A stretch of 64,000 nucleotides of DNA from the NCBI GenBank assembly GCA_016176845.1, contig JACOWJ010000025.1:1-64000 (forward strand), given 5' to 3'. This document shows, piece after piece, positions 1 to 64,000 of this stretch (positions within the stretch are counted from its first letter, which is position 1; each line of letters begins with the position of its first letter). The position numbers were made by a program, and so were the translations under genes. The stretch comes from Nitrospinota bacterium (GTDB lineage: Bacteria > 2-12-FULL-45-22 > JACOWJ01). A model generated the notes under the pieces. The model was given only the letters and a program-made list of their open reading frames with translations. It did no database searches and had not been told where the DNA came from.

Positions 1-97
1 CGACGTAGCCGTTCTTTACTCTTTTCCCTGGATTTATCTCATCTTGCGGCTCTTTTTTCATGTAAGTTCTCAGGCCAGTTTCTCGAACTCTATATTT

Positions 98-122
98 TAA
101 TGGAAATTATACGATCTAGTTA
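98..122 (+). repeat. Copy of the GGAAATTCCTATACGATCAA intergenic module
   Basis: A degenerate copy of the short module that recurs in about a dozen intergenic gaps of this window (for example 2430-2455, 20583-20614, 28744-28775, 57700-57728). It overlaps the 3' end of the CoxG-like gene. Positions 1-97 show no gene that I can support. Confidence 0.5.
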
Positions 123-679
123 AACCTTCCCTTGCACGAGAGCCGCTTCCACTGCCCTTGGATCCAGGCGAGCAGCCGGCCCAGGATTCCCCTGCCCTGC
201 CCTCCCGCTGTCTCTTCCGGGGGGACCTCCGCCGTCCCTTCCAGGCGGGCCTTGATGTTCCGAGCGAACTCCTCGGCCAGTTCCCTGGACTTGGCCCGGA
301 TCACCCGCTGGCCGAAAGTAGCCAGCCTCCCCGTGATGCTCACCTCGCTTCGATAGCAGATCTCCGTCTCGCTGGCCGAGAGGGCCCGCAGCTCCAAGGT
401 ATTCTTCTGGCTCAAGTAGCCCGCCTTGCCCTTTTCTTCTCCCTTGCTGGTCGAAGAGAGCCGGGTTGGTGGATTCTCCTCCTCCACCACCGTTTTCACC
501 CGGAACGTAACGGGAATGTAAGAGACCTTGGCCTTGACCGTCACATAGAACGTGCGCCCATCCAATATCTCTATCCCATCGCAGCCGGGAATGCAACGGC
601 CGGCCCTTTCGATGTCGCGTAGGAAGACCCAAACCCCTTCGATACCCTTCTTGACCGTGAAGCTTTCCTCGATGAGCAT
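116..679 (-). CDS. CoxG-like SRPBCC domain protein
   Basis: A 187-residue protein. The pattern near the start (FLRDIERAGRCIPGCDGIEI) is typical of the CoxG / carbon monoxide dehydrogenase subunit G branch of the START-like SRPBCC fold. An alternating beta pattern follows, with the usual GxxxGYLSQ and SVTGRLATFG-type segments to about residue 140, then a Gly/Pro-rich linker and a short basic tail. In Cox operons CoxG is implicated in anchoring or maturing the molybdenum CO dehydrogenase. No coxLMS genes are visible here, so that role cannot be assigned. No signal peptide is seen, so it is probably cytoplasmic or peripheral to the membrane. Its stop codon lies in a repeat module. Confidence 0.7.
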   Translation of the reverse strand: MLIEESFTVKKGIEGVWVFLRDIERAGRCIPGCDGIEILDGRTFYVTVKAKVSYIPVTFRVKTVVEEENPPTRLSSTSKGEEKGKAGYLSQKNTLELRALSASETEICYRSEVSITGRLATFGQRVIRAKSRELAEEFARNIKARLEGTAEVPPEETAGGQGRGILGRLLAWIQGQWKRLSCKGRFN

Positions 680-689
680 GATTTATGCG

Positions 690-850
690 AAACTCCTCGC
701 AATGACGGAATTCAGCGTCATTGCGAGCAAAGCGTGGCAATCTCCAGATTACGTGGGACTTTCCACACACCCTCTTAGACAACCCCGCCTAAAATCGGTA
801 GCTATGGGGAAATCTAACAATCATTGCAAAGTCATTGCGAGAGGCAGTTA
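690..850. repeat. REP-like CATTGCGAG hairpin repeats in the 680-1162 gap
   Basis: The gap between 680 and 1162 has no credible gene. It holds a hairpin whose arms are CGCAATGACG and CGTCATTGCG (about 698-727), followed by the AAAGCGTGGCAATCTCC tail of the same repeat, and another GTCATTGCGAGAGGCAG arm at 831-847. The best copy of this family is at 12802-12865. The rest of the gap is a MITE copy at 1011-1134. Confidence 0.6.
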
Positions 851-1010
851 TCCGCATTAAACCATGAGGCACTAAAGATCAGGCTTTCCAAGGATACCAG
901 ACCCTCCCCCGAAGTTCAATAGCCAAGTTTCTTTGCATTTTTCCTCCGGTAGTGCTACACTCCGAGCCTAAGGGCAACAAAGGTGGTTACGCCGCTGAGA
1001 GTACAATGGA

Positions 1011-1134
1011 CATTTGCGTAAACTTAACCCTCCTGAGAACGCGGGCACCCCGCCCGCAAAGAGCGGCCAAGCCTGCCCGGGGTTGATCCGGGGATGGCCG
1101 CTTTCGCAGCACCAATCTTAAGTTGACACAAATG
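1011..1134. mobile_element. MITE family 1, copy 1 (TIR CATTTGTGTCAACTTAA)
   Basis: A 124 bp element bounded by inverted repeats CATTTGCGTAAACTTAA and TTAAGTTGACACAAATG. It is flanked by the near-perfect direct repeat GTACAATGGA (1001-1010) / GTACAACGGA (1135-1144), read as a 10 bp target-site duplication. The interior has a GC-rich palindrome (GCGGGCACCCCGCCCGC) and no coding capacity. It lies 28 bp upstream of the dihydroorotate dehydrogenase-like gene, so it may separate that gene from its original promoter. Other copies are at 7432, 50328 and 52634. Confidence 0.85.
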
Positions 1135-1162
1135 GTACAACGGAACATAAAGGCTTTATTTG

Positions 1163-2395
1163 ATGCGCAAGGGCTTGTCTTCCACCTACGATTTCTCCAG
1201 CACTTATCGGGAGAACCTGGAGCGGGGACCCGGCTTTGAAGGGGAGCTTCCTCCGCTGCGAGAGGCCCTTCCCCGGCCTTGCCGGCTCCTCGATTTCGAG
1301 CTGGGCTCTCCCTTCGGTATCCCGGCAGGCCTCCTGCTGGATTCCCGATGGATCTCCCTTTACGCCAGGCTGGGCTTCGACCTCTTGACTTACAAGACCG
1401 TCCGGACCCGGAGGCAGGAAAGCCTGCCCTTCCCCAATTGCCTCTTTGTGGGACCGGAAGACTTCGAAGAGGCAAGCCCCGGACCTCCTGGAAGAGCTCC
1501 CTTGCCTGAAGGAAGACGCCGAGCCAGCGCTTTGTTAGAGGAGCAAGCCCAAGGTGGCCAGCAGATGCTTCGCTCCTTGATCGGAGAGGAAGAAGGCCCT
1601 CCGGTTTGGCAGTTAAGCCCCGGGGCCCTTCCTCCGAGGCTTCGAGCCCGCCTCCAGCTCCAGCCGCGACATCTCGAAGAGATCACCATCACCAACTCCT
1701 TTGGGATGCCCTCACGAGACCCGTCAGTCTGGCAAGCCGATATGGAACGGAGCAAATCTCTCCTCCAGAAAGGACAAATCCTGATCGCCAGCGTGGTGGG
1801 CTCTTCCGATCCTCGCGAGGGCCTTTCCGGCCTGACAGAGGACTATGTGCGCTGTGCCATGCTGGCTCAGGAGGCCAGGGCGGACATTATCGAGCTCAAC
1901 TACTCCTGTCCCAATAGCTCATCCAAAGAGGGGGCCTTATATGCCGACCCCGAGACCTCTTCCCACATCAGCGGGCGGGTCCAGAGGGCCCTGAGAGGGA
2001 CGCCCCTGTTCCTCAAGGTGGGGTACTTCCCCCACGACGAGCCGTTGGATGCGGTCGTGCATGCCAATGCCCCCTTCGTGCAAGGCATCGTGGGGATCAA
2101 CTCCGTCAAGCTCCCCGTGGCGGGGCCGGACGGAGAGGAGGTCTTGCCGGGGAGGAGCGAGAGCGGAATCTGTGGGGCCGGAATCAGGCGCTGCGGCCTG
2201 GACTTCGTTGGGAAAGTGGCAGAGATCCGAAAGAGGGAAAGATACGACTTCGTCCTGGTCGGGGTAGGAGGGGTAATGACCCCACGGGATATCGAGCGCT
2301 ACCTGGCCCTAGGGGCCGATGCGGTCCAATCTTGTACCGGGGCGATGTGGAATCCCTATCTGGCCCAAGAGTGGCACAAACAAGTTAGCTCATAG
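1163..2395 (+). CDS. pyrD: Dihydroorotate dehydrogenase-like flavoprotein
   Basis: A 410-residue protein of the FMN-binding dihydroorotate dehydrogenase fold (dihydroorotate to orotate in pyrimidine synthesis). Recognisable segments are FGIPAGLLLD and LLTYKTVRTR near the start, TNSFGMPSRDP at the substrate loop, IIELNYSCPN around residue 240, GINSVKLP, and the phosphate-binding GVGGVMTPRDIERYLALGADAVQ-type C-terminus. The stretch from about residue 95 to 175 is Pro/Arg/Gln-rich and does not look like the family, so compensating frameshifts there are possible. An ATG at 1163 is chosen with only a weak AAAGG ahead. The C-terminal VSS and the TAG stop come from a GCTCATAGC repeat. Family assignment is firm, substrate less so. 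Confidence 0.75.
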   Translation: MRKGLSSTYDFSSTYRENLERGPGFEGELPPLREALPRPCRLLDFELGSPFGIPAGLLLDSRWISLYARLGFDLLTYKTVRTRRQESLPFPNCLFVGPEDFEEASPGPPGRAPLPEGRRRASALLEEQAQGGQQMLRSLIGEEEGPPVWQLSPGALPPRLRARLQLQPRHLEEITITNSFGMPSRDPSVWQADMERSKSLLQKGQILIASVVGSSDPREGLSGLTEDYVRCAMLAQEARADIIELNYSCPNSSSKEGALYADPETSSHISGRVQRALRGTPLFLKVGYFPHDEPLDAVVHANAPFVQGIVGINSVKLPVAGPDGEEVLPGRSESGICGAGIRRCGLDFVGKVAEIRKRERYDFVLVGVGGVMTPRDIERYLALGADAVQSCTGAMWNPYLAQEWHKQVSS

Positions 2396-2458
2396 CTCAT
2401 AGCTCGTAGCAGCCTGAACTTCAAGCTGAAAATGGAAATTCCTATACGATCAAGATAA
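2387..2458. repeat. GCTCATAGCTCGTAGC repeat joined to the intergenic module
   Basis: Low-complexity AGCTCATAGCTCATAGC tract running straight out of the preceding stop codon, followed by a near-consensus module AATGGAAATTCCTATACGAT at about 2431-2450. The same arrangement recurs at 20583-20790 and, in part, at 30030-30075. Confidence 0.7.
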
Positions 2459-2547
2459 ATGAGATCTAAGGTGTAACAATCGTTTCTGTTGCGTATTTTC
2501 ATCCGGAGGGATGACCCACTCTAATTGGTTTCGGCGGTTTTGGGGAA

Positions 2548-3783
2548 ATGCGGGCTAGCCAGACATTTTACATCCTACTTCATATCCCGAGAGGCTTCGC
2601 TGGCTCTCTTTGTGCTGCCATTCAGAGGGCTTGGTCGGCATTTAGGGCTTCACCGCCCTTACTGGCCGCCAGCCCATCCGGGGAAGAATGGTTGCCCGGA
2701 GATCCGTTGAGCGAGGAGGAAAGGATCGAACAATACGCACGGTGGTTCATCCAGGTTCGTTGGATTGCCGTGCTGATTGCGGTGAGCCTGACCTTCGTTA
2801 CCGTGAAGGTCGCGGACCTTCTTCCTCCGGAGGCGTGGTGGCCCCTCCTGCTGACGATTGCCGCCCTGGCCGGGTTCAATGCCTTCTGCCTACTCCTCGT
2901 TCACCGGAGGAGATGGACTCGCCATCTGTTGCCGTTGCAGGTATATGTCGATCTCGGGTTGCTCACCCTGCTCTTACACTTCTCAGGGGGAAGCGAAAAC
3001 CTCCTCTACGTGCTGATGCTCTTTGAGGTAATCATTGCGGGCATCCTCCTCCCCCGAGCGCAGTGCTATGCGGTCGCCACGGCCGCCAGTGCCTTGTTCG
3101 CCCTGCTGGCATGGGGGGAATGGGCCGACCTGCTGGGACACTATAACCTGCTCATCCTTCCCCATGGGAAAACAGGGGGGCTGGATCCCGCGCACGATGC
3201 CCTCTATGTAGCCAGCCGGGTGAGTCTCCTGTGGGCGATCCTTTCCTTCAGCGCTTACTTTGTCACGACCCTGGCCGATCAGGTGCGGTCCTACGAGCGT
3301 CAGCTGGAAAAGATGGCGGACCGTGCACTGGCAGAGCGCCAGCTCTTGGAGCAGGCCCTGGATGCAACCGGCACCGGCCTTTGTGTGGTGGACCGGGAGC
3401 TTCGGCCCTTCTGGATCAACGATCGATGGATGCAGTGGTTTGTGCCCAGCACGGACACCAATTCTCTCCTGCCTCAGGGGGCTGCTTGTGAGATACCCAG
3501 CTGTGTTTGCTTCGAGACGGAGACGGACCTCGATGATTTCCTCCCTCTTCAGGAGGTTGTTTGCGAAGACTCTCCAGCGCAACAGACCCTGCAGGACGGC
3601 CTCTTGCGGGTCACGGAGCGCACCCTCCCCGGGACAAGGGATGGACTACCCGGCTTATCCCCTGTGGGCCGAGGTCAACGTGTCTTCCAGGTGATGACCG
3701 CCCCACTCCGGGACCGGGAAGGCAACATCGACCAGCCGGAGTCCAGTTGGAGGAGCACCTCTCCGATCCGGTGCCCCTGGTAA
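2548..3783 (+). CDS. Membrane sensor histidine kinase, N-terminal part only (broken gene)
   Basis: An N-terminal sensor module. After EERIEQYARWFIQVRW come about five to six hydrophobic segments (residues 70-240), a short coiled region, and a PAS-like domain (about 265-400) ending near FQVMTAPLRDREGNID. The phospho-acceptor (HisKA) domain that should follow is missing. At about 3734 the sequence jumps to the ATPase domain in another frame, so this reading frame stops at 3783 without catalytic domains. A TTG at 2707 with GGAGAT ahead is an alternative start. The intact copy of the lost HisKA segment survives in the broken kinase at 6533-7430. The gene lies directly upstream of an NtrC-type activator and was presumably its cognate kinase. 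Confidence 0.7.
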   Translation: MRASQTFYILLHIPRGFAGSLCAAIQRAWSAFRASPPLLAASPSGEEWLPGDPLSEEERIEQYARWFIQVRWIAVLIAVSLTFVTVKVADLLPPEAWWPLLLTIAALAGFNAFCLLLVHRRRWTRHLLPLQVYVDLGLLTLLLHFSGGSENLLYVLMLFEVIIAGILLPRAQCYAVATAASALFALLAWGEWADLLGHYNLLILPHGKTGGLDPAHDALYVASRVSLLWAILSFSAYFVTTLADQVRSYERQLEKMADRALAERQLLEQALDATGTGLCVVDRELRPFWINDRWMQWFVPSTDTNSLLPQGAACEIPSCVCFETETDLDDFLPLQEVVCEDSPAQQTLQDGLLRVTERTLPGTRDGLPGLSPVGRGQRVFQVMTAPLRDREGNIDQPESSWRSTSPIRCPW

Positions 3784-4166
3784 AGGCCAATGGCAACGAG
3801 ATCGAGCAGGTCTTCTTGAACCTTTTCCTCAACGCCCTGGACGCCATGCCTCAGGGGGGGCGGCTGGGGATCTCCACCCGCAGCGAGCCGGAGGGGCTTT
3901 CCGACGGAAGGCCGGCGATCGCGGTTGTGGTGGAGGATACGGGGACCGGAATCCCTGAGGGGAACCGAGAGAAGATCTTCCAGCCCTTCTTCACCACGAA
4001 GGAGGAGGGGCAGGGGACCGGCCTGGGGCTTTCGATCTGCATGGGGCTCGTCCGGAGCCACGGGGGCAAGATCAAGGTGGAAAGCGAGCCGGGCCAGGGC
4101 ACGCGCTTCACGGTAAGGCTGCCCATGGAGATCACCGCGGTCGGCCAGGAGAGTCCGTATGGCTAA
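3735..4166 (+). pseudogene. Histidine kinase ATPase domain, out of frame with its sensor part
   Basis: Encodes a complete HATPase_c domain: N-box [15 protein letters not shown]1 box [11 protein letters not shown]-box [11 protein letters not shown] and G2 box [12 protein letters not shown]. The domain is open to the stop at 4166 but begins after a deletion and frame change relative to the sensor at 2548-3783. No HisKA histidine is left in this copy. The DNA is nearly identical to 6996-7420, pointing to a recent duplication or recombination between the two kinases. It overlaps the start of the NtrC-type gene by 8 bp, as expected for a once-functional kinase-regulator operon. An assembly collapse between the two near-identical copies is an alternative explanation. 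Confidence 0.7.
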
Positions 4167-5547
4167 GGCGCGCATCCTCGTCGTGGACGATGAAGAGGGC
4201 ATGTTAGAGGTCTGCGCGGATACCCTGCGCAAGCTGCCGGAGACAGAGATCCTCCTGGAGAGCCAGAGTCGCCGCGCCGCCGAGCGGCTTTCCTCGGAAA
4301 GCCTCGACCTCCTGATCGCGGACATCTGCATGCCCGGCGTGGATGGGGTGGAGCTCCTCCGGATCGCCCGTTGGCACGACCCAAACCTGGCCGTACTCAT
4401 GCTGACCGCGTTTCCGACGGTGGAGACCGCCGTAGAGAGCATGAAGCTCGGCGCGGCAGACTACATCACCAAGCCCTTTCTTCCCGATAATCTCCTGGCA
4501 ACCGTTCGCCGCCTGCTGGAGGAAAAACGGCTTCGCGAGGAGAAACACCTGCTCCAGCGACAGGTGGAGCGGGCCTATTCCTTCGGCGAGATTGTCGGGA
4601 AGAGCGCGGCGATGCAGGTCGTCTTCGAGGCCATCCAGCGGATCGCCGAAACCGACGCAGACGTCTTGATCGTCGGGGAGACCGGGACGGGCAAGGAGTT
4701 GGTGGCGCGCAGCATCCATCAACGAAGTCCTCGGAAGAAGGCCCCTTTCGTGCCGGTGGACTGCGGGGCCATCCCGGAGGACCTCCTCGAATCGGAGTTC
4801 TTCGGCCACGAGCGGGGAGCCTTCACGGGGGCTCACACACGGAGCCTGGGGCTTCTGGAGTTTGCCAACCAGGGCACCTTTTTCCTCGACGAGGTAGTGG
4901 GGCTTCCTCTGCGACTCCAGGCCAAACTCCTGCGGGTCCTGCAAGAGCGGAAGATCCGACGTGTGGGCGGCAAAGAGGAGATCGAAGTGGATGTCCGGGT
5001 CGTGGCTGCCAGCAATCGTGACCCGGCTGCCGAGATGCGCGATGGGCGCCTGCGCGACGACTTCTATTACCGGATCAACGTGGCGCGGATCGACCTTCCC
5101 CCGCTGCGAGAGCGGAGGGAAGACATTCCGCTTCTCGTGGCGCACTTCTTCGAGCAATATGCCCGGAAGATGGAGAAGGTGGCCATGGAAGTGGACCCGG
5201 AGGTTCTGGAGGTCTTATCGCGTTATCCGTGGCCGGGGAACGTGCGCGAGCTCCAAAATGTCCTCAAGCGGGCCCTGACGATGATCCGTCATTCGGTGCT
5301 CTCGCTGGAGGATCTGCCCGACGAGGTGGTCATCCACGCCGGCGATCGATCGATCGCAGATCGCGGGGGGTTTTTCCAGCTCCGGGAACAGCGTATGGCG
5401 GTCTTTGAAAAGGAGTATCTGGCCAACCTCTTGAGGGCCGCCCTGGGCGATGTCTCCCGGGCCGCGCGCGAGGCCCGGCTTCCCAGGGGAACGCTGTACC
5501 GCCTGCTGAAGAAGTACGAACTGAACCCCCAAGACTTCCGAGCTTAA
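4159..5547 (+). CDS. NtrC-family sigma-54-dependent response regulator
   Basis: A 462-residue enhancer-binding activator of sigma-54 RNA polymerase. Receiver domain at residues 1-120 (acidic pair in VVDDEEG, phospho-Asp in IADICMPG, Lys in ITKPF). The AAA+ domain at about 145-380 has Walker A GETGTGKE, the sigma-54 contact GAFTGA near residue 221, a Walker B FFLDE and the arginine-bearing [12 protein letters not shown] segment. A Fis-type helix-turn-helix ends the protein ([20 protein letters not shown]). All activation motifs look intact. It follows the broken kinase with an 8 bp overlap. Several -24/-12 promoters in this window (5778, 7965, 12938, 63637) are candidate targets, but no binding site has been shown. 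Confidence 0.93.
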
Positions 5548-5614
5548 CGCCCACCTTTCCCATCCTTTCCCTCTCTGTACTGCCACCGAACACCCTGAAC
5601 ATGTCCAATAAACG

Positions 5615-5643
5615 GTAGGGGCGACCCGCCGGGTCGCCCCTAC
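5615..5643. repeat. Perfect GC-rich hairpin (GTAGGGGCGACCCG)
   Basis: An inverted repeat with arms GTAGGGGCGACCCG and CGGGTCGCCCCTAC separated by one base. There is no T-tract. Arms of this type are a common dispersed intergenic repeat, and here it could also end transcription from the activator gene. Confidence 0.65.
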
Positions 5644-5777
5644 AAGGTTTCGATGGGTTCACTAGGTTCACTGGCAGTATCCATCCTTTCCCTCTTCCAG
5701 ACCACGAGGCCATAACATGTCTCCTCCGCATAAATAGGGCTTTATCCATCGATAGGGCATCGCTGCAGGTCCGCCTT

Positions 5778-5793
5778 TGGCACGTGTATTGCT
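5778..5793 (+). promoter_or_regulatory. Sigma-54 (-24/-12) promoter
   Basis: TGGCACGTGTATTGCT matches TGGCAC-N5-TTGCW exactly, with the GG and GC pairs correctly spaced. It lies about 50 bp upstream of the truncated receiver gene. The sequence just upstream (GCAGGTCCGCC) closely resembles that before the promoter at 7965. ATAGGGCTTTATC at about 5736-5748 resembles ATAGGGCCTTTATC near 7632-7645 and may be a shared activator site. Confidence 0.85.
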
Positions 5794-5841
5794 TTTATAT
5801 TATTGATAACAGCTGGGAGCTCTCTCGCAAAGGGGGGCACG

Positions 5842-6141
5842 ATGGCACAGGAGACATATTCTAACGGAAGGTCTTTGGATAGTACCCTGGCCTCCTTCGA
5901 CGAGGCCAGGGATGCCCTCTTGATCACCGACCAGCACATGCCGGAGATGCAGGGGGCGGAGCTGATCCGTACCCTCCAGCGGCTGTGCCCCTCCCTGCCG
6001 ATGATCGCGATGACGGGAGCTGAAGTCGAAGGAGAGCTCCTGGCAGCTGGAGCCCGTGAAATCCTCAAGAAACCTCTCGATATCCGTCAGATCGAGGAGG
6101 CGGTGGAGAGGGGCCTGAAGGGGAAGACCATAGAGGACTGA
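5842..6141 (+). CDS. Truncated receiver-domain protein
   Basis: A 99-residue protein carrying only the second half of a response-regulator receiver fold: phospho-Asp in ITDQHMPEMQG, Thr in IAMTGAE and Lys in ILKKPL. The first beta strand with its acidic pair is absent. The first 30 residues (MAQETYSNGRSLDSTLASFD) do not resemble a receiver. ATG at 5842 is preceded by AAAGGGGGG. It follows a strong sigma-54 promoter and precedes a small cysteine-rich gene by 17 bp, so the two probably form one transcript. Phosphorylation seems doubtful without the acidic pocket. It could be a remnant or a docking protein. Confidence 0.7.
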   Translation: MAQETYSNGRSLDSTLASFDEARDALLITDQHMPEMQGAELIRTLQRLCPSLPMIAMTGAEVEGELLAAGAREILKKPLDIRQIEEAVERGLKGKTIED

Positions 6142-6158
6142 AGTATGGGGGTAGGAAG

Positions 6159-6389
6159 ATGAACTGCCCGTATTACGAGAAGGTCAACAAAGCAATGGCC
6201 CAGCGGGGCGTCCGGGGCTATTGCACCGGATATCCGACTCAGGGGATCATGGTTCCTTCCATCATGGAGGAGAAGAAATATTGCGCGAGAGACAACGGCT
6301 ACCTTAAATGCCCGGTCTACCGCGCCAGGCAAGCGATGGGTCGAGAGGGTGGGGATGCGGAAGCGAACGTCTGCTACACTTTGCTTTAA
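6159..6389 (+). CDS. Small CPYY cysteine-rich protein, copy 1
   Basis: A 76-residue protein with MNCPYYEKVNKAM at the start, then YCTGYP, IMVPSIMEEKKYC and LKCPVYRAR. A paralogue at 14201-14473 has the same order: CPYY, YC-x-x-YP, MIPS-x-x-x-EK-x-YC, CPVF. The five spaced cysteines suggest metal or Fe-S binding. There is no signal peptide or membrane segment. I do not recognise a named family. Both paralogues lie 17-21 bp behind a regulatory gene driven by a sigma-54 promoter, which is the best clue to their role. A start at ATG 6159 is supported by the GGGGGTAGGAAG just upstream. Confidence 0.75.
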   Translation: MNCPYYEKVNKAMAQRGVRGYCTGYPTQGIMVPSIMEEKKYCARDNGYLKCPVYRARQAMGREGGDAEANVCYTLL

Positions 6390-6532
6390 CTCTGCCCATT
6401 GAGCAGGGATCGGAAGTTTTCTTCCTGATAATTCTGAAGGTCACTTCCGACCGGGATGGAATCGGGGAGAATTAACCCGAAAATGTCTGCTCACCCCCCC
6501 TCAGGGGATAGGGAGCACCCTAACCCATTTTC

Positions 6533-7430
6533 ATGGGCTTGGGTGCCTTAAAGCGGCATTGGGGGATTGAAAGGGAAGAGGCCATGTTGGAGGATTACCC
6601 AAAGCATGCGGTGCTGAAAGATGAGACCGTGGTGACCCTTCGCCCCATGGTCCAGGAGATCACCGAGCAGAAGCAGATCCAGGCCCAGATCCTGCAAGCC
6701 GGCAAGATGGCGGCCGTGGGCGAGCTGGCCGGACAGGTCGCCCACGAGGTCAACAACCCCATCGCCATCCTCGGCGCCAAGGCGCGGCTGCTTTTGTTGG
6801 ATCACCGGGACGGCATGTCCGCGAAGACCGCCCAGGAACTGGCCAAGATCATCAACCTCTCCGACCGGGTCGCCCGCATCGCCCAGGGGCTCCTTACCTA
6901 CTGCCGCCCCTCTGCCGCCATGCGCACCCCTCTGGATGTCCGGATCCCGATTCGCAAGGCCCTGTCCATGGTGGAGCACCGCGCCAGGATGGCCGGAGTC
7001 CAGTTGGAGGAGCACCTCTCCGATCCGGTGCCCCTGATAAAAGCCAATGGCAACGAGATCGAGCAGGTCTTCTTGAACCTTTTCCTCAACGCCCTGGACG
7101 CCATGCCCCAGGGGGGGGCGGCTGGGGATCTCCACCCGTAGCGAGCCGAAGCGGTTTTCCGACGGAAGGCCGGGGATCGCCGTCGTGGTGGAGGATACGG
7201 GGACCGGAATCCCTGAGGGGAACCGAGAGAAGATCTTCCAGCCCTTCTTCACCACGAAGGAGGAGGGTCGGGGGACCGGCCTGGGGCTTTCGATCTGCAT
7301 GGGGCTCGTCCGGAGCCACGGGGGTGAGATCGAGGTGGAGAGCGAGCCGGGCCAGGGCACGCGCTTCACGATAAGGCTGCCCATGGAAGTCCCCGCGGCC
7401 GGCCAAGAGAACGGCCTGGCTAAATCGTAA
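6533..7430 (+). pseudogene. Histidine kinase HisKA-HATPase gene with a G8 frameshift
   Basis: The first part (6533-7141) carries a HisKA domain with the phospho-acceptor in GQVAHEVNNP plus the N-box. The second part (7140-7430) carries G1, F and G2 boxes in another frame. The break is a run of eight G at 7111-7118, where the near-identical copy at 3854-3860 has seven and stays in frame. The sensor part is missing; only some 40 residues precede the HisKA domain. Together with 2548-4166, the two broken genes hold complementary pieces of one kinase. Slippage in the G tract could in principle restore the frame, and a sequencing error is also possible. Gap 6390-6532 holds nothing recognisable. Confidence 0.8.
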
Positions 7431-7431
7431 C

Positions 7432-7556
7432 CATTTGTGTCAACTCAATACCCCGAGGGCGCGGGCGTCCCGCCCGCAAAGAGCGGCCAAGCCTGCCCCG
7501 GGCTTGATCCGGAGATGGCCGCGCTCCCAGCCTCTAACATTAAGTTGACACCCATG
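7432..7556. mobile_element. MITE family 1, copy 2
   Basis: A 125 bp element beginning CATTTGTGTCAACTCAA and ending TTAAGTTGACACCCATG, with the family's GGGCGTCCCGCCCGC palindrome inside. Flanks AAATCGTAAC (7422-7431) and AAGTCGTAAT (7557-7566) look like a 10 bp target duplication with two changes. It sits one base after the stop of the broken kinase. The rest of the 7431-8170 gap holds short palindromes (TCACATCCGTGTGA at 7617-7630; TCACCCATTTGTGA at 7646-7659) that could bind a regulator, and a sigma-54 promoter. Confidence 0.85.
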
Positions 7557-7964
7557 AAGTCGTAATTCCCCCTTTTTCCTCCTATCCCTCTCCCGACTTA
7601 CGAGACCCTTGAGTGTCACATCCGTGTGAATAGGGCCTTTATCTGTCACCCATTTGTGAAAGCGGTCATCTACGCTCCCTCGCGTGCTGGAGGATAAGCC
7701 CAAAGCTGGAAACGCATATGCTGTGTGGCCTTGACCGGTGCTCCTGGGCAGGCAGACCACGTTGCCCAAGGACTCCGAGAAGGCAAATCCGGACGATCTC
7801 TCCTCGACCAGGCTGTTGGTGGAGGGCGACGCGCAGGGCTGTCTTGCCGATGTGACACCTGCGGCCAACAGCCATCTCCCTTCCTTCAACGACAAATGCC
7901 GTAACCTCTGATCATTCAAGGGTTGATGGGCTATAGCGACAGGCCATTGTGTGAGGTCCGCCGC

Positions 7965-7980
7965 TGGCATGCTTATTGCC
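7965..7980 (+). promoter_or_regulatory. Sigma-54 (-24/-12) promoter
   Basis: TGGCATGCTTATTGCC fits TGGCAY-N5-TTGCN. It lies about 190 bp upstream of the diguanylate cyclase start and shares the AGGTCCGCC context with the promoter at 5778. The long untranslated leader could hold further control. Confidence 0.75.
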
Positions 7981-8170
7981 CATAGATCTTGTGAGAAGGT
8001 TGTTCCTTTAGGGCCTGCATTGATTCAGGTCATCGAGGGGGCCGCACAAGGGATAGCCCGTGAGAATCGTTTTTCCTATGTGAGATGCGGGGTCCTGTGA
8101 GCCTTCCCCCTTTAGATTCCGACTCCCATCCCCCTGAGCAGTGCGACCTTTAGGAGAAGGAGAGATTGTA

Positions 8171-9607
8171 ATGAAGAGTCTTTCTCTGAAGGTTCTCGTT
8201 CCGTTGATCCTCTTTCCCCTGGTCTTGGGGATCCTCCTGACTGTCCTGGCCGAGCGGTTGACCGAGAGGATCCTCATCGACTATTTCTTCCAACGGGCCA
8301 TCGAGGTGGGAAGGCACATCAACCGGGAATTTTACGAGCGCTACTTTAACCCGCGCTATGAGATCGAAAAGGAGGCCTTCAATCCCCTGGACCCCCTGGA
8401 AGAGATGGACAAGATGATCCATGGCAGCATGCGTCATTTCCAGGTAGAGCGGGTGAACTTCTTCAGCCAGACCGGCCAGGTGATCTACTCGACGGAGAAG
8501 GCGCTGATGGGCGAGGATGGCTCCTCGGTCCCCCAGGTGCAGAAGGCCCTCCGGGGCCAGGTGGTCTCCCAGGTGGTCTATGGCGCCCGGGCGGACCGCC
8601 TCCACGGCAAGGCAGGCACCCTCCTCAACCACGATGTGATCGAGGTCCATCTGCCCATGATCTGCCTCAACGAGAAACTGCCCAACTATGGGAAGCAGGT
8701 CGGCGTCATCGAGATCTACCAGAATATCAACGTGGTGCGCCAGTGGCTCAGCCAGCTCCGCCTCTACCTGGGGGGGATGCTCTTATTGATCGTGGTGGTG
8801 TTGGTCATCAGCACCTCCTCGACCCTTTACCTGGCGGTCTTGAAGCCCATCCGGCGGATGATGGACACGATCAAGGACCCCCATGCCGTGGTGGAAGGGA
8901 AGCTGGTAAAACGAATCGAGGGGGGGAGCACCTCCGAGCTGCAGGGCTTGGCCAATTCCTTCAACCGGATGGTCGAGGCTGTCGTCGAGGAGGAGACCCG
9001 TCAGGTTGACGAGGCCAGGGAGATGGCCATGGTGGACGAGCTGACTTCGCTTTACAACCACCGCTATTTTCTCCTCCGGCTGGAGGAGGAGCTTGCCCGG
9101 GCGGACCGATCCCAGTCCGAGTTCTCCCTGATCTTCGGCGACCTGGACGGATTAAAAGAGCTGAACGATACGAAAGGCCATCTGGCCGGGGACCTGGGGC
9201 TCAAGGAGATTGCCCGCATCATCCTAGACTCCAAGCGGGCCTCCGATGTCGCTTGTCGCTATGGGGGAGATGAGTTTGTCCTGATCCTGCCGGGGATCGG
9301 CAGCGACGAGGCCATGGTGTTGGCAGAAAGGCTGCGGGCGAGGGTGGAGGAGCACTTCCGGGGCAATCCGAAGGATTGGGGAGAGGGGCTGACACTGAGC
9401 ATCGGCATCGCTTCCTATCCCCGGGACGCTTCAGAGAAAAAGCTTCTGATCGAGAGGGCCGACCTGGCGATGTATTCCGCCAAGCGCCATGGAAAGAACC
9501 GGGTCGAGGTCTTCGATCCCTCCGAGACAAACGGCCTCCCCTTAATCCCTTTCTTCCTTCCTCCCTCTCGATCTGTGAGGCCCACGGGCGTCAGGTCCAT
9601 GAGATAG
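8171..9607 (+). CDS. Membrane diguanylate cyclase (HAMP-GGDEF)
   Basis: A protein of about 478 residues that should make cyclic di-GMP from two GTP. A first membrane helix near residues 8-28 is followed by an extracytoplasmic sensor of about 170 residues, a second helix (LGGMLLLIVVVLVISTSSTL), a HAMP linker and a GGDEF domain. The active-site motif is an intact YGGDEFVLI, preceded by FGDLDGLKELND and followed by SIGIASYP. A candidate RxxD inhibitory site is not obvious. ATG at 8171 has AGGAGAAGGAGA just ahead. The gene follows a sigma-54 promoter at 7965, so c-di-GMP output may respond to the NtrC-type system encoded upstream. Confidence 0.9.
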   Translation: MKSLSLKVLVPLILFPLVLGILLTVLAERLTERILIDYFFQRAIEVGRHINREFYERYFNPRYEIEKEAFNPLDPLEEMDKMIHGSMRHFQVERVNFFSQTGQVIYSTEKALMGEDGSSVPQVQKALRGQVVSQVVYGARADRLHGKAGTLLNHDVIEVHLPMICLNEKLPNYGKQVGVIEIYQNINVVRQWLSQLRLYLGGMLLLIVVVLVISTSSTLYLAVLKPIRRMMDTIKDPHAVVEGKLVKRIEGGSTSELQGLANSFNRMVEAVVEEETRQVDEAREMAMVDELTSLYNHRYFLLRLEEELARADRSQSEFSLIFGDLDGLKELNDTKGHLAGDLGLKEIARIILDSKRASDVACRYGGDEFVLILPGIGSDEAMVLAERLRARVEEHFRGNPKDWGEGLTLSIGIASYPRDASEKKLLIERADLAMYSAKRHGKNRVEVFDPSETNGLPLIPFFLPPSRSVRPTGVRSMR

Positions 9608-9939
9608 TTGCTGCTTATGTGTAAGGGGTAGGGGGTGATTCGGAGACGGGATTCCGATTTGTTTCGAGATTCCGATTTTTGGGAACAAAATTTCCGAAAC
9701 CATTAAACGGAGGTTTGGGACTAGGCGCGTTGCATCGCCGTCGCCCAGTACCTTCTCAATAATCACCCATGCCCCTTTGGGACACCCAAGCGCATGAAAA
9801 GGGTAGAGCCTATTTTGGTATTAATCGGCGCAAAACCGAAAATTCCTCCAGAAGATTTCATAATTTTCAATGGGTTAGGGATAGGGGTTGAACGGGTAGC
9901 CCCGGATTTTTGAAAAGATACGCCGCCCAAGCCCACCGC

Positions 9940-9955
9940 TGGTACGGAGATTGCT
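9940..9955 (+). promoter_or_regulatory. Possible sigma-54 promoter upstream of spoVG
   Basis: TGGTACGGAGATTGCT differs from the consensus at one conserved position and keeps the GG/GC spacing. It lies in the CCACCGC-TGG context, similar to the other sites. It is 144 bp ahead of spoVG. The surrounding 9608-10098 gap has no gene that I can support. Confidence 0.5.
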
Positions 9956-10098
9956 TGATATCGAGGAGCGTGGGCTCTCCTGGAATGGGGAGCTGGAGGG
10001 GGGAGGAGGCATTTTTTCGCTTGGGGACAGGGTCCTGCGCAAGAAGTGGGACAACAGGATTTCGTCGGGGTTTTGGCCTAATAGAGGAGGTTTTGAAG

Positions 10099-10380
10099 AT
10101 GGAAATCACGGAAGTTCAAGTTTACCCAATTGACGAAGACAAGCTAAAGGCCTTTGTTACCATAACCCTGGATGATTGTTTCGTAGTCCGAGACATCAAG
10201 GTTGTCAAGGGACACCGGGGGCTGTTCGTGGCCATGCCCAGCAAGAAGCGAAAGGATGGCACGTTTGTGGATACCGCTCACCCGCTTGACAGCAGGACCC
10301 GCCGGATGCTGGAGGATAAGATCCTCGGGAGGTACCAGTTTGAATTGAACCGGAAGGGGAGCCAAGAGATCGCGCACTGA
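10099..10380 (+). CDS. spoVG: SpoVG family RNA/DNA-binding regulator
   Basis: A 93-residue protein matching the SpoVG family along its whole length: MEITEVQVYPID at the start, LKAFVTITLDDCFVVRDIKVV, the signature GLFVAMPSKKRKDG and the DTAHPL turn. SpoVG proteins are small nucleic-acid-binding regulators, first described in Bacillus sporulation and widespread in non-sporulating bacteria. ATG at 10099 is preceded by GAGGAGGTTTTGAAG. The next gene, a TPI-GAPDH fusion, starts 63 bp downstream on the same strand, so co-transcription is likely. Confidence 0.93.
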   Translation: MEITEVQVYPIDEDKLKAFVTITLDDCFVVRDIKVVKGHRGLFVAMPSKKRKDGTFVDTAHPLDSRTRRMLEDKILGRYQFELNRKGSQEIAH

Positions 10381-10443
10381 TTGGCTGGCTGGTAGCTGAT
10401 GGGCAATCCCAAGGTGGCTGAATCTATGAAGAGGAGATAGGAT

Positions 10444-12588
10444 ATGGCGCACCGATTTGCTCGCTGGTGGTTGATTGGCAACGCCAAGGCGGAGCAGGTC
10501 CGGCGGGAGGAGATATTGAACCACGCCCGCGGCGTGGTCAAGGCGGCGGATGGGCTGAAGGAGATGAAAGTCGGCTATGCACCCGTACCGGAGATGCTCT
10601 TTGAGGTCGGAGAGATCTTTGCCGGGAGCCGGGTCGCCTTAGGGAGCCAGAGGGTCCCCTGGGAATCGGACGGGCCGCACACCGGCGGTACCAGCCCGGT
10701 TCTCCTGCGGGAGGCCGGCGTCCTTTATGGCATCATTGGACACCGGGAGGCCAGGGACGAGTTTGGCGAAGGACCTCGGATCAATCGGCAGATCATGACC
10801 GCCCTGGATTACGGCATCGTCCCCATTCTGTGCTGTGGGGAGCCCAAGGAGACGCGAACGGATTCCGAATCCCAAAGGGAAAAGGCCCTGGAGGGGGAGA
10901 TCATACCCGCACTGGAGGGGCTGTCCGCAGAGCTGCTTCTGGGGGGAGACCTGACGATCGCCTATGAGCCGGGGCACGTCATTGGATTGGACAAACCTGC
11001 CGATATGGATTCCATCCGGTCCGGCTTCTCGCTAATCCAGCGGATACTGGCCAGGCATGGTTTGGAAGGGGTGGCTGCAAAGGGGCGGCTGCTCTATGGC
11101 GGGGGCGTGAATTCTGAGACCATCCAACAGGTCTGGAACCTGGATCAGCCCACCCGCGCCTTCTCCGGGGAGAACTGGGCCGGATTCCTGGTGGGTCGTT
11201 CCAGCGCTTCGCCGGACTTTTTGGACCTGATGGAAAAATGGCACAGGAAGCTGGGGGGTAGGGGAGCAAGGGAGCAAGGGAGCAAGGGGGCAGGGGAAAA
11301 CCTTCCCCAGTCCCTGCGCTCCTCCGCACCCCTCCTTGGCCCCTCTGCTCCTCCGCGCCTCCGCCCCTCCGCCCAAATCGTCCCCGGGATTGTGCCTCCC
11401 TCCCGCAGGGTCAAAGTGGCCGTTTATGGCGTGGGAGAGGTGGGCGTGGGGTTCATCGCCGGCCTGATGCAGCAGGACAAGGTAGAGGTCGTCCAGCTCT
11501 TCAACTTACAGGTCGATGCGGAGGACCTTCGGGCCCGGATGTACAAGAGCCTTTTCTTGGGAAAGGATATGGTCCATGCCCACGGCCATACGGTCTGTGT
11601 CCGGGAGGAGATCGACCTTGAGGGAGAGATCGAGATCGACGGCGAGCCCATAGCTCTGCGGAACCTTTTGAATGGCGCGATCTCCCCGACGAGCAAGCTC
11701 GTGAAGGTGCGCCGCCACCAGGAGATGCAGGTGACTTTGGCGGAAGACCCCAAAGAGGCCGCGGCCAAGCTGCGGGACGATGTGGACGTGGTCTTTTTCA
11801 CGGCCGGGGGACTGCTCAAGGAGAGAGAGCTGCTCACTCCTTTCCTCAAGGCTGGGGCCAGGCATATCGTGGTCAGCTCCACCAGTCAGGCATCCGATAT
11901 CACCATCATCCCGGGCTTCAACCACCATCTTTTCAACCCTTCCCTACACAAGATCGTGGCCCTGGCCTCCTGCACGGGCAACTGCGGGGTGCCCATCGCG
12001 GCCATCGTGGAGGAGGAGCTGGGCAAGGGGGCGATCGTGGGGGCCCTGATCGTTACGGCGCACTCCAAGACCAATTCCCAGCAGGTGGGGGACAAGGGCT
12101 CTGACCCCAAAGAAGAGGCCATCCTGAACAACTTGATCCTGACTTCCACCGGGATCAAGGACATCCTGACCCGTCAGGGCTTCTTCCCTGGCATTGGCGA
12201 TGCCGTGGACGCTTTCTCCGTGCGGGCCCCGGTCGAAAAATCCTCCCTCCTGGTGATGTTGCTCCAGGTCCAATGGGCTCAAGGGATGAGCCGAGAGCGG
12301 CTGCGGGAGGTCTTCCAACGGGCCGCCGCCTCGGACCGTTGGCGGGGGATCGTTAATTATGATCCGGATCATGATGGCTCCAAGGTTTACCAGAATAGCC
12401 CGGCGGGGGCCGACATCTTTGGGAAATTGATCAACGTCTGGCCCAGTCCCTGGCTGACGGATCGAGAGGGCAACCGCCAGCGCCGCAGCGATCTTTCTAC
12501 CCTGATCATACCAGCCGCCTACGCCAATGTCTACGGATACGGTCAGCAGGCCAAGCGCATCATGCAAGTGATCGGCCAATATCTTTAG
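10444..12588 (+). CDS. Triosephosphate isomerase-glyceraldehyde-3-phosphate dehydrogenase fusion
   Basis: A 714-residue two-enzyme chain. Residues 1-272 are a divergent TIM barrel that keeps the three catalytic positions: Lys15 (IGNAKAE), His100 (IIGHREAR) and Glu175 (AYEPGHVIG), plus the phosphate-binding YGGGVN and FLVGRSS. Residues 322-714 are a divergent GAPDH: Rossmann motif VYGVGEVGVG, catalytic Cys510 in ASCTGNC, His540 in TAHSKTN, then TSTGI. Together the domains would convert DHAP to G3P and oxidise it to 1,3-bisphosphoglycerate. The linker, about residues 273-320, is Gly/Ser/Pro low complexity and is encoded by a palindromic GGGAGCAAGG repeat. The GAPDH NAD loop and signature depart from the usual INGFGRIGR and SCTTNC, so its activity is not assured. 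Confidence 0.88.
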   Translation: MAHRFARWWLIGNAKAEQVRREEILNHARGVVKAADGLKEMKVGYAPVPEMLFEVGEIFAGSRVALGSQRVPWESDGPHTGGTSPVLLREAGVLYGIIGHREARDEFGEGPRINRQIMTALDYGIVPILCCGEPKETRTDSESQREKALEGEIIPALEGLSAELLLGGDLTIAYEPGHVIGLDKPADMDSIRSGFSLIQRILARHGLEGVAAKGRLLYGGGVNSETIQQVWNLDQPTRAFSGENWAGFLVGRSSASPDFLDLMEKWHRKLGGRGAREQGSKGAGENLPQSLRSSAPLLGPSAPPRLRPSAQIVPGIVPPSRRVKVAVYGVGEVGVGFIAGLMQQDKVEVVQLFNLQVDAEDLRARMYKSLFLGKDMVHAHGHTVCVREEIDLEGEIEIDGEPIALRNLLNGAISPTSKLVKVRRHQEMQVTLAEDPKEAAAKLRDDVDVVFFTAGGLLKERELLTPFLKAGARHIVVSSTSQASDITIIPGFNHHLFNPSLHKIVALASCTGNCGVPIAAIVEEELGKGAIVGALIVTAHSKTNSQQVGDKGSDPKEEAILNNLILTSTGIKDILTRQGFFPGIGDAVDAFSVRAPVEKSSLLVMLLQVQWAQGMSRERLREVFQRAAASDRWRGIVNYDPDHDGSKVYQNSPAGADIFGKLINVWPSPWLTDREGNRQRRSDLSTLIIPAAYANVYGYGQQAKRIMQVIGQYL
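11262..11385. repeat. GGGAGCAAGG / CTCCGC low-complexity inverted repeat inside a coding region
   Basis: Tandem GGGAGCAA units followed by a loosely complementary CTCC/CGCC-rich arm. The tract is in frame and codes for the linker between the TPI and GAPDH domains. It resembles in style the intergenic palindromic tracts of this window. Confidence 0.65.
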
Positions 12589-12639
12589 CTCACGTCTCTT
12601 TACTTCCGAGATTATCACAAATAGAAGAATGTCTTTCGT

Positions 12640-12828
12640 GTGAAATCCGAAATATGGAAGCCGAAGGTGGCCTCCCAAAAATACATCCAACCGGAAGCTG
12701 GGGATGTAAATATTACCAAACCGGATGTCTGGGTGGCCATGGAACCGGGGGGACCCAAAAAACCTAAGTACAACCCCACAGAATTCAGTGCTCAAAGGGG
12801 TGAGATTGCTTCGCTTCGCTCGCAATGA
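12640..12828 (+). CDS. Possible small Lys/Pro-rich protein
   Basis: A 62-codon frame starting with GTG; residues include VKSEIWKPKVASQKYIQ and MEPGGPKKPKYNP. The composition is protein-like and it fills much of the 12589-13018 gap, but there is no clear ribosome-binding site. Its last residues run into the REP hairpin at 12802. It could be a short gene truncated by that repeat or a chance frame. Confidence 0.25.
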   Translation: MKSEIWKPKVASQKYIQPEAGDVNITKPDVWVAMEPGGPKKPKYNPTEFSAQRGEIASLRSQ

Positions 12829-12865
12829 CCTGATTTTGTCATTGCGAGCGAAGCGAAGCAATCTC
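12802..12865. repeat. REP-type inverted repeat (GTCATTGCGAGCGAAGCGAA)
   Basis: Two perfect arms, GAGATTGCTTCGCTTCGCTC... and its reverse complement, 28 and 27 bases long, separated by about 9 bases (CTGATTTTG). This is a complete palindromic unit of the dispersed CATTGCGAG family; partial copies lie at 698-750 and 831-847. It could form a stable hairpin between the TPI-GAPDH gene and the sigma-factor promoter. Confidence 0.85.
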
Positions 12866-12937
12866 TAACCGGGCACCCTTTTACGTGGAGTTGTACTAAG
12901 GGACTCTGGCGGCATGCCCTCGTGCCGGGTCCATTGC

Positions 12938-12953
12938 TGGCACGATTATTGCT
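12938..12953 (+). promoter_or_regulatory. Sigma-54 (-24/-12) promoter of rpoH
   Basis: TGGCACGATTATTGCT is a perfect TGGCAC-N5-TTGCT match, 66 bp ahead of the rpoH start. It places a sigma-32-type factor under sigma-54 control. Confidence 0.85.
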
Positions 12954-13018
12954 TTTTAAGGGAGTGTTGGTTTGGTCCGAATCATCCCCTTCAACCCTTT
13001 TCCTAGGAGGGAACGCGA

Positions 13019-14179
<1,161 letters not shown>

Positions 14180-14200
14180 GATCACAGGGAGGCTAGAAAG

Positions 14201-14473
14201 ATGAGATGTCCGTATTATAACCGGGTGGAGCAGCCTATGCGCAGAAACTGGGTGAGGGCCTACTGTATTGCTTATCCTGAACTGATGATTCCTTCCGTTG
14301 GAGACGAGAAAACTTACTGCCAGACCCATCATCACATCCATTGCCCAGTTTTCGAGGTTTGCCAACCACGAGAGCAGAGCGCCTTTGAGCTGGCAGAAGA
14401 AGAGGTGCTCGTCGGAGAAGAAGAAGAGGTGCTCGTCGGAGAAGAAGAAGAGGTGCTCGTCGGAGAAGCATAA
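14201..14473 (+). CDS. Small CPYY cysteine-rich protein, copy 2, with repeat tail
   Basis: A 90-residue paralogue of the protein at 6159-6389. It starts MRCPYYNRVEQPM, then YCIAYP, MIPSVGDEKTYC and IHCPVFEVC. The C-terminal 25 residues are three near-exact copies of EEEVLVGE, encoded by a 24 bp tandem repeat. It follows rpoH by 21 bp, under the same sigma-54 promoter. The function is unknown; the spaced cysteines suggest metal binding. No export signal is visible. Confidence 0.75.
   Translation: MRCPYYNRVEQPMRRNWVRAYCIAYPELMIPSVGDEKTYCQTHHHIHCPVFEVCQPREQSAFELAEEEVLVGEEEEVLVGEEEEVLVGEA
14402..14473 (+). repeat. Three 24 bp tandem repeats in coding sequence
   Basis: Units start at 14402, 14426 and 14450; each begins GAGGTGCTCGTCGGAGAAG. 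The first two are identical and the third changes at its 3' end to give the stop codon. The unit length keeps the frame, so copy-number change would only lengthen or shorten the acidic tail. Confidence 0.9.
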
Positions 14474-14485
14474 GAGGCCGGGGCC

Positions 14486-15535
14486 TCAAGGCATCCACAG
14501 GTAAAGAAACGTGGGGCCTGGGTCGCCAAGGATATCCTCAAGACCAGGGATCGGGGCCCCACTGAGAGAAGGGGGGCCCTGTCCCAAGAGGTCAACCCCT
14601 CGGAATCCTCCCCATGGCGCCATCTTCTCCATTCCTCCTCCGGGAGCCATGGAATAGATGTTGTTGAGATATTCCCCCGGCCGGTGATAGGCCACCACCC
14701 GGGCTTTTTGAAGGCCAGCCTCCTTCTTGGCCAGATCGATCGCTTCGTCCAGGTAACCCACCTCATCGATCAGACCCAGCTCCTTGGCCTCTTTGCTGCC
14801 TAAGATCCGGCCATCGGCGATCTTTCTCGCCTGCTCCAGGCTGATCCCTTTTTTTCGCCTTTCCACCACCAGCCCCACGAAACGTTCATAGAAGTTGTTG
14901 ACGATCCCCTGCAGCATCTCCCTTTCCTCAGAGGAGAGGGGTCGGAACGGCAAGCCTACATCCTTTCTCTTCCCGGACTGAATGACGCTCGCATCCACTC
15001 CGATCTTCTCCAGCAACTTCTGGGCGTTGAATCTCAGCGTCAGGACCCCGATGCTTCCCGTGATCGCCGTGGGGTGGGCCACGATCTTGTCTCCCGCCAG
15101 GGCAATGTAATAGGCGCCAGAGGTCCCGATATCTTGGATGCTGGCCACCACCTTCGCGTTCGTTTTGCGCTTGAGCTCCATCACCTCATGAAAGAGGGTA
15201 TCCGAGGCAGTGACCCCCCCTCCCGGGCTGTTAATTCGAAGGATCAAGGCCTTCACGCGATGGTCATCGGATGCCTTCTCCAGCTGTTCTTTGACCTCAG
15301 ACAGCATATCCGGCCTGCGGGAAGGACGAACCAGGCGAAGGGGGGTCGGCTCAACTCCTCCAATCACCCCCCCAATGGAGATCAGCAACACCTTATCTTT
15401 TCCCTCTCCGGAGAGCACCGTTTCCTCCAGCGGCCTGACCTTCTCTTGCAAGGAGACCGATACGAAGGCACAGCCCGAAAGCAGGCAGGCAATCCATAGA
15501 AAGAGCCCCCACGACTTCAATCTGAGATCCCTCAT
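14486..15535 (-). CDS. sppA: Signal peptide peptidase SppA (S49), lipoprotein-type N-terminus
   Basis: A 349-residue serine peptidase of family S49 that degrades leftover signal peptides at the membrane. The N-terminal hydrophobic stretch ends in a lipobox-like LLSGC. Core motifs are RINSPGGGVTASD, the nucleophile-bearing DIGTSGAYYIAL, TGSIGVL and the catalytic lysine region VIQSGKRKDVG. The length fits the short bacterial form. The start is placed at 15535 (MRDLRLKSWG), which has GAGGAAA just ahead; an upstream ATG at 15568 lacks a site. The C-terminal 60 residues (SMAPGGGMEKM...) are Gly/Pro-rich and not family-typical. Confidence 0.9.
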   Translation of the reverse strand: MRDLRLKSWGLFLWIACLLSGCAFVSVSLQEKVRPLEETVLSGEGKDKVLLISIGGVIGGVEPTPLRLVRPSRRPDMLSEVKEQLEKASDDHRVKALILRINSPGGGVTASDTLFHEVMELKRKTNAKVVASIQDIGTSGAYYIALAGDKIVAHPTAITGSIGVLTLRFNAQKLLEKIGVDASVIQSGKRKDVGLPFRPLSSEEREMLQGIVNNFYERFVGLVVERRKKGISLEQARKIADGRILGSKEAKELGLIDEVGYLDEAIDLAKKEAGLQKARVVAYHRPGEYLNNIYSMAPGGGMEKMAPWGGFRGVDLLGQGPPSLSGAPIPGLEDILGDPGPTFLYLWMP

Positions 15536-15571
15536 GGTTCGTTTCCTCTTCGAACTGAATGTTGTCAAGCT

Positions 15572-15686
15572 AAGTTTTAAGTTTTAGGTGTTAAGTTTTA
15601 GGTTCCTTGCTTAACACTTAAAACCTGAAACTTAACACTTTCCCGTAAATCCTGTCTAAAAAGGAAACTCCTATGCCTTCGAGTTA
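15572..15686. repeat. AAGTTTTAGGTGTTAAG palindrome plus module
   Basis: Low-complexity arms (AAGTTTTAGGTGTTAAG and CTTAACACTTAAAACC) followed by CGTAAATCCTGTC and a divergent module copy AAGGAAACTCCTATG. The unit is almost identical to 47691-47799. The module end supplies the TAA stop (15684-15686) of the E2 gene reading the other way. Confidence 0.8.
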
Positions 15687-16901
15687 TCCCTCCAGGAGCA
15701 GCAGGTCGGGCTCCTCGAGGTACTCTCGGACTCTGCCCAGGAACAAGACGGCCTCCCGGCCATCGATGGCCCGATGATCGAAGGAGAGACACAGGTACAT
15801 GAGAGGGCGCACGACCAGCTCTCCCTTCCGGACTACCGGCCTTTCCACCACCTTATGGACTCCCAGAATGGCCACGTTGGGCTGGTTAATGATCGGCGTG
15901 GAGAGGAGGGCGCCAAAGACCCCAGCGTTGGTGATACTGAAGGTGCTCCCCACGACCTCGTCCGGGGTTAGCTTCCGTTCCCGAGCGCGGAGGGCCAGGC
16001 CTTCCAGCTCCCGGGATAGCTCCACGATCCCTTTCTTATCGGCCCTTTTGATGACCGGTACGATCAGCCCCTCTTCCACCGCCACGGCCACTCCAATATG
16101 GTAATATCGCTTGAGAACGATCTCTTCGCCTTCGATCGAACTGTTGGCGGCAGGATACTCCTTCAGGGCATTCACGGCGGCCCGAATGATAAAGGGCAGG
16201 TAAGTGAGATGGGTGCCATACCGCTCCTCCACCAGAGGCCGATATCGTTCTATCAGTCCCTGTACCGCGCTCATATCGGCCTCGTCTACCGTGGTCACGT
16301 GGGGGGAAACGCGCTTGCTCATCACCATATGCTCCGCAATGCGCCTGCGCATGGGGCTGAGTGGGACCCTTTCTTCCAGCCCTTCCGCGACGGCTGGGGG
16401 GCGTTTCCCCGGTGCAGGGCGTTCCTTCTCCAGGTATTCCAGGACGTCCTTTTCGGTAATCCGGCCACCGGCCCTTTCTCGGGTGATCTCCCGGAGGTCT
16501 ACCCCGCGCTCTTTGGCCAGCCTTCTGGCCGCCGGGGAGGCCTTGATCTCCTCGATCTCCCTCCCTGCAGGGGCCCTCTCGACCCTCTCCGGCGCCTTCT
16601 TTTCGATCTCCTCTCTTTCGAGGGCCGCCAGCCTCTCCATCTCTTCTTGAGAGATCTCCTCCCCTTCTAACGCGATGATGCCCAACTTCTGCCCGATCTG
16701 GACCTTTTCCCCCTCTAGCACGATGATCTTTGCCAGCGTCCCCCCCTTAAAGGCCGTGACCTCCACGCTGATCTTCTCCGTCTCCAACTCCGCCACCGGC
16801 TCATCCCGCTCGACCCTCTCGCCTTCCTTTTTCAGCCACTTCGTTACCGTAGCCTCCACCACGCTTTCCCCCAGCGGGGGAACCACAACCACAACCGGCA
16901 T
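15684..16901 (-). CDS. 2-oxoacid dehydrogenase E2 (dihydrolipoamide acyltransferase)
   Basis: A 405-residue E2 subunit that moves the acyl group from lipoamide to CoA. There is one N-terminal lipoyl domain with the modified Lys in ETEKISVEV, then a charged linker, a peripheral subunit-binding domain (SPAARRLAKERGVDL) and the catalytic domain ending with the active-site SFDHRAIDG. It is the last gene of an E1a-E1b-E2 operon on this strand (gaps 84 and 57 bp). No E3 (lipoamide dehydrogenase) gene lies nearby. Whether the substrate is pyruvate, acetoin or a branched-chain 2-oxoacid cannot be told from this. Its stop codon is inside a repeat. Confidence 0.9.
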   Translation of the reverse strand: MPVVVVVPPLGESVVEATVTKWLKKEGERVERDEPVAELETEKISVEVTAFKGGTLAKIIVLEGEKVQIGQKLGIIALEGEEISQEEMERLAALEREEIEKKAPERVERAPAGREIEEIKASPAARRLAKERGVDLREITRERAGGRITEKDVLEYLEKERPAPGKRPPAVAEGLEERVPLSPMRRRIAEHMVMSKRVSPHVTTVDEADMSAVQGLIERYRPLVEERYGTHLTYLPFIIRAAVNALKEYPAANSSIEGEEIVLKRYYHIGVAVAVEEGLIVPVIKRADKKGIVELSRELEGLALRARERKLTPDEVVGSTFSITNAGVFGALLSTPIINQPNVAILGVHKVVERPVVRKGELVVRPLMYLCLSFDHRAIDGREAVLFLGRVREYLEEPDLLLLEG

Positions 16902-16985
16902 AGGGATTCTCCTTGATCTCTTGGCTAGTTTGTGATGATTTTGCGGCCTTGGGGGAAGGTGATTCTCGATCGTGCCCTCTGGCCC

Positions 16986-17963
16986 TCACGCCTCGCAGGT
17001 CTCCCTGACCCCCTGCACGATCTTTTCGGTGCTGGGCAGGTAGTAGTTCTCCATGGTAGGAGCAAAAGGGAAAGGGGTATCCAGGCCAGCGATCCTCTTC
17101 ACCGGGGCATCCAATTTCCAGAAGAGCTCCTCGGCCAACATGGCTGCGATCTCTCCCCCGATCCCCCCCATTTTAGGGGCCTCGTGGATCACGACCGCCC
17201 TCCGCGTTCGGCCCACGGAGTCAAAGATCGTCTCCTTGTCCATCGGGTAGAGGGTCCGCAGGTCGATGACCTCCGCCTCGATGCCCTCTTCTGCCAGCTT
17301 CAGGGCGGCCTCAAGCGACCGATAGAGCATCAGGCCGAAACTGATGAGGGTGACATCCTTTCCCTTCCGGGCGATCCTGGCCTTTCTGATGGGCACGATA
17401 TACTCCTCCTCCGGGACCTCCTCTTTGATCGAGCGGTAAAGCTTCTTATGCTCGAAGTAGAGGACAGGGTCTTCACACCGGATGGCCGCCTTCAGCAGTC
17501 CCTTGGCGTCGTAAGGAGTTGAGGGGGAGACCACGATCAGCCCGGGGATCTGGAACCAGGCCTCGACGCTCTGTGAATGGTAGACGCCGCCCCCTACTCC
17601 CCCTCCATAAGGACAACGAACGGTCATCGGGACATTCAAGGCCCCATTGTTGCGCCAATGGAGCTTGGCCGCCTGCTGGACCAGTTGGTCGAAGGCGGGG
17701 CTGATGAAATCGGCGAACTGGATCTCTGCCACGGGTCGCAATCCGGACAAGGCCGCTCCCACGGAAACCCCAATAATCATAGACTCGGCGATCGGGGTAT
17801 CGATGACCCGCTCCTCCCCAAACTTCTCCAGGAGGCCGTAAGTGGCCTTAAAAACCCCTCCATAGATCCCCACGTCTTCTCCCAGGATGATCACCGAAGG
17901 GTCCCTCTCCATCTCTTCATGCAGGGCATCGTTAATGGCCTGAATGTAGGTGACCTCTTTCAT
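16986..17963 (-). CDS. 2-oxoacid dehydrogenase E1 beta subunit
   Basis: A 325-residue E1 beta subunit with the family order intact: TYIQAINDALHEEM, LGEDVGIYGGVFKAT, DTPIAESMIIGVSVGAA, EIQFADFISPAFDQ, RCPYGGGVGGG and the C-terminal TPFPFAPTMENYYLP. With E1 alpha it forms the thiamine-diphosphate heterotetramer that decarboxylates the 2-oxoacid. It lies 57 bp after E1 alpha and 84 bp before E2. Length is typical (320-350). Substrate is not resolved; the sequence type fits the pyruvate/acetoin group. Confidence 0.92.
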   Translation of the reverse strand: MKEVTYIQAINDALHEEMERDPSVIILGEDVGIYGGVFKATYGLLEKFGEERVIDTPIAESMIIGVSVGAALSGLRPVAEIQFADFISPAFDQLVQQAAKLHWRNNGALNVPMTVRCPYGGGVGGGVYHSQSVEAWFQIPGLIVVSPSTPYDAKGLLKAAIRCEDPVLYFEHKKLYRSIKEEVPEEEYIVPIRKARIARKGKDVTLISFGLMLYRSLEAALKLAEEGIEAEVIDLRTLYPMDKETIFDSVGRTRRAVVIHEAPKMGGIGGEIAAMLAEELFWKLDAPVKRIAGLDTPFPFAPTMENYYLPSTEKIVQGVRETCEA

Positions 17964-18020
17964 TCCTTTTTCTCGCTTTTAGAAGCAGGGGTTAGGGCCT
18001 AGCCGAAAAATTAATCCCTT

Positions 18021-18989
18021 TTAAAGAGCGGTCGCATAGACGTCTTTCAGCACGTCCTCGGGGTCGGGCCGCGGGCTATTCTCGGCATAATCGATCGCCT
18101 CATCGATCTCTGCCGCGATCCGGCGGATGATCTCGGCCTCCTTCTCTTCCGTGAGGATGCCTTCCTCGAAGAGGTACCTTTTGAAGCGAGGGATGGGGTC
18201 CTTCTTCTTCCAGGCTTCCACCTCCTCCTGAGGCCGGTAGGGCGCCAGATCGATATCGGAGTGGCCATACCAGCGATAGGTCGTGCACTCGATCAGGGTG
18301 GGACCTCCGCCGCTCCTGGCCCGTTGGAAGGCCTCCCGGCAGGCCTCGTAAACCTTCAGCACATCATTGCCATCGACGCTCACCCCGGGAAAGCCATAGG
18401 CTACGGCCCTCACCGAGATATCTTCCGCCGCCGTCTGGAGCCGCAGGGGGACCGATTCAGCGTAGAAGTTGTTCTGGCAGATGAAGACCACCGGCAACTT
18501 ATGGACTCCGGCGAAGTTGAGGGCCTCGTGAAAATCCCCTTTGCAGGTGGCCCCCTCTCCGAAGAAGGTAACGGCGAGGTTATCCCGCCGATGGTTCCTG
18601 TATCCCAGGGCGACCCCTACCGCCACCGGGATCTGCATGGCCATCAAGGTGGCGGGGACCAAGATGTGGTAGCGGGGGTGGCCGAAGGTGCAAGGGTGCA
18701 TCTTGCCCCCGTCGGGGCTTTCCTTGCGAGCGTAGACCTGGCACACGACCTCCCGAATGGGGACCCCGCGGGTGATCATCGCCCCGATCTCCCGATGGGC
18801 GGGGCCGATAAAATCGTCCTTTTTCAACAAGTAGGTGGGAACTACGGTGGTGGCTTCCTGTCCGATGGCTGAGAAGTAAGTTCCTTCGAAACGGCCTTGC
18901 CGGAATAATCTCCGGAGTCGGTCGTCCAGCGTGCGGGTCAACAAGAGGAGATCATATAGCCGCTCCAGATCCTCTCGGGTTAGTTCCAT
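18021..18989 (-). CDS. 2-oxoacid dehydrogenase E1 alpha subunit
   Basis: A 322-residue thiamine-diphosphate-dependent E1 alpha. The ThDP/Mg motif is FFGEGATCKGDFHEALNFAGVHKLPVVFICQNN in substance (GEGA...N at about residues 143-173). The phosphorylation-loop region HSDIDLAPYR is present. It is the first gene of the operon with E1 beta and E2. ATG at 18989 follows GGAGGGAG on this strand. The region 18990-19120 carries low-complexity repeat sequence (CATGAACCC / ATTCATGACCC) and a 42 bp partial copy of the 77 bp repeat. Confidence 0.92.
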   Translation of the reverse strand: MELTREDLERLYDLLLLTRTLDDRLRRLFRQGRFEGTYFSAIGQEATTVVPTYLLKKDDFIGPAHREIGAMITRGVPIREVVCQVYARKESPDGGKMHPCTFGHPRYHILVPATLMAMQIPVAVGVALGYRNHRRDNLAVTFFGEGATCKGDFHEALNFAGVHKLPVVFICQNNFYAESVPLRLQTAAEDISVRAVAYGFPGVSVDGNDVLKVYEACREAFQRARSGGGPTLIECTTYRWYGHSDIDLAPYRPQEEVEAWKKKDPIPRFKRYLFEEGILTEEKEAEIIRRIAAEIDEAIDYAENSPRPDPEDVLKDVYATAL

Positions 18990-19081
18990 TCTCTCCCTCC
19001 TGCAAAAGGCTGCGGGTCATCGATCATGAACCCGAGGAACGATTCATGACCCATGACCCTCTCACGAATAGGATCCTCTTT

Positions 19082-19123
19082 CATGCCCGGGGGCGGCCAA
19101 CTTAGCTTGGCCATGTCGGTTTA
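19082..19123. repeat. Partial copy of the 77 bp CACGTTAAAA repeat
   Basis: Half element CCCGGGGGCGGCCAACTT...GGCCATGTCGGTTTA. Its last three bases give the TAA stop of the YbaK-type gene on the minus strand. Fuller copies are at 19617, 19758, 42117, 52507 and 59894. Confidence 0.7.
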
Positions 19124-19594
19124 GGCCGCCATTTTAGAGCCAAATTTCCCTTGCTTCGGATTGACCAGCCTCTCGAAATCGGCATATTTCATCCGGATGC
19201 TCTCGCCGTGGGTGCCCGCATTAAACGTGATGTACTCATCCCTCTGCAACGCCTCGTCCGCATAAACCTCTAGATTGTAAAGGTTGCCAAAGGGGGGCAT
19301 GGCCCCGACCTCGCAGTCCGGGAAGAGGCCTTTAAACTCCTCTTCCGTGGCCAACCAGGTCTCTTTCCCGATAAAGGCTTGGAGTCGATCGAGATCGATC
19401 ATGTAATGGGCGGGTGCCACCACCATGACATATTTGTCCTCTCCGACCTTGACGATCACCGATTTGGCCCACTCTCGCCCTGGGATGTGCTGAACGGCCG
19501 CCAATTCCTGGGCGGTATAGGCCTCCTCATGCCGGTAGGACTTGTAATTGATGTTATTTTCATCCAGGAACTGTTTCAATTTTCTAGCCGGCAT
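19121..19594 (-). CDS. YbaK/EbsC-family aminoacyl-tRNA deacylase
   Basis: A 157-residue protein of the YbaK/ProX trans-editing family, which hydrolyses mischarged tRNAs. Family features are FLDENNINYKSYRHEEAYTAQE at the start, KSVIVKVGEDKYVMVVAPA with the conserved lysine, and GAMPPFGNLYNLEVYADEAL (the GxxxPFG loop). The last residues (GSKMAA) and the stop codon derive from an intergenic repeat, so the original C-terminus may have been replaced. It stands alone between repeat-filled gaps. Confidence 0.88.
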   Translation of the reverse strand: MPARKLKQFLDENNINYKSYRHEEAYTAQELAAVQHIPGREWAKSVIVKVGEDKYVMVVAPAHYMIDLDRLQAFIGKETWLATEEEFKGLFPDCEVGAMPPFGNLYNLEVYADEALQRDEYITFNAGTHGESIRMKYADFERLVNPKQGKFGSKMAA

Positions 19595-19616
19595 CTCTTT
19601 TCCCTCCCTAATTTTT

Positions 19617-19834
19617 ACCGTTAAAATGCCAGGGTCTTTCTGAAGGACCTTTTCATCCGCAGGGGCGGCAAACCCTGCTTGGCCATGTCGGTTTGTTCTT
19701 ATATTCTAATTATAATTTTAATTCCCTCCCTTGCATCTTCACAAGAAAACTTTTATGAAACCGACATGGCCGACCGAAGTTGGCCGCCCCCGGGAATGAA
19801 AACGGCCCCCGGAAGACTCGGGCATTTTCACGTT
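19617..19834. repeat. Two inverted 77-78 bp repeats flanking 63 bp
   Basis: Copy b (19617-19694) starts near CCGTTAAAATGCC and ends GGCCATGTCGGTTT. Copy c (19758-19834) is its inverse, from AAACCGACATGGCC to GGCATTTTCACGTT. The pair could fold into a large stem. The gap 19595-19901 between YbaK and deformylase holds nothing else I can name. Confidence 0.75.
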
Positions 19835-19901
19835 AAAATTCCCGGGGAGGGGGCTCTGTCCCCGCTCGGGGGGGCCTCTCCCCTTTGGGGAGTGGGCATC
19901 G

Positions 19902-20438
19902 TTACGCCTCCTCCCAGTACCTGTGGTATTCCGCGAGATAGGAAAGGGTTTTAAGGCTTTTCATCCGATCGAGAAACACCTTCCCCACAAAGTGATCATA
20001 CTCATGCTGAATTACCCGGGCCAGGAAGAGACTGGCGACGAGGTTGACCTCTTTCCCCGCCCGATCGTAGGCCTGAACCTCCAACTGGATGTGGCGGGGG
20101 ACCTTACCACGAAGATCGGTCACGCTGAGACACCCCTCCCAATCCTCTGCCATCTTCTTCTCGGGGGGAAACGTGATCCTGGGATTGATCAACACCATCA
20201 GGGGAATCTCCGGGGCGCCAGGATAGCGAGGGTTCTTCTGCACCTCGATCACCATGATCTGCTTGGATTCATGGACCTGCGGCGCGGCCAGCCCTACGCC
20301 ATCATACTCCCGCATCGTCTCGACCATATTCTCAATAAGCCGCTGGACCCTTGAAGAGGGGATCTCTTCCAGGGGAAGGAGATCGGCCGCCTTTCTCAAT
20401 ACCGGATGTCCCAGCTGGGCAACTTTTAGAATCGACAT
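19902..20438 (-). CDS. def: Peptide deformylase
   Basis: A 178-residue metallopeptidase that removes the formyl group from nascent N-terminal methionine. All three family motifs are present: GVGLAAPQV (residues 48-56), EGCLSV with the metal-binding Cys, and the zinc site HEYDH, which replaces the common HEFDH/HExxH form conservatively. The start MSILKVAQLGHPVLRK is typical. No methionyl-tRNA formyltransferase gene follows, unlike many genomes. The C-terminal AEYHRYWEEA is short. Confidence 0.95.
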   Translation of the reverse strand: MSILKVAQLGHPVLRKAADLLPLEEIPSSRVQRLIENMVETMREYDGVGLAAPQVHESKQIMVIEVQKNPRYPGAPEIPLMVLINPRITFPPEKKMAEDWEGCLSVTDLRGKVPRHIQLEVQAYDRAGKEVNLVASLFLARVIQHEYDHFVGKVFLDRMKSLKTLSYLAEYHRYWEEA

Positions 20439-20461
20439 CCCTCTGATTTGCCTCTTTTCAA

Positions 20462-20830
20462 GTTAGGGAACAGGTTACAGGGGACAGGGAACAGGGATCG
20501 TCACTCCTTCCCCTTGTCTTTTTCCTCTTGTCTCGCGTTTATCTTCTCATCACTGTCCATCTGGTAAATCCTGTCCTTCCTGTTAAAATGGAAATTCCTA
20601 TACGATCAAGTTAGCTCGTAGCTCGTAGCTCATAAAGGGCTGAGCTCCGAGCTGAAAAAGGAAATTCGCTTAAATTAGCCCATGGCTCATGGCTCAAAGC
20701 TTTTGCTATGAACAATGAGCTACGAGCTATTTGGCTAACAGCAGGCTGAACTTCAAGCTGAAAATAACAATTCCTCTAGGTTCAAGTGAGCACACCACCC
20801 AGCCTTTGGCTGGGTCACTCCGGGAAGGAA
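20462..20830. repeat. Array of GAGCTACGAGCTC-type repeats and modules
   Basis: This 439-900 gap after the deformylase contains an AACAGGTTACAGGGGACAGG tract, a full module at about 20583-20614 (TGGAAATTCCTATACGATCA), a GCTCGTAGCTC tract, a second degenerate module (AAAGGAAATTCGC, 20657), inverted GCTCATGGCTC / GAGCTACGAGC arms to 20745, and a third module (AACAATTCCTC, 20765). A small hairpin ACCCAGCC-TTT-GGCTGGGT lies at 20808-20827. No gene is seen. Confidence 0.75.
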
Positions 20831-20900
20831 CCGGCTCTCAGAGGTTTCAGTTCCTCTAATTTCTCTTGCTGAGGACCCTCAGCGTCAGCCCCTTTCAGGG

Positions 20901-21062
20901 TCAGTAACCGACGAGGGCCGTTGCCACCAGAAAGACCCCCATGAAGGCCAGCAACCAACGGCTTCCTCCCTCAGCGATCCAGATTGCCAGCGCGACCGAG
21001 ATGAGACCCAGGAGGATCCTCAGAACCTGCTCTCCTTTCCCCACGTTCTTTGCATCGATCAT
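20901..21062 (-). CDS. Small two-helix membrane protein (DUF2892/YgaP-like)
   Basis: A 53-residue protein, MIDAKNVGKGEQVLRILLGL at the start, then ISVALAIWIAEGG and a second hydrophobic stretch WLLAFMGVFLVATALVGY. The layout (short polar N-terminus with Asn-Val-Gly, Arg-x-x-LG, two membrane helices) resembles the DUF2892/YgaP transmembrane family. It is shorter and lacks the usual Cys-Pro. GGAGGAGATT directly precedes ATG at 21062, which supports a real gene. It is divergent from the ferredoxin-pdxA operon. Function unknown. Confidence 0.7.
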   Translation of the reverse strand: MIDAKNVGKGEQVLRILLGLISVALAIWIAEGGSRWLLAFMGVFLVATALVGY

Positions 21063-21232
21063 AATCTCCTCCGCAGCTTAGTGGTTCATTTAACCTACGC
21101 GGCGTCCCCCCGACAGGTGCGGGGAAAGGAGGCCGCTTCAATGAAAACCGCTTGTCGCTTAGTTTAACAGAGACTGCTTCTGATGACAAGGTGGCGGCTG
21201 AGGTTGACTTCCATGATCTGCTCGCAAGTTAT

Positions 21233-21304
21233 GGATTAGGGATTAGGGGCTAGGGATTAGCAAAAGCTCTTCTTTCTTACTAGCCCCTAGCCCCTAGCCC
21301 CTAA
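21233..21304. repeat. GGATTAGGGGCTAGGG palindromic repeat
   Basis: Arms TTAGGGATTAGGGGCTAGGG and ACTAGCCCCTAGCCCCTAGC separated by GATTAGCAAAAGCTCTTCTTTCTT. Nearly the same unit occurs at 28669-28741, 30083-30163, 57616-57696 and 59781-59852. Confidence 0.85.
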
Positions 21305-21312
21305 TTTAAGGA

Positions 21313-21341
21313 TTGATTTTGTCCGATTGAGGTTATATAAT
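21313..21341 (+). promoter_or_regulatory. Sigma-70-type promoter of the ferredoxin-pdxA-rsmA operon
   Basis: TTGATT, 17 bp spacer, TATAAT. It lies 55 bp ahead of the ferredoxin start, immediately after a palindromic repeat, with no other gene in between. Confidence 0.65.
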
Positions 21342-21395
21342 CCGGCTTGGTTTTCCCAAGAGAGGGTTCAATCTGGCTCAAGGAGGTGAAAGGAA

Positions 21396-21575
21396 TTGGT
21401 AGTCGAGATCAATGCGGATGATTGTACGGGTTGCCAGGTGTGCGTGGATACCTGTCCGAACGGCGTGCTGGCCTTAGAGAATGACGTCTCGGTGGTAGAA
21501 AACCCCGATGATTGCGATGATTGTGGCTCTTGCATCGAGTCTTGTCCGATGGAAGCCATCGCCGAGACCAGCTGA
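21396..21575 (+). CDS. Small 2[4Fe-4S] ferredoxin
   Basis: A 59-residue ferredoxin with two complete clusters: CTGCQVCVDTCP and CDDCGSCIESCP. The start is TTG at 21396, seven bases after a perfect AGGAGGTG, giving (M)VVEINADD. It is the first gene of an operon with pdxA (28 bp gap), rsmA and another Fe-S protein. It is a likely electron carrier; the partner is unknown. Confidence 0.92.
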   Translation: MVVEINADDCTGCQVCVDTCPNGVLALENDVSVVENPDDCDDCGSCIESCPMEAIAETS

Positions 21576-21602
21576 AAAACTGGCTCGCCCTTTAAAAATG
21601 CC

Positions 21603-22607
21603 ATGGGAAAATTCCCCATCATTGCCATCACCTCGGGAGATGCTGGGGGGATCGGCCCTGAGATCCTCCTGAAGGCCTCCGTTCGAGAAGAGCTCACGGA
21701 GAGCTGTCGGCCCCTGATCATTGGGAGCTGGAAGGTCTTGGAAGAAGCGGCCTGCCGCCTGGGACTACCCCTGAAGATGAGGCGAGCCCGGGTGGAGGAC
21801 TGGCAGCCTTTGCCCCAAGGTGTAGCCACCGTGCTCGACCTGGACAACCTCGGTCCAGAGTGGGTCTTTAGGGGCCAACCTTGCCCCGAAACGGGGAGGG
21901 CGGCCGCGGAGTGCATCCTTAAGGCGGTAGATCTGGCCCTTGCGGGGGAGGTCGATGCCATCGCCACCGCTCCGCTGAACAAGGAAGGGCTGAATCTGGC
22001 GGGTTACGCCTATCCTGGCCATACGGAGCTGCTGGCCAAGCTTACCCAGACCACCGATTACGCCATGATGATGGTGGACGGGGAACTGCGCGTGGTCCTG
22101 GTGACCACCCATCTGCCCCTCAGAGAGGTCAGCGCTGCCCTTAGCCGGGAGAAGATCCTGCGGATCGTCCGCCTTGCCAGCCGCTCGCTCTCAGCCCTCT
22201 TCGGGGTGGCCCGGCCTCGGATCGCCGTGGCCGCCCTCAATCCTCATGCCGGCGAAGGAGGGCTCTTCGGTCGGGAGGAGTTGGACCATATCACCCCTGC
22301 CATCGAAGAGGCTTGCTCTTTGGGCGTAGAGGCTAGTGGACCCTATCCGGCTGACACCCTGTTTCACCCGCAGCGGAGCCGGGAGTTCCATGCGATCGTG
22401 GTGATGTACCATGATCAGGGCCTCATCCCCATCAAGATGGCCGCTTTTGGCGATGCGGTCAACGTGACTCTGGGGCTGCCCATCATTCGGACATCGGTGG
22501 ATCATGGGACAGCGTACGATATCGTTGGACGAGGCATTGCCAATCCCGCCAGCCTGTTGAAGGCCGTCCGGTTGGCAGCCAAGATGACCTTGCACCGGGC
22601 TGGTTGA
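21603..22607 (+). CDS. pdxA: 4-Hydroxythreonine-4-phosphate dehydrogenase
   Basis: A 334-residue NAD-dependent enzyme of vitamin B6 synthesis. Family landmarks are ITSGDAGGIGPEI at the start, the metal-site His in YPGHTELLAKL, VTTHLPLREV, LNPHAGEGGLFGREE, the second His in MYHDQGLIPIKM, and TSVDHGTAYDIVG near the end. Length matches the family (about 330). It overlaps rsmA by one base (TGATG), a pairing of pdxA with ksgA/rsmA known from other bacteria, and implies translational coupling. Confidence 0.95.
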   Translation: MGKFPIIAITSGDAGGIGPEILLKASVREELTESCRPLIIGSWKVLEEAACRLGLPLKMRRARVEDWQPLPQGVATVLDLDNLGPEWVFRGQPCPETGRAAAECILKAVDLALAGEVDAIATAPLNKEGLNLAGYAYPGHTELLAKLTQTTDYAMMMVDGELRVVLVTTHLPLREVSAALSREKILRIVRLASRSLSALFGVARPRIAVAALNPHAGEGGLFGREELDHITPAIEEACSLGVEASGPYPADTLFHPQRSREFHAIVVMYHDQGLIPIKMAAFGDAVNVTLGLPIIRTSVDHGTAYDIVGRGIANPASLLKAVRLAAKMTLHRAG

Positions 22608-23443
22608 TGCAACAGAAGGAGCTAATTCAGCGGGCCGGGATTCATCTGAAAAAGGGGCTTGGGCAACACTTCTTGGTAGTTCCGGGCGTCGTAAGAGGAA
22701 TCGTTCGCCTGGCCGCCCTCACCCGTGAAGATACGGTGCTCGAGGTGGGCCCGGGTCTCGGTATTCTGACGATTGCCCTGGCAGAAGCAGCCGGGAAGGT
22801 GATCGCCCTGGAGAAAGACGAGAAGCTTTATGGGGTGTTGCAGGAGCGATTGGCTTCCTATCCCCATGTGGAGCCAGTATGGGCCGACGCCCTCTTCTTC
22901 GACTACGCTTCCTTAGAGCCGGGGACGAAGGTGGTTTCTAACCTTCCTTATTCCATTGCCAACCCCCTCCTCTTTCGGTTCCTCGAACAGCGCGGGCGAA
23001 TTACCGAGATGGTCCTGATGTTTCAGAAGGAAGTGGCCGACCGCTTGATGGCCCCTCCTGGAGGAAAGGAGTATGGCCCCCTTTCCCTGGCTGTTCAGCT
23101 CTATTGTCGGGTGGAGAAGGGCTTCAAGGTGCCTCCCTCGGCCTTCTGGCCCCGACCAAAGGTCGACTCGATGGTGGTTCGGATTACGTTGTCGGCCATG
23201 CCCCGGGTGGAGCTGGCGAGCGAGGGGCTCTTTTCCCAGATCGTACGGGCCTCCTTTGCCCAACGGCGCAAGACCCTGCTGAACAACCTGAAGAGGGCCA
23301 ATCTCCTCAGAGGAGACCCCAGGATTTGGGAAGAGGTTTGCCATCAAGTAGGGATCGACACTACTCGACGGGGAGAGACGCTGAGCCTGGAGGAGTTTGC
23401 CGCCCTGAGCAATTATGTGGCCTTCCGGGGGATGATTGAATGA
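22607..23443 (+). CDS. rsmA: 16S rRNA dimethyladenosine transferase
   Basis: A 278-residue KsgA/RsmA methylase that dimethylates the two adjacent adenines near the 3' end of 16S rRNA. Motifs are KKGLGQHFL at the start, SAM-binding LEVGPGLGILT, LEKDEKL, and catalytic NLPYSIANPLL. ATG at 22607 overlaps the pdxA stop; the TTG one codon earlier is less likely. The next gene starts at ATGA overlapping its stop, so pdxA-rsmA-FeS protein are tightly coupled. Confidence 0.95.
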   Translation: MQQKELIQRAGIHLKKGLGQHFLVVPGVVRGIVRLAALTREDTVLEVGPGLGILTIALAEAAGKVIALEKDEKLYGVLQERLASYPHVEPVWADALFFDYASLEPGTKVVSNLPYSIANPLLFRFLEQRGRITEMVLMFQKEVADRLMAPPGGKEYGPLSLAVQLYCRVEKGFKVPPSAFWPRPKVDSMVVRITLSAMPRVELASEGLFSQIVRASFAQRRKTLLNNLKRANLLRGDPRIWEEVCHQVGIDTTRRGETLSLEEFAALSNYVAFRGMIE

Positions 23444-24252
23444 GAATTTTGACTGAGAAGGTAAAAGCCTTGGCCAAGGAATGGGGGGCGGATTTGGTGG
23501 GGGTAGCCCCCCTGGAGCGATTGACCGATGCCCCATCTCTCTTTCAACCTGCCGGCCTCTTCCCCCAGGCGGCGACCGCCCTGTCCCTGGCGGTCCGGCT
23601 GAACCGGACCATCCAGGAGGTTCATCTCGTGGGCCGGGGGGACTCTCCCTTCTCTCGGTTCGGCTCCTCCATCCTCGATGATCGGTTGGACCAGATTGCG
23701 CTTCAGGTCGCCAACTTCCTGGAAGACATGGGGTACCCGTCCTGTCCGCTACCGGCCTCCGGCCCCCTTCACCGGTTGGACGAGGGGAAACCGATCTTCT
23801 CCCACCGACACGCTGCCATTGCGGCCGGCTTGGGCCAACCGGGCTGGTCTTCCAACCTGATCACCCCCGAGGGTGGGGCCGGTGTGAGGCTGAGCACCGT
23901 CCTGACCTCTGCCGGGCTGATCCCCAATCCCCTTCTGAGGGGCGAATGTTGTCATCGGTGTATGGCCTGTGTGAAGGCCTGTCCCACAGGGGCAATCCAC
24001 CGCCAAGAGGCGGTCTCCCTGAACGTGGGAGGCCAGAGCTATTTCCACGCCACGCTCTCTCTTTCCAAGTGCCTTTGGGGCTGCAGTGGTCTGCCCCTTC
24101 CTCCCCCTGAGATGCCCGAGGAGGCCTCCCTCATACAAGCCCTGAAGCCCTTATCGGAGGCCCTTTCCTCTCATCTCCCTCTTCGCTCGCCCTGGGATTT
24201 TTCCTTCTGTGGGCGTTGCCAGGCCGTCTGCTTCCCGCCTTCATTTCGTTAA
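23440..24252 (+). CDS. 4Fe-4S protein related to epoxyqueuosine reductase (QueG-like)
   Basis: A 270-residue protein with the QueG-type layout: an N-terminal domain starting AKEWGADLVGVAPLERL, a central part with RHAAIAAGLGQPGWSSNLITPE (the usual corrinoid-contact region AALAGLG...G.N.L), then CCHRCMACVKACPTGAI with one complete cluster motif. The second cluster is atypical, spread over CLWGCSG and CGRCQAVC near the end. It is shorter than QueG (about 340-380) and lacks its C-terminal HEAT region, so it is more likely one of the QueG-like Fe-S reductases than true QueG. Translational overlap with rsmA (ATGA) suggests a shared operon. Confidence 0.75.
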   Translation: MRILTEKVKALAKEWGADLVGVAPLERLTDAPSLFQPAGLFPQAATALSLAVRLNRTIQEVHLVGRGDSPFSRFGSSILDDRLDQIALQVANFLEDMGYPSCPLPASGPLHRLDEGKPIFSHRHAAIAAGLGQPGWSSNLITPEGGAGVRLSTVLTSAGLIPNPLLRGECCHRCMACVKACPTGAIHRQEAVSLNVGGQSYFHATLSLSKCLWGCSGLPLPPPEMPEEASLIQALKPLSEALSSHLPLRSPWDFSFCGRCQAVCFPPSFR

Positions 24253-24349
24253 TGATTAACGCAGACAAACATGGTATATAAAAAAGCGAAGTCCCCAAGG
24301 GTCTCTTTAGGGGTGAAGAGGGAAATAATTACGTCATCAAAGGAGCGAA

Positions 24350-27300
24350 GTGAATCACGAGAATCCTCTCCCGGAGGGAGCTTCCCAGAAAACGGGGTTA
24401 AAAAAAAGGCGGGTCTCCTGGGTCGGGGGGGGGATTATTCTTCTTTTCGCCTTGAGCGCTCTGGGGGTCGGGTATTGGTTCTGGATCTCCGGCCACCAGA
24501 CCATCGCTTCCTCTCAGTTAGGAAGGGCACTGGGGACCCAATCCAAGGTAGGAGAGATTACGTTTGGCCTGAAAGAGGGGCATCTTGCGCTTACCTTAAC
24601 CGATGTCTCTCTCTACGCCCCTGGCAGCCAGGAGAAGGCCATTGTGGTTCCTCAAGCAAGCCTGGAGCTGGAACCTTTGAAGCTGACCGGGGGACAACTT
24701 CACTTGAAACGGGCCATCTTTCAACGGCCGATCATCCGCCTGTTCAGGGATCGGAGCGGAGAGGTTCGGCTATTGGGCTCTCCCTTGTCGGAATTCCTCC
24801 GGAAGGCAGGAAAGGGTTGGAAAATTGGCCCCTTCTCCTTGGAAACCATTCAGGAGCTGGAGATCAAGGAGGGAAGAATTGAACTGGTGGATCACTTCGC
24901 GTCCCGTCATCCGCCCTACCCCATCTCCGCTGCGGTAGATCTGACCGCTGTGGGGCTTTCTCCCGTCAATCCCTGGTCATTTCAAGGGAAAGGACGCCTG
25001 CTGAAGAATGGCCTGGATGAGCCTTTGCCCACCTTTCGGGTAGTTGGCCGCCTCGGGTTGACCTCTGCGGACGGCCACCCATCCGGCCTCTCTCCTGCCC
25101 AGATCGAGCTGACCCTGAAGGACTTCAGGCCAGAGTTGGTGAGGGATCTATTCCCCTCGGGTCCGTCATGGCCTCAGGTGAGGGGCCTGATGGACCTAAC
25201 GGTTCGCTATGTGGGCAAATCGATCCAGGAATTTCAGTCCTCCGGAAGGGTGGATCTCAGCTCCCTCGTCCTCGATGATTCGCGGATCTTTCGAGAGCCC
25301 TTCCACCTCTCCCATCTCTTTCTCTCCTATGAGGGCCAACGTCACGGAGATCGCCTCAGCGTAAAGGGAGCCTTGGAGGGTAAGGGGCTCGCCCCGGAAG
25401 GGTTCCCCTTGAATCTGCAAGGGGGATTCACGCTGAGGGGTCTCTCCCTGAAACAGCGTTCGCTGGAAGTGGAGCTCTCTTCTTCCCCTTTCTCTCTGGA
25501 GGAAAGCAAGCGGTACCTGCCCTGGAAAGTCATGTCTCCGGGGTTGGCCGGTTTCCTGGGAGCCGAGCTCTCGAAGGGTCGCATTGTTTCCCTGGAGGTA
25601 AAAGGCTCTGGGAGGCCCGAGGACTTGTCCCACGTGGAGCGGGCCATCAATGCCGGCCTGCTCTCAGCCCAATTGACCTTCGAGGACCTGACCTACCGTT
25701 TTAGCCCCCACTTTCCCCCTGCCCAGGATCTGAGGGGCTCGGTTCTCCTCGAGAAAGGAAGGTTTTCCTTTAGCGATCTTCAGGGGACTAGCCGGAGCTC
25801 CCGGCTGATGGAGGGAAAGGGCACGCTGGCTCTTTCTGCCCATCACTCCCCGCTGGATCTCGACCTTAAGGTCCGGCTCAACCTGGGAGAGTACCTCTCC
25901 GACATTAATTTCAATTCCCTTCCCCCCCGATTCCATTCCCTCAAACAGTTGAAAGGGCTGAAGGGTAAGGGGGAGCTCGACCTCCTTCTAGGCGGCATCA
26001 TCGAGGGGGATTATCCGGAAAGCTTCCAGGGCAAGATGTCCCTGTCGGAGGGAGAGTTTCCCCAGGATCGGCTTCCTCTGCCGCTGTCACAGCTCCATGG
26101 CCCTGTCTCCTTCGATACTCAGGTCATCCAAACCCCGGCTCTCCAGGGGATGGTCGGCTCCTCCCCCTTTTCCCTTCGGGCCACGGTTGCCGACTATCAG
26201 CAGCCGCTGCCCAAGATCGACCTGGTCCTGAAGGCCTCCCTGGCGGCCCGAGATTTAAAGGGCTTGCTCCCCGCCGGCCTTTTGGTAGGTCTGGCCTCCG
26301 CCAAACCGCTCGATCTGCGACTTTCCCTCCAGGGAACCTCTGAGGAGCTGAAGGTCCGCCAGGAGTTGAACCTCAGTCCTGCCTCCTATTCGGCTTTTGG
26401 AGGAGAAAAGCCGCCCACGCTTTCCAACCGGCTTTTCCTGGAAGGCCTGTGGAAACGGGGAGAGGAGGAGCAGAGGTTGGACATCCAGACGCTCGTCTTC
26501 TCCCTACCCTCCTCTCAGGTCCGAGGAGAGGGGCGTATCCGGCTTCAGCCCCACCCCTACCTGCAGCTCTCCTTGCAGGTTCCGCGATTTGGCCTGCCCG
26601 AGCTGGCGCAGTTTGCCTGGGGGAAAGAGGGCTGGAGCGGAGATGCCCATCTGAGCGGCGCCTTTCGGTTGGATGGACCTTGGGAGGAGCCGGGAAAGAT
26701 TCAAATCTCCGGTCAGCTGGAGTTACGGGGTAAAGAGCTGAACATTCCCCAGCTGGCCGCGCCCTTAGAGCAATTGAAGGCCTCTCTCAGCTCCAATGGA
26801 GAGAGGGTTTCGCTTCGCTCCGGCCAGTTGCAGTTAAGCGGTTCCCCTTTTAACATCACGGGGGAATTCCTGCGCTCTCCCCAACCCGAAGTCCGTTTTC
26901 AACTTGTCGGGACGGAGCTGAACCTGGACCAGCTGCTGCGCAAAGCCCCCCCCCAGGAAGAAGCCTTGAAGGGATTGGAGGGGTTGAGCAGGGCTCGTCC
27001 TGAGGACCCCCCAGAACCCGGAGTAGATCTGATCGGCTTCCTCTCTCGCCAATTGAAAGAAAATCCGATCTTTCATGCCCGATGGGAAGGGAAGATTGAT
27101 CTGGGCACTTTGACCTTCCGCAGCTTTCCCCTCCAAGGCGTCCGCATCGCTGGCTCTGCGGGCAGCCAGCAGTTGGAGCTCAGCGATTTGGCTTTCAGGC
27201 TGGATCAGGGCCGGGTCCAACTGAAGACCCTTTTCCGCTCCCCCTATGAAGGCCGCCCTATGCTGAAGTTCGCCATCCAGGCGGTTGACCTGGATACCCA

Positions 27301-27970
27301 GGCCGCCTTGAGGCGGCTCGGGCTGCAAGAGAATCTCCTTTCGAGCTCCTTTTACCTGGAAGGAACCCTGACCGGTATGGGGGAAACGGAGGACCAGATC
27401 CTCAATTCTTTGGAAGGGAAGGCCTCCCTGGAGCTTAAGAAGGGTCGAATTCACAGGTTTTCCTGGCTCTCTCGGATCTTCTCTCTCATGAACTTATATC
27501 AGCTGGTCCAGGCACGTCTGCCGGACCTGACGAGTGAGGGAATGCCTTTCGATTGGATTCGGGGCGATTTCACGGTCAAAAAGGGGGTCGCCCATACGGA
27601 GAACTTCCTGCTCCAGAGTACGGCCATGAGCATGTCGGCAGTCGGAGATCTCTTCCTCCGCAAGGGCACCTTAAAGATGATCGTGGGGGTCCAACCCTTT
27701 CAAACCCTGGAGAAAGTCGTGGGTTTGGTGCCCTTTGTGGGCTACATCCTCATAGGGAAAGACAAAAAGCTGGTGGTAGCCTACTTCCAGGTTAAAGGGA
27801 AGATCGGGGACCCCGCTGTGGCCCCTCGTCCCATCCATACCCTGAGCAAAGGCATTTTGGGGATCGTCGAGAGAACGATAAGGCTTCCTATGGAGCTCCC
27901 TCATCAGATCCCCATCATTGGCAAGGAGTCTTTCTGGAAAAGGATCTATCGGTGGATCAAGGTCTGGTAA
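24350..27970 (+). CDS. AsmA/YhdP-like envelope protein
   Basis: A 1206-residue protein with one N-terminal membrane helix (GGGIILLFALSALGVGYWFW, about residues 27-47) and a very long beta-rich periplasmic body with recurrent short strands such as LDLDLKVRLNLGEYL. The last 250 residues match the AsmA C-terminal region: EGKASLELKKGRIHRF, GDFTVKKGVAHTENFLL, AVGDLFLRKGTLKMIVGVQP, then a short Ile/Pro tail. AsmA-like proteins are thought to bridge inner and outer membranes and carry phospholipids. GTG at 24350 is the start with AAGGAG five bases ahead. The 97 bp between it and the QueG-like gene contains nothing else. Confidence 0.85.
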   Translation: MNHENPLPEGASQKTGLKKRRVSWVGGGIILLFALSALGVGYWFWISGHQTIASSQLGRALGTQSKVGEITFGLKEGHLALTLTDVSLYAPGSQEKAIVVPQASLELEPLKLTGGQLHLKRAIFQRPIIRLFRDRSGEVRLLGSPLSEFLRKAGKGWKIGPFSLETIQELEIKEGRIELVDHFASRHPPYPISAAVDLTAVGLSPVNPWSFQGKGRLLKNGLDEPLPTFRVVGRLGLTSADGHPSGLSPAQIELTLKDFRPELVRDLFPSGPSWPQVRGLMDLTVRYVGKSIQEFQSSGRVDLSSLVLDDSRIFREPFHLSHLFLSYEGQRHGDRLSVKGALEGKGLAPEGFPLNLQGGFTLRGLSLKQRSLEVELSSSPFSLEESKRYLPWKVMSPGLAGFLGAELSKGRIVSLEVKGSGRPEDLSHVERAINAGLLSAQLTFEDLTYRFSPHFPPAQDLRGSVLLEKGRFSFSDLQGTSRSSRLMEGKGTLALSAHHSPLDLDLKVRLNLGEYLSDINFNSLPPRFHSLKQLKGLKGKGELDLLLGGIIEGDYPESFQGKMSLSEGEFPQDRLPLPLSQLHGPVSFDTQVIQTPALQGMVGSSPFSLRATVADYQQPLPKIDLVLKASLAARDLKGLLPAGLLVGLASAKPLDLRLSLQGTSEELKVRQELNLSPASYSAFGGEKPPTLSNRLFLEGLWKRGEEEQRLDIQTLVFSLPSSQVRGEGRIRLQPHPYLQLSLQVPRFGLPELAQFAWGKEGWSGDAHLSGAFRLDGPWEEPGKIQISGQLELRGKELNIPQLAAPLEQLKASLSSNGERVSLRSGQLQLSGSPFNITGEFLRSPQPEVRFQLVGTELNLDQLLRKAPPQEEALKGLEGLSRARPEDPPEPGVDLIGFLSRQLKENPIFHARWEGKIDLGTLTFRSFPLQGVRIAGSAGSQQLELSDLAFRLDQGRVQLKTLFRSPYEGRPMLKFAIQAVDLDTQAALRRLGLQENLLSSSFYLEGTLTGMGETEDQILNSLEGKASLELKKGRIHRFSWLSRIFSLMNLYQLVQARLPDLTSEGMPFDWIRGDFTVKKGVAHTENFLLQSTAMSMSAVGDLFLRKGTLKMIVGVQPFQTLEKVVGLVPFVGYILIGKDKKLVVAYFQVKGKIGDPAVAPRPIHTLSKGILGIVERTIRLPMELPHQIPIIGKESFWKRIYRWIKVW

Positions 27971-28027
27971 TCGGTTTTAGGTTTCAGGTTTTAAGTTTTA
28001 GGCGCTAACCCCTAGAAGGAGGAAGAG

Positions 28028-28669
28028 ATGCCGGAGCCCAGATGTGCGTCCTGTAAGGTTTTGAACTGCTTTGGAGGGAAGGCCGAAGGCAACCCCACCG
28101 CCTGCCCCACGGACAACTTCCAACCTTTGATCTCTGAGGCCCTGGGGCGTTATCAGGAGGAAGGCGAGTCCCGAAATATTGCCCTGGCTGCGGCTAAGAC
28201 GGAGTCGGAGGGATACGGGAAGTGGACCCGCGTCCAGGAGACCGTGGTCTTTGCCAAAAAGCTGGGAGCCAGGAAGATTGGCCTGGCCACCTGCGTAGGG
28301 CTCATCGACGAGGCCCGAACGGCCGCAGAGGTCTTCGAGCGGAACGGGCTCGAGGTGGTCAGCGCTTGCTGTAAAGCCGGTTCCATCGACAAAACCGTTA
28401 TCGGTCTGGCCGAAGAGGAGAAGGTCCGCCCCGGGCAGTTCGAACCGATCTGCAACCCCATCTCCCAGGCTCGAATCTTCAATGAGCTCGGGACAGAGCT
28501 GAACGTGGTGATCGGGCTGTGCGTGGGGCACGATATCCTGTTTTTGAAAGAGGCCGTGGCCCCTTCCACCGTCCTGGTGGTCAAGGATCGGATCCTGGGA
28601 CACAATCCCTGCGCTGCCCTTTACACGAGCCGCTTCTACTATCGGAAGATCTTCTCCGAGCCAAGTTAG
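28028..28669 (+). CDS. DUF1847 cysteine-rich protein
   Basis: A 213-residue protein. The N-terminus CASCKVLNCF and later ACCKAGSIDKT, CNPISQARIFN and VIGLCVGHDILFLK are characteristic of the DUF1847 family, a presumed metal-binding protein found mainly in anaerobes. Eleven cysteines are spread along it and no export signal is seen. AGGAGGAAGAG precedes ATG at 28028. The gene's TAG stop lies in an AAGTTAGGGATTAGG repeat. An HgdB-like gene follows. No pathway has been established for this family. Confidence 0.85.
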   Translation: MPEPRCASCKVLNCFGGKAEGNPTACPTDNFQPLISEALGRYQEEGESRNIALAAAKTESEGYGKWTRVQETVVFAKKLGARKIGLATCVGLIDEARTAAEVFERNGLEVVSACCKAGSIDKTVIGLAEEEKVRPGQFEPICNPISQARIFNELGTELNVVIGLCVGHDILFLKEAVAPSTVLVVKDRILGHNPCAALYTSRFYYRKIFSEPS

Positions 28670-28776
28670 GGATTAGGGATTAGGGGCTAGGGATTAGGGG
28701 CTAGTAAAAAGAGCTTTCGCTAATCCCTAGTTCCTAGCCCCTCAAAAATGGAAATTCCTACGCAATCGAGTTAATT
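28669..28776. repeat. GGATTAGGGGCTAGGG palindrome plus module
   Basis: Arms of the CTAGGG family (28669-28741) followed by the module AATGGAAATTCCTACGCAAT. It fills most of the gap between the DUF1847 gene and the HgdB-like gene and supplies the former's stop codon. Confidence 0.8.
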
Positions 28777-28842
28777 TTGATTTAGGAATTTCATCCACCA
28801 CATTTTAGATCCGAGCAGCCAGATGACAGGAGGAAATCGGAG

Positions 28843-29960
28843 ATGAGCAACACCAAGCTTACCAAGATCAGGGAGCTCATAGGGGTTTACCAGGAAGGGC
28901 TCAAACAGGCGGTCCAGAGCCCGCACGCAGCGGACCAGGCGATGGCCATTAGCCCGATGGCCTCAAGGAGTTCATCAACGCGGCCGAGCAGGCGGGCCTC
29001 CCCTCAGAGATGTGCACGGTGGACAAAGGCACCATCGGCCTGCTCCTCTCGGGACAGCTCCCCGACCCAGATTTCATCGTGGGGACCAACCTTCCCTGCG
29101 ACAACATCGTCATCGGCTACCAGATGTATGCCAACCTCCTGAGGGTCCCCACGTATTACTCCGATGCCCCCTACGGGGCCGGGGTGGATGACATCGATTA
29201 CTTCACCGGAGAGATGAAGCGGATCATCGCCTTTTTGGAGGCCCAGACGGGCAAAAAGATGGACTACGACCGGCTCAAATTGCTGGTGGAGGAGGCCAAT
29301 CGGGCAGCCGGCTACCTGATCGAGGCAAACGAACTGCGCAAGAATGTTCCTTGCCCCCAATCGGGCGGCCTGCTTCCTCTGATCCCTTTCATCAACTCCT
29401 TCGCCAGTGGCAATCCCAAACAGACCGAGTTCTACCGGCTGATCCGGGATGATGCCCTCAGCCGCGTGGAAAAAGGCCAGGGTGTGGTCCCGGAGGAGAG
29501 ACAGCGGGTCATCTGGTTCATGGTGCCCACCTACTTCGACCTCGGGATACTGGGCTGGATGGAGCAAGAGTTCGGGGCCGTGATCGTGATGGATATGTTC
29601 AGTTACGGCTCCATCACTCCGGTCGATACCTCGAGCATGGATCGGATGATCCGGGGGTTAGCGATCAAAACACTGAATTTCCCCATGATCCGGCAGCTCC
29701 GGGGACCGGTGGAGTTTTACACGGATGACCTGGTGCGGGTCTGCGAGGAATATAAGGGGGACTGCATCATCTATGCGGGCCACGAGGGCTGCAAGCATGG
29801 CTGGGGGATCGTGGGCCTGATCCGAGACGTCTGCAAGGAAATCGGCAAGCCCCTGCTCGTCTTCGATATGGATGCCTTCGATGGAAGCTCCCATGCGGCC
29901 GCAGAGGTCCGCCGGAAGATCGAGGAGTTTTTCCGTACCATGGCTATGGCTCCCGTTTAA
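28843..29960 (+). pseudogene. 2-Hydroxyacyl-CoA dehydratase (HgdB-like) gene with one-base frameshift
   Basis: ATG at 28843, with AGGAGG ahead, opens a frame MSNTKLTKIRELIGVYQEGL that runs to about residue 37. The family sequence then continues one frame over as PDGLKEFINAAEQAGLPSEM and on to 29960. The break is at 28950-28956 (AGCCCGATGG), where one extra C would restore AISPDGLKEF and a 372-residue protein. The rest is typical of the HgdB/BadD/BcrC-like subunit: GTNLPCDN, CPQSGGLLP, the GHEGCKHGWG cysteine loop, and VFDMDAFDGS at the end. Such subunits hold a [4Fe-4S] cluster and need an ATP-driven activator. No second subunit or activator is adjacent. This could be an inactivation or a sequencing error. 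Confidence 0.8.
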
Positions 29961-30029
29961 TCGTTAATACCGCTCTACAGAAAAAGGTACCCAATTAAAC
30001 CGCAGGGGGCGCGGAGAGCGCAGAATTTC

Positions 30030-30163
30030 CATTTTTGCTATGAGCTATAAGCTAACTTGAGGGTATAGGAATCTCCATTTTTAGGGGCTAGGGACTAGGG
30101 GCTAGGGGCTAGGGATTAGCAAAAGCTCTTCTTTCTTACTAGCCCCTAGCCCCTAGCCCCTAA
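30030..30163. repeat. Module plus GGGGCTAGGGAC palindrome
   Basis: An inverted module (AACTTGAGGGTATAGGAATC, about 30052-30071) with a preceding GCTATGAGCTATAAGC tract, then GGGGCTAGGGACTAGGGGC arms and their complement CTAGCCCCTAGCCCCTAAC. The 209 bp gap has no gene. Confidence 0.8.
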
Positions 30164-30169
30164 CTTGGG

Positions 30170-31510
30170 TCACATGTCCCCGGAAATGAAGCCGTGATAT
30201 CGCCCCAGCCAGTAGGCCAGCAGGTAATCTACGCCCGCATATTCTGCCTCTCCCCGCGATCCAGGATGTCCGTCCAGCCGATAAGGGTTTGCCTTCCATT
30301 CGAAGGCATTTGCCGGTCTTTGGTAGACGGGCAAGGGCCTTTTGGCTTGAGGCTTTCCATGGCGATCGGAAAACCAGGCCTTGCGGATATCCTTTCGCCG
30401 GCTGTTTCGCACTTCTACCACTCTCTTCCCTTCCGGGAAGAGCCGTAAGGTCTCTACCGCATCACTCCAGGCCTGACCTAAAGGGTTGGCAGTAAGCCCT
30501 ATATAGACAAAATTAAAAAAAGAGTTGCCTTCATCTAGCACCACCCTCCAACTTCTCTCCAGACCCTTGCGGTACTCGTGAAGGAGCTCGGGATCTTTTT
30601 CCAACCTCAGCAAGTTATAATAGGCCAGGAAGGCCAGGTGGTTATCGGAGTGATTGACTCCGAGGAAATACTCCCACCATTTGTCGCGAGCCTTCGCGGC
30701 TCGTCGATGGTAACCTTGTCGCTCGATCAGTTCCCGATACTTTTCCTGGAATTTTAGGGAGCCCGTTATATGGAAGGCGGTCTTCAGGAAGGAGAGGGCC
30801 AACAAGGCGTCCAGGTCCTCCCAGGAGCGCGGGCTCATCCCTCCGTGCGTGGTCACTTGTCCGTCCAGATCCACGATGGCCATGCCATGGTCAACGATAT
30901 GATCCATGAGGGCCTGGACATCCTGGATGATCTTCCCCCGAACCTCTTTGTCGGCAATCAGGTCATAACAGATCCCGTAACCGAACATCACCCCGGCATA
31001 TTGGTCATTACTCACATCCCCCCGCCAACTGTAACCGGAAAAGGGACCCTGGCCGCGATGCCATTCGCCGTGGCCACTTCTGAAGGATGAGGGAAGGTCT
31101 CCCCGGATGAAAGTTCGAGCCAACAGGCCCCGGACGCCGGTCACCTCCTGGAGCAGATGCAAGGCCTTTAGGAGGCGGCGGATCTTTTCCAAGGCCGCAG
31201 GCCCCCCGGTTACCGCATAGCGAAATGCCTCGGCTGCCAGCGCGCATCCCGTCCAGGCAGCCCCATCGGGCAGGTCCAGGATCTCGATCTCCTCCACCTT
31301 CATCACCGGCAGCCTGGCCTTATAGGCCACGAGCCCATCCGAGGTGAGGTGATTCTCCTCCACGTTCCTCTCGTACCACTCGGCCTTCTCCGAGAGGGAT
31401 AAAGAGGGAGGAGCCTCAGGAGGAGAGAATCGAGGGGTAGGAGATGGAGAAACCGCCCACTGACAGCTCATCCCGGCCAGCAAAAGGAGGAGGGGAAGCC
31501 TCAGTCGCAT
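30170..31510 (-). CDS. Lipoprotein of unknown function downstream of a ceramidase-like gene
   Basis: A 446-residue protein starting MRLRLPLLLLLAGMSCQ, a lipoprotein signal with a lipobox-like LAGMSC. The body is helix-rich with WTGCALAAEAFRYAVTGG, HGEWHRGQGPFSGYSWRGDVSNDQY, GGMSPRSWEDLDALLALSF and VNHSDNHLAFLAYYNLL. The pattern of paired helices with Trp/Asp/His loops is like an (alpha/alpha)6 barrel, but I do not recognise the family. The ceramidase-like gene ends only four bases upstream of its start, so the two are co-translated. A role alongside the ceramidase in lipid or glycan breakdown is inference from this link. Confidence 0.75.
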   Translation of the reverse strand: MRLRLPLLLLLAGMSCQWAVSPSPTPRFSPPEAPPSLSLSEKAEWYERNVEENHLTSDGLVAYKARLPVMKVEEIEILDLPDGAAWTGCALAAEAFRYAVTGGPAALEKIRRLLKALHLLQEVTGVRGLLARTFIRGDLPSSFRSGHGEWHRGQGPFSGYSWRGDVSNDQYAGVMFGYGICYDLIADKEVRGKIIQDVQALMDHIVDHGMAIVDLDGQVTTHGGMSPRSWEDLDALLALSFLKTAFHITGSLKFQEKYRELIERQGYHRRAAKARDKWWEYFLGVNHSDNHLAFLAYYNLLRLEKDPELLHEYRKGLERSWRVVLDEGNSFFNFVYIGLTANPLGQAWSDAVETLRLFPEGKRVVEVRNSRRKDIRKAWFSDRHGKPQAKRPLPVYQRPANAFEWKANPYRLDGHPGSRGEAEYAGVDYLLAYWLGRYHGFISGDM

Positions 31511-31514
31511 GGCC

Positions 31515-32999
31515 CTATGGCATCCGATGGGGCAGTTCCCCGCGGCGATCAATCGCGCCCCTTTTCGAAGGCAGGGCGGCTGACCCCGGTTCATTCATCC
31601 CCTGGGCCAGTTCCAGCACCTTCCCCTTGACCCAGTTAGCCATTCCAGGTCCATAAAAAGAGATTCGGGCCTCGTAGCCCCCCCTCCGGTAATCCTCCTC
31701 TTCGATCAGATAGCCGATGTAATTGTTGGCTGGAGCCACGATCCAGGAAGAGGAGAATCCCCGGGACTGGAGTCTCGCCTGGAGATCCCGCCCGACCTCT
31801 ACCCCGGGCTCGCAGGGCAAGGCTACCAGCAGGGCCTCGTCCACCAGGAGCATCTGAAAGTAGGCAGAATCGGGAACAAAAAGGAGATGGGCCAGGCCGT
31901 TAAACAGGAAGGAAAAATGGCCCAGGGCGCCCCGGACATCCGTCCCCGGCAGAGGAAAGGTCTCCCCGATGGTTTTGAGCCGGATCGAGCCCTTGGTGGG
32001 CAGGCCATTCGATATCTCCCTGACCCTTTCGGCCAACAGCTCTCCAAACTTCTCCACCCGATCGAACCCTTCATATCCTGGGATACGATAAGGGGCCTGG
32101 TCTCCCAGCGACCCGTTGAAGAAAAGGACCAGAGGACCCCCAAAGGTCATCGTTTCCTGTAAGGGGCCCCGCCCCGGAAGAGGTCCATCCCCCTCCCCCA
32201 GGGCGCGGGCCAGCTGCCCTGGGTAATCCGCTGAGAATTGCATGTTTCGGGGGCCTAAAAGAGTAGGATGGGCGGAGAAGTTCAACACGTAGGCCAGGGT
32301 CTTCCCCTCCTCATCATCCACGCGGATCATTCTCAGATCGGGGTCAGTAAAGTCGCCTTTCCTCCGACGATTCACATTGAGCCCCCGGGCCCGACCTCGC
32401 CCTACCCCGAGTCGGGCAGGGACCCATTGGCGTCCAGCCTGCAAAACGGCCGTGGCGATCTGCCGGACCAGGTGATCGAAGACCTCGGGATCATACGGGC
32501 CCAAGGCCGCCTTTTCGAAGACCCAATTGTCCATGTACCCCCCCACCCCCGAATGGTTGTGCGTCGCCGCCAACAGGAGGCGGTCCATGACATGGATCCC
32601 CAGCCGGTTCTCCCCCCGCTTGATCTTACGGATCACGGCCTTTCGGAGCTCCTGGGTAATGAACAGCAGGTCTGTGGCCACCAGCGCCACCTTCTGGTGG
32701 CCATTGTCCAGCAGGAGGGCCCGAACGTAGAGGTCATCATGAACTCCCTGGCTGGGCTTCCCCCTGCGGGCTGCATATCCTGCCAGGGGGGCCTCCTTCG
32801 GAGGGGTAAGCCTTACCCTGGCCAGTCCACATCGCAGCCGACCTTCAGGGATGGAAACGGGGATAAAAGCGGAAAGGGAAGATTCCCCTCTCGGCCTTGA
32901 AGGCCGCTCCTGCCAGGAGAGACAGCCACCCGCTAACCCGGGCAGGAGAGCCCATGCGAGGCCCAGGATCAGATATCCGAGGAGATTTACCGTCTTACT
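31515..32999 (-). CDS. Neutral/alkaline ceramidase-like lipoprotein; no standard start codon visible
   Basis: The catalytic domain of non-lysosomal neutral ceramidase (amide hydrolysis of sphingoid lipids) is clear: LTPPKEAPLAGYAARRGKPS, QGVHDDLYVRALLL, VALVATDLL, ATHNHSGVGG with the zinc histidines, NFSAHPTLLG, FNGSLGDQAP and a late GYLIEEEDYRRGGYE. Ahead of it the frame stays open through a lipoprotein signal (GYLILGLAWALLPGLAGGC; lipid-bearing Cys codon at 32922-32924) to a TAG at about 33014. No ATG, GTG or TTG occurs between that stop and 32690. A GTG at 32690 would cut into the domain. A CTAATCCCTAACT repeat lies exactly where the start should be. Compared with full ceramidases it lacks the C-terminal Ig-like domain. 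Confidence 0.8.
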   Translation of the reverse strand, partial: SKTVNLLGYLILGLAWALLPGLAGGCLSWQERPSRPRGESSLSAFIPVSIPEGRLRCGLARVRLTPPKEAPLAGYAARRGKPSQGVHDDLYVRALLLDNGHQKVALVATDLLFITQELRKAVIRKIKRGENRLGIHVMDRLLLAATHNHSGVGGYMDNWVFEKAALGPYDPEVFDHLVRQIATAVLQAGRQWVPARLGVGRGRARGLNVNRRRKGDFTDPDLRMIRVDDEEGKTLAYVLNFSAHPTLLGPRNMQFSADYPGQLARALGEGDGPLPGRGPLQETMTFGGPLVLFFNGSLGDQAPYRIPGYEGFDRVEKFGELLAERVREISNGLPTKGSIRLKTIGETFPLPGTDVRGALGHFSFLFNGLAHLLFVPDSAYFQMLLVDEALLVALPCEPGVEVGRDLQARLQSRGFSSSWIVAPANNYIGYLIEEEDYRRGGYEARISFYGPGMANWVKGKVLELAQGMNEPGSAALPSKRGAIDRRGELPHRMP

Positions 33000-33026
33000 A
33001 ACCCCTAACTCCTAATCCCTAACTAT

Positions 33027-33167
33027 TGTCTGAACGAAAACCCATCTGGAGATTTGTTGGTTGGTCCTTTGACCCTTCGACAAGCTCAGGGTGACCGGTC
33101 ATGGTGAGCCTGTCGAACCATGACCGATTTTTGTGGCTACCTAAAAATCGGGGGTTTCGTTCAGACA
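33027..33167. mobile_element. MITE-like element with TGTCTGAACGAAA terminal inverted repeats
   Basis: A 141 bp unit. The left end TGTCTGAACGAAAACCC and right end GGGTTTCGTTCAGACA are inverted repeats with one indel. The interior has the dispersed CTTCGACAAGCTCAGGGTGA and GGTGAGCCTGTCGAACC palindrome. It lies between the ceramidase-like gene and the stop codon of the large repeat protein. No clear target duplication was found. Confidence 0.65.
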
Positions 33168-33171
33168 CGAA

Positions 33172-35970
33172 CTAATCCCGATAGAGCTCCTCATCGCTGA
33201 TGCCGGGATCCATGATCACGGGGAGCAGCCGAATGCCGTTGGCCTGGCCCTTGATATCGATCACCAGCGGGAAGTGTTTCTTCAAGAAGGGAACGGGGAA
33301 AACCAGTTCTCCGGTAGGCCCTTTGGTGCCCAGGCCCATCGTGCCCTGGGTGTCCCAGGGGCTGTAATAGATCTTGCCTAGTGCAAGCTGGTTATTCTCC
33401 CAAAAACGATAATCGAAAACGTAATCGCGGTTTCGAACTTCCCCCTTCATGGACACAGGTCGTCCCAGAAGTTCAAACTGGTCGGGTTGGTCCTTGTCCC
33501 TGTTCCCCTTCACATCCAGATTGACCAGCAGGCCAGGAAGGGGATGTGTCTTTGAGCCCATGATCATAGGGCTCCGATCATCGCTGTCCAGGCTACTCTC
33601 CTGGTCCGGGGTCAGCAGTTCCAGCTCTACCTTTAGCCTGCTGTCCCGCTTCTGCCCGGATGGAGGGATTAAGCCGGGGAGGCTTCCAAAATGGAAGCCG
33701 GTGCTGCTGAGGTTAAACAATCCCCTCTCCTCGTATTGGGTCAGCAGCTTGATCAGCCCCCCGTCCAATCCCTTCTTGCCCTCTTCCCCCGCCTCATAGT
33801 TGGCCTCCCAGAGCAAGGCCGAGAATCGGGCCAGAAGGTCCTCTTTCACCGGGTATTCCCTTTCTTTCAGACGGTCATCGGCCATCCGATAGGCGATCTT
33901 GAGCCGATCCGGAGTGGGGAAAGCGATCCCCTTTTTGGCCAGCTCCCCATTGGAGATGTCATCGTCGAAAAGCTCGACTTTGAGGTTTAGCCCCTGTGGG
34001 CCATAGAGGAACGGGTGGCTCTTCAGGTAGGCCTTGCTGACCCATTCCTCCTTGGGGAGGGGCAAATCCTTCAGCGCTTTGGGAAGCAAAGCTTCGGGCG
34101 CCCGCCCCAGGGAGGTCTCCTCCATGGAGGACTTATCGCCGCCTCCTTTCTCCTGAGCCAGCATCTTTTTGGCCACATCCGAGGAGGGATAGAGCTGCAA
34201 AAGGCTGGAATGGTAAAAGGTCTTCTCTCCTTCATCCCGGCTCTTCCTGGCCAGGTGAAGCAAGCTTTCGGCGGCCTTCTCTTCCAACTCCTTCATCTTT
34301 TCGGGAGAGGGTTGGCCGGCCTTTTGGTAATGAAGCCGAGCCCGGTGGTAATCCCGTTTCTTCTCGTAGGCCTCGGCCAGGACTCGATGGACCTCCGCGC
34401 TCTTCTCCGCGCTGGGGTGATTGGCCAGGTAAAACTCCCCCATGGCGATGAGAGCGCTGTTATTTAAGGATTTCCGCAGGACAACGAGATCGAAGGTCCG
34501 CCGTAGCATGCCGTTCGGGTTGAGTTTGCGGAGCCGATTGGTCAGGCCCAGGGAGTCCCGAGCCACATCGAAGTAATCCCGGTTCTCCAAGTCCCAGTTC
34601 AACTCGAGCCTCTTTCCCAAGATTATATACTCCAGGGTGGAGCGATTCTCTCCCTTCTTTAAGGCCTCGAAAGTGGCAAAAGGGTCGTAACCCGGGTCCT
34701 TGAGGAGGGCCTGCGCGCGAAGGGCCATATTAGAGCCCCTCTTCTCGGCCGCCAGAGACTCCAACACTTGCCGGGAGCCTTGGGGATTCCCTTCCCATTG
34801 GTAGGCCAGGGCTAAAGCCTCTTTCGCCTCATCCGCCAGGGGGTTATCCCCATGCTTTTGCGAGAAGCGCTCGGAGAGCTCTCTGAGCCTCTTTTTATCC
34901 CTGGCCGTCAGGGCATAAAGGATCTCTTCGTACTCCCGTTGCACCTCCGGCGGCTGTTGGAGCTCTATCCCTTTGTCGGATACCGCCTCGGTTTGCCGTA
35001 GCTTCTCTTGGAAGGACTTTTCCTTCTCCTCGGTTGCCCTTAAGCCCTGGTGAGCCTTCCTCGACCCCGGACGTAGCGCCAGGGCTTTCCGGGAATAATA
35101 GAGACTTTGGTGGGTTTCTCCTTCCTTCAGGGCTTCCTGTGCCCTCCGGAGCTCTCTCTGGAAGAGATATTGGTCCATCTTTTGCCGCAATCTCTCTGCC
35201 CTGGCTTCTGCCGTGGCGGCCTCTTTGCTTTGAGGCCATTTCCTGAGGAAGGTATCGTATAGGTGCAGGGCCTTTCTCTCCCGTGGGTCGATCTGATCCA
35301 ATTCGCGGAAGAACCTCTGAAAATCTCCCAAAAAGGAGAAGGCCCTCTCCCCTATCTTGGGGAGGGCGCCAAAAGGGACCGTGGCCAGGTCGGCCAATCC
35401 AAAGCCGTTGATGATATTCAGATTGTAAGCAAAGATATTATAGAACTTTCCGATCTTGATGCTGCGATCCTCTCGCAGGAGTCGATCCGCCTCGTTCAAC
35501 TCGTCCTCCCGCAGTCGCTTCAGAACAAGCCTCTCTAAGGCGGGGTCCCGGGCTATTTTCAGGCTCTCCCTCTGGGCCGCAAGATATTGATCCCGGTCCT
35601 TCCACCGAAGGCTCCTCAGATCGAGCAGATCGGCGGCCAAGGCGGACATCTCCCCCGAATCATTCTTCCTCTGGCGATCCGGGTCGCGCAGGGAAAGGTA
35701 GCCAGTCTCCACCTTGGCCCAATCGCCCAGGAGGGCAGCCTCCATGGCCTCCTTCAGTTTCACCTCCATCTCGTCAGATCCGGCAGGAGGAATGGGGATC
35801 GCCGGCCCTTCTGCAAACGGAAAGGCCAGCGGATCCGCAGGCCTGAGATCACTCCCTGGGGAGGAAAAGGCCGGCAAAGGAAACCAGATGACTACCAGAA
35901 GACAAAACCCCCATAATCCCCATTTTCTCAAAGGCCTTCCGCGCTTTTTTGTCTCTTTTATCCCACACAT
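33172..35970 (-). CDS. Large exported TPR-like repeat protein, module copy 1
   Basis: A 932-residue protein with an N-terminal signal (WGLWGFCLLVVIWFPLPAFS), then a long helical region with repeated helix pairs, for example YSRKALALRPGSRKAHQGL and HRVLAEAYEKKRDYHRARLHYQKAG, which look like tetratricopeptide units. The C-terminal 250 residues are beta-rich (HPFLYGPQGLNLKVELFDDD; LLVNLDVKGNRD; ending GISDEELYRD). A paralogue at 47797-50250 aligns at the N-terminal region, in the repeats and at FYGANGINIKPELLDEDL. ATG at 35970 is preferred (GGGGTGG ahead); a TTG at 36051, four bases after the upstream stop, is possible. Its partner lipoprotein lies directly upstream. I do not recognise the family. 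It is probably periplasmic or outer-membrane associated. Confidence 0.78.
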   Translation of the reverse strand: MCGIKETKKRGRPLRKWGLWGFCLLVVIWFPLPAFSSPGSDLRPADPLAFPFAEGPAIPIPPAGSDEMEVKLKEAMEAALLGDWAKVETGYLSLRDPDRQRKNDSGEMSALAADLLDLRSLRWKDRDQYLAAQRESLKIARDPALERLVLKRLREDELNEADRLLREDRSIKIGKFYNIFAYNLNIINGFGLADLATVPFGALPKIGERAFSFLGDFQRFFRELDQIDPRERKALHLYDTFLRKWPQSKEAATAEARAERLRQKMDQYLFQRELRRAQEALKEGETHQSLYYSRKALALRPGSRKAHQGLRATEEKEKSFQEKLRQTEAVSDKGIELQQPPEVQREYEEILYALTARDKKRLRELSERFSQKHGDNPLADEAKEALALAYQWEGNPQGSRQVLESLAAEKRGSNMALRAQALLKDPGYDPFATFEALKKGENRSTLEYIILGKRLELNWDLENRDYFDVARDSLGLTNRLRKLNPNGMLRRTFDLVVLRKSLNNSALIAMGEFYLANHPSAEKSAEVHRVLAEAYEKKRDYHRARLHYQKAGQPSPEKMKELEEKAAESLLHLARKSRDEGEKTFYHSSLLQLYPSSDVAKKMLAQEKGGGDKSSMEETSLGRAPEALLPKALKDLPLPKEEWVSKAYLKSHPFLYGPQGLNLKVELFDDDISNGELAKKGIAFPTPDRLKIAYRMADDRLKEREYPVKEDLLARFSALLWEANYEAGEEGKKGLDGGLIKLLTQYEERGLFNLSSTGFHFGSLPGLIPPSGQKRDSRLKVELELLTPDQESSLDSDDRSPMIMGSKTHPLPGLLVNLDVKGNRDKDQPDQFELLGRPVSMKGEVRNRDYVFDYRFWENNQLALGKIYYSPWDTQGTMGLGTKGPTGELVFPVPFLKKHFPLVIDIKGQANGIRLLPVIMDPGISDEELYRD

Positions 35971-36054
35971 GCTGACCACCCCATAAACGAGAACCTCTTG
36001 GGCCTTCCGATTGGATCCCCTGAAACGCCTTGCCGTCTTCCTTCCGCTCAAGGA

Positions 36055-37014
36055 CTACTGGCTGATCTTCCTGATCGTCCGGATATAAGAAACCAAAGCC
36101 TTCACCTTCTCTTTGGCTTCCAGTTTCTCTGAGATTCCATCTCTGTTGGCTACCGACTCATACAGCTCCAAGGCTGCATCGGCAAATTTCTCGAACTCCT
36201 TTAAATCAAACTTCAGTCCGTGGGGATCCTTCTCCTCCGCATAGCGGGAGGCCATGCTGACGTAGAAATCACCAAAACGGAGCAGGTACCGATTGATGTT
36301 CTTGCTCTCCGCATGTCTGGAGATCAGGGTGTTATAGTGCTGGATAGCCAGCCCCGCATCCTTCCAATCGCCCATATGGGACTGGATAACTGCGACCTTC
36401 TCCCCCTCCACCTTTTCCTGTTGCTCCCGGGCCAGATATTCGTAAGGGGTTCCCTTATGTTTCTCGATCATCTGCTCCCATCCCTGGATCTTCTTTTCAA
36501 GTGCGCCCAGGTACTCCTGTGGAAGCGAATCATCCTGAGCCCTTTGGATCATTTCCTTAAACTCCAGGCAGATGGCGTGGTTCTTTTTGGCCAACTCTGC
36601 CAGGGGAGAAGGAACCTTCAAGACATCTTCGTAGCTTTGGATGGCCAGGTCGTATTCGTGCAGCTTCTCGTACGCCTTGGCCTTATTGAAGCTAATGATC
36701 GGTTTAAATTTGTTGTTCGGATAGATCTTCTCGTAGTTGTTGAGACGAATGAGAGTAACCTTATAAAGGCTCCTTCCCGATACGTCTCTCACCACTTGAA
36801 ACCGGTAGGTGTCGTCTTCCAAATGCCTTTGAAAATCGCTCAGGATCTCTACCAACGTCTCCGAGGGGCGATATTTGATCTCCCGCCTGTAGGCCGTGCA
36901 CCCCACCCCTATGCCCACGACGATCAGGATAATCACCCATCCCCAGGGAATCCAAGCCCCCGCGGCTCCCCTTAAGAAGCGAAGTTTCTGCGTAATGCCT
37001 CTGATGATCTCCAT
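36055..37014 (-). CDS. Helical lipoprotein, partner of the large repeat protein, module copy 1
   Basis: A 319-residue protein. The N-terminal segment WGWVIILIVVGIGVGC is a lipoprotein signal. The mature part is helical and TPR-like: RPSETLVEILSDFQRHLEDD, YKVTLIRLNNYEKIYP, FNKAKAYEKLHEYDLAIQSY and later GLAIQHYNTLISRHAESKNI. The paralogue at 50514-51485 matches the same blocks (QPAENLLDILADFQHHLSDD; YRATLLRLESYEKANP). It is followed by the large repeat protein in both places, so the pair is a conserved unit. The start lacks a good ribosome-binding site. Function unknown. Confidence 0.78.
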   Translation of the reverse strand: MEIIRGITQKLRFLRGAAGAWIPWGWVIILIVVGIGVGCTAYRREIKYRPSETLVEILSDFQRHLEDDTYRFQVVRDVSGRSLYKVTLIRLNNYEKIYPNNKFKPIISFNKAKAYEKLHEYDLAIQSYEDVLKVPSPLAELAKKNHAICLEFKEMIQRAQDDSLPQEYLGALEKKIQGWEQMIEKHKGTPYEYLAREQQEKVEGEKVAVIQSHMGDWKDAGLAIQHYNTLISRHAESKNINRYLLRFGDFYVSMASRYAEEKDPHGLKFDLKEFEKFADAALELYESVANRDGISEKLEAKEKVKALVSYIRTIRKISQ

Positions 37015-37117
37015 GTCTTGTCAGTAATTTAAGAGATTTTATCCGTCTGTCAACTTCTCAACCTTGGGCCATTCGCAGCGGTTCGAAGATTTTTTGGAAG
37101 GCTTCAGAAAAATTTTC

Positions 37118-37146
37118 TTGCTTTTTAGGATCGCTTCGGCTATAAA
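37118..37146 (+). promoter_or_regulatory. Possible sigma-70 promoter of the PxxKW gene
   Basis: TTGCTT, 17 bp spacer, TATAAA. It would give a leader of about 170 bases before the ATG at 37321. The rest of the 37015-37320 gap holds no gene that I can support. Confidence 0.4.
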
Positions 37147-37320
37147 TAACGTTTATTTTGTCTCAAATTCTGGCTGAGCAGGGCCTCGTCCGGGATTCCA
37201 GATGAAATCGAATTTTTCAAGCTTCCAGGGTGAGAGCATTACCCCATGCGCTTGCTCGTTGCGGGGAATCTGTGGGAAATCCTCACCCTCTCGTTCAATT
37301 AAGAAGGAAGAGGCGAAAAG

Positions 37321-37602
37321 ATGGATTGTAACACCGTTAAGCCAGGAGTCGATTGTCTGTTTATGAGCAATAGTGGCTGCGCTTACAATGGCGGCAGTTG
37401 CCACCAAATCGTGGAGCAATGCCAGGGCTGCAACCATGTGATTACCTATCCGGCCGGACAATATTGTCGGACTTATTCGGATCCTTCCGTAAAATGGATC
37501 GATGCGCGCTGCAATTTCGCCACCCATAACCGAATCGAAACCAGGGAAGAACGAAAGAAGCTAAACCCCCTCAAGGCCTCCAAAAGGAGCCGTGGAAAGT
37601 AG
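37321..37602 (+). CDS. PxxKW family cysteine-rich protein
   Basis: A 93-residue protein with a dense cysteine pattern: MDCNTVKPGVDC, GCAYNGGSC, CQGCNHVI and YCRTYSDPSVKWIDARCNFA, the last containing the Pro-x-x-Lys-Trp signature that names the family. It ends in a basic tail. Families of this type are known mainly from deltaproteobacteria; the function is not known. The spaced cysteines suggest metal binding. AAGGAAGAGGCGAAAAG precedes the ATG. It stands alone, divergent from the lipoprotein/TPR module. Confidence 0.85.
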   Translation: MDCNTVKPGVDCLFMSNSGCAYNGGSCHQIVEQCQGCNHVITYPAGQYCRTYSDPSVKWIDARCNFATHNRIETREERKKLNPLKASKRSRGK

Positions 37603-37612
37603 ACCAGGCGTT

Positions 37613-37668
37613 GGGTTCAGGGCTCTGGGTTTGGCAACCCCGAAGGCTGGAGCCCTGAACCCGACGAC
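37613..37668. repeat. GGGTTCAGGGCTC palindrome plus module fragment
   Basis: Arms GGGTTCAGGGCTC and GAGCCCTGAACCC around GGGTTTGGCAACCCCGAAGG-type loop sequence, directly after the PxxKW stop, followed at about 37680-37697 by an inverted module piece (CGTATAGGAATTTCC). It may act as a terminator for both converging genes. Confidence 0.65.
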
Positions 37669-37701
37669 CTGGCATACAGATCGTATAGGAATTTCCGCCA
37701 T

Positions 37702-38118
37702 CTATGAGGTATCCTGATCAGCAAAATTGCTGACCTTCCACGCCCCGCCTTTTTCCCGAAGGGTGATCAAACACCGCTTCTTATAAGTTCCCGCCTTGGG
37801 CACCCGAACCTCTCCCTCGAAGAGAAACACCTTGCGAAGTTTTCCTCTCTCCTTGAAATCGACCAGCCGGTAACGGACATCAGGCTTCCGAGTATCCAAG
37901 TTAATCTCTACCCCCCGGGTCAGCTCTAGCTGTTGGTCGATCTTGCTCAAGGCGAGGCCTGTACAGAGTTCCCTGGCCCCCCGAAGGTCTATGGCAACGT
38001 AGTAACGGTCCATGAAACGTCGGGCTATCCCCTCAGGGGTACTGGCTCCCGGGCCACAGGCCCAGAGCCCCAGGATCCCCACCGCAAGCCCAACCCGAAT
38101 ACTTCGCAAGTGAGCCAT
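37702..38118 (-). CDS. Small lipoprotein, NTF2-like in style
   Basis: A 138-residue protein with a lipoprotein signal SIRVGLAVGILGLWAC and a mature part GASTPEGIARRFMDRYYVAI, then beta strands ending LREKGGAWKVSNF. The ARRFMDRYY opening and a terminal GxWKV strand are the layout of small NTF2/DUF4878-type lipoproteins, but I am not certain of the family. AAGGAGA lies nine bases before ATG at 38118. It starts six bases after the stop of another lipoprotein gene, so the two are one operon. Confidence 0.7.
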   Translation of the reverse strand: MAHLRSIRVGLAVGILGLWACGPGASTPEGIARRFMDRYYVAIDLRGARELCTGLALSKIDQQLELTRGVEINLDTRKPDVRYRLVDFKERGKLRKVFLFEGEVRVPKAGTYKKRCLITLREKGGAWKVSNFADQDTS

Positions 38119-38123
38119 CCGTC

Positions 38124-38624
38124 TCAGTTCTCCTTCCCCGATGGGGGCCCCGCCTCTGAAGAGGTCCCTCCCGCCCCACCGGGTGGGGTCTCCTTCTTTG
38201 CCCTGTTGCAATCCTGGAGTCTTCGGCGGTCCTTCCTGGAAAGCTTCTCCACGAGCTTCAAGCCGCCCAATGGCTGAGAAGTCACCTTGAACTCTCCCTC
38301 TCCTCCCCCATGAGAGTTGGGCTGGAAATTGTAGACCTCGTTCTCGCAAAGGTAGATCCAGCGCTCCTGGTAACCCTCGCTTTTAAAGACCACATAGTCC
38401 GGCTTTCCCTCCTCCAGGTAAATCTTGAACTTCTCCATGTGCTGGGGGTAAGGGGAATAGAGGGTGTCGAAATGGATTAGGCCGCCTTTCCTCGGGGAAC
38501 ATCCACCCAACAGAAACAGCAGGCCCAACCATAGCAAAGCCTTTCCCTTATTGCAGACTCGGTGTTTTAACACAATTGACTCAAGAACTCCAAAGATTTG
38601 CGCGTTGCCCTCCCCTTTGGCCAT
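38124..38624 (-). CDS. Small lipoprotein of unknown function
   Basis: A protein of up to 166 residues. The hydrophobic segment ALLWLGLLFLLGGC is a lipoprotein signal with lipobox LGGC at about residues 39-42. The mature part has IHFDTLYSPYPQHMEKFKIY and VVFKSEGYQERWIYLCENEV, then a Gly/Pro/Lys-rich tail ending PPSGKEN. The start at 38624 is tentative; a GTG at 38573 would give a more usual signal length. I do not recognise the family. It lies upstream of the lipoprotein at 37702 and divergent from mreB. Confidence 0.65.
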   Translation of the reverse strand: MAKGEGNAQIFGVLESIVLKHRVCNKGKALLWLGLLFLLGGCSPRKGGLIHFDTLYSPYPQHMEKFKIYLEEGKPDYVVFKSEGYQERWIYLCENEVYNFQPNSHGGGEGEFKVTSQPLGGLKLVEKLSRKDRRRLQDCNRAKKETPPGGAGGTSSEAGPPSGKEN

Positions 38625-38954
38625 GCAAGCTTCAGGGGCTACGATACGGGACTCCTCTCAAGTGCGCGGTTGCCCTGATTGCGAATCATCATTCAAGGCG
38701 AACATCCCCCCGGGAAAGGCGAATCCGGATGCCTTAATTCATCCATATGATAGCACAAATCCGTTCCCTTGGCCCGATCTGCCCTGTCTCCTCAGGAAAG
38801 TAGACAAATTTTGGGGTTTGTCCGGGTTTTATGATATATTATTTTGGTCGCTAAATCGAGACCGATGCTGTAAAGCTGCGAAGTTTGCCGGGGGATTATG
38901 AGGCTCAAATAGATAGAAGGACGAGGTGGCTAACGGGGAGGAAAGGGAAAGAAG

Positions 38955-39980
38955 GTGCTGAACAGCTGGCTGTCGGGGCTGATTATCAAGGGAATCGCAA
39001 TCGATTTGGGTACGGCCAACACCCTAATCTATATCAAAAGCAAGGGCATTGTCTTGGACGAGCCTTCGGTTATCGCAATTTCTGAGAAAAATAGCTCCGT
39101 GTTAGCTGTAGGCCGGGAAGCCAAAGAAATGTACGGAAAGACCCCCGAGTTCATTCGGACCCTTCGACCTATAAAGGACGGGGTCGTCACGGATTTTGAG
39201 GTCACTCAACAGATGATCTCTTCCTTCATCCTGAGGGTCCTGAAAATCCCCTTCCTCAAGCGAATTCGGATGATTATCGGCGTCCCCTCCGGTATCACCG
39301 AAGTGGAGAAACGGGCCGTGATCGAGGCAGCCAAAAAGGCCCAAGCATGGGAGGTTTACCTGATCCCGGAGCCGATGGCCGCGGCCATTGGCTCCGGCCT
39401 TCCCATCCACGAGCCCACCGCCCATATGATTGTGGATATCGGAGGCGGGACCACGGAGGCCGCTGTTATCTGTTCTTACGTCGTCTCCTGTTGGCAATCA
39501 ATCCGGGTGGGGGGAGATGAGATGGACGAAGCGATTGCTCATTATGTCCGGGAACGGTTCAACATAGACATCGATATTTTCGAGGCCGAGCGGGTCAAAA
39601 AGGCCATCGGTTGCGCGATATCCTTGGAAGAAAAGTCGGAAATTGATGTCCGGGGGAAGGATCTCTCCACCGAGATGCCGAAAATCATCCGGGTCGATAG
39701 CGAGATGATCCGTGAAAGCCTTCGGCCCACCCTGATGAGCATCGTTGAGGTAGTTCGCAGAACCTTGGAACATATCTCTTCCGCCGTGGCGGCGGATATC
39801 TATGACAGGGGACTGACCATTGCCGGCGGTGGCTCCCTCTTGCGAGGCCTGGCTCCTTTCCTGGAGACAGAAATCAGCCTTCCCGTTCAAATCGCCAAGG
39901 ATCCCCTGGTGGCCATTGTACGAGGAGCAGGCTTCGTCCTGGAGAATTTCTCCAGGTATCGACGGGTCTGCATGCCCTAG
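38955..39980 (+). CDS. mreB: Rod-shape actin MreB
   Basis: A 341-residue bacterial actin that organises lateral cell-wall synthesis under the inner membrane. It starts MLNSWLSGLIIKGIAIDLGT (amphipathic N-terminus then phosphate-1 loop), with GKGIVLDEPSV-type sequence after, VPSGITEVEKRAV, the phosphate-2 motif IVDIGGGTTEAAV and the adenosine motif IAGGGSLLRGL. GTG at 38955 is the start, matching the family N-terminus. Unlike most genomes, no mreC, mreD or pbp2 follows; instead fmdB converges from the other strand. A second actin of another subfamily lies 0.7 kb away. Confidence 0.95.
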   Translation: MLNSWLSGLIIKGIAIDLGTANTLIYIKSKGIVLDEPSVIAISEKNSSVLAVGREAKEMYGKTPEFIRTLRPIKDGVVTDFEVTQQMISSFILRVLKIPFLKRIRMIIGVPSGITEVEKRAVIEAAKKAQAWEVYLIPEPMAAAIGSGLPIHEPTAHMIVDIGGGTTEAAVICSYVVSCWQSIRVGGDEMDEAIAHYVRERFNIDIDIFEAERVKKAIGCAISLEEKSEIDVRGKDLSTEMPKIIRVDSEMIRESLRPTLMSIVEVVRRTLEHISSAVAADIYDRGLTIAGGGSLLRGLAPFLETEISLPVQIAKDPLVAIVRGAGFVLENFSRYRRVCMP

Positions 39981-40007
39981 GGCTAAGTACAGCTTATTTC
40001 TTGTTCC

Positions 40008-40388
40008 CTATAAGTCGTCGCCCAGGTCGCCTGAGCCCAAGTCCGGCATGGAGGCTTCGATCTCCTCAGGGCTTTCCCCAGTTTCCAGCCGCTCAACCAT
40101 CTCGCCGAACTCTTCCCCTAGCTCTTCTCCCGACTCCTGTCCCATCTTCTTCATCCAGCGGGCGAGACTGCGAGGGTCGTTCTCGTCCAAGTCCCCCAGG
40201 TTCCCGGGATCCGCCAGGGCATCCAGCCGGCTTTCCTCCGATTTGATCACGCTCACTCGGGAGATAAGCCGCCGCAGGTCCCCACCGCCACAATGAGGGC
40301 AGGAGGCCTCACGGCTGGCGGAAATCGTCTTCCATAACTTGGAGAAACGCCTCTGGCAGCTGTTGCAGACATATTCATAGATCGGCAC
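40008..40388 (-). CDS. FmdB-family zinc-ribbon protein
   Basis: A 126-residue protein. The start VPIYEYVCNSCQRRFSKLWK with CNSC and later CPHCGGGDLRRLIS is the FmdB/CxxC_CxxC_SSSS zinc-ribbon signature. The remainder is acidic and ends LGSGDLGDDL. The start is GTG at 40388 with AAAGGGGAG ahead. FmdB proteins were first noted as presumed regulators of formamidase or amidase genes and are found in many genomes with no such link. It converges on mreB, leaving 27 bp between stops. Confidence 0.88.
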   Translation of the reverse strand: MPIYEYVCNSCQRRFSKLWKTISASREASCPHCGGGDLRRLISRVSVIKSEESRLDALADPGNLGDLDENDPRSLARWMKKMGQESGEELGEEFGEMVERLETGESPEEIEASMPDLGSGDLGDDL

Positions 40389-40434
40389 CTGTGGACTCCC
40401 CTTTGCTAAGTACCGCTCCACCGCGATCAAGATA

Positions 40435-40532
40435 TGGCGGAAGCGCGTGGGAGTCGAACCCACCGAGGACTTTATTAGAGCCCGCCACTGGATTTGAAGT
40501 CCAGGAGGGACACCGGAACCCTTTGCGCTTCC
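40435..40532 (-). tRNA. selC: tRNA-Sec (anticodon UCA)
   Basis: On the minus strand the 5' end GGAAGCGC pairs with GCGCTTCC to give the 8 bp acceptor stem typical of selenocysteine tRNA. The anticodon arm is CTGGAC-TTCAAAT-CCAG with anticodon TCA. A long variable arm (GGCGGGCTCTAATAAAGTCC) and the T arm GTGGGTTCGACTCCCAC follow. Discriminator G and CCA are encoded. With selA at 52780, this shows the cell reads UGA as selenocysteine. It lies between fmdB and the MamK-like gene, on the same strand as both. Confidence 0.95.
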
Positions 40533-40648
40533 TTGCCGGTTATTTTAAGGACCTTTCCTGCTCCTGTCAAGTCTTCTCCATCGAACCCCCACCAAGGACC
40601 TCCATGACCGAAAAAGCCAAGGAGAACAGGGAGTTTCGGGATAGACCG

Positions 40649-41743
40649 TTAAAGCTGCTGCCAATACTCCAGGGGCATGTCCATGGCCAACTTCAAGGCA
40701 CCCTGGGCCCCGGCATAGATCGGATCGTCCACCACGATGACCTTTCCCCCGCCCAGATCCGCCATGTTCTCTTCCAGAAGCTTATCCAGCCTCCGGATCT
40801 GGCTGCATCCCCCGGCCAGGATGACATTGTTGCGGAGCGTGGTCTGGAACTCCGGATCGAAACTGCCGACCAGCTCACGGATAGCCTCCACGATGTCGGG
40901 CACGATGCTTTCGCAGGCCCGTTTCATCTCGTCGGTGACATCGTAGGGGACCAGCTTCCCCCTTACGGGGAATTCCGCCACCACGCCGTCCGGGGTATGA
41001 GAGACGAATCCGTGCTTTTCTTTGCAGAGGCGGGCCATATTCCGGGTTAGTTGGGCCTCCTTGCATTTCTCCTGCAGGAGCCGATAAAGCAGCTCGTCGA
41101 TATAGTCCCCAGCTTTGAGGACCGTGCGCTGATCCTCCTCCTCAGGGATCGTACCATGCATCCGGCATAGATCGGTCGTTCCCGCTCCGATGTCAATGAT
41201 CAGCCCGTACTTGAGGAAATCACGTCCGTAGGCCACAGTAAAGGGCTCGGAGACCACCATGGCCGCGTCCAGCACCTCCCGACTCGCATCGATCAGGGCC
41301 TCTTTGTTGAAGAGATTGGCACGAGCTGGCGCTCCGATCACCCCGTAGACCTTCTCGCCAGGTGTGGGCTCCGCCAGGCTGACCAGGTGTCGAACCAACT
41401 CCTTGGCCGCCTGGCGGGCCTGCCCCTTCTCTTCGGGGCTGGCGCTGCTCTCATCCTCCAGGGTGTGCTTGATTACCCCTTTCTCCAGAGGGCGGCAGAG
41501 ATTCAAGAGCAGGCGGTTTTCCAAGGCCTCTTCCCCAAAAACGATGGACCGTTGGTTCATTAGCCTTTGAGCAATGGCATCTTTGGGCCACCCCACCAGG
41601 CTGAGCAAGGTCTTTTTCCCCCCTTTGCTGGTACAGATGGAGCTCCGAAAGGTCCCCAGGTCGATCCCAATGTAGAGGTTCTCTCCTCTCATCGCCCCTT
41701 CCTCCTTCATCGAAACAGGAGAGCCTTCTCCCTGCTCTACCAT
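40649..41743 (-). CDS. mamK-like: MamK-like actin (magnetosome filament protein family)
   Basis: A 364-residue actin fold. Phosphate-1 loop IGIDLGTFRSS (25-35), SEPF with the catalytic Glu166, phosphate-2 DIGAGTTDLC (184-193) and the adenosine motif VILAGGCSQIRRL (307-319). Subfamily features agree with MamK and not MreB: VGWPKDAIAQRLM, RPLEKGVIK, EPTPGEKVYGVIGAPARAN, MHGTIPEEEDQ, KAGDYIDE, DEMKRACESIVPDIVEAI, FDPEFQ and a terminal LPxxYWxQL-like MPLEYWQQL. MamK polymerises to align magnetosomes; relatives exist in non-magnetic bacteria. ATG at 41743 follows AGGAGG. It sits 25 bp after a frameshifted gene, with tRNA-Sec downstream. No other mam genes are seen in the window. Confidence 0.85.
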   Translation of the reverse strand: MVEQGEGSPVSMKEEGAMRGENLYIGIDLGTFRSSICTSKGGKKTLLSLVGWPKDAIAQRLMNQRSIVFGEEALENRLLLNLCRPLEKGVIKHTLEDESSASPEEKGQARQAAKELVRHLVSLAEPTPGEKVYGVIGAPARANLFNKEALIDASREVLDAAMVVSEPFTVAYGRDFLKYGLIIDIGAGTTDLCRMHGTIPEEEDQRTVLKAGDYIDELLYRLLQEKCKEAQLTRNMARLCKEKHGFVSHTPDGVVAEFPVRGKLVPYDVTDEMKRACESIVPDIVEAIRELVGSFDPEFQTTLRNNVILAGGCSQIRRLDKLLEENMADLGGGKVIVVDDPIYAGAQGALKLAMDMPLEYWQQL

Positions 41744-41935
41744 CGTCCTGTTCCTCCTATGGCCTCTGTCATTTCGGTTCCCCTTCGACATGGTTCAAAC
41801 AAGAACGGATCTGCTCCAGGCCCTCCCTGAGGACTGCCAGGGCCTTTCGGACTTCTTCCTCTCGGCCGGGTCCTTTCCCCCGCAATTCGAGAGGAGCCTC
41901 TTTGGCCAGATTATTCTCTCCGCCCACTGGACGAG

Positions 41936-41945
41936 TTTTTTTTTT
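41936..41945 (-). other. A10 homopolymer slippage site
   Basis: Ten T on the plus strand, read as AAAAAAAAAA within the gene upstream of the MamK-like actin. It marks the switch between two coding-quality frames. Such runs allow transcriptional or -1 ribosomal slippage, and also attract sequencing errors. Confidence 0.6.
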
Positions 41946-42116
41946 GTGCTGGCGACCACCCCTAACTTTTCCAGCTTCCAAAGACCTCCTTTCGGGCCTG
42001 GAGGATTTACCCCTCCTTGAATAGGCTCGCTCCCCTCGTCAGAACTGATGGGAACTTGCTCCAGAGATTCGGGGAAACCCCCCTCCACGCTGGGAGAATC
42101 CACCGAACCTTTTTTT

Positions 42117-42191
42117 CCCGTGAAAATGACCGAGTCTTCCATGAGCCCATTTTCCTGCTTGGGGGCGGTCAACTCGACTTTGCCATGGTTT
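42117..42191. repeat. Copy of the 77 bp repeat inside a coding region
   Basis: CCCGTGAAAATGACC ... GGGGGCGGTCAACTCGACTT ... CCATGGTTT matches the intergenic copies at 19617 and 59894 in order and spacing. It lies in frame inside the gene upstream of the MamK-like actin and codes for about 25 residues (NHGKVELTAPKQENG onward). Confidence 0.7.
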
Positions 42192-42508
42192 AGTTCGCCC
42201 CTCTGAGGAGGTAGATCGCCCTGGCTGTCGCGGGCTCCGACCCCCTCCCCATTTCGGCTCAAGTCGATTCCGATACGGAGGCCTTCAGGCTCGCACCAGA
42301 TACGGACGCAAACCTCCCTTTTCCCGTCGAGGAGCTCCTTCAATAGCTCTAACCATTCCATCAGGATCAGATCCCTCTGGACGGCGCTCCATCGAGCGAA
42401 GGCGACCGTCGCGTAAGGTTCCCTGGCGCGAGGAAGAGGACCCAAAATGGTGAGGGCCAAAGACCCTTCATCCTCCCTCTCAGATAAAAAGTTAAAGTAT
42501 AGCTAGCT

Positions 42509-42537
42509 AAGCTAGAAAATTTCTCGCTATTTGTCAA
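42509..42537 (-). promoter_or_regulatory. Possible sigma-70 promoter of the MamK-like operon
   Basis: On the minus strand TTGACA, 17 bp spacer, TAGCTT, ending about 50 bases ahead of the TTG at 42460. It is divergent from the promoter at 42554. Confidence 0.45.
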
Positions 42538-42553
42538 GCTTTTCCCTTTCACC

Positions 42554-42582
42554 TTGTGGGGTGGCTGATCCTGTGCTATATT
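42554..42582 (+). promoter_or_regulatory. Possible sigma-70 promoter of the M16 peptidase gene
   Basis: TTGTGG, 17 bp spacer, TATATT, about 155 bases ahead of the peptidase start. The 42461-42740 gap contains no gene. Confidence 0.45.
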
Positions 42583-42740
42583 TTCTCCTAGATTTTAGGC
42601 GGCCTTACTCCGTTCCGGAGGTCGGTCAGGCCGCTCTCACCTCTGGCTTACATCCGAGGGTTTTTACCACAAACTTTCGAAATGGACCAACCCCGCTTTG
42701 GACGTAAACATCTGGCAAATCGTTGCGCGGCCTCAAGCAC

Positions 42741-45608
42741 ATGAAGGTAAGATTGGAGACTTCTCACAGGACAGCGACCAGGACCGGATTGAAAGCCCTG
42801 GCGATCTTTGTGGGCCTTTTGGCCATCTATTTGGTCCCGATGATCCATAGAGACCGGGCAGCGGCTTCAGCCCGCGTAGAGCCCTTGGTGAAGAGGATAT
42901 CGGGAGAAGGGGGAATAGAGATCTTAAAATATCAGCTAACAAACGGCCTAACAGTAATCCTGCAGGAAAATCATGCCACCCCCGTGGTCGCCCTTAACAT
43001 GTGGGTTAAGGCAGGCAGTGCTAATGAGACCGACAAGGAGGCGGGGATCTCCCACGTCTTCGAGCACATGCTCTTCAAAGGCACGAAGAAGAGGCCGGTA
43101 GGGATGATCGCCAAAGAGGTAGAGTCTGCCGGAGGCATCATCAATGCCTTCACCTCTTTTGATCACACGGTCTACTACCTGATCCTGGCCAGTCGCTTCT
43201 TTGATACCGGGCTGGATATCCTGGCGGACGCCATCCAGAGCTCCTCGTTTGATCCAGGAGAGTTGGAGAAGGAGAAGGAGGTAGTCCTGGAGGAGTGGAG
43301 GCGCTCTCAGGACATCCCTTCCAGCTTCCTCAGCGATCGGCTCTTTTCCACCAGCTACCAACGGCATCCTTATGGCCGGCCGGTGATCGGGTACAAAGAT
43401 ACCATCGTCAGTCTCACCCGAGAGCAGATGCTCAACTACTTCCGGAAGTGGTACATCCCCAACAACATGGCCCTGGTGATCGTGGGGGATTTCAATGCCC
43501 GGGAGATTATGCCAAAGGTCGAGCAGGCCTTCCAGGGTTTCGATCGAAAGTCGGATCCCCACCAAAAGAGGGTCGTCGAGCCTCCACAGGAGGAGCTCAA
43601 GAGCATTATCCTCAACAAGAACATCAGCCAGACTTATATGAGCCTGGCCTTTCACATCCCCGACATCAAGAACATCGATACCTATCCCCTGGACGTCCTC
43701 TCTCTGATCCTGGGACAGGGCGAGAGCTCTCGCCTTTACCACCGGGTCAAGACGGAGAGACAATCGGTCCACACCGTTTACGCAGCTGCTTATACGCCCA
43801 AGGACCCGGGTCTCTTGATCATCGGGGCCATTATGGAAGCCAAGAAGGTGGGCCGGGCCCTGGAGGATATCCTGCGGGAAGTCTACCGCCTAAGGACCGA
43901 GGAGGTCAGCCCCCAGGAGCTGGAGAAGGCCAAGGTGAACCTGGAGAGCGATTTCGTCTATCAACGGGAAACCGTCCAGGGCCAGGCCCGAGCCTTGGGC
44001 TACTTTGAAACAACCACGGGGGATGTGGGGTATCAGCAGGAATACCTGAAGCAGATCGCCAAGGTGACGCCTGCGGACATCCAAAGAGTGGCCAATCTCT
44101 ACTTGAAGCACTCCAACCTGACGGCAGGCTTGCTGTTACCTCAGGATAGCCCTTCTGTGATCGATTCCGTCGAGATTAAGCGGATCGCCGAGAGGACCTC
44201 CGCGGAGATGGAGACCGTCAGGGCACAGCCCCAAACCCTTCCAGAGGCCTTGGCTCAGCCCAAGGAGGTGAAAAAGGTCGTCCTGGAGAACGGGATCACC
44301 CTCTTGATCAAAGAGAGCCATGCCATCCCCATAACGGCCATGACGGCGGTCTTTCTGGGGGGGATCCGCTTCGAGACCCGGGAAAACAACGGCATCAGCA
44401 ACTTCATGGCCTCCATGCTCACCAAGGGGACCCACGCCCGCACTGCCCTGGAGCTCGCTATCGAGGTGGAATCGATGGCTGGGAGCATCGACGGTTTCTC
44501 TGGCATGAACAGCTTCGGGGTAACGGGCAAGTTCCTCCAGAGCTATTTTGTCAAAGGCTTGGAGCTGATGGCGGATATCTTGACCAACCCCTCTTTCGAC
44601 GAGTCGGAATTGGAGAAGAAGAGGACGGACATTTTGGCGGCCATCAAACGACAGGACGATGATCTGACCAGCTGCGTCTCCAACCTCTTCTCGAGCACCC
44701 TCTACGGCCAGCATCCGTATGGCATGACCATCCTGGGCACCGAGGAGAGCACAAAGAAGCTGACCCGCCAAGACTTGCTGGAGTTCTATCGCCGCTATAC
44801 AGTCGCTGAAAACCTCGTCCTGGCAATTGTGGGGGACGTCAATGCGGGAGAGGTCATTGACAAGGTCAAGAGGGTCTTCCGCTCATTCCCCCGGGTCCCC
44901 TTGAAGACCCCGGAAATCCCCCGTGTGCTTCCTCCCTCGGAGACCCGGGTCAAAGAGGCCAACAAGGAGAAGAACCAGGCCCACTTGATCTTCGGGTTCT
45001 TGGGCACCACATTGGACGACAGCGATCGCTACCCTCTGGAGATCCTCAATGCCATCCTCTCGGGTCAAGGGGGAAGGCTCTTCTTGGAGCTGCGGGACCG
45101 CCAAAGCCTGGCCTATTCCGTCTCCTCTTTCTCCCGGGAGGGCCTCGAGCCAGGGTCCATTGGGGTCTATATCGGGACAAGCCCCGACAAGGTGGAGAAG
45201 GCCCTGGCCGGGATCCAGGAGGAGCTGAGGAAGGTCATTACCGAGCCGGTCAGTGCGGAAGAGCTGGAACGGGCCAAGAAGTACCTGGTAGGAACTTACG
45301 AGATCGGTCTCCAGAGCGGCGCCTCTCAGGCCTCGGACATCGCCTTCAACGAGCGCTACGGCTTGAGCCATGATTTTTACCGACGTTATCCTCAGAAGCT
45401 CTTTGGGGTGACGGCAGAGGACGTGCTGCGGGTGGCCCGCAAATATATCCAGCTAAGCAAGTACACCATGGCCATAGTTCGCCCTAAACTTGAAAGAGAG
45501 AGACCCGAAGCTGAAACGGAGGAGCTCTTGGAGGAGGAGGCTCAACCGGTAGGAAGCGTTGAGCTCTTGAAGCCGGATGAAGGGAGCGCCGATGGAGTCC
45601 CCCGTTGA
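42741..45608 (+). CDS. Double M16 zinc peptidase (active plus inactive half fused)
   Basis: A 955-residue protein with an N-terminal membrane anchor or signal (LKALAIFVGLLAIYLVPMI). The first M16 unit has the inverted zinc motif HVFEH (His105-His109) and the distal Glu in LEKEKEVVLEEW. Its C-terminal domain follows to about residue 480. The second unit repeats the fold (NGITLLIKESHAIPITAM) but has GISNFMASML in place of HxxEH, so it cannot bind zinc. It ends with the RLFLELRDRQSLAYSV substrate-contact motif. In most bacteria the two halves are separate adjacent genes; here they are one chain. It is likely a periplasmic processing peptidase. An acidic tail ends the protein. Confidence 0.9.
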   Translation: MKVRLETSHRTATRTGLKALAIFVGLLAIYLVPMIHRDRAAASARVEPLVKRISGEGGIEILKYQLTNGLTVILQENHATPVVALNMWVKAGSANETDKEAGISHVFEHMLFKGTKKRPVGMIAKEVESAGGIINAFTSFDHTVYYLILASRFFDTGLDILADAIQSSSFDPGELEKEKEVVLEEWRRSQDIPSSFLSDRLFSTSYQRHPYGRPVIGYKDTIVSLTREQMLNYFRKWYIPNNMALVIVGDFNAREIMPKVEQAFQGFDRKSDPHQKRVVEPPQEELKSIILNKNISQTYMSLAFHIPDIKNIDTYPLDVLSLILGQGESSRLYHRVKTERQSVHTVYAAAYTPKDPGLLIIGAIMEAKKVGRALEDILREVYRLRTEEVSPQELEKAKVNLESDFVYQRETVQGQARALGYFETTTGDVGYQQEYLKQIAKVTPADIQRVANLYLKHSNLTAGLLLPQDSPSVIDSVEIKRIAERTSAEMETVRAQPQTLPEALAQPKEVKKVVLENGITLLIKESHAIPITAMTAVFLGGIRFETRENNGISNFMASMLTKGTHARTALELAIEVESMAGSIDGFSGMNSFGVTGKFLQSYFVKGLELMADILTNPSFDESELEKKRTDILAAIKRQDDDLTSCVSNLFSSTLYGQHPYGMTILGTEESTKKLTRQDLLEFYRRYTVAENLVLAIVGDVNAGEVIDKVKRVFRSFPRVPLKTPEIPRVLPPSETRVKEANKEKNQAHLIFGFLGTTLDDSDRYPLEILNAILSGQGGRLFLELRDRQSLAYSVSSFSREGLEPGSIGVYIGTSPDKVEKALAGIQEELRKVITEPVSAEELERAKKYLVGTYEIGLQSGASQASDIAFNERYGLSHDFYRRYPQKLFGVTAEDVLRVARKYIQLSKYTMAIVRPKLERERPEAETEELLEEEAQPVGSVELLKPDEGSADGVPR

Positions 45609-45622
45609 AGGAATCATGATCC

Positions 45623-45772
45623 ATGGCCCGTCTATTACAATTGCTGGGTCTTTCCGAGGTCACTCTGGCCCTCATCCTCGGCCTCAATCCCCGCACTTCG
45701 ATGGGGACTTATATGACCATGGCGGCCGTCGGCGCTGTCCTTTTTTATTTAGGACGCTGGTTGGAGAGGTAA
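45623..45772 (+). CDS. Small membrane protein (49 residues)
   Basis: MARLLQLLGLSEVTLALILG, then LNPRTSMGTYMTMAAVGAVL and FYLGRWLER. One or two hydrophobic helices with a basic C-terminus. It begins 15 bases after the M16 peptidase stop with GAAGGA about 12 bases ahead of ATG, so it is probably translated from the same transcript. No family recognised. Confidence 0.5.
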   Translation: MARLLQLLGLSEVTLALILGLNPRTSMGTYMTMAAVGAVLFYLGRWLER

Positions 45773-45776
45773 TCAT

Positions 45777-45842
45777 TAGCTCGTAGCTCATGGCCCATAG
45801 CTGATAGCTGCTATGAGCCATGAGCTACGAGCTATGGGCTGA
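45777..45842. repeat. GCTCGTAGCTCATGG palindrome
   Basis: Inverted arms TAGCTCGTAGCTCATGGCCC and TGAGCTACGAGCTATGGGC. The right arm supplies the TAG stop (45825-45827) and last codons of the PHP gene on the minus strand. It would also terminate the M16 transcript. Confidence 0.85.
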
Positions 45843-46385
45843 TTTGGAGGGCGGCCTTTTCCCGTTGGCTTTTGAATACAGCTCGGCCAGGGAGACCTCG
45901 TTGAAAAAGAGGCCGAGGTCCTCCAGATAGTGGGCATCGCTGTTGTGAAGCAAAATCAGCTCCTCTCTGCCGGCTACCTCTCCTACCAGTTCCTTGTCGA
46001 TGTGGTAGTTGTGCATCTCGTTATCGATTTCGATTCCGTGGATCCCCGTGTAATCCTTGATCGAAAACTTTAAGTAGGGGTGAGCAACGAAACGAAAAGT
46101 GACCTCTTCCTCCAGATAAAGCTCCACCACGGATCCATATTCCCGGGTCACAATCTCCTGCCCGGGAAGGAGGATGATCTCGTCCTGGAACTCCTTCCGC
46201 AGGATATCCTGGGCCAGGAAGCCATAATCCTTGTTCCAATGTTCGGTAATGCCCAGGCCATCCAAGCCTTTTGCCTTGACCGCTTCTACAATCTGCCCGA
46301 CAGCGGCTGCCGTCGGCCGGGTCCGCAGGGCCTCGAAACAATGGGTATGAAGATCCAGCTTGAGCTTTTTATTCAATTCTCGCAT
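45825..46385 (-). CDS. PHP-domain metal-dependent phosphoesterase, copy 1
   Basis: A 186-residue PHP domain. Metal-binding motifs in order: [10 protein letters not shown] near the start, GITEHWNKD, a Glu in [23 protein letters not shown], and [13 protein letters not shown] near the end. PHP enzymes hydrolyse phosphate esters such as histidinol phosphate or nucleotides; the substrate is unknown here. The start is placed at 46385 ([15 protein letters not shown]), since the domain begins directly there. The last residues come from a repeat. A second PHP gene is at 47005. Confidence 0.85.
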
Positions 46386-46665
46386 TTTTGCTTTTCGCTC
46401 CCAATTGCCTGTCGTAATCGCCTCGACGCGAGAGTTATCCCATCGGCGTCCCGGAAGGCTTCTCTCGGCGCGATTCTCCCCTCTGGTAAAAATAATGTCG
46501 ATTATAGCAGAAATCGTGAGCTTTCGTAGAGCCAAAATGGTTGTCGTGAGCCGGGAAATTCTCCCTTGACGCCGCTCTTCACCCTCCGTATAATCGGCTC
46601 TAAGGTGACTTGGGCATTTTGCACGGCTGGGGGCTCTTGGGTCTCACAAATAGGAAGGGAGAAAA

Positions 46666-46977
46666 ATGCGCCGTATATCCGCCGCGATCGTGATTTTCGC
46701 TTTGGCCCTGTCCGGAAGTCCCGGGGCCTGGGCCGACGAGTATGATGTGGAGCAGGCTGGTAACCCTTGGAGGCTGATGGCTTACCTGATCCATCCCGTG
46801 GGGGTCGCCCTGGACCGCTGGGTTGCCAGACCCCTGCATCAGTTCATCCACCAACACAAAACGATCGACGAGTACACCGGCCACAGCAAATTCACCAGCA
46901 CCCGGGAATCGGCCCAATCCATGGGGGGGAGGGCGACGCTAAAGCGCGATGCGAGGGAGAGGGGGGTTTCCAAATAG
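46666..46977 (+). CDS. Small exported protein of unknown function
   Basis: A 103-residue protein with a clear cleavable signal (AAIVIFALALSGSPGAWADE). The mature part has NPWRLMAYLIHPVGVALDRW and PLHQFIHQHKTIDEYTGH, then a basic tail. The DYLVARP-like segment (DRWVARPLHQFI) recurs in small exported proteins of deltaproteobacteria as far as I recall, but no function is known to me. AGGAAGGGAG lies just ahead of ATG. It precedes a PHP gene by 27 bp. Confidence 0.7.
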   Translation: MRRISAAIVIFALALSGSPGAWADEYDVEQAGNPWRLMAYLIHPVGVALDRWVARPLHQFIHQHKTIDEYTGHSKFTSTRESAQSMGGRATLKRDARERGVSK

Positions 46978-47004
46978 GCGGTTCGTTTGGGAGTGAAAAA
47001 AGAG

Positions 47005-47670
47005 ATGATCGTTGATATCCATGTTCACACGAAGATGGGCTCTTCCGACAGCCTGATCGAAGCGGAAGAGCTCGCTGGATGGGCTGCACAAAAAGGGTTG
47101 GGCGGGGTTTGCATCACCGAGCATGACTGCCGGTACGCTCAAGAGGTGGCCCAATTAGCCCGAGGGGATGGGGTCCTTTGGATTAGCGGCATCGAAGTGA
47201 GGACCAATTTGGGAGACATCCTGGCCTTTGGGTTGGATGGCTATCGGACCGAATGGGCGGATGCCGAGGAGCTGAAAAGGGCCGCAGAGAAGGTGGGGGC
47301 CCTTCTGGTGGCCGCCCATCCCTTTCGGCGTGACTTCTCTCCGGTGGGCTATGGAGGCTCCCTCTTCTTCAAACCCACCATTACCCTGGGGGAAGCCTGC
47401 CGCCGCCCCATCTTCCAATTGGTGGATGGCATGGAGGTCATGAACGGCGGCTCCACCGAGGACGAAGTGGAGTTCTGCTTTCGAGTAAGCGAGCGGCTGG
47501 GGTTGTTGGGCCTGGCTGGAAGCGATGCCCATTCGCTCAAGACGGTGGGCAGTTGCGTGACCATCTTCGAGCGACCTTTGAAGGACGAAGGAGATTTCCT
47601 GGAGGAGCTTCAGGGCGGACGCTTCCATGTAGAGGATCGCCGGAGCCAAATCTTCGGGACGCGGGGGTAA
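47005..47670 (+). CDS. PHP-domain metal-dependent phosphoesterase, copy 2
   Basis: A 221-residue PHP protein starting MIVDIHVHTKMGSSDSLI. Other metal-site motifs are CITEHD, a Glu in ISGIEVRTNLGDILAFG, VAAHPFRRDFSP and the final GLAGSDAHSLKTVG. This is the PHP_HisK-like family of stand-alone hydrolases; the substrate cannot be told. ATG at 47005 is preferred over the TTG at 46987. It follows a small exported protein and is the last gene before a repeat that also ends the converging TPR gene. Confidence 0.88.
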   Translation: MIVDIHVHTKMGSSDSLIEAEELAGWAAQKGLGGVCITEHDCRYAQEVAQLARGDGVLWISGIEVRTNLGDILAFGLDGYRTEWADAEELKRAAEKVGALLVAAHPFRRDFSPVGYGGSLFFKPTITLGEACRRPIFQLVDGMEVMNGGSTEDEVEFCFRVSERLGLLGLAGSDAHSLKTVGSCVTIFERPLKDEGDFLEELQGGRFHVEDRRSQIFGTRG

Positions 47671-47690
47671 GGGAGCGAACCCAAGAAAGG

Positions 47691-47799
47691 TAAGTTTTAG
47701 GTGTTAAGTTTTAGGTTTCTTGCTTAACACTTAAAACCTGAAACCTAAAACTTTCCCGTAAATCCTGTCCAAAAAGAAAATTCCTATGCGATTGAATTA
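47691..47799. repeat. AAGTTTTAGGTGTTAAG palindrome plus module
   Basis: Almost identical over about 110 bp to 15572-15686: the AAGTTTTAGG arms, CCGTAAATCCTGTC, then the module AAATTCCTATGCGATTGAAT. The module end supplies the TAA stop of the large repeat protein (47797-47799). Confidence 0.85.
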
Positions 47800-50250
47800 T
47801 TCCCGGTAAAGGTAGGCCTTATCCGGAGGAAGGTCTTGGTGACGGATGGTCGGGTCGAGCGTTACCCCCTGGGGGCGGATATTGAGCCTGAAGTTTAAGG
47901 GGAGGATCTTGTCCAAGAGGGGCAAGGGCAGTTGGAGGCCCACATGAGGACTGTGACTATCCGCCCCCAGGGCGATTCCGGCTTTCTCCTTGAAGAGAAG
48001 CTTTCCCTCCAGGTTCACGTCTTTGGCCGATAGGTCTCCCCCGAATTCGTAGAAAAACTTGTCCCCTTGGCGATTGGGCTCTCCCTCCCGGGTGAGGGCC
48101 GTCCGGTACTTTTGTTGCAACAGCAGGATCTGTAGCCGCCGGAAGATGTCCTTGTCCACCGGATAAAACTTCTCTTGAGGGCCTGTTTCGGCCTGATAGC
48201 AGATCTTCAAGAGGTCTTCGGCAATAAAGGTAATCCCCTGGTCGGCGATCTCCCGGTTCCGCAAGTCCTCATCCAACAGCTCCGGTTTGATGTTAATCCC
48301 GTTAGCCCCGTAAAAATCGGGGTTGCGCTTCAGCTCCTCCTTGGAGATCCGCAACAGCCCCTCCTCTTCTCGAAGGATCTTGACCAGCTCCGGCGTAGCC
48401 TTCCGGGCAGCCTGAGTTTCGGGATAGCTCTTCATGATCTCTTCCAGGTAAAGCCTCTTCTCTGCCTTCCCTTCCGCCTTCTCCCCGGCATATTCCAGGA
48501 GATTTCCGGCCAACTTCTCTCGGTTCTTGGCCTTCTCCTCCTCGGTGAGCTCCTTGCCGGCCAGTTTGTCATGTTCCATCGCTTTTTCCAGGTTGCCCTC
48601 CTTCCGGTAAGCCTGGGCGAGGGTCCGGTGGATCTCCTCCGAAGAGGCCAGGCCGGGGAAGCGGTTCAGGTAAGCCTCCCCGATCTCGATGGTCTTCCGA
48701 GGAGAGGAGGAGCCCTGGAGCAGGGTGGTCAGGGTCCGATACCCGATGGCCATCACGTTGAAGATTCCCATCGTCTCTAAGGCATTGGCCCCTTCCATCG
48801 CCAGCTCGGAAGTGCCTAAAGCTGCGTTGTCCTTGGCGAAATGCTCTCCCAAAAGGACATAACGCAGCCTCTCCCGCCTTTGCTCTCTCTCGACCTGCTT
48901 TACTTCTTCCTTCCAATCGTAAGGGGGCTGGGAGAGAACCAGCTGGGCCCGAAAGCTCATATTGGAATTCGACCCCTGGCGGGCCAACCTCCCCAGGAGG
49001 GAGCGGGAATGGTCGTACTCCTTCTGCTGATCATAGGCCTTGGCCATCAGGTAGCTTGCTTCATCGGCCAAGGGACCGTCGGGATAGCGGCCCCGGAGCT
49101 CCTCCTCTTGCTGGAAGACCCCCCGGGCATCTTTCGAGTAAAAGGCGTAGAGGAGATCCTCATAACCCTCCTTCAGACCTGGCTCTCGGGTGGAAGGGTC
49201 TGTCAGGAGAAGATCGGCGGTCGCCGAGAGGGTCAGCTGCTTTTCTCGTTCTTGTTGGGCCCGATTCCCTTGAGCCGCGGTCAGTTGGCGGGATGCGTCC
49301 CGGGAGTTGGGTTGGATCTTCAAGGCCTCCTGAAAGGCCTCCACCGCCCCCCGGTAATCCCCTTCCTTCAGGGAGCTCTTTCCCGCCTCCAAGAACAGCC
49401 GAGAATCATGCTCCGCTTTCTTCGCCAGGATCCGAGCCGCCTTCTCTTCCGCGCTCCGACTCTGGCGGCTATCGGGGTAACGGCTTACGAAGGCCTGGTA
49501 ATCCACCAAGGCCATCTTCTCTCGGTCGGTCAGCTGGTTTTGGCGCTTATAGGAAAGGATGGAGTAAACCACCGTATCGATCACGGCCGGGATGAAGAAG
49601 CCGAAGCTCCAGGCGGCCATATTTAAGGGACGGAGGAAGCTGTTGGCGATATTGCCTGTCTTGTTGGTCTTGTCCCCCTTGAGCAACCCCTGGGCCCGGT
49701 TGAACTCGTCGTTTTTGATGCGGTAGCGGACCCGGGCCTCCAGCTCGGGTTCCAGGTAAGGGGCCTTCAGGGAGGCCTCCAGGGCCCTCTGGTGAGCATC
49801 GCGCCCCTCTAGCATCCCATTGGCCAGATCCAGGAGGTTATCCGATAGCCCGGTGATCGGTTTTCCCGCCTTCTCCAGCTCCTGATCCTGAGCCAGGAGG
49901 GAGCGATACCGGGCCAGGATGGCCTCTCGGTCTTCCAGGTAGCCCTCGATCAGGGCCTCCTCGACCGCCTTCTCCACCGCATCCGGGAAATAGAGGGGGC
50001 TGGAGCGCTCCTTCTCGAAGGGGGAGAAGGTCTCTCCCGAACCGCCAAGGGGCTTTCCTCTCGGATCGAGGGGGAAATCCTGAGAGGAAGCCGGGGGGTG
50101 GGGCAAGGCTGGAGGCTCTTGGGTGGGGCTTCCGGCCGCCACCCCCCAAAGGGCAAAGAGCAAAAAACCGAAAAAGGGAACGATGGCGCGCTTCGCGCGA
50201 ATTGAAAATTGAAAATTGAAAATTGAAAATTTTAAAAGGAAAAAATTCAA
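47797..50250 (-). CDS. Large exported TPR-like repeat protein, module copy 2
   Basis: An 817-residue paralogue of 33172-35970. The N-terminal hydrophobic signal ends ...FALWGVAAGS, followed by Pro-rich sequence, a helical region with VEAFQEALKIQPNSRDASRQ and LMAKAYDQQKEYDHSRSL repeats, and a beta-rich end with FYGANGINIKPELLDEDLRN and a final ...PPDKAYLYRE. TTG at 50250 is chosen because GGAGGGG stands a few bases ahead. The first 16 residues (NFFLLKFSIFNFQFSI) are then encoded by tandem GAAAATT repeats. Its lipoprotein partner is encoded upstream on the same strand, as in copy 1. No known family is recognised. Confidence 0.75.
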   Translation of the reverse strand: MNFFLLKFSIFNFQFSIRAKRAIVPFFGFLLFALWGVAAGSPTQEPPALPHPPASSQDFPLDPRGKPLGGSGETFSPFEKERSSPLYFPDAVEKAVEEALIEGYLEDREAILARYRSLLAQDQELEKAGKPITGLSDNLLDLANGMLEGRDAHQRALEASLKAPYLEPELEARVRYRIKNDEFNRAQGLLKGDKTNKTGNIANSFLRPLNMAAWSFGFFIPAVIDTVVYSILSYKRQNQLTDREKMALVDYQAFVSRYPDSRQSRSAEEKAARILAKKAEHDSRLFLEAGKSSLKEGDYRGAVEAFQEALKIQPNSRDASRQLTAAQGNRAQQEREKQLTLSATADLLLTDPSTREPGLKEGYEDLLYAFYSKDARGVFQQEEELRGRYPDGPLADEASYLMAKAYDQQKEYDHSRSLLGRLARQGSNSNMSFRAQLVLSQPPYDWKEEVKQVEREQRRERLRYVLLGEHFAKDNAALGTSELAMEGANALETMGIFNVMAIGYRTLTTLLQGSSSPRKTIEIGEAYLNRFPGLASSEEIHRTLAQAYRKEGNLEKAMEHDKLAGKELTEEEKAKNREKLAGNLLEYAGEKAEGKAEKRLYLEEIMKSYPETQAARKATPELVKILREEEGLLRISKEELKRNPDFYGANGINIKPELLDEDLRNREIADQGITFIAEDLLKICYQAETGPQEKFYPVDKDIFRRLQILLLQQKYRTALTREGEPNRQGDKFFYEFGGDLSAKDVNLEGKLLFKEKAGIALGADSHSPHVGLQLPLPLLDKILPLNFRLNIRPQGVTLDPTIRHQDLPPDKAYLYRE
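50201..50236. repeat. GAAAATT tandem repeat within a signal-peptide coding region
   Basis: Four copies of ATTGAAA followed by ATTTT. On the minus strand it encodes the N-terminal residues of the large repeat protein. The palindrome GCGCGCTTCGCGCG lies next to it. Confidence 0.8.
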
Positions 50251-50327
50251 TGACGCCCCTCCAGCCAGCCCGGGCAATCCCGGATAGCATCCAGAGTCCA
50301 CAGGGTTAGTTTTGGGCTATTGCAAAA

Positions 50328-50429
50328 TATTCGTGTCAACTTAAAGTTTAGCCCTGGGAGCGCGGCCATCCTGGCCGCTCTTTGCCGGCGGGGACGCCGG
50401 CGTTCCCATAGGTTAGATTGACACGAATG
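50328..50429. mobile_element. MITE family 1, copy 3
   Basis: 102 bp, ends TATTCGTGTCAACTTAA and TTAGATTGACACGAATG, interior GAGCGCGGCC and GGCGGGGACGCCGGCG palindrome in the opposite orientation to the other copies. It is flanked by a perfect 9 bp duplication ATTGCAAAA (50319-50327 and 50430-50438). It separates the two genes of the second lipoprotein/TPR module. A GCATTTTGCATTTTTC tract and GGGCTCGCGAAGCGAGCCC hairpin follow at 50444-50515. Confidence 0.88.
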
Positions 50430-50513
50430 ATTGCAAAAAGTCAATTTCCCATTTCCGGTTTGCATTTTGCATTTTTCATTTTGCATTTTCCATTTGGGCT
50501 CGCGAAGCGAGCC

Positions 50514-51485
50514 CTAGTTGGCCTGCCCCACTGTCTTATCGACAAAGGCCCGCAGGGCCTCAAGCTTCCCCTTGGCCTCCAGCCTCTCCGGCTTGCCGTA
50601 GCGGGCCCTGGCGAGGGTCGCGTAAATCTGCAGGGCCGAATTGGCGTACTGGTTAAAGATATGTGCATCGAACCCTGCCCCCGTAGGATCATGCTCCTGG
50701 ACGTACTCCTTGGCCAGCGAGAAATAGAAGTCCGCCAACCCCAACAGGTGCTCGTCGATCTTCTTGCTTTGGGCATGCTTATTGATGATCTCTTGATGGG
50801 CAAGGAGGATCATGGCGTCTCCATCCTGGAGAGAGCGGCGGTGATCCTCCAGGAAAAGGACCCGTTCCTGATCCACCCGCTCCTCCTCTTCCCGGGCCAG
50901 GGATTCATAGGGGGTGCCGCTGTACTTCTCAACCAGATCGCGCCAACGGGTCCGTTTCTTCTCGATCTCGGTCAGATGATCTTGGAGGGAGTGTTTCTCC
51001 AGAGAAAAGCTCCGAGCCTCCTGAAACTCCTGGCAGGTTTTCAACCCCTTTTCCGCCTGTTCCTTCAGCTTGGAATCCACCTGCGTCAGGGGCCGATAGT
51101 TCCGCATGGCGCCCCCGTAATCGCGCAGCCTCTCCAGGGCCTTGGCCCGGCTAAAAAAAACGATGGGCTTCAAGCTGTTGGGATTGGCCTTTTCGTAACT
51201 CTCCAACCTCAGGAGAGTGGCCCGGTAGATATTCTTGCCGGTGATGTCTTGGGGCGGCTCGTAGCGGTAAGTATCATCGGACAGATGGTGCTGAAAGTCG
51301 GCAAGGATATCCAGCAGGTTCTCCGCCGGCTGGTAGCGCGGGTCCTTCCGGGGCAGCGACGAGGCACAGCCCGGAGCAAGGGCCCACAAAATCACCCAGA
51401 GCAGGGCTAATGCGCAAATTTCCCGGAAGGCCTCTCCTGCTCGAGGGGGACAAGGAGGGGGAAGAGGGTTCCCGATGGGCGCCAA
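50514..51485 (-). CDS. Helical lipoprotein, partner of the large repeat protein, module copy 2
   Basis: A 323-residue paralogue of 36055-37014. The signal ICALALLWVILWALAPGC ends in a lipobox-like LAPGC. The mature part repeats the blocks seen in copy 1: QPAENLLDILADFQHHLSDD, GKNIYRATLLRLESYEKANP, FFSRAKALERLRDYGGAMRN and a late KIDEHLLGLADFYFSLAKEY. The start may lie further in than 51485, since the first 20 residues are Pro-rich. The large partner gene is downstream, now separated by a MITE and low-complexity sequence. Function unknown. Confidence 0.75.
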   Translation of the reverse strand: MAPIGNPLPPPCPPRAGEAFREICALALLWVILWALAPGCASSLPRKDPRYQPAENLLDILADFQHHLSDDTYRYEPPQDITGKNIYRATLLRLESYEKANPNSLKPIVFFSRAKALERLRDYGGAMRNYRPLTQVDSKLKEQAEKGLKTCQEFQEARSFSLEKHSLQDHLTEIEKKRTRWRDLVEKYSGTPYESLAREEEERVDQERVLFLEDHRRSLQDGDAMILLAHQEIINKHAQSKKIDEHLLGLADFYFSLAKEYVQEHDPTGAGFDAHIFNQYANSALQIYATLARARYGKPERLEAKGKLEALRAFVDKTVGQAN

Positions 51486-51563
51486 GAGCCTATCCGAGCT
51501 CCTCCCAAAGGCCTTCCTCGACCGAAAAAACAGGTGAGAAAAGAGAATTTTCGGATAGTACAG

Positions 51564-52418
51564 TTAAAACTCCCCCCATTTGAGCTTGGCTCTGAGAATC
51601 TGGTAATAGTTCCGGTTGGGAGACCGGATGAGCTTGATCTCGTTGGCCGATTTGCGGATCTCCACCACGTCCCGGTACCTCAAGGCAAAGCCCACCTGTC
51701 CATCAAAAGTGGCATGGACATCCACGTTCTCCGCCTTCAGGATCACCTCGATCTTGACGTTGTTGGGAACTACGATGGGTCGATGTGTCAGCGTGTGCGG
51801 GCAGATGGGCGTCAGGATCAGGGCCCCCATGGCCGGGTGGACAATGGGACCCCCGGCGGCCAACGAATAGGCGGTGGAACCGGTCGGGGTGGATACGATC
51901 AGGCCGTCGGATCGGAAGGTGGTCACGAAACACCGGTCGATGAGGACATCGAGCTCGATGATGCGAGCCAGGGCCCCTTTGTTGATGACCACGTCATTAA
52001 CCACCGGGTATTGCGTGATTCTTTCTCCCTGGCGGTGGATATGGGTATTGAGAAGGATTCGCTCATCCAGCTGATAATCGCCGGCCAGCACTTGCTCCAA
52101 CATGGGATAGAGCTCCTCGAGCGCGACCTCCGTCAAGAAGCCCAACCCCCCCACGTTCACCCCCAGGATGGGGATATTCCTTCCCTCTACCAGGCGCGCC
52201 ACGCTCAACAGCGTCCCATCTCCCCCCAGGACGATGATCATCTCCACATGAGAGGGGATGTCGGACTTCAGGTAACGGGGCTCCTCGCCGATCAGGGCCG
52301 CGGTATCCATATCCAGGAAGGTCTCGATCCCCTTGTCCTGCAACCATGCCTCCAGGGGCTGGATGACCTCTCCCAGTTCCTTTTTACCCGTCTTCGCGAT
52401 CAGGCCGACCTTCTGCAA
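51564..52418 (-). CDS. nadK: NAD kinase
   Basis: A 284-residue enzyme phosphorylating NAD to NADP. Motifs are IIVLGGDGTLLSVAR (the diphosphate-binding GGDGT), GVNVGGLGFLTEV, VVNDVVINKG, the substrate loop SDGLIVSTPTGSTAYSLAAGGP and PICPHTLTHRPIVVP. TTG at 52418 (LQKVGLIAKTG) is preferred because GGGAGA is ahead of it; a GTG at 52454 would add 12 residues. It is followed on the same strand by the lipoprotein gene of module copy 2, 78 bp away. Confidence 0.93.
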   Translation of the reverse strand: MQKVGLIAKTGKKELGEVIQPLEAWLQDKGIETFLDMDTAALIGEEPRYLKSDIPSHVEMIIVLGGDGTLLSVARLVEGRNIPILGVNVGGLGFLTEVALEELYPMLEQVLAGDYQLDERILLNTHIHRQGERITQYPVVNDVVINKGALARIIELDVLIDRCFVTTFRSDGLIVSTPTGSTAYSLAAGGPIVHPAMGALILTPICPHTLTHRPIVVPNNVKIEVILKAENVDVHATFDGQVGFALRYRDVVEIRKSANEIKLIRSPNRNYYQILRAKLKWGEF

Positions 52419-52506
52419 CGAGCTCTGTCTCCCTGGCGTGACAAGCGGAAGCACCGGGAGCCCTCCCCTTTCCCTTGACTCCGGCGATCCTGGGGATTAA
52501 AATTAG

Positions 52507-52584
52507 AAACCGACATCCCCAGGCAAAGTTGACCGCCCCCGGGCATAACAATGGACCTTCGATAGACTTTGGCATTTTCACGTT
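52507..52584. repeat. 77 bp repeat with 8 bp flanking duplication
   Basis: AAACCGACATCCCC to GGCATTTTCACGTT, 78 bp, flanked on both sides by AAAATTAG (52499-52506 and 52585-52592). This is the only copy with a clear flanking duplication, which suggests the family was mobile. Its ends are not inverted repeats of each other. Confidence 0.75.
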
Positions 52585-52633
52585 AAAATTAGCTAAATGT
52601 TAGCACAATCCATTTTGCGGGACAAGGTTTTAC

Positions 52634-52735
52634 CATTTGTGTCAACTTAACACCCCTGGGAACGCGGGCGTCCCGCCCGCAAAGAGCGACCAAGATGGCC
52701 GCGCTCCCAGCACCAACCTTAAGTTGATACAAATG
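52634..52735. mobile_element. MITE family 1, copy 4
   Basis: 102 bp with ends CATTTGTGTCAACTTAA and TTAAGTTGATACAAATG, flanked by a perfect 11 bp duplication CAAGGTTTTAC (52623-52633 and 52736-52746). The interior palindrome GCGGGCGTCCCGCCCGC could act as a hairpin. It lies 44 bp upstream of the selA start, between nadK and selA promoter regions. Confidence 0.92.
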
Positions 52736-52779
52736 CAAGGTTTTACCGTTGAGCACTCATCTCGCAGGACCCGGCAAAA

Positions 52780-54240
52780 ATGGCTGAGATCACCTTAGAA
52801 CAGGCCAAGAGGAGGCAGTTGCGCGGCCTTCCATCGGTCGACGAGCTCCTCCAGAAGCTGAGCTCGCTGGAAGGCATCGGGGAACGATCCCGCCGGCGGA
52901 TGGTCGAGTCGATCCGGGAGGTGCTGGAGAGGCTGAGGCGGTCCATCTTGCAGGCCGATACCCTGTCCCGGTTGAACGATATCGACCTGTCAGAAGGCCA
53001 TCTCCTTCAGGAGGTGGAGGGACAAGTAGCCCGCCAGGAGGCCCCCAGCCTGAGGCGGGTGATCAACGCCACCGGCATCATCCTCCACACGAATTTAGGC
53101 AGGGCCCTCCTCCCCCAGGCAGCCTTGGAGAACCTGGTTGCCATTGGCAAATATTATTCCAACCTCGAGTATGACCTGCTCAGCGGCGAGCGGGGCTCTC
53201 GGCACAGCCACGTCGAGGAGCTCATGCGGCGCCTGACGGGGGCTGAGGCCGCCCTCTCGGTCAACAACAATGCCGCCGCCGTCCTCCTCTCGCTGGACAC
53301 CTTGGCCCAGGGCCAGGAGGTGATCGTCTCCCGGGGGCAACTGGTGGAGATCGGGGGCTCCTTTCGGATCCCGGACATCATGAAGAAGAGCGGGGCCCGG
53401 CTGGTGGAGGTGGGAACCACCAATAAGACCCGCATGGAGGATTATCGGGCGGCGATCACTCCCGAGACCGCCCTGCTCCTGAAGGTCCACACCAGCAACT
53501 TTCGGGTAGTGGGGTTCACCGCCGAAGCGAGCCGGGAGGAGCTGGTGGAGCTGGGCCGCCAGCACCAGCTGCCGGTTATGGAGGATCTGGGCAGCGGCAA
53601 CTTCATCGATCTCGCCCGGTACGGCCTTGCCGCGGAACCCACGGTCCAGGAGGTAGTCCGGGCCGGGGTCGATTTGGTGACCTTCAGCGGCGACAAATTG
53701 CTGGGAGGGCCCCAGGCGGGCGTTATCCTGGGCCGGCAAGATTTGATCGGTCGGATCAAAAAAAACCCTCTCACCCGCGCCCTGAGGATCGATAAGCTCA
53801 CCCTGGCGGCGTTGGAATCCACGCTCCGCCTATACCTGGACGAAGAAGTGGCCATCCAGCAGATCCCCACCCTCCGGATGCTCACCGCATCCCCTCAGGC
53901 GGTGGAGAAGCGGTGCAAGGCCCTCCTCCGGAAGACGCAACGCCTGAATGGGAGGAGGATCGCTGAGAATAGGTATCCTCTCGAGGTCCTCATCCTGGAC
54001 GAACACTCCCAGGCAGGGGGAGGCTCCCTGCCCCTGGAGCTCCTGCCCACCAAGGTCCTGGCGTTACGATCCCCCACCGCTTCCTCGGAGACCCTGGAGC
54101 GACTCTTCCGGGCGAACGAGCCGCCCATCCTGGGCCGTCTCCAGAAAGACTTCCTCTACCTCGATCTTCGTACCGTGCAAGAGGAAGAGGAGGTCGAGCT
54201 CCTCCAGGCCATCGAGCGGGTGGCTCAGGAATTGGGGTGA
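52780..54240 (+). CDS. selA: L-seryl-tRNA(Sec) selenium transferase
   Basis: A 486-residue PLP enzyme converting Ser-tRNA-Sec to selenocysteinyl-tRNA with selenophosphate. Family motifs are LRRVINATGIILHTNLGRAL, YSNLEYDLLSGERGSRH, NNNAAAVLL, VEVGTTNKTRMEDY, HTSNFRVVGFT and the PLP lysine Lys306 in FSGDKLLGGPQAG. Length is typical (about 460-490). ATG at 52780 begins MAEITLEQAKRR. selB and selD are not in the window; tRNA-Sec is at 40435. A MITE lies just upstream. Confidence 0.95.
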   Translation: MAEITLEQAKRRQLRGLPSVDELLQKLSSLEGIGERSRRRMVESIREVLERLRRSILQADTLSRLNDIDLSEGHLLQEVEGQVARQEAPSLRRVINATGIILHTNLGRALLPQAALENLVAIGKYYSNLEYDLLSGERGSRHSHVEELMRRLTGAEAALSVNNNAAAVLLSLDTLAQGQEVIVSRGQLVEIGGSFRIPDIMKKSGARLVEVGTTNKTRMEDYRAAITPETALLLKVHTSNFRVVGFTAEASREELVELGRQHQLPVMEDLGSGNFIDLARYGLAAEPTVQEVVRAGVDLVTFSGDKLLGGPQAGVILGRQDLIGRIKKNPLTRALRIDKLTLAALESTLRLYLDEEVAIQQIPTLRMLTASPQAVEKRCKALLRKTQRLNGRRIAENRYPLEVLILDEHSQAGGGSLPLELLPTKVLALRSPTASSETLERLFRANEPPILGRLQKDFLYLDLRTVQEEEEVELLQAIERVAQELG

Positions 54241-54442
54241 AATCTTGCGATCCAGATTTCAAAGATCAAATATTTTCCCCTTTTCCCGGTTTTTGTCAAG
54301 GCTTTTCTGGGCTGAAGCCCCAAAATCCCCTTGACTTCTTCCGCCTCCTCATGTACCTTTCCTCCGCAATATCCGCTGCGATCCTTGGAACAGGCGCCAT
54401 CATGAGGCACAATGGGAAAAATCCCCGAACAGGAGGAACCTT

Positions 54443-55204
54443 ATGCCAAGCATCTATATCAACGAATGGCCTCCCTATTCCCCGCCGGACCAGGCCCGCA
54501 AGGAGAACTCCCTGGTCGCGGCCCGGCTGATGATGAACGCCGCCCTGACCGCCCCCTTCGCCGGAGGGATTCCTCAGATCGAGGGGCATATCCTCTATGG
54601 GCACGACGAGCTGGAGCAGCTCGCCCGGAAGATGGAGGAGCTGGCCTACACCCTCAACAATGAGCGGACAGCCCACATTTACAAGTACGAGGCGGTCATG
54701 ATGCGCGAATCGGATGTGGTCCTCTTTATCGGAAACTACCGGGCCGCCCAGTCGCCCCTGGATGCCAACTGTGGCCTATGCGGCGGCCCATCCGGCTGCG
54801 GCTATGTCTATGGGAGGCGGACCGTCGTGGCCGGACAGATCGACCTTACCGACCGCCGGTGTGACACCGCGGTCAACGGCCCCCTCTGCTCGGCCCGGGT
54901 CAACGATCTGGGCTACGCCGTGGGCTCCGCCCTCTGGATGGCCACCCGGCTGATGGTGGATTGCCGCCCCATGATGACGGTGGGGGTAGCCGGCCAGAAG
55001 CTGGGTTATTGCCCTAACTCCATGATGGTGGTGGGGCTTCCTGTGGCCACGCTCTCCAAGAACCCCTATGTGGATGTGGGAACCCAGTACCACGTGATCA
55101 ACATGGGGCAGATGGTGGACGCCGTCCGCAAGACCTACACCATCGCCCGGCAGTTTGGCCCGGATTATCGCAAGACCATCCCCCCCAAAGTAGAGGAGGC
55201 GTAA
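54443..55204 (+). CDS. DUF2148 ferredoxin-like protein, first of a pair
   Basis: A 253-residue protein with the DUF2148 signature CGLCGGPSGCGYVYG (residues about 113-127), a presumed Fe-S or metal site, plus CDTAVNGPLCSARVNDLGYA downstream. The N-terminal half has DQARKENSLVAARLMMNAA and a central VVLFIGNYRA strand. AGGAGGAACCTT precedes the ATG. The next gene, five bases downstream, encodes a second protein with a similar cysteine site, and a class II aldolase follows. DUF2148 proteins are found mostly in anaerobes; their reaction is unknown. Confidence 0.85.
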   Translation: MPSIYINEWPPYSPPDQARKENSLVAARLMMNAALTAPFAGGIPQIEGHILYGHDELEQLARKMEELAYTLNNERTAHIYKYEAVMMRESDVVLFIGNYRAAQSPLDANCGLCGGPSGCGYVYGRRTVVAGQIDLTDRRCDTAVNGPLCSARVNDLGYAVGSALWMATRLMVDCRPMMTVGVAGQKLGYCPNSMMVVGLPVATLSKNPYVDVGTQYHVINMGQMVDAVRKTYTIARQFGPDYRKTIPPKVEEA

Positions 55205-55209
55205 GGAAA

Positions 55210-56052
55210 ATGGCCCTTTACGAAGGTAGGAGCACCGCTTACGAGGCCCTGGTCGATATCGCCAAGCACTGTATTCATGCGGTCTACAAGGCCCCCCAGG
55301 TCACGGCGCGGCTGGAGCTGAAGACCGCCATCATCACCAACGAGGAGCTTCATCCGGTCATGGAGGTCCTCTCCACCCTGGCGGGAGCAGAGTTCGTGAT
55401 GGAGATGGATTATCTCACTTACAAGGATGCCGCAGCGATGGGCCAGCAGCCGGTCGTGGTGGCGATCGGGGCGGACGTTACCTATTCGGAGCTGGGGTGG
55501 GATTGTGGGGCCTGTGGCTTTCAAACCTGTTCCGAGTTCAACCGTTACAGCAAGGAGAACAAGGGCCTCGGCCTGCTGGGCACCGGGCCCTCCTGCAACT
55601 GGAAGATGCTCGACCTGGGGATCGCCTGCGATTGGGCCTGTGCTGCCGCCTGGCAGTACAACATCGAGAACCGGGTAGAGTTCACCGTGGGGGCGGTCAT
55701 CAACCTGTTGGAGTACCTGGACGGTTGCAGCTGCGTCCTGGCCCTCCCCCTGGGCCCTCTGACCGACCTCTGGTACTATAACCGGCCCATGTTCACCCGC
55801 CGGTTCAACTACGAGCAGTGGCTGAGCCAGATGCGCAACGTGGCCCCGGTAGCCTTCCAGGGCTTCAGCGGGGGCCAGCACCCGATGATCAAGGGGGCTG
55901 GGGCCTGGTGGCAAAAGGCCCCTGAGATGGTCAAAGTCGAGGGCGATCCCCAGATGATGCAGGAGAAGCTCGATCTCCAGGGCCGGCTGATGCAGCAGGT
56001 CATGGAGAAGCGACAGGTGGTGGCCCAGATGAAGGAGAAGTCCCGCGCGTAA
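55210..56052 (+). CDS. DUF2148-related Fe-S protein, second of a pair
   Basis: A 280-residue protein with WDCGACGFQTCSEFNRY (about residues 96-112), then GTGPSCNWKMLD, ACDWACAAAW and LDGCSCVLALPLG. The first half resembles its neighbour (EALVDIAKHCIHAVYKAPQV; VAIGADVTYSELGW). The C-terminal 90 residues, with Trp/Tyr-rich LWYYNRPMFTRRFNYEQW, are not shared. Ten cysteines suggest Fe-S cluster binding; no export signal. It follows the first DUF2148 gene by five bases, so the two are likely subunits of one complex. Confidence 0.78.
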   Translation: MALYEGRSTAYEALVDIAKHCIHAVYKAPQVTARLELKTAIITNEELHPVMEVLSTLAGAEFVMEMDYLTYKDAAAMGQQPVVVAIGADVTYSELGWDCGACGFQTCSEFNRYSKENKGLGLLGTGPSCNWKMLDLGIACDWACAAAWQYNIENRVEFTVGAVINLLEYLDGCSCVLALPLGPLTDLWYYNRPMFTRRFNYEQWLSQMRNVAPVAFQGFSGGQHPMIKGAGAWWQKAPEMVKVEGDPQMMQEKLDLQGRLMQQVMEKRQVVAQMKEKSRA

Positions 56053-56090
56053 TCGGCCACATTCTAAGGGAGGATCAAGGGGGAGACCCA

Positions 56091-57500
56091 ATGGACGCTC
56101 TAGCTGCCCTTTTGCAACCGCTCGGTGGAACCCTTCGCATTACAGGCGAAAAGGTCACCGTACTTGACGAGAGCTCTCTGCGTGATCGGATGGACCGGTT
56201 GGTCCGGGAGGCCGTCTTCGGCGATCGCTCGACCCGGGATGTCGCGCGCTGGCTGATCTGGGAGATCGCCCAGGATCTGGAGATCCGCCCGGCCTCGATC
56301 CATGAGCTTTACCTGGCCCGTGGCCGCGGCGAGATCTCCCGGCCCTTCACTGTGCCGGCCCTGAACCTGCGCATGTTGGCATACGACTCGGCCCGGGCCG
56401 CCTTCCGGGCTTCCTTGGGGTTGAAGGCCGCTGCCATGATCTTCGAGATTGCGCGCAGTGAGATCGCTTACACCGACCAGCGGCCGGCCGAGTACGTCAG
56501 CGCGGTTCTGGCTGCCGCCATCCGGGAGGGCTTTCGCGGCCCCGTCTTCATCCAGGGGGACCACTTCCAGGCGAGCGCCAAGCGGTATGCCGTCGATCCC
56601 GAGGCGGAGCGAAAGGCGATTCGCGAGCTGATCGCCGAATCGATCGATGCCGGATTCTACAACATCGACATTGATACCTCCACGTTGGTGGACCTCACTC
56701 GACCCTCCCTGGACGAACAACAGTGGGCCAATTATTCGCTGTGCGCCGAGCTGACGCGAGCCATCCGCCAGCACGAGCCCGAGGGCATCACGATTTCCGT
56801 GGGGGGGGAGATCGGCGAGGTGGGCGGCAAAAACAGCACGCCCGAGGATCTGCGGGCCTTCATGGGGGGCTATCACCGAATGCTCGGCGGGGGGGTCGGC
56901 ATTAGCAAGATCAGCATCCAAACGGGCACCTCGCACGGCGGCGTGGTCTTGCCCGATGGCACATTGGCCCAGGTCGCCATCGACTTCGAGGTGTTACGAA
57001 CGCTCTCAGAGATCGCCCGTCGCGAGTATGGCATGGCAGGTGCCGTTCAGCATGGTGCCAGCACCCTTCCCGAGCAGGCCTTCGGCAAGTTCGTCGAGGC
57101 CGATTGCTGCGAAGTCCACCTGGCGACGGCGTTTCAGACGATGATCTTCGAGCACGAAATGCTGCCCGGAGAGTTGCGCGAACAGATGTACGCCTGGTTG
57201 AGGGAGAACGCTGCCGAGGAGCGAAAACCCCAGGACACCGAGGCCCAGTTCCTTTACCGGACCCGAAAAAAGGCCGTAGGCCCGTTCAAGCGACAGGCCT
57301 GGGAGCTGCCGGAGGAGAGGCGGGCAGCCTTGCGCGGGAGCCTGGAAAGGGTGTTCGCCTTCCTGTTTGAGCAACTGGCGGTTGCCGACACGTCCGGCCT
57401 GGTGCGGCAATATGTCAGAGCGCCCGAGGTCCACAGACCGTTGCCAACCGCGACGTCGGAGGCCAGAGCCGCCGACGGGGTCGAGGGGCTGGCCGATTGA
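56091..57500 (+). CDS. Class II fructose/tagatose-bisphosphate aldolase-like protein
   Basis: A 469-residue protein. After a 100-residue N-terminal extension comes the class II aldolase barrel: RPAEYVSAVLAAAIREGF, IQGDHFQASAKRY with a zinc-ligand-type His, NIDIDTSTLVDLTRP, SVGGEIGEVGGKNSTPEDL with the Glu ligand, KISIQTGTSHGGVVLPDG with the second His-Gly loop, and VQHGASTLPE. It is longer than the standard 280-350-residue FbaA type. It lies 38 bp after the second DUF2148 gene with AGGGAGGATC ahead, suggesting one operon. Substrate (fructose or tagatose bisphosphate, or another aldol) is not resolved. Confidence 0.8.
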   Translation: MDALAALLQPLGGTLRITGEKVTVLDESSLRDRMDRLVREAVFGDRSTRDVARWLIWEIAQDLEIRPASIHELYLARGRGEISRPFTVPALNLRMLAYDSARAAFRASLGLKAAAMIFEIARSEIAYTDQRPAEYVSAVLAAAIREGFRGPVFIQGDHFQASAKRYAVDPEAERKAIRELIAESIDAGFYNIDIDTSTLVDLTRPSLDEQQWANYSLCAELTRAIRQHEPEGITISVGGEIGEVGGKNSTPEDLRAFMGGYHRMLGGGVGISKISIQTGTSHGGVVLPDGTLAQVAIDFEVLRTLSEIARREYGMAGAVQHGASTLPEQAFGKFVEADCCEVHLATAFQTMIFEHEMLPGELREQMYAWLRENAAEERKPQDTEAQFLYRTRKKAVGPFKRQAWELPEERRAALRGSLERVFAFLFEQLAVADTSGLVRQYVRAPEVHRPLPTATSEARAADGVEGLAD

Positions 57501-57604
57501 TTCGATCGAACGAATCGAATCCTCTCGATCCCGAGCGTGATGCTCCGTCATCATTTGATTTATGTGATGGACGATGATAGATTAGATTTAAGGTTCGGAG
57601 ATAA

Positions 57605-57728
57605 ACCATGGTCAAGTTAGGAGTTAGGGATTAGGGACTAGGGGCTAGTAAGAAAGAAGAGCTTTTGCTAATCCCTAGCCCCTAGTTCCTAGCCCCTAAA
57701 AATGGAAATTCCTATACGTTTGAATTAA
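57605..57728. repeat. GGATTAGGGACTAGGGGC palindrome plus module
   Basis: Arms TTAGGAGTTAGGGATTAGGG and TAATCCCTAGCCCCTAG around TAAGAAAGAAGAGCTTTTGC, followed by the module AATGGAAATTCCTATACG. It lies directly upstream of the GAF histidine kinase, so the kinase's promoter or start region has been overlaid by the repeat. Confidence 0.85.
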
Positions 57729-57746
57729 TGGTTCAAGAAGGGGCTG

Positions 57747-59582
57747 ATGCGGATGGAACGGGAAGCAAGCGCTCTCCAGGAGATTGCCCGGGTCATCAGC
57801 GACGGGCGGGACCTCAACGAGATTCTCCATGGACTCATCGAAGTGGTCCCCCGGGCCATGGAGATCCCTCGATGCATGATCTTTCGGGTGGGTCGGGAGT
57901 GCGGGGAGCTGGTGATGCCGGCCAGTATAGGCCTTAGCGCGGGAGCGGCCCGGTCGATCGAAAGGCGGAAGCAGCCGTTGGATGCGCTCACCCCCATCCA
58001 GCGCGAAGTGCTGATGGAAGGGCGTACGGTTGCCGTGGAGGACGTGGCGGCCGATCCCCACCTGCATCCCGAGGATCGCGAGTACCTCGGATTCCTCGGG
58101 ATGCGCTCAATCTTGGGCGTGCCCCTGCGCATGGGCGGCAAAAGCATCGGCTACTTTACGCTGGATGATCCCCATCGGCCGCGCGCCTTCTCCGAGGGCG
58201 AGATCCGCCTCGCGGAAGTCATCGCGGCGCATGCCGCCCTGGCGATCGATCGCGCTGAGGCATGGGAAGAGGCCCAAAAGGCCTCGGGGGAGCTGGAATG
58301 GTTGAAGCATGCCTTTGATGCCCGGGTGGAAAAATGTACGGGGGCATGGTCCACGGTTCAAAACCAACGGGTGAGGGATCTGGCTGCGTTGGTCGAGGCC
58401 GGCATCGCCATTACCTCCGAGTTATCGCTGGACAAAGTGCTCCAGCGCATCGTGGATGTCGCCCGTGGGGTGCTGCGCGCACACTACGCGGCATTGGGCG
58501 TGGTTGCCGAGGGAGATGCGCAGCTCGAGCGCTTCTTCGTCTCCGGCATCGATGCAGAAACGCAGGCACAAATCGGCCTTCTGCCGGTAGGGCGCGGCAT
58601 CCTGGGGGCGCTCCTGCGCGAGGGCAAGCCCCTGCGCTTGCGCGACCTGACCAAGGATCCGCGATCTGTCGGCTTCCCCCCGCATCACCCGCCCATGCGC
58701 TCCTTCCTGGGCGTGCCCATTATCTCCCGCGGGCGCGTCTTCGGACGTCTCTATTTTACCGAGAAGCAGGACGAAGACGAGTTCAGCGAGGAAGACGAGA
58801 GCCTGGCCCTCAGCCTGGCGGCGCAGGCGGCCGTCGCGATCGAGAACGCGCGCTTGTTCCAGGAAACCCAGGAGCAGCAAGAGCGCCTCCTTCGCGCCGA
58901 AAGATTGTCCGCCATTGGCACCCTTGCGGCCACGGTGAGCCACGAGCTGCGCAATCCGCTGTCGGTCATCAACAATGCGGTCTTCTTCCTGAGCACCAAG
59001 GTGCCCCGGGACGATCCGCGCGTCGTTCGCAACCTGGAGATTATCCGCCGCGAAGTACAGACGGCCACGCACGTCATCGAAGACCTGCTGGACTTCGCGC
59101 GCTCCCGTCCCCTCCACGTCACGCCGGTAGAGGCTGAACTGCTGGTGCGGGATACGTTGATCCGCCAGCAGATGCCGGTGAACATGCATGTGGAGAATCT
59201 GGTGCCGAAAGAGCTGCCGCCTCTGTGCGTGGACCCGGGGCAGATGCAGCAGGTGCTGAGCAATCTCATCGAAAACGCAATGCAGGCGATGCCGGATGGC
59301 GGCACCCTGCGCCTGGAGGGGGCAGCCGGGGGCGGGCGGGCGACCTTGCGCGTGTCCGATACCGGCGTGGGCATCGCGCCGGAGAACCTCTCGCGCATCT
59401 TCGAGCCGCTCTTCACGACCCGGAGCCGCGGGGTGGGCCTGGGGTTGGCCCTCGTGCGGCGCATGGTGGAGGCTCATGGCGGTCATGTGAGCGTCGAGAG
59501 CGAGGTGGGCAAGGGCACCACCTTCATCCTGGAGCTGCCAACGGCAGAAGCGGATCGCAAGCCCATTTCCTCTGGGGCATGA
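57747..59582 (+). CDS. Cytoplasmic two-GAF sensor histidine kinase
   Basis: A 611-residue kinase with no membrane helix. GAF domain 1 (about residues 10-165), GAF domain 2 (about 210-370: RIVDVARGVLRAHYAALGVV; FLGVPIISRGRVFGRLYF), HisKA with the phospho-acceptor in ATVSHELRNPL (about 395) and an HATPase_c with NLIENAMQAMPDGG, DTGVGIAPEN and GVGLGLALV. GAF domains bind small ligands, so it probably senses an intracellular signal. No regulator gene is directly downstream, though a two-receiver protein follows at 60129. Its GCG/CGC-rich codon use differs from neighbours, which could reflect transfer. Confidence 0.9.
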   Translation: MRMEREASALQEIARVISDGRDLNEILHGLIEVVPRAMEIPRCMIFRVGRECGELVMPASIGLSAGAARSIERRKQPLDALTPIQREVLMEGRTVAVEDVAADPHLHPEDREYLGFLGMRSILGVPLRMGGKSIGYFTLDDPHRPRAFSEGEIRLAEVIAAHAALAIDRAEAWEEAQKASGELEWLKHAFDARVEKCTGAWSTVQNQRVRDLAALVEAGIAITSELSLDKVLQRIVDVARGVLRAHYAALGVVAEGDAQLERFFVSGIDAETQAQIGLLPVGRGILGALLREGKPLRLRDLTKDPRSVGFPPHHPPMRSFLGVPIISRGRVFGRLYFTEKQDEDEFSEEDESLALSLAAQAAVAIENARLFQETQEQQERLLRAERLSAIGTLAATVSHELRNPLSVINNAVFFLSTKVPRDDPRVVRNLEIIRREVQTATHVIEDLLDFARSRPLHVTPVEAELLVRDTLIRQQMPVNMHVENLVPKELPPLCVDPGQMQQVLSNLIENAMQAMPDGGTLRLEGAAGGGRATLRVSDTGVGIAPENLSRIFEPLFTTRSRGVGLGLALVRRMVEAHGGHVSVESEVGKGTTFILELPTAEADRKPISSGA

Positions 59583-59755
59583 CCTTCGCTCGATTTCTCC
59601 ATCCCTTTGCCGGCGGGGATCGTCATCCGTTTGGCGCCGATTGCCACAGTCTCCTCAAGGAGGAGCCCCTCGCCATGCCGCGCCAGGGAGCCCTCCAGTG
59701 GTTCTTTCTCCTTCTCCTTAATAAAACAGGGCTAAGAAGGAGTTTTTTAAATCCT

Positions 59756-59971
59756 AATTTAATCGCAAGGAATTTCTTTTTTTAGGGATTGGGGCCTGGG
59801 ATTAGCGAAAGCCTTTCTTAACCAATCCCTAGTCCCTGGTCCCTAATCCCTGCGAACTCAAAATTAAATATTAAATTAAGCATAGGAGGCTTTAACGTGA
59901 AAATGCCCGAATCCCTCTGGAGCCCGTTTTCATCCAGGGGGCCGGCCAACTTTGCCGGGCCATGACGGTTT
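59756..59971. repeat. CTAGGG-type palindrome and 78 bp repeat in the 59583-60128 gap
   Basis: An inverted module fragment (CGCAAGGAATTTC, about 59763), GGGATTGGGGCCTGGGATTAG arms to 59852, and a 78 bp repeat copy at 59894-59971 (AACGTGAAAATGCCC to GCCATGACGGTTT). The stretch 59583-59755 and 59972-60128 shows no gene; a TATAAT-like box lies near 60069. Confidence 0.75.
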
Positions 59972-60128
59972 ACTGGGGGTTCCCCTCGGAACCTGGCGGG
60001 GAGCTTCCCCGAGACCACCCACCGGATTAGGGATTGGATATCTCTGTATAAACTGACGGATAGATACTATAATAATATGTCAGGCAGAATATGAAGATAG
60101 AGAAGGCCAAAAGAAGGAGGAGAAAACC

Positions 60129-60896
60129 ATGGCCTATCCACTCAACGTGCTCGTGGTAGATGATGACATTCACCTCACAGAGACCCTATCCGATATTTTG
60201 GAGGGAGAAGGCTATGAGGTGGAGGTAGCTCATGATGGGTTCGAGGCCGTTGAGAAAGCGAGGGTCCGTTTTTTCGACTGTATCCTGATGGATATCCGGA
60301 TGCCGGGGATGAATGGCGTGGAGGCCTTCAAAGAGATCAAACGGATCTCGCCGGAGACCCCCGTAGTGATGATGACGGCCTATTCGCTTTACAATCTTAT
60401 CGAGGAGGCCAAGCAGGAAGGAGTCCTGGCTGTCCTGCCGAAGCCTTTGGACCTAAGAAAGATCCTCTCCTCTCTGGAGGAGATGAGGGAGCCCTCTCCC
60501 CTGCTCATCGTGGACGACGACCCGCACTTCTGTGAAACCCTCAAGGGCTGCCTGGAGGAGGAGGGCTACCGAGTCGCCTGCGCCGCGGATGGGCAGGAGG
60601 CGATCGACCTGCTCTCGAATTCCCGCTATTCAGCGGTCTTCCTGGATATGAAGCTCAAAGGGATCAGCGGAATGGACACCTTCGTGGCCATTCGGAAGAT
60701 CGATCCGCGGGTGGCGGTGATCCTCCTCACCGGTTACACCGACGGAACGGAGAAACAGATCGAAGCCAGGAGCCCATATCGACCTCACCGTGTACTCTTC
60801 AAGCCCTTTGCGGTAGAAGAGATCCTGGAGATGCTGAAAGATTTACGCCGGGAACGCTTCCAGAAGAACCTGGAGGCCAGGATCACCGAGGTTTGA
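60129..60896 (+). CDS. Protein with two tandem receiver domains
   Basis: A 255-residue protein made of two receiver domains and no output domain. Receiver 1 (residues 6-118): acidic pair VVDDDIHL, phospho-Asp in LMDIRMPGMNG, Thr in MMTAYS, Lys in LPKPLD. Receiver 2 (125-240): IVDDDPHF, Asp in FLDMKLKGISG, Thr in LLTGYT, Lys in LFKPFA. Both appear able to be phosphorylated. It may act as a phosphate relay or by protein contact. AAGAAGGAGGAGAAAACC precedes the ATG. It lies 28 bp ahead of the glutamate dehydrogenase-like gene. Confidence 0.9.
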   Translation: MAYPLNVLVVDDDIHLTETLSDILEGEGYEVEVAHDGFEAVEKARVRFFDCILMDIRMPGMNGVEAFKEIKRISPETPVVMMTAYSLYNLIEEAKQEGVLAVLPKPLDLRKILSSLEEMREPSPLLIVDDDPHFCETLKGCLEEEGYRVACAADGQEAIDLLSNSRYSAVFLDMKLKGISGMDTFVAIRKIDPRVAVILLTGYTDGTEKQIEARSPYRPHRVLFKPFAVEEILEMLKDLRRERFQKNLEARITEV

Positions 60897-60924
60897 TGGG
60901 GCCAGGCAAAAGGGTACCCTGATA

Positions 60925-62172
60925 ATGTACGATTCACCCCTGTACCGGATGGCACTGCGTCAGTTGGATCGGGTGGCGGAGAGGATTCACCTCGACCCGT
61001 GGATCCACCAGAGGCTGCAGGTCCCCAAAAGGGCCTGGATCGTGGCGGTCCCCACTTTGATGGATGACGGGAGCCTGTCCGTTTTTACGGGTTACCGGGT
61101 CCAACACGATTTTTCCCTGGGCCCCTCCAAAGGAGGGGTGCGTTACTCCCCCAACGTGAACCTGGCGGATATGACCGCCATGGCGATGTCGGCGACCTGG
61201 AAATGTGCCTTGATGGATCTGCCCTTTGGGGGCGCGATGGGGGGAGTTCGGTGCGATCCGGAGAGGATGTCCCTCGGAGAACTGGAGCGCATGACGCGCC
61301 GTTACATCTCGGAGATCATCCTCAGCATCGGGCCGGAGATCGATGTTCCGGCCCCCGATCTATGCACGGATGAGCAGACGATGGCCTGGATGCTGGACAC
61401 TTACAGCCTGCAGAAAGGCTATACCCGATCCGGTGTGGTTACCGGCAAGCCCTTGATCTTGGGAGGGACCCAAGGGGGCTCGAGGGCCACCGGGATGGGC
61501 GTGATCTTCGCCCTGGAGGAGACCTTAAGGGCACTCCGGTGGAAGACCCAGGCCCCCACCCTCGCCGTCCAGGGCTTCGGCAAGGTGGGGGCAGCCGCTG
61601 CCAGCCTGCTATACCAAAAGGGGTTCAAGGTCATCGCGGTCAGCGACGTCCGGGGTGGGATCTATAGTCCCAGAGGGTTGGATATCGAGCTCCTCAAAAA
61701 ACACCGTGAGGAAAGCGGCGCCGTGGTCAATTTCCCTGGGGCCGAGCCCCTCACTGGCCAGGAGTTGTTGGAGATCCCCTGTGACATTTTGATTCCGGCC
61801 GCCTTGGAGAATCAGATCACGGAGGAGAACGCTGATCGGCTGCGGTGCAAGATCGTGATCGAAGGGGCCAGCAGCCCAACCACCCAGGAGGCCGACGAGA
61901 TCCTCGAAGGGAAAGGGATCTTCGTGATCCCCGATATCCTGGCCAACGGGGGTGGAGTGGCGATTTCCTACTTCGAGTGGGTCCAAGACACCCAGCACCT
62001 CTTTTGGACAGAGGAAGAGACCACGTGGCGCCTCCGGGACATCATGAGCCGGGGGTTCCACAAGGTTTATCAGTACGCCCAGCGCGAAGGGGTCTCTATG
62101 CGGCTGGCCGCCCATATCTTGGGCATCTCCCGTTTGGCAGAGGCCCACAAGCTGCGGGGGCTCTATCCTTGA
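60925..62172 (+). CDS. Glutamate/leucine dehydrogenase family protein with catalytic Lys replaced
   Basis: A 415-residue ELFV dehydrogenase. Substrate-binding GPSKGGVRYSP (Lys69), the second lysine in TWKCALMDLP (Lys93), VPAPDLCTDEQTM, TGKPLILGG and the NAD(P) fold VQGFGKVGAAAA are all in place. At the third lysine position, where GDH has GGAKGG, this protein reads GGAMGG (Met105; codon ATG at 61237-61239). That lysine is catalytic in glutamate dehydrogenases. A single A-to-T base change from AAG explains it. Length and all other features fit a hexameric GDH. It lies between a two-receiver protein and citrate synthase, with an ammonium transporter beyond. Activity is doubtful unless the base is wrong. 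Confidence 0.88.
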   Translation: MYDSPLYRMALRQLDRVAERIHLDPWIHQRLQVPKRAWIVAVPTLMDDGSLSVFTGYRVQHDFSLGPSKGGVRYSPNVNLADMTAMAMSATWKCALMDLPFGGAMGGVRCDPERMSLGELERMTRRYISEIILSIGPEIDVPAPDLCTDEQTMAWMLDTYSLQKGYTRSGVVTGKPLILGGTQGGSRATGMGVIFALEETLRALRWKTQAPTLAVQGFGKVGAAAASLLYQKGFKVIAVSDVRGGIYSPRGLDIELLKKHREESGAVVNFPGAEPLTGQELLEIPCDILIPAALENQITEENADRLRCKIVIEGASSPTTQEADEILEGKGIFVIPDILANGGGVAISYFEWVQDTQHLFWTEEETTWRLRDIMSRGFHKVYQYAQREGVSMRLAAHILGISRLAEAHKLRGLYP

Positions 62173-62262
62173 CAAAGTTTTAAGTTTTAGGTTTTAAGTT
62201 GAAACCTAAAACCTAAAACCTAAAACCTAAAACCTAAAACCTATTTTATAAGGTATAGGAAT
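62173..62262. repeat. AAGTTTTAGGTTTTAAG palindrome plus module
   Basis: Arms AAAGTTTTAAGTTTTAGG and five tandem ACCTAAA units, then an inverted module TAAGGTATAGGAATTTAC. It starts at the dehydrogenase stop codon and fills most of the 112 bp to citrate synthase. Confidence 0.85.
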
Positions 62263-62284
62263 TTACATAGTAAGGGGGACCGCC

Positions 62285-63418
62285 ATGGCTGATGCTTACG
62301 TTCCCGGGCTGGAGGGGGTGCCGGTTACCGAATCCAAGATCAGCTTCATCGATGGGAAGAAAGGAATCTTGGAATACCGGGGTGTCCCCATCCAGGTGTT
62401 GGCAGAAAAGAGCACTTTCGAAGAGACCGCTTACTTGCTCCTGTGGGGAAAATTTCCTGCTCGGGGCGAGTTGGAGCAGTTCGATCAGGAGCTTAGAAGC
62501 CACCGAAGGGTGAAATACGGCATCCTCGACCTCATCAAATGCCTCCCCAACACATCCCATCCCATGGACATCCTTCAGGCCTGTGTGGCGGCCCTGGGAA
62601 CTTACTATTCCGCCAGGGATGTCGCTGACAAGGAGGAGAACCATCGCTCTGTGATTCGCCTCATCGCCAAGCTGCCCACCATTGTGGCCGCCTTCGAACG
62701 GATACGCCGGGGCGACGAGCCCGTCCGCCCGCGGGATGACCTGAGCCACAGCGCCAATTTTCTCTGGATGCTCACCGAGCGGGAGCCTGACCCCCTCGCC
62801 GTCCGGATCATGGATGTCTGCCTGGTCCTGCATGCCGAGCACACCATGAACGCCTCCACCTTCGGCGGCCTGGTGACCGCCTCCACGCTGGCCAACCCTT
62901 ACTCCGTGGCCTCCTCGGCGGTCGGGGTGCTCAGTGGTCCGCTGCACGGCGGGGCCAACGAGGAAGTGGTCATCATGCTGCGGGAGATCGGCAGCGTGGA
63001 GAAGGTTCGGCCGTATATCGAGGAGCTGATCCGCGCTAAGACGCGGATCATGGGCGTCGGGCACCGGGTCTATAAGGTCAAAGATCCCCGGGCCCCCATC
63101 TTACAGAGGCTGGCCGAACAGCTCTTCTCCCAAAAGGGCGAGAGCCCCCTCTACCGAATCGCCTCTGAGGTGGAGCGGGTGGTGGTGGAACACTTGGGCG
63201 CGAAGGGGATCTACCCCAATGTGGATTTTTATTCCGGGATCGTTTACGACAAACTGGGAATCCCCTTGGACCAGTTCACCCCGATCTTCGCCATCTCCCG
63301 AGTAGCCGGCTGGATGGCCCATTGGCTGGAGCAGATGGAGCGTAACCGCCTCTTCCGTCCGGAGGAGATTTACACGGGCGAGCACGACCTGCCTTATATC
63401 CCCCTCGAGCGGCGTTAG
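62285..63418 (+). CDS. gltA: Citrate synthase
   Basis: A 377-residue enzyme condensing acetyl-CoA and oxaloacetate. The active-site set is complete: His in LHAEHTMNAST, SGPLHGGANEEV with the second His, MGVGHRVYKVKDPRA, PNVDFYSGIVY with the catalytic Asp, and FAISRVAGWMAHWLEQ. The length fits the short Gram-positive/archaeal-type synthases rather than the long hexameric form. The start MADAYVPGLEGVPVTESKIS is typical. AAGGGGGACCGCC precedes the ATG. 2-Methylcitrate synthase is a less likely alternative. Confidence 0.93.
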   Translation: MADAYVPGLEGVPVTESKISFIDGKKGILEYRGVPIQVLAEKSTFEETAYLLLWGKFPARGELEQFDQELRSHRRVKYGILDLIKCLPNTSHPMDILQACVAALGTYYSARDVADKEENHRSVIRLIAKLPTIVAAFERIRRGDEPVRPRDDLSHSANFLWMLTEREPDPLAVRIMDVCLVLHAEHTMNASTFGGLVTASTLANPYSVASSAVGVLSGPLHGGANEEVVIMLREIGSVEKVRPYIEELIRAKTRIMGVGHRVYKVKDPRAPILQRLAEQLFSQKGESPLYRIASEVERVVVEHLGAKGIYPNVDFYSGIVYDKLGIPLDQFTPIFAISRVAGWMAHWLEQMERNRLFRPEEIYTGEHDLPYIPLERR

Positions 63419-63636
63419 ATCCCAAACGCCCGCGAAGAGATCGAACGGGAAGGGGAAGCCGACTCCGGTTTTCCCTTCCACTCAAGCGCAGCTGCTCAGA
63501 ACTCGTTCACCTTCAAGCCCAAGATGCTCATGCCTTCAGCAACTTTGGATTCCCCTGATCCCCCTTCTACCCCCACCCCACGGGGAAACCCTTAGTTACC
63601 ACGAAAAAGAGGGGACTGGACCTCCCTCCTGAGGGA

Positions 63637-63652
63637 TGGCACACAAATTGCT
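63637..63652 (+). promoter_or_regulatory. Sigma-54 (-24/-12) promoter of amtB
   Basis: TGGCACACAAATTGCT is a perfect TGGCAC-N5-TTGCT match 75 bp ahead of the amtB start, the expected arrangement for an NtrC-controlled nitrogen gene. The rest of the 63419-63726 gap holds no gene. Confidence 0.88.
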
Positions 63653-63726
63653 TATTTTGAGGCAAGGAACAAAGGCAAAGGTGCTTTTTTTTCACCCCTT
63701 TCACCTCAATGAGGAGGTCCAGGATC

Positions 63727-64000
63727 ATGACTAAGAAATGGGCAAGCATCGTCTTGGGGGCTCTCTTCCCGCTTGGGTGGGGAGCCATGAGCTCAGTCTG
63801 GGGCGCTGAAGCCCCCCCTTCCCCCATCAATGCGGGAGATACTGCATGGGTCCTCACCTCTACCGCCCTGGTGCTGATGATGACGGCTCCGGGACTGGCC
63901 CTTTTCTACGGCGGCATGGTACGGCGAAAGAACGTTCTGGGCACGATCATGCACAGCTTCATCATCCTGACCTTGATTAGCGTCCAGTGGGTCTTGTGGG
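63727..64000 (+). CDS. amtB: Ammonium transporter (5' part, runs off the window)
   Basis: The first 91 residues of an Amt protein: a signal ([20 protein letters not shown]), then [20 protein letters not shown] and [19 protein letters not shown], the hallmark first membrane helix and loop of Amt/MEP transporters, and the start of helix two. ATGAGGAGG precedes the ATG. A sigma-54 promoter lies 75 bp upstream, fitting induction under nitrogen limitation. A glnK (PII) gene, if present, would be beyond the window. Confidence 0.93.

Follow-up and report, generated by a model that had tools for sequence, protein, structure and literature searches.

The gene mamK normally sits inside the magnetosome cluster, and it serves as a marker of magnetotaxis. 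Relatives of the encoded actin have been described in other settings as well. AMB-1 MamK-like is a MamK paralogue encoded outside the magnetosome island (PMC2818848), Bbp (big bacteria protein) is a MamK-like actin of giant bacteria with a non-magnetosome role (PMC10580974), and BeeR, reported from the Verrucomicrobiota, is a MamK-related actin whose role is likewise not a magnetosomal one (PDB 8r2n, PMC11929497). Planctobacterial MamK has also been mentioned in the literature (PMC7203096), and Mad28 is distinguished from MamK by a serine instead of the aspartate in the phosphate-2 motif (PMC10653835). The same paper used other MamKs for complementation of a mamK deletion in M. gryphiswaldense.

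A MamK-type actin gene is considered here that was found in a window of 64,000 nt (the whole stretch of DNA that was analysed), which forms the first part of a 100,427-bp contig; the genome comprises 1.53 Mb in 61 contigs and is 68% complete. Taken as a single gene, it is another instance of a kind already published, for which Bbp and BeeR are the precedents. What is new here is an apparently common tail peptide, putatively a docking site, that is carried by unrelated partners of MamK-type actins.

Subfamily, fold and conserved residues

The window protein scores 430.9 bits against the NCBIfam model of MamK (NF040964), which lies above the curated cut-off of 400, while its scores with the BeeR model (192 bits, cut-off 530) and the MreB model (53.7 bits, cut-off 293) stay below. 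The preliminary description had assigned the protein to MamK rather than MreB from a set of subfamily positions; all of the quoted motifs (VGWPKD, GVIGAPARAN, GTIPEEEDQ, KAGDYIDE, PDIVEAI and YWQQL) occur in it and line up with AMB-1 MamK, with which the protein shares 44% identity, and profile scores, tree and structure agree with the assignment. A true MreB had been placed at 38955, and rightly, as the protein encoded there reaches 417 bits with the MreB model and only 68 with the MamK model. Its identity to the MreB of every genome tested is about 50%, which gave no assignment to a phylum. From Mad28 the window protein is set apart by the described phosphate-2 motif, in which it carries the MamK-type aspartate (DIGAGTTD, with D167).

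The preliminary description had proposed a phylogenetic tree, and in one that includes MreB and BeeR the window protein groups with MamK; together with the MamK-like proteins it is split from MreB with a support of 100/100, and BeeR forms a separate branch. An identity as MreB or BeeR is ruled out by the model scores and this tree. The MamK-like proteins contain three large groups, namely one of 25 rows (98/87) with an amidase as upstream neighbour, one of 43 rows (95/80) that is mostly planctomycete, and one of 9 rows (100/100) from Poseidoniales. The window protein lies outside all of them and is weakly associated with the G056 sequence, two Latescibacterota sequences and AMB-1 MamK, a placement that receives 85/85 with outgroups and 38 without them. 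A single clade of the magnetosome MamKs from AMB-1, two Omnitrophota (L021, L023) and Desulfamplus (L041) was not rejected (AU p 0.46); the data being compatible with such a clade, several origins of magnetosomal MamK are not claimed. On the grounds of sequence and model, the window gene is classed as encoding a MamK-family actin.

The AlphaFold2 model, built on 50 homologues, has a mean pLDDT of 94.6 and a pTM of 0.90, and among PDB entries it matches the MamK double-helical filament 5ljv best (E 2e-40, TM 0.90/0.96), followed by BeeR and then by MreB. E149 and D167 (347-aa numbering), which correspond to AMB-1 E143 and D161, are invariant among the 50 homologues, and the equivalents of the catalytic and nucleotide-binding features (E143, D161, GIDLGT and AGG) are all present in the window protein. 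The FDPEFQ segment, which matches A278, is nearly invariant in the same homologues; A278D is the non-polymerising MamK mutant that was crystallised as 5ljw. As judged from the alignment, the residues around the filament interface are conserved in the window protein. Because the catalytic residues and the interface segment are kept, we infer that the protein should bind and hydrolyse ATP and polymerise.

Gene start, neighbourhood and search for magnetosome genes

The gene noticed in the preliminary description is real, and two of its details required correction, as it is encoded on the minus strand and its start is better placed at ATG 41692 than at ATG 41743. The open frame covers 40649-41743/41791, with further in-frame ATGs at 41743, which would give 364 aa, and at 41791. 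ATG 41692 appears the best choice because AAGGAGG lies 8 nt upstream of it and the alignment of the MamK family begins there too (Table 1). A genome-wide search found one MamK copy, and no MamK was found in one other genome of the phylum, which belongs to the same order.

Table 1. Features at the actin locus, in window coordinates.
Feature	Position	Strand	Basis
MamK-family actin gene (preferred ATG 41692, 347 aa, stop included)	40649..41692	-	NF040964, identity, tree, AlphaFold2
Shine-Dalgarno-like GAAGGAGG preceding ATG 41692	41701..41708	-	sequence
tRNA-Sec directly 3' of the actin gene	40439..40532	-	ARAGORN; Rfam RF01852, 70.4 bits
FmdB-type zinc-ribbon protein, positional neighbour only	40008..40463	-	TIGR02605
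True MreB, separate from the MamK-like actin	38955..39980	+	NF010539, 417 bits
Upstream partner ORF (ATG 42361 to TGA 41769-41771)	41769..42361	-	codon-bias scan
Run of ten A at the frame change of the partner	41936..41945	-	codon-bias scan and sequence
Copy of the ~76-nt dispersed repeat, in frame inside the partner ORF	42113..42188		repeat search

The tRNA-Sec is a positional neighbour only, and a functional link to the actin was rejected, as tRNA-Sec adjoins a mamK-like gene in none of the 39 related loci scanned. The same window holds selA at 52780-54237 (609 bits), and from the pair the organism probably makes selenoproteins. The FmdB homologue of a MamK-less sister genome stands without tRNA-Sec or mamK alongside. 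No mreC or mreD was noted directly after the MreB gene, the next gene being the convergent FmdB-like one. Elsewhere in the window, a plus-strand ORF of 714 aa (10444-12585) combines a triosephosphate isomerase domain (residues 10-264, PF00121, 128 bits) with a divergent GAPDH-like half (residues 324-653, PF02800, 32 bits), which by its domain matches is a TIM-GAPDH fusion, unusual in a bacterium.

The upstream partner had been described as repeat-invaded and of no recognised identity, and both statements stand. A dispersed repeat of ~76 nt, with the pattern CGTGAAAATGCC..GAGTCT..CCATTTTC..GGGGGCGG..AACT..GCCATG, sits inside the ORF, for which neither a Pfam or NCBIfam match nor a homologue in one other genome of the phylum was found. 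Other copies in the window lie near 19612-19687, 19778-19838, 52527-52588 and 59896-59951, and genome-wide the repeat is present at no fewer than 18 sites, sometimes in frame inside genes. A mechanical ORF call had given 41795-42460 for the partner; its codon bias stays in one frame between 42361 and about 41950, then in another between about 41930 and the TGA. The frame change at the run of ten A is an assembly error, a slippage site or a true frameshift.

No other magnetosome gene had been visible in the 64 kb, which holds for magnetochrome, MamM and MamA, and the genome-wide search that had been suggested, run here for these three, gave nothing above cut-off in the 68%-complete genome. There was no real match to magnetochrome (PF18509; best E 0.45), MamM (NF033615, cut-off 350) drew one CDF transporter at 122 bits, and MamA (NF040959) drew only TPR proteins, all below 40 bits. 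None of these sub-cut-off matches lies on the contig of the window, and neither a mam cluster nor co-occurring mam genes were found in the 68%-complete genome. The preliminary description had left two alternatives, an orphan filament with another cargo or the edge of a magnetosome island. The former fits best; the latter is unlikely, gained no support and was rejected, with no mam homologues on the contig or genome-wide and with the genome-wide searches for magnetochrome, MamM and MamA all staying below cut-off. As the genome is only 68% complete, these searches argue against a magnetosome cluster and do not prove its absence. Searches of viral contigs and plasmids returned nothing useful.

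Relatives, partner genes and a recurrent tail motif

When 84,980 species genomes were scanned, 221 relatives of the window actin emerged. The best 80 align with it over almost the entire length at 44-54% identity and represent at least 12 phyla, with two archaeal groups, Poseidoniales and Methanoperedens, among the sources; MAG labels may carry some binning errors. The bacterial sources of these 80 are Planctomycetota, Omnitrophota, Nitrospirota, Desulfobulbaceae and relatives, Gammaproteobacteria, Acidobacteriota, Latescibacterota, Gemmatimonadota, Rhodothermota, Rokubacteria and Schekmanbacteria. In a broad sample of 145 genomes, four others had matches above 380 bits. The magnetochrome domain passed its cut-off in 3 of the 50 MamK-bearing genomes tested, namely L021, L023 and L041, which serve as internal positive controls; in L023 and L041 mam-like genes (a CDF transporter, and a MamE-like or MamN-like gene) adjoin mamK. 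Most MamK-like actins thus appear to be non-magnetosomal, and a match to the MamK family alone is poor evidence for magnetosomes. The rarity implied by the preliminary description was mistaken, MamK-like actins outside magnetosome clusters being widespread (47 of 50 genomes without magnetochrome), and the pairing of MreB with a MamK-like actin, pointed out there, is the rule, with MreB present in 28 of the 30 MamK-bearing genomes tested.

Comparison of 85 loci revealed that the gene adjoining mamK varies by lineage. An amidase-like protein is the neighbour at 24 loci, which represent no fewer than eight named phyla; the two proteins that were scanned match Amidase_3 (PF01520), and the rest cluster with them by BLAST. 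These proteins bear an unusual N-terminal extension of 40-65 residues followed by a hydrophobic stretch that probably spans the membrane. At 41 loci, mostly of Planctomycetota and including the magnetosome loci of two Omnitrophota and Desulfamplus, the neighbour is a coiled-coil or other protein, and at nine Poseidoniales loci it is a zinc-ribbon protein. At two Methanoperedens loci the downstream gene belongs to the Arch_fla_DE family (PF04659; Pfam on L065, with L094 alike by eye), and these FlaD/E-related proteins (L065 1510-2118, L094 10997-11608) directly follow the MamK-like actin and carry a C-terminal tail motif. Nothing was recognised as a neighbour at 9 of the 85 loci, that of the window among them. 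At locus L015 (11346-15033) genes for ParB-like and ParA-like proteins and for a response regulator come after the MamK-like gene, a possible chromosome or cargo partition context.

A motif, K-x-x-[IL]-[LM]-x-x-[VI]-[FY]-x-x-N-[LI], recurs in the gene adjoining mamK at about 65 of the 85 loci. It lies in the presumed cytoplasmic tail of the probably membrane-anchored cell-wall amidase (at least eight phyla) and at the end of planctomycete coiled-coil proteins. It also ends the gene that precedes mamK in the magnetotactic Omnitrophota and in Desulfamplus, and the FlaD/E-like protein of Methanoperedens. A 17-column matrix (consensus KKELMxxIFxANLxLQK), which was trained only on 32 regex-selected and mainly planctomycete partners, finds the motif in proteins outside its training set. 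These include amidase tails from Nitrospirota, Desulfobulbus, Rhodothermales, Rokubacteria, Schekmanbacteria and Acidobacteriota (shuffle p 0.0002-0.002; for example KAAILRGVYEDNLELAQ) and one from Gammaproteobacteria (p 0.007). The motif was likewise found in the partners encoded by the three magnetotactic genomes (p 0.0002-0.0004), in both proteins from Methanoperedens (p 0.0004 and 0.0014) and in planctomycete partners of a second type (p 0.0002-0.006), all with the reservation that related sequences are not independent. Weak cases are Gemmatimonadota (p 0.054) and one Chromatiales tail, in which the motif is kept in part only. An initial Fisher test (36/83 versus 9/964) was discarded as evidence because the regex had been written from the same sequences, and held-out tests were used.

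As a control, 27 amidases were inspected that rank among the best of those from genomes lacking a strong match to MamK; they have no such tail, mostly begin with an ordinary signal-like N-terminus, and score at most 2.0 for the motif at that end. For the three amidases that come from genomes with MamK the scores are 16.3, 6.6 and -0.5, and because the last overlaps the controls, the motif score alone is not a perfect classifier. Second motif-bearing proteins, perhaps additional filament clients, lie some 7-9 kb from the MamK-like gene at L027 (15675-16970), L047 (17710-18435) and L052 (17719-18456), all Planctomycetota or unclassified.

The tail peptide is proposed to dock on MamK-type filaments. 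The broader claim, that MamK is one branch of a large bacterial and archaeal cytoskeletal family whose varied cargoes are reached via one docking peptide, stands evenly balanced between true and false. If it is true, magnetosome alignment would be one use of a general tethering module, and the window actin would be a family member with a different adaptor. The motif links the MamK family to cell-wall amidases in non-magnetic bacteria, and its presence on unrelated partners provides a testable idea of how MamK-type filaments choose their cargo.

The combination of MamK with a tail-motif partner is not found at the window locus: the motif is absent from both frames of the upstream ORF (score -4.2, shuffle p 0.45), with no convincing site elsewhere on the contig. 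The L029 amidase used as query had no match in the 68%-complete genome, and an amidase partner was rejected for the window on this basis. The C-terminal helix of the upstream ORF, EEEVRKALAVLREGLEQIRSCL, is different from and unrelated to the docking tail; the ORF may be a lineage-specific adaptor with this helix, or a decaying gene.

Explanations weighed and known systems compared

An orphan MamK-type filament with a non-magnetosome cargo, outside any magnetosome system, is quite probable as the explanation of the window gene. The actin would bind ATP and polymerise, as sequence and model predict, into MamK-like filaments that would hold or position a protein or envelope cargo other than magnetosomes, and the link to this cargo would be made through an adaptor encoded beside the actin gene. 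In most relatives the adaptor or cargo would be the product of the adjacent gene, its conserved tail peptide docking on the filament, and in the genome of the window the candidate adaptor is the upstream ORF. It is in this genome that the adaptor idea is weakest, because the ORF lacks the motif and may be broken.

That the protein is a genuine magnetosome MamK, with its cluster on the unassembled third of the genome, is highly improbable. The incomplete assembly, broken into 61 contigs, and the weak tree position near AMB-1 MamK (85/85 when outgroups are included) speak for it, but the flanks of the gene, about 40 kb and 59 kb long, hold no mam homologue, the gene upstream does not resemble its counterparts in the three magnetotactic relatives, and 47 of the 50 MamK-bearing genomes are free of the magnetochrome domain. 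A remnant of a lost magnetosome island, in which the actin was kept by chance or repurposed and the partner is decaying, would accord with the frame change and inserted repeat of the partner ORF and with the lack of MamK in the other examined genome of the phylum. It is nevertheless unlikely, as the actin is intact and conserved at all functional sites, similar orphan genes and their neighbours are conserved across whole phyla, which is not a pattern of decay, and the repeat, occurring in at least 18 genomic places, is not specific to a decaying gene. The existence of Bbp in non-magnetotactic giant bacteria, alongside MreB (PMC10580974), speaks for an actin of the Bbp type, tied to large cell size; this reading is distinctly unlikely, given that the hypothetical and Kelch proteins of the published operon are not seen here, with no Kelch protein recognised among the window proteins scanned. 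The orphan filament with another cargo is accordingly retained as the best explanation.

Compared with Magnetospirillum MamK (PDB 5ljv, 5jyg), the window actin shares the HMM subfamily, 44% identity, the fold, the catalytic residues and the filament-interface segment, and differs in its other neighbours, its deep separate branch and the lack of detected magnetosome genes. AMB-1 MamK-like is similarly encoded outside the magnetosome island; however, its genome is that of a magnetotactic bacterium, in which it acts together with MamK to align magnetosomes (PMC2818848). Bbp, known for instance from Electrothrix gigas, resembles the window actin by its description: it is MamK-like and occurs alongside MreB in bacteria that are not magnetotactic. 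It is distinguished by an operon with a Kelch protein (PMC10580974). BeeR is likewise MamK-related and found without magnetosomes, but the window protein attains only 192 of the 530 bits required, BeeR occupies a separate long branch, and its three-stranded tube is unlike the MamK double-helical filament matched by the window model. A likeness in family and context is also offered by the orphan MamK-like actins known from Planctomycetota, Desulfobulbaceae, Nitrospirota, Poseidoniales and further groups, nearly all of which come without magnetochrome and usually, as in the window, with an adjacent partner gene, although most of their partners bear the tail motif and that of the window does not.
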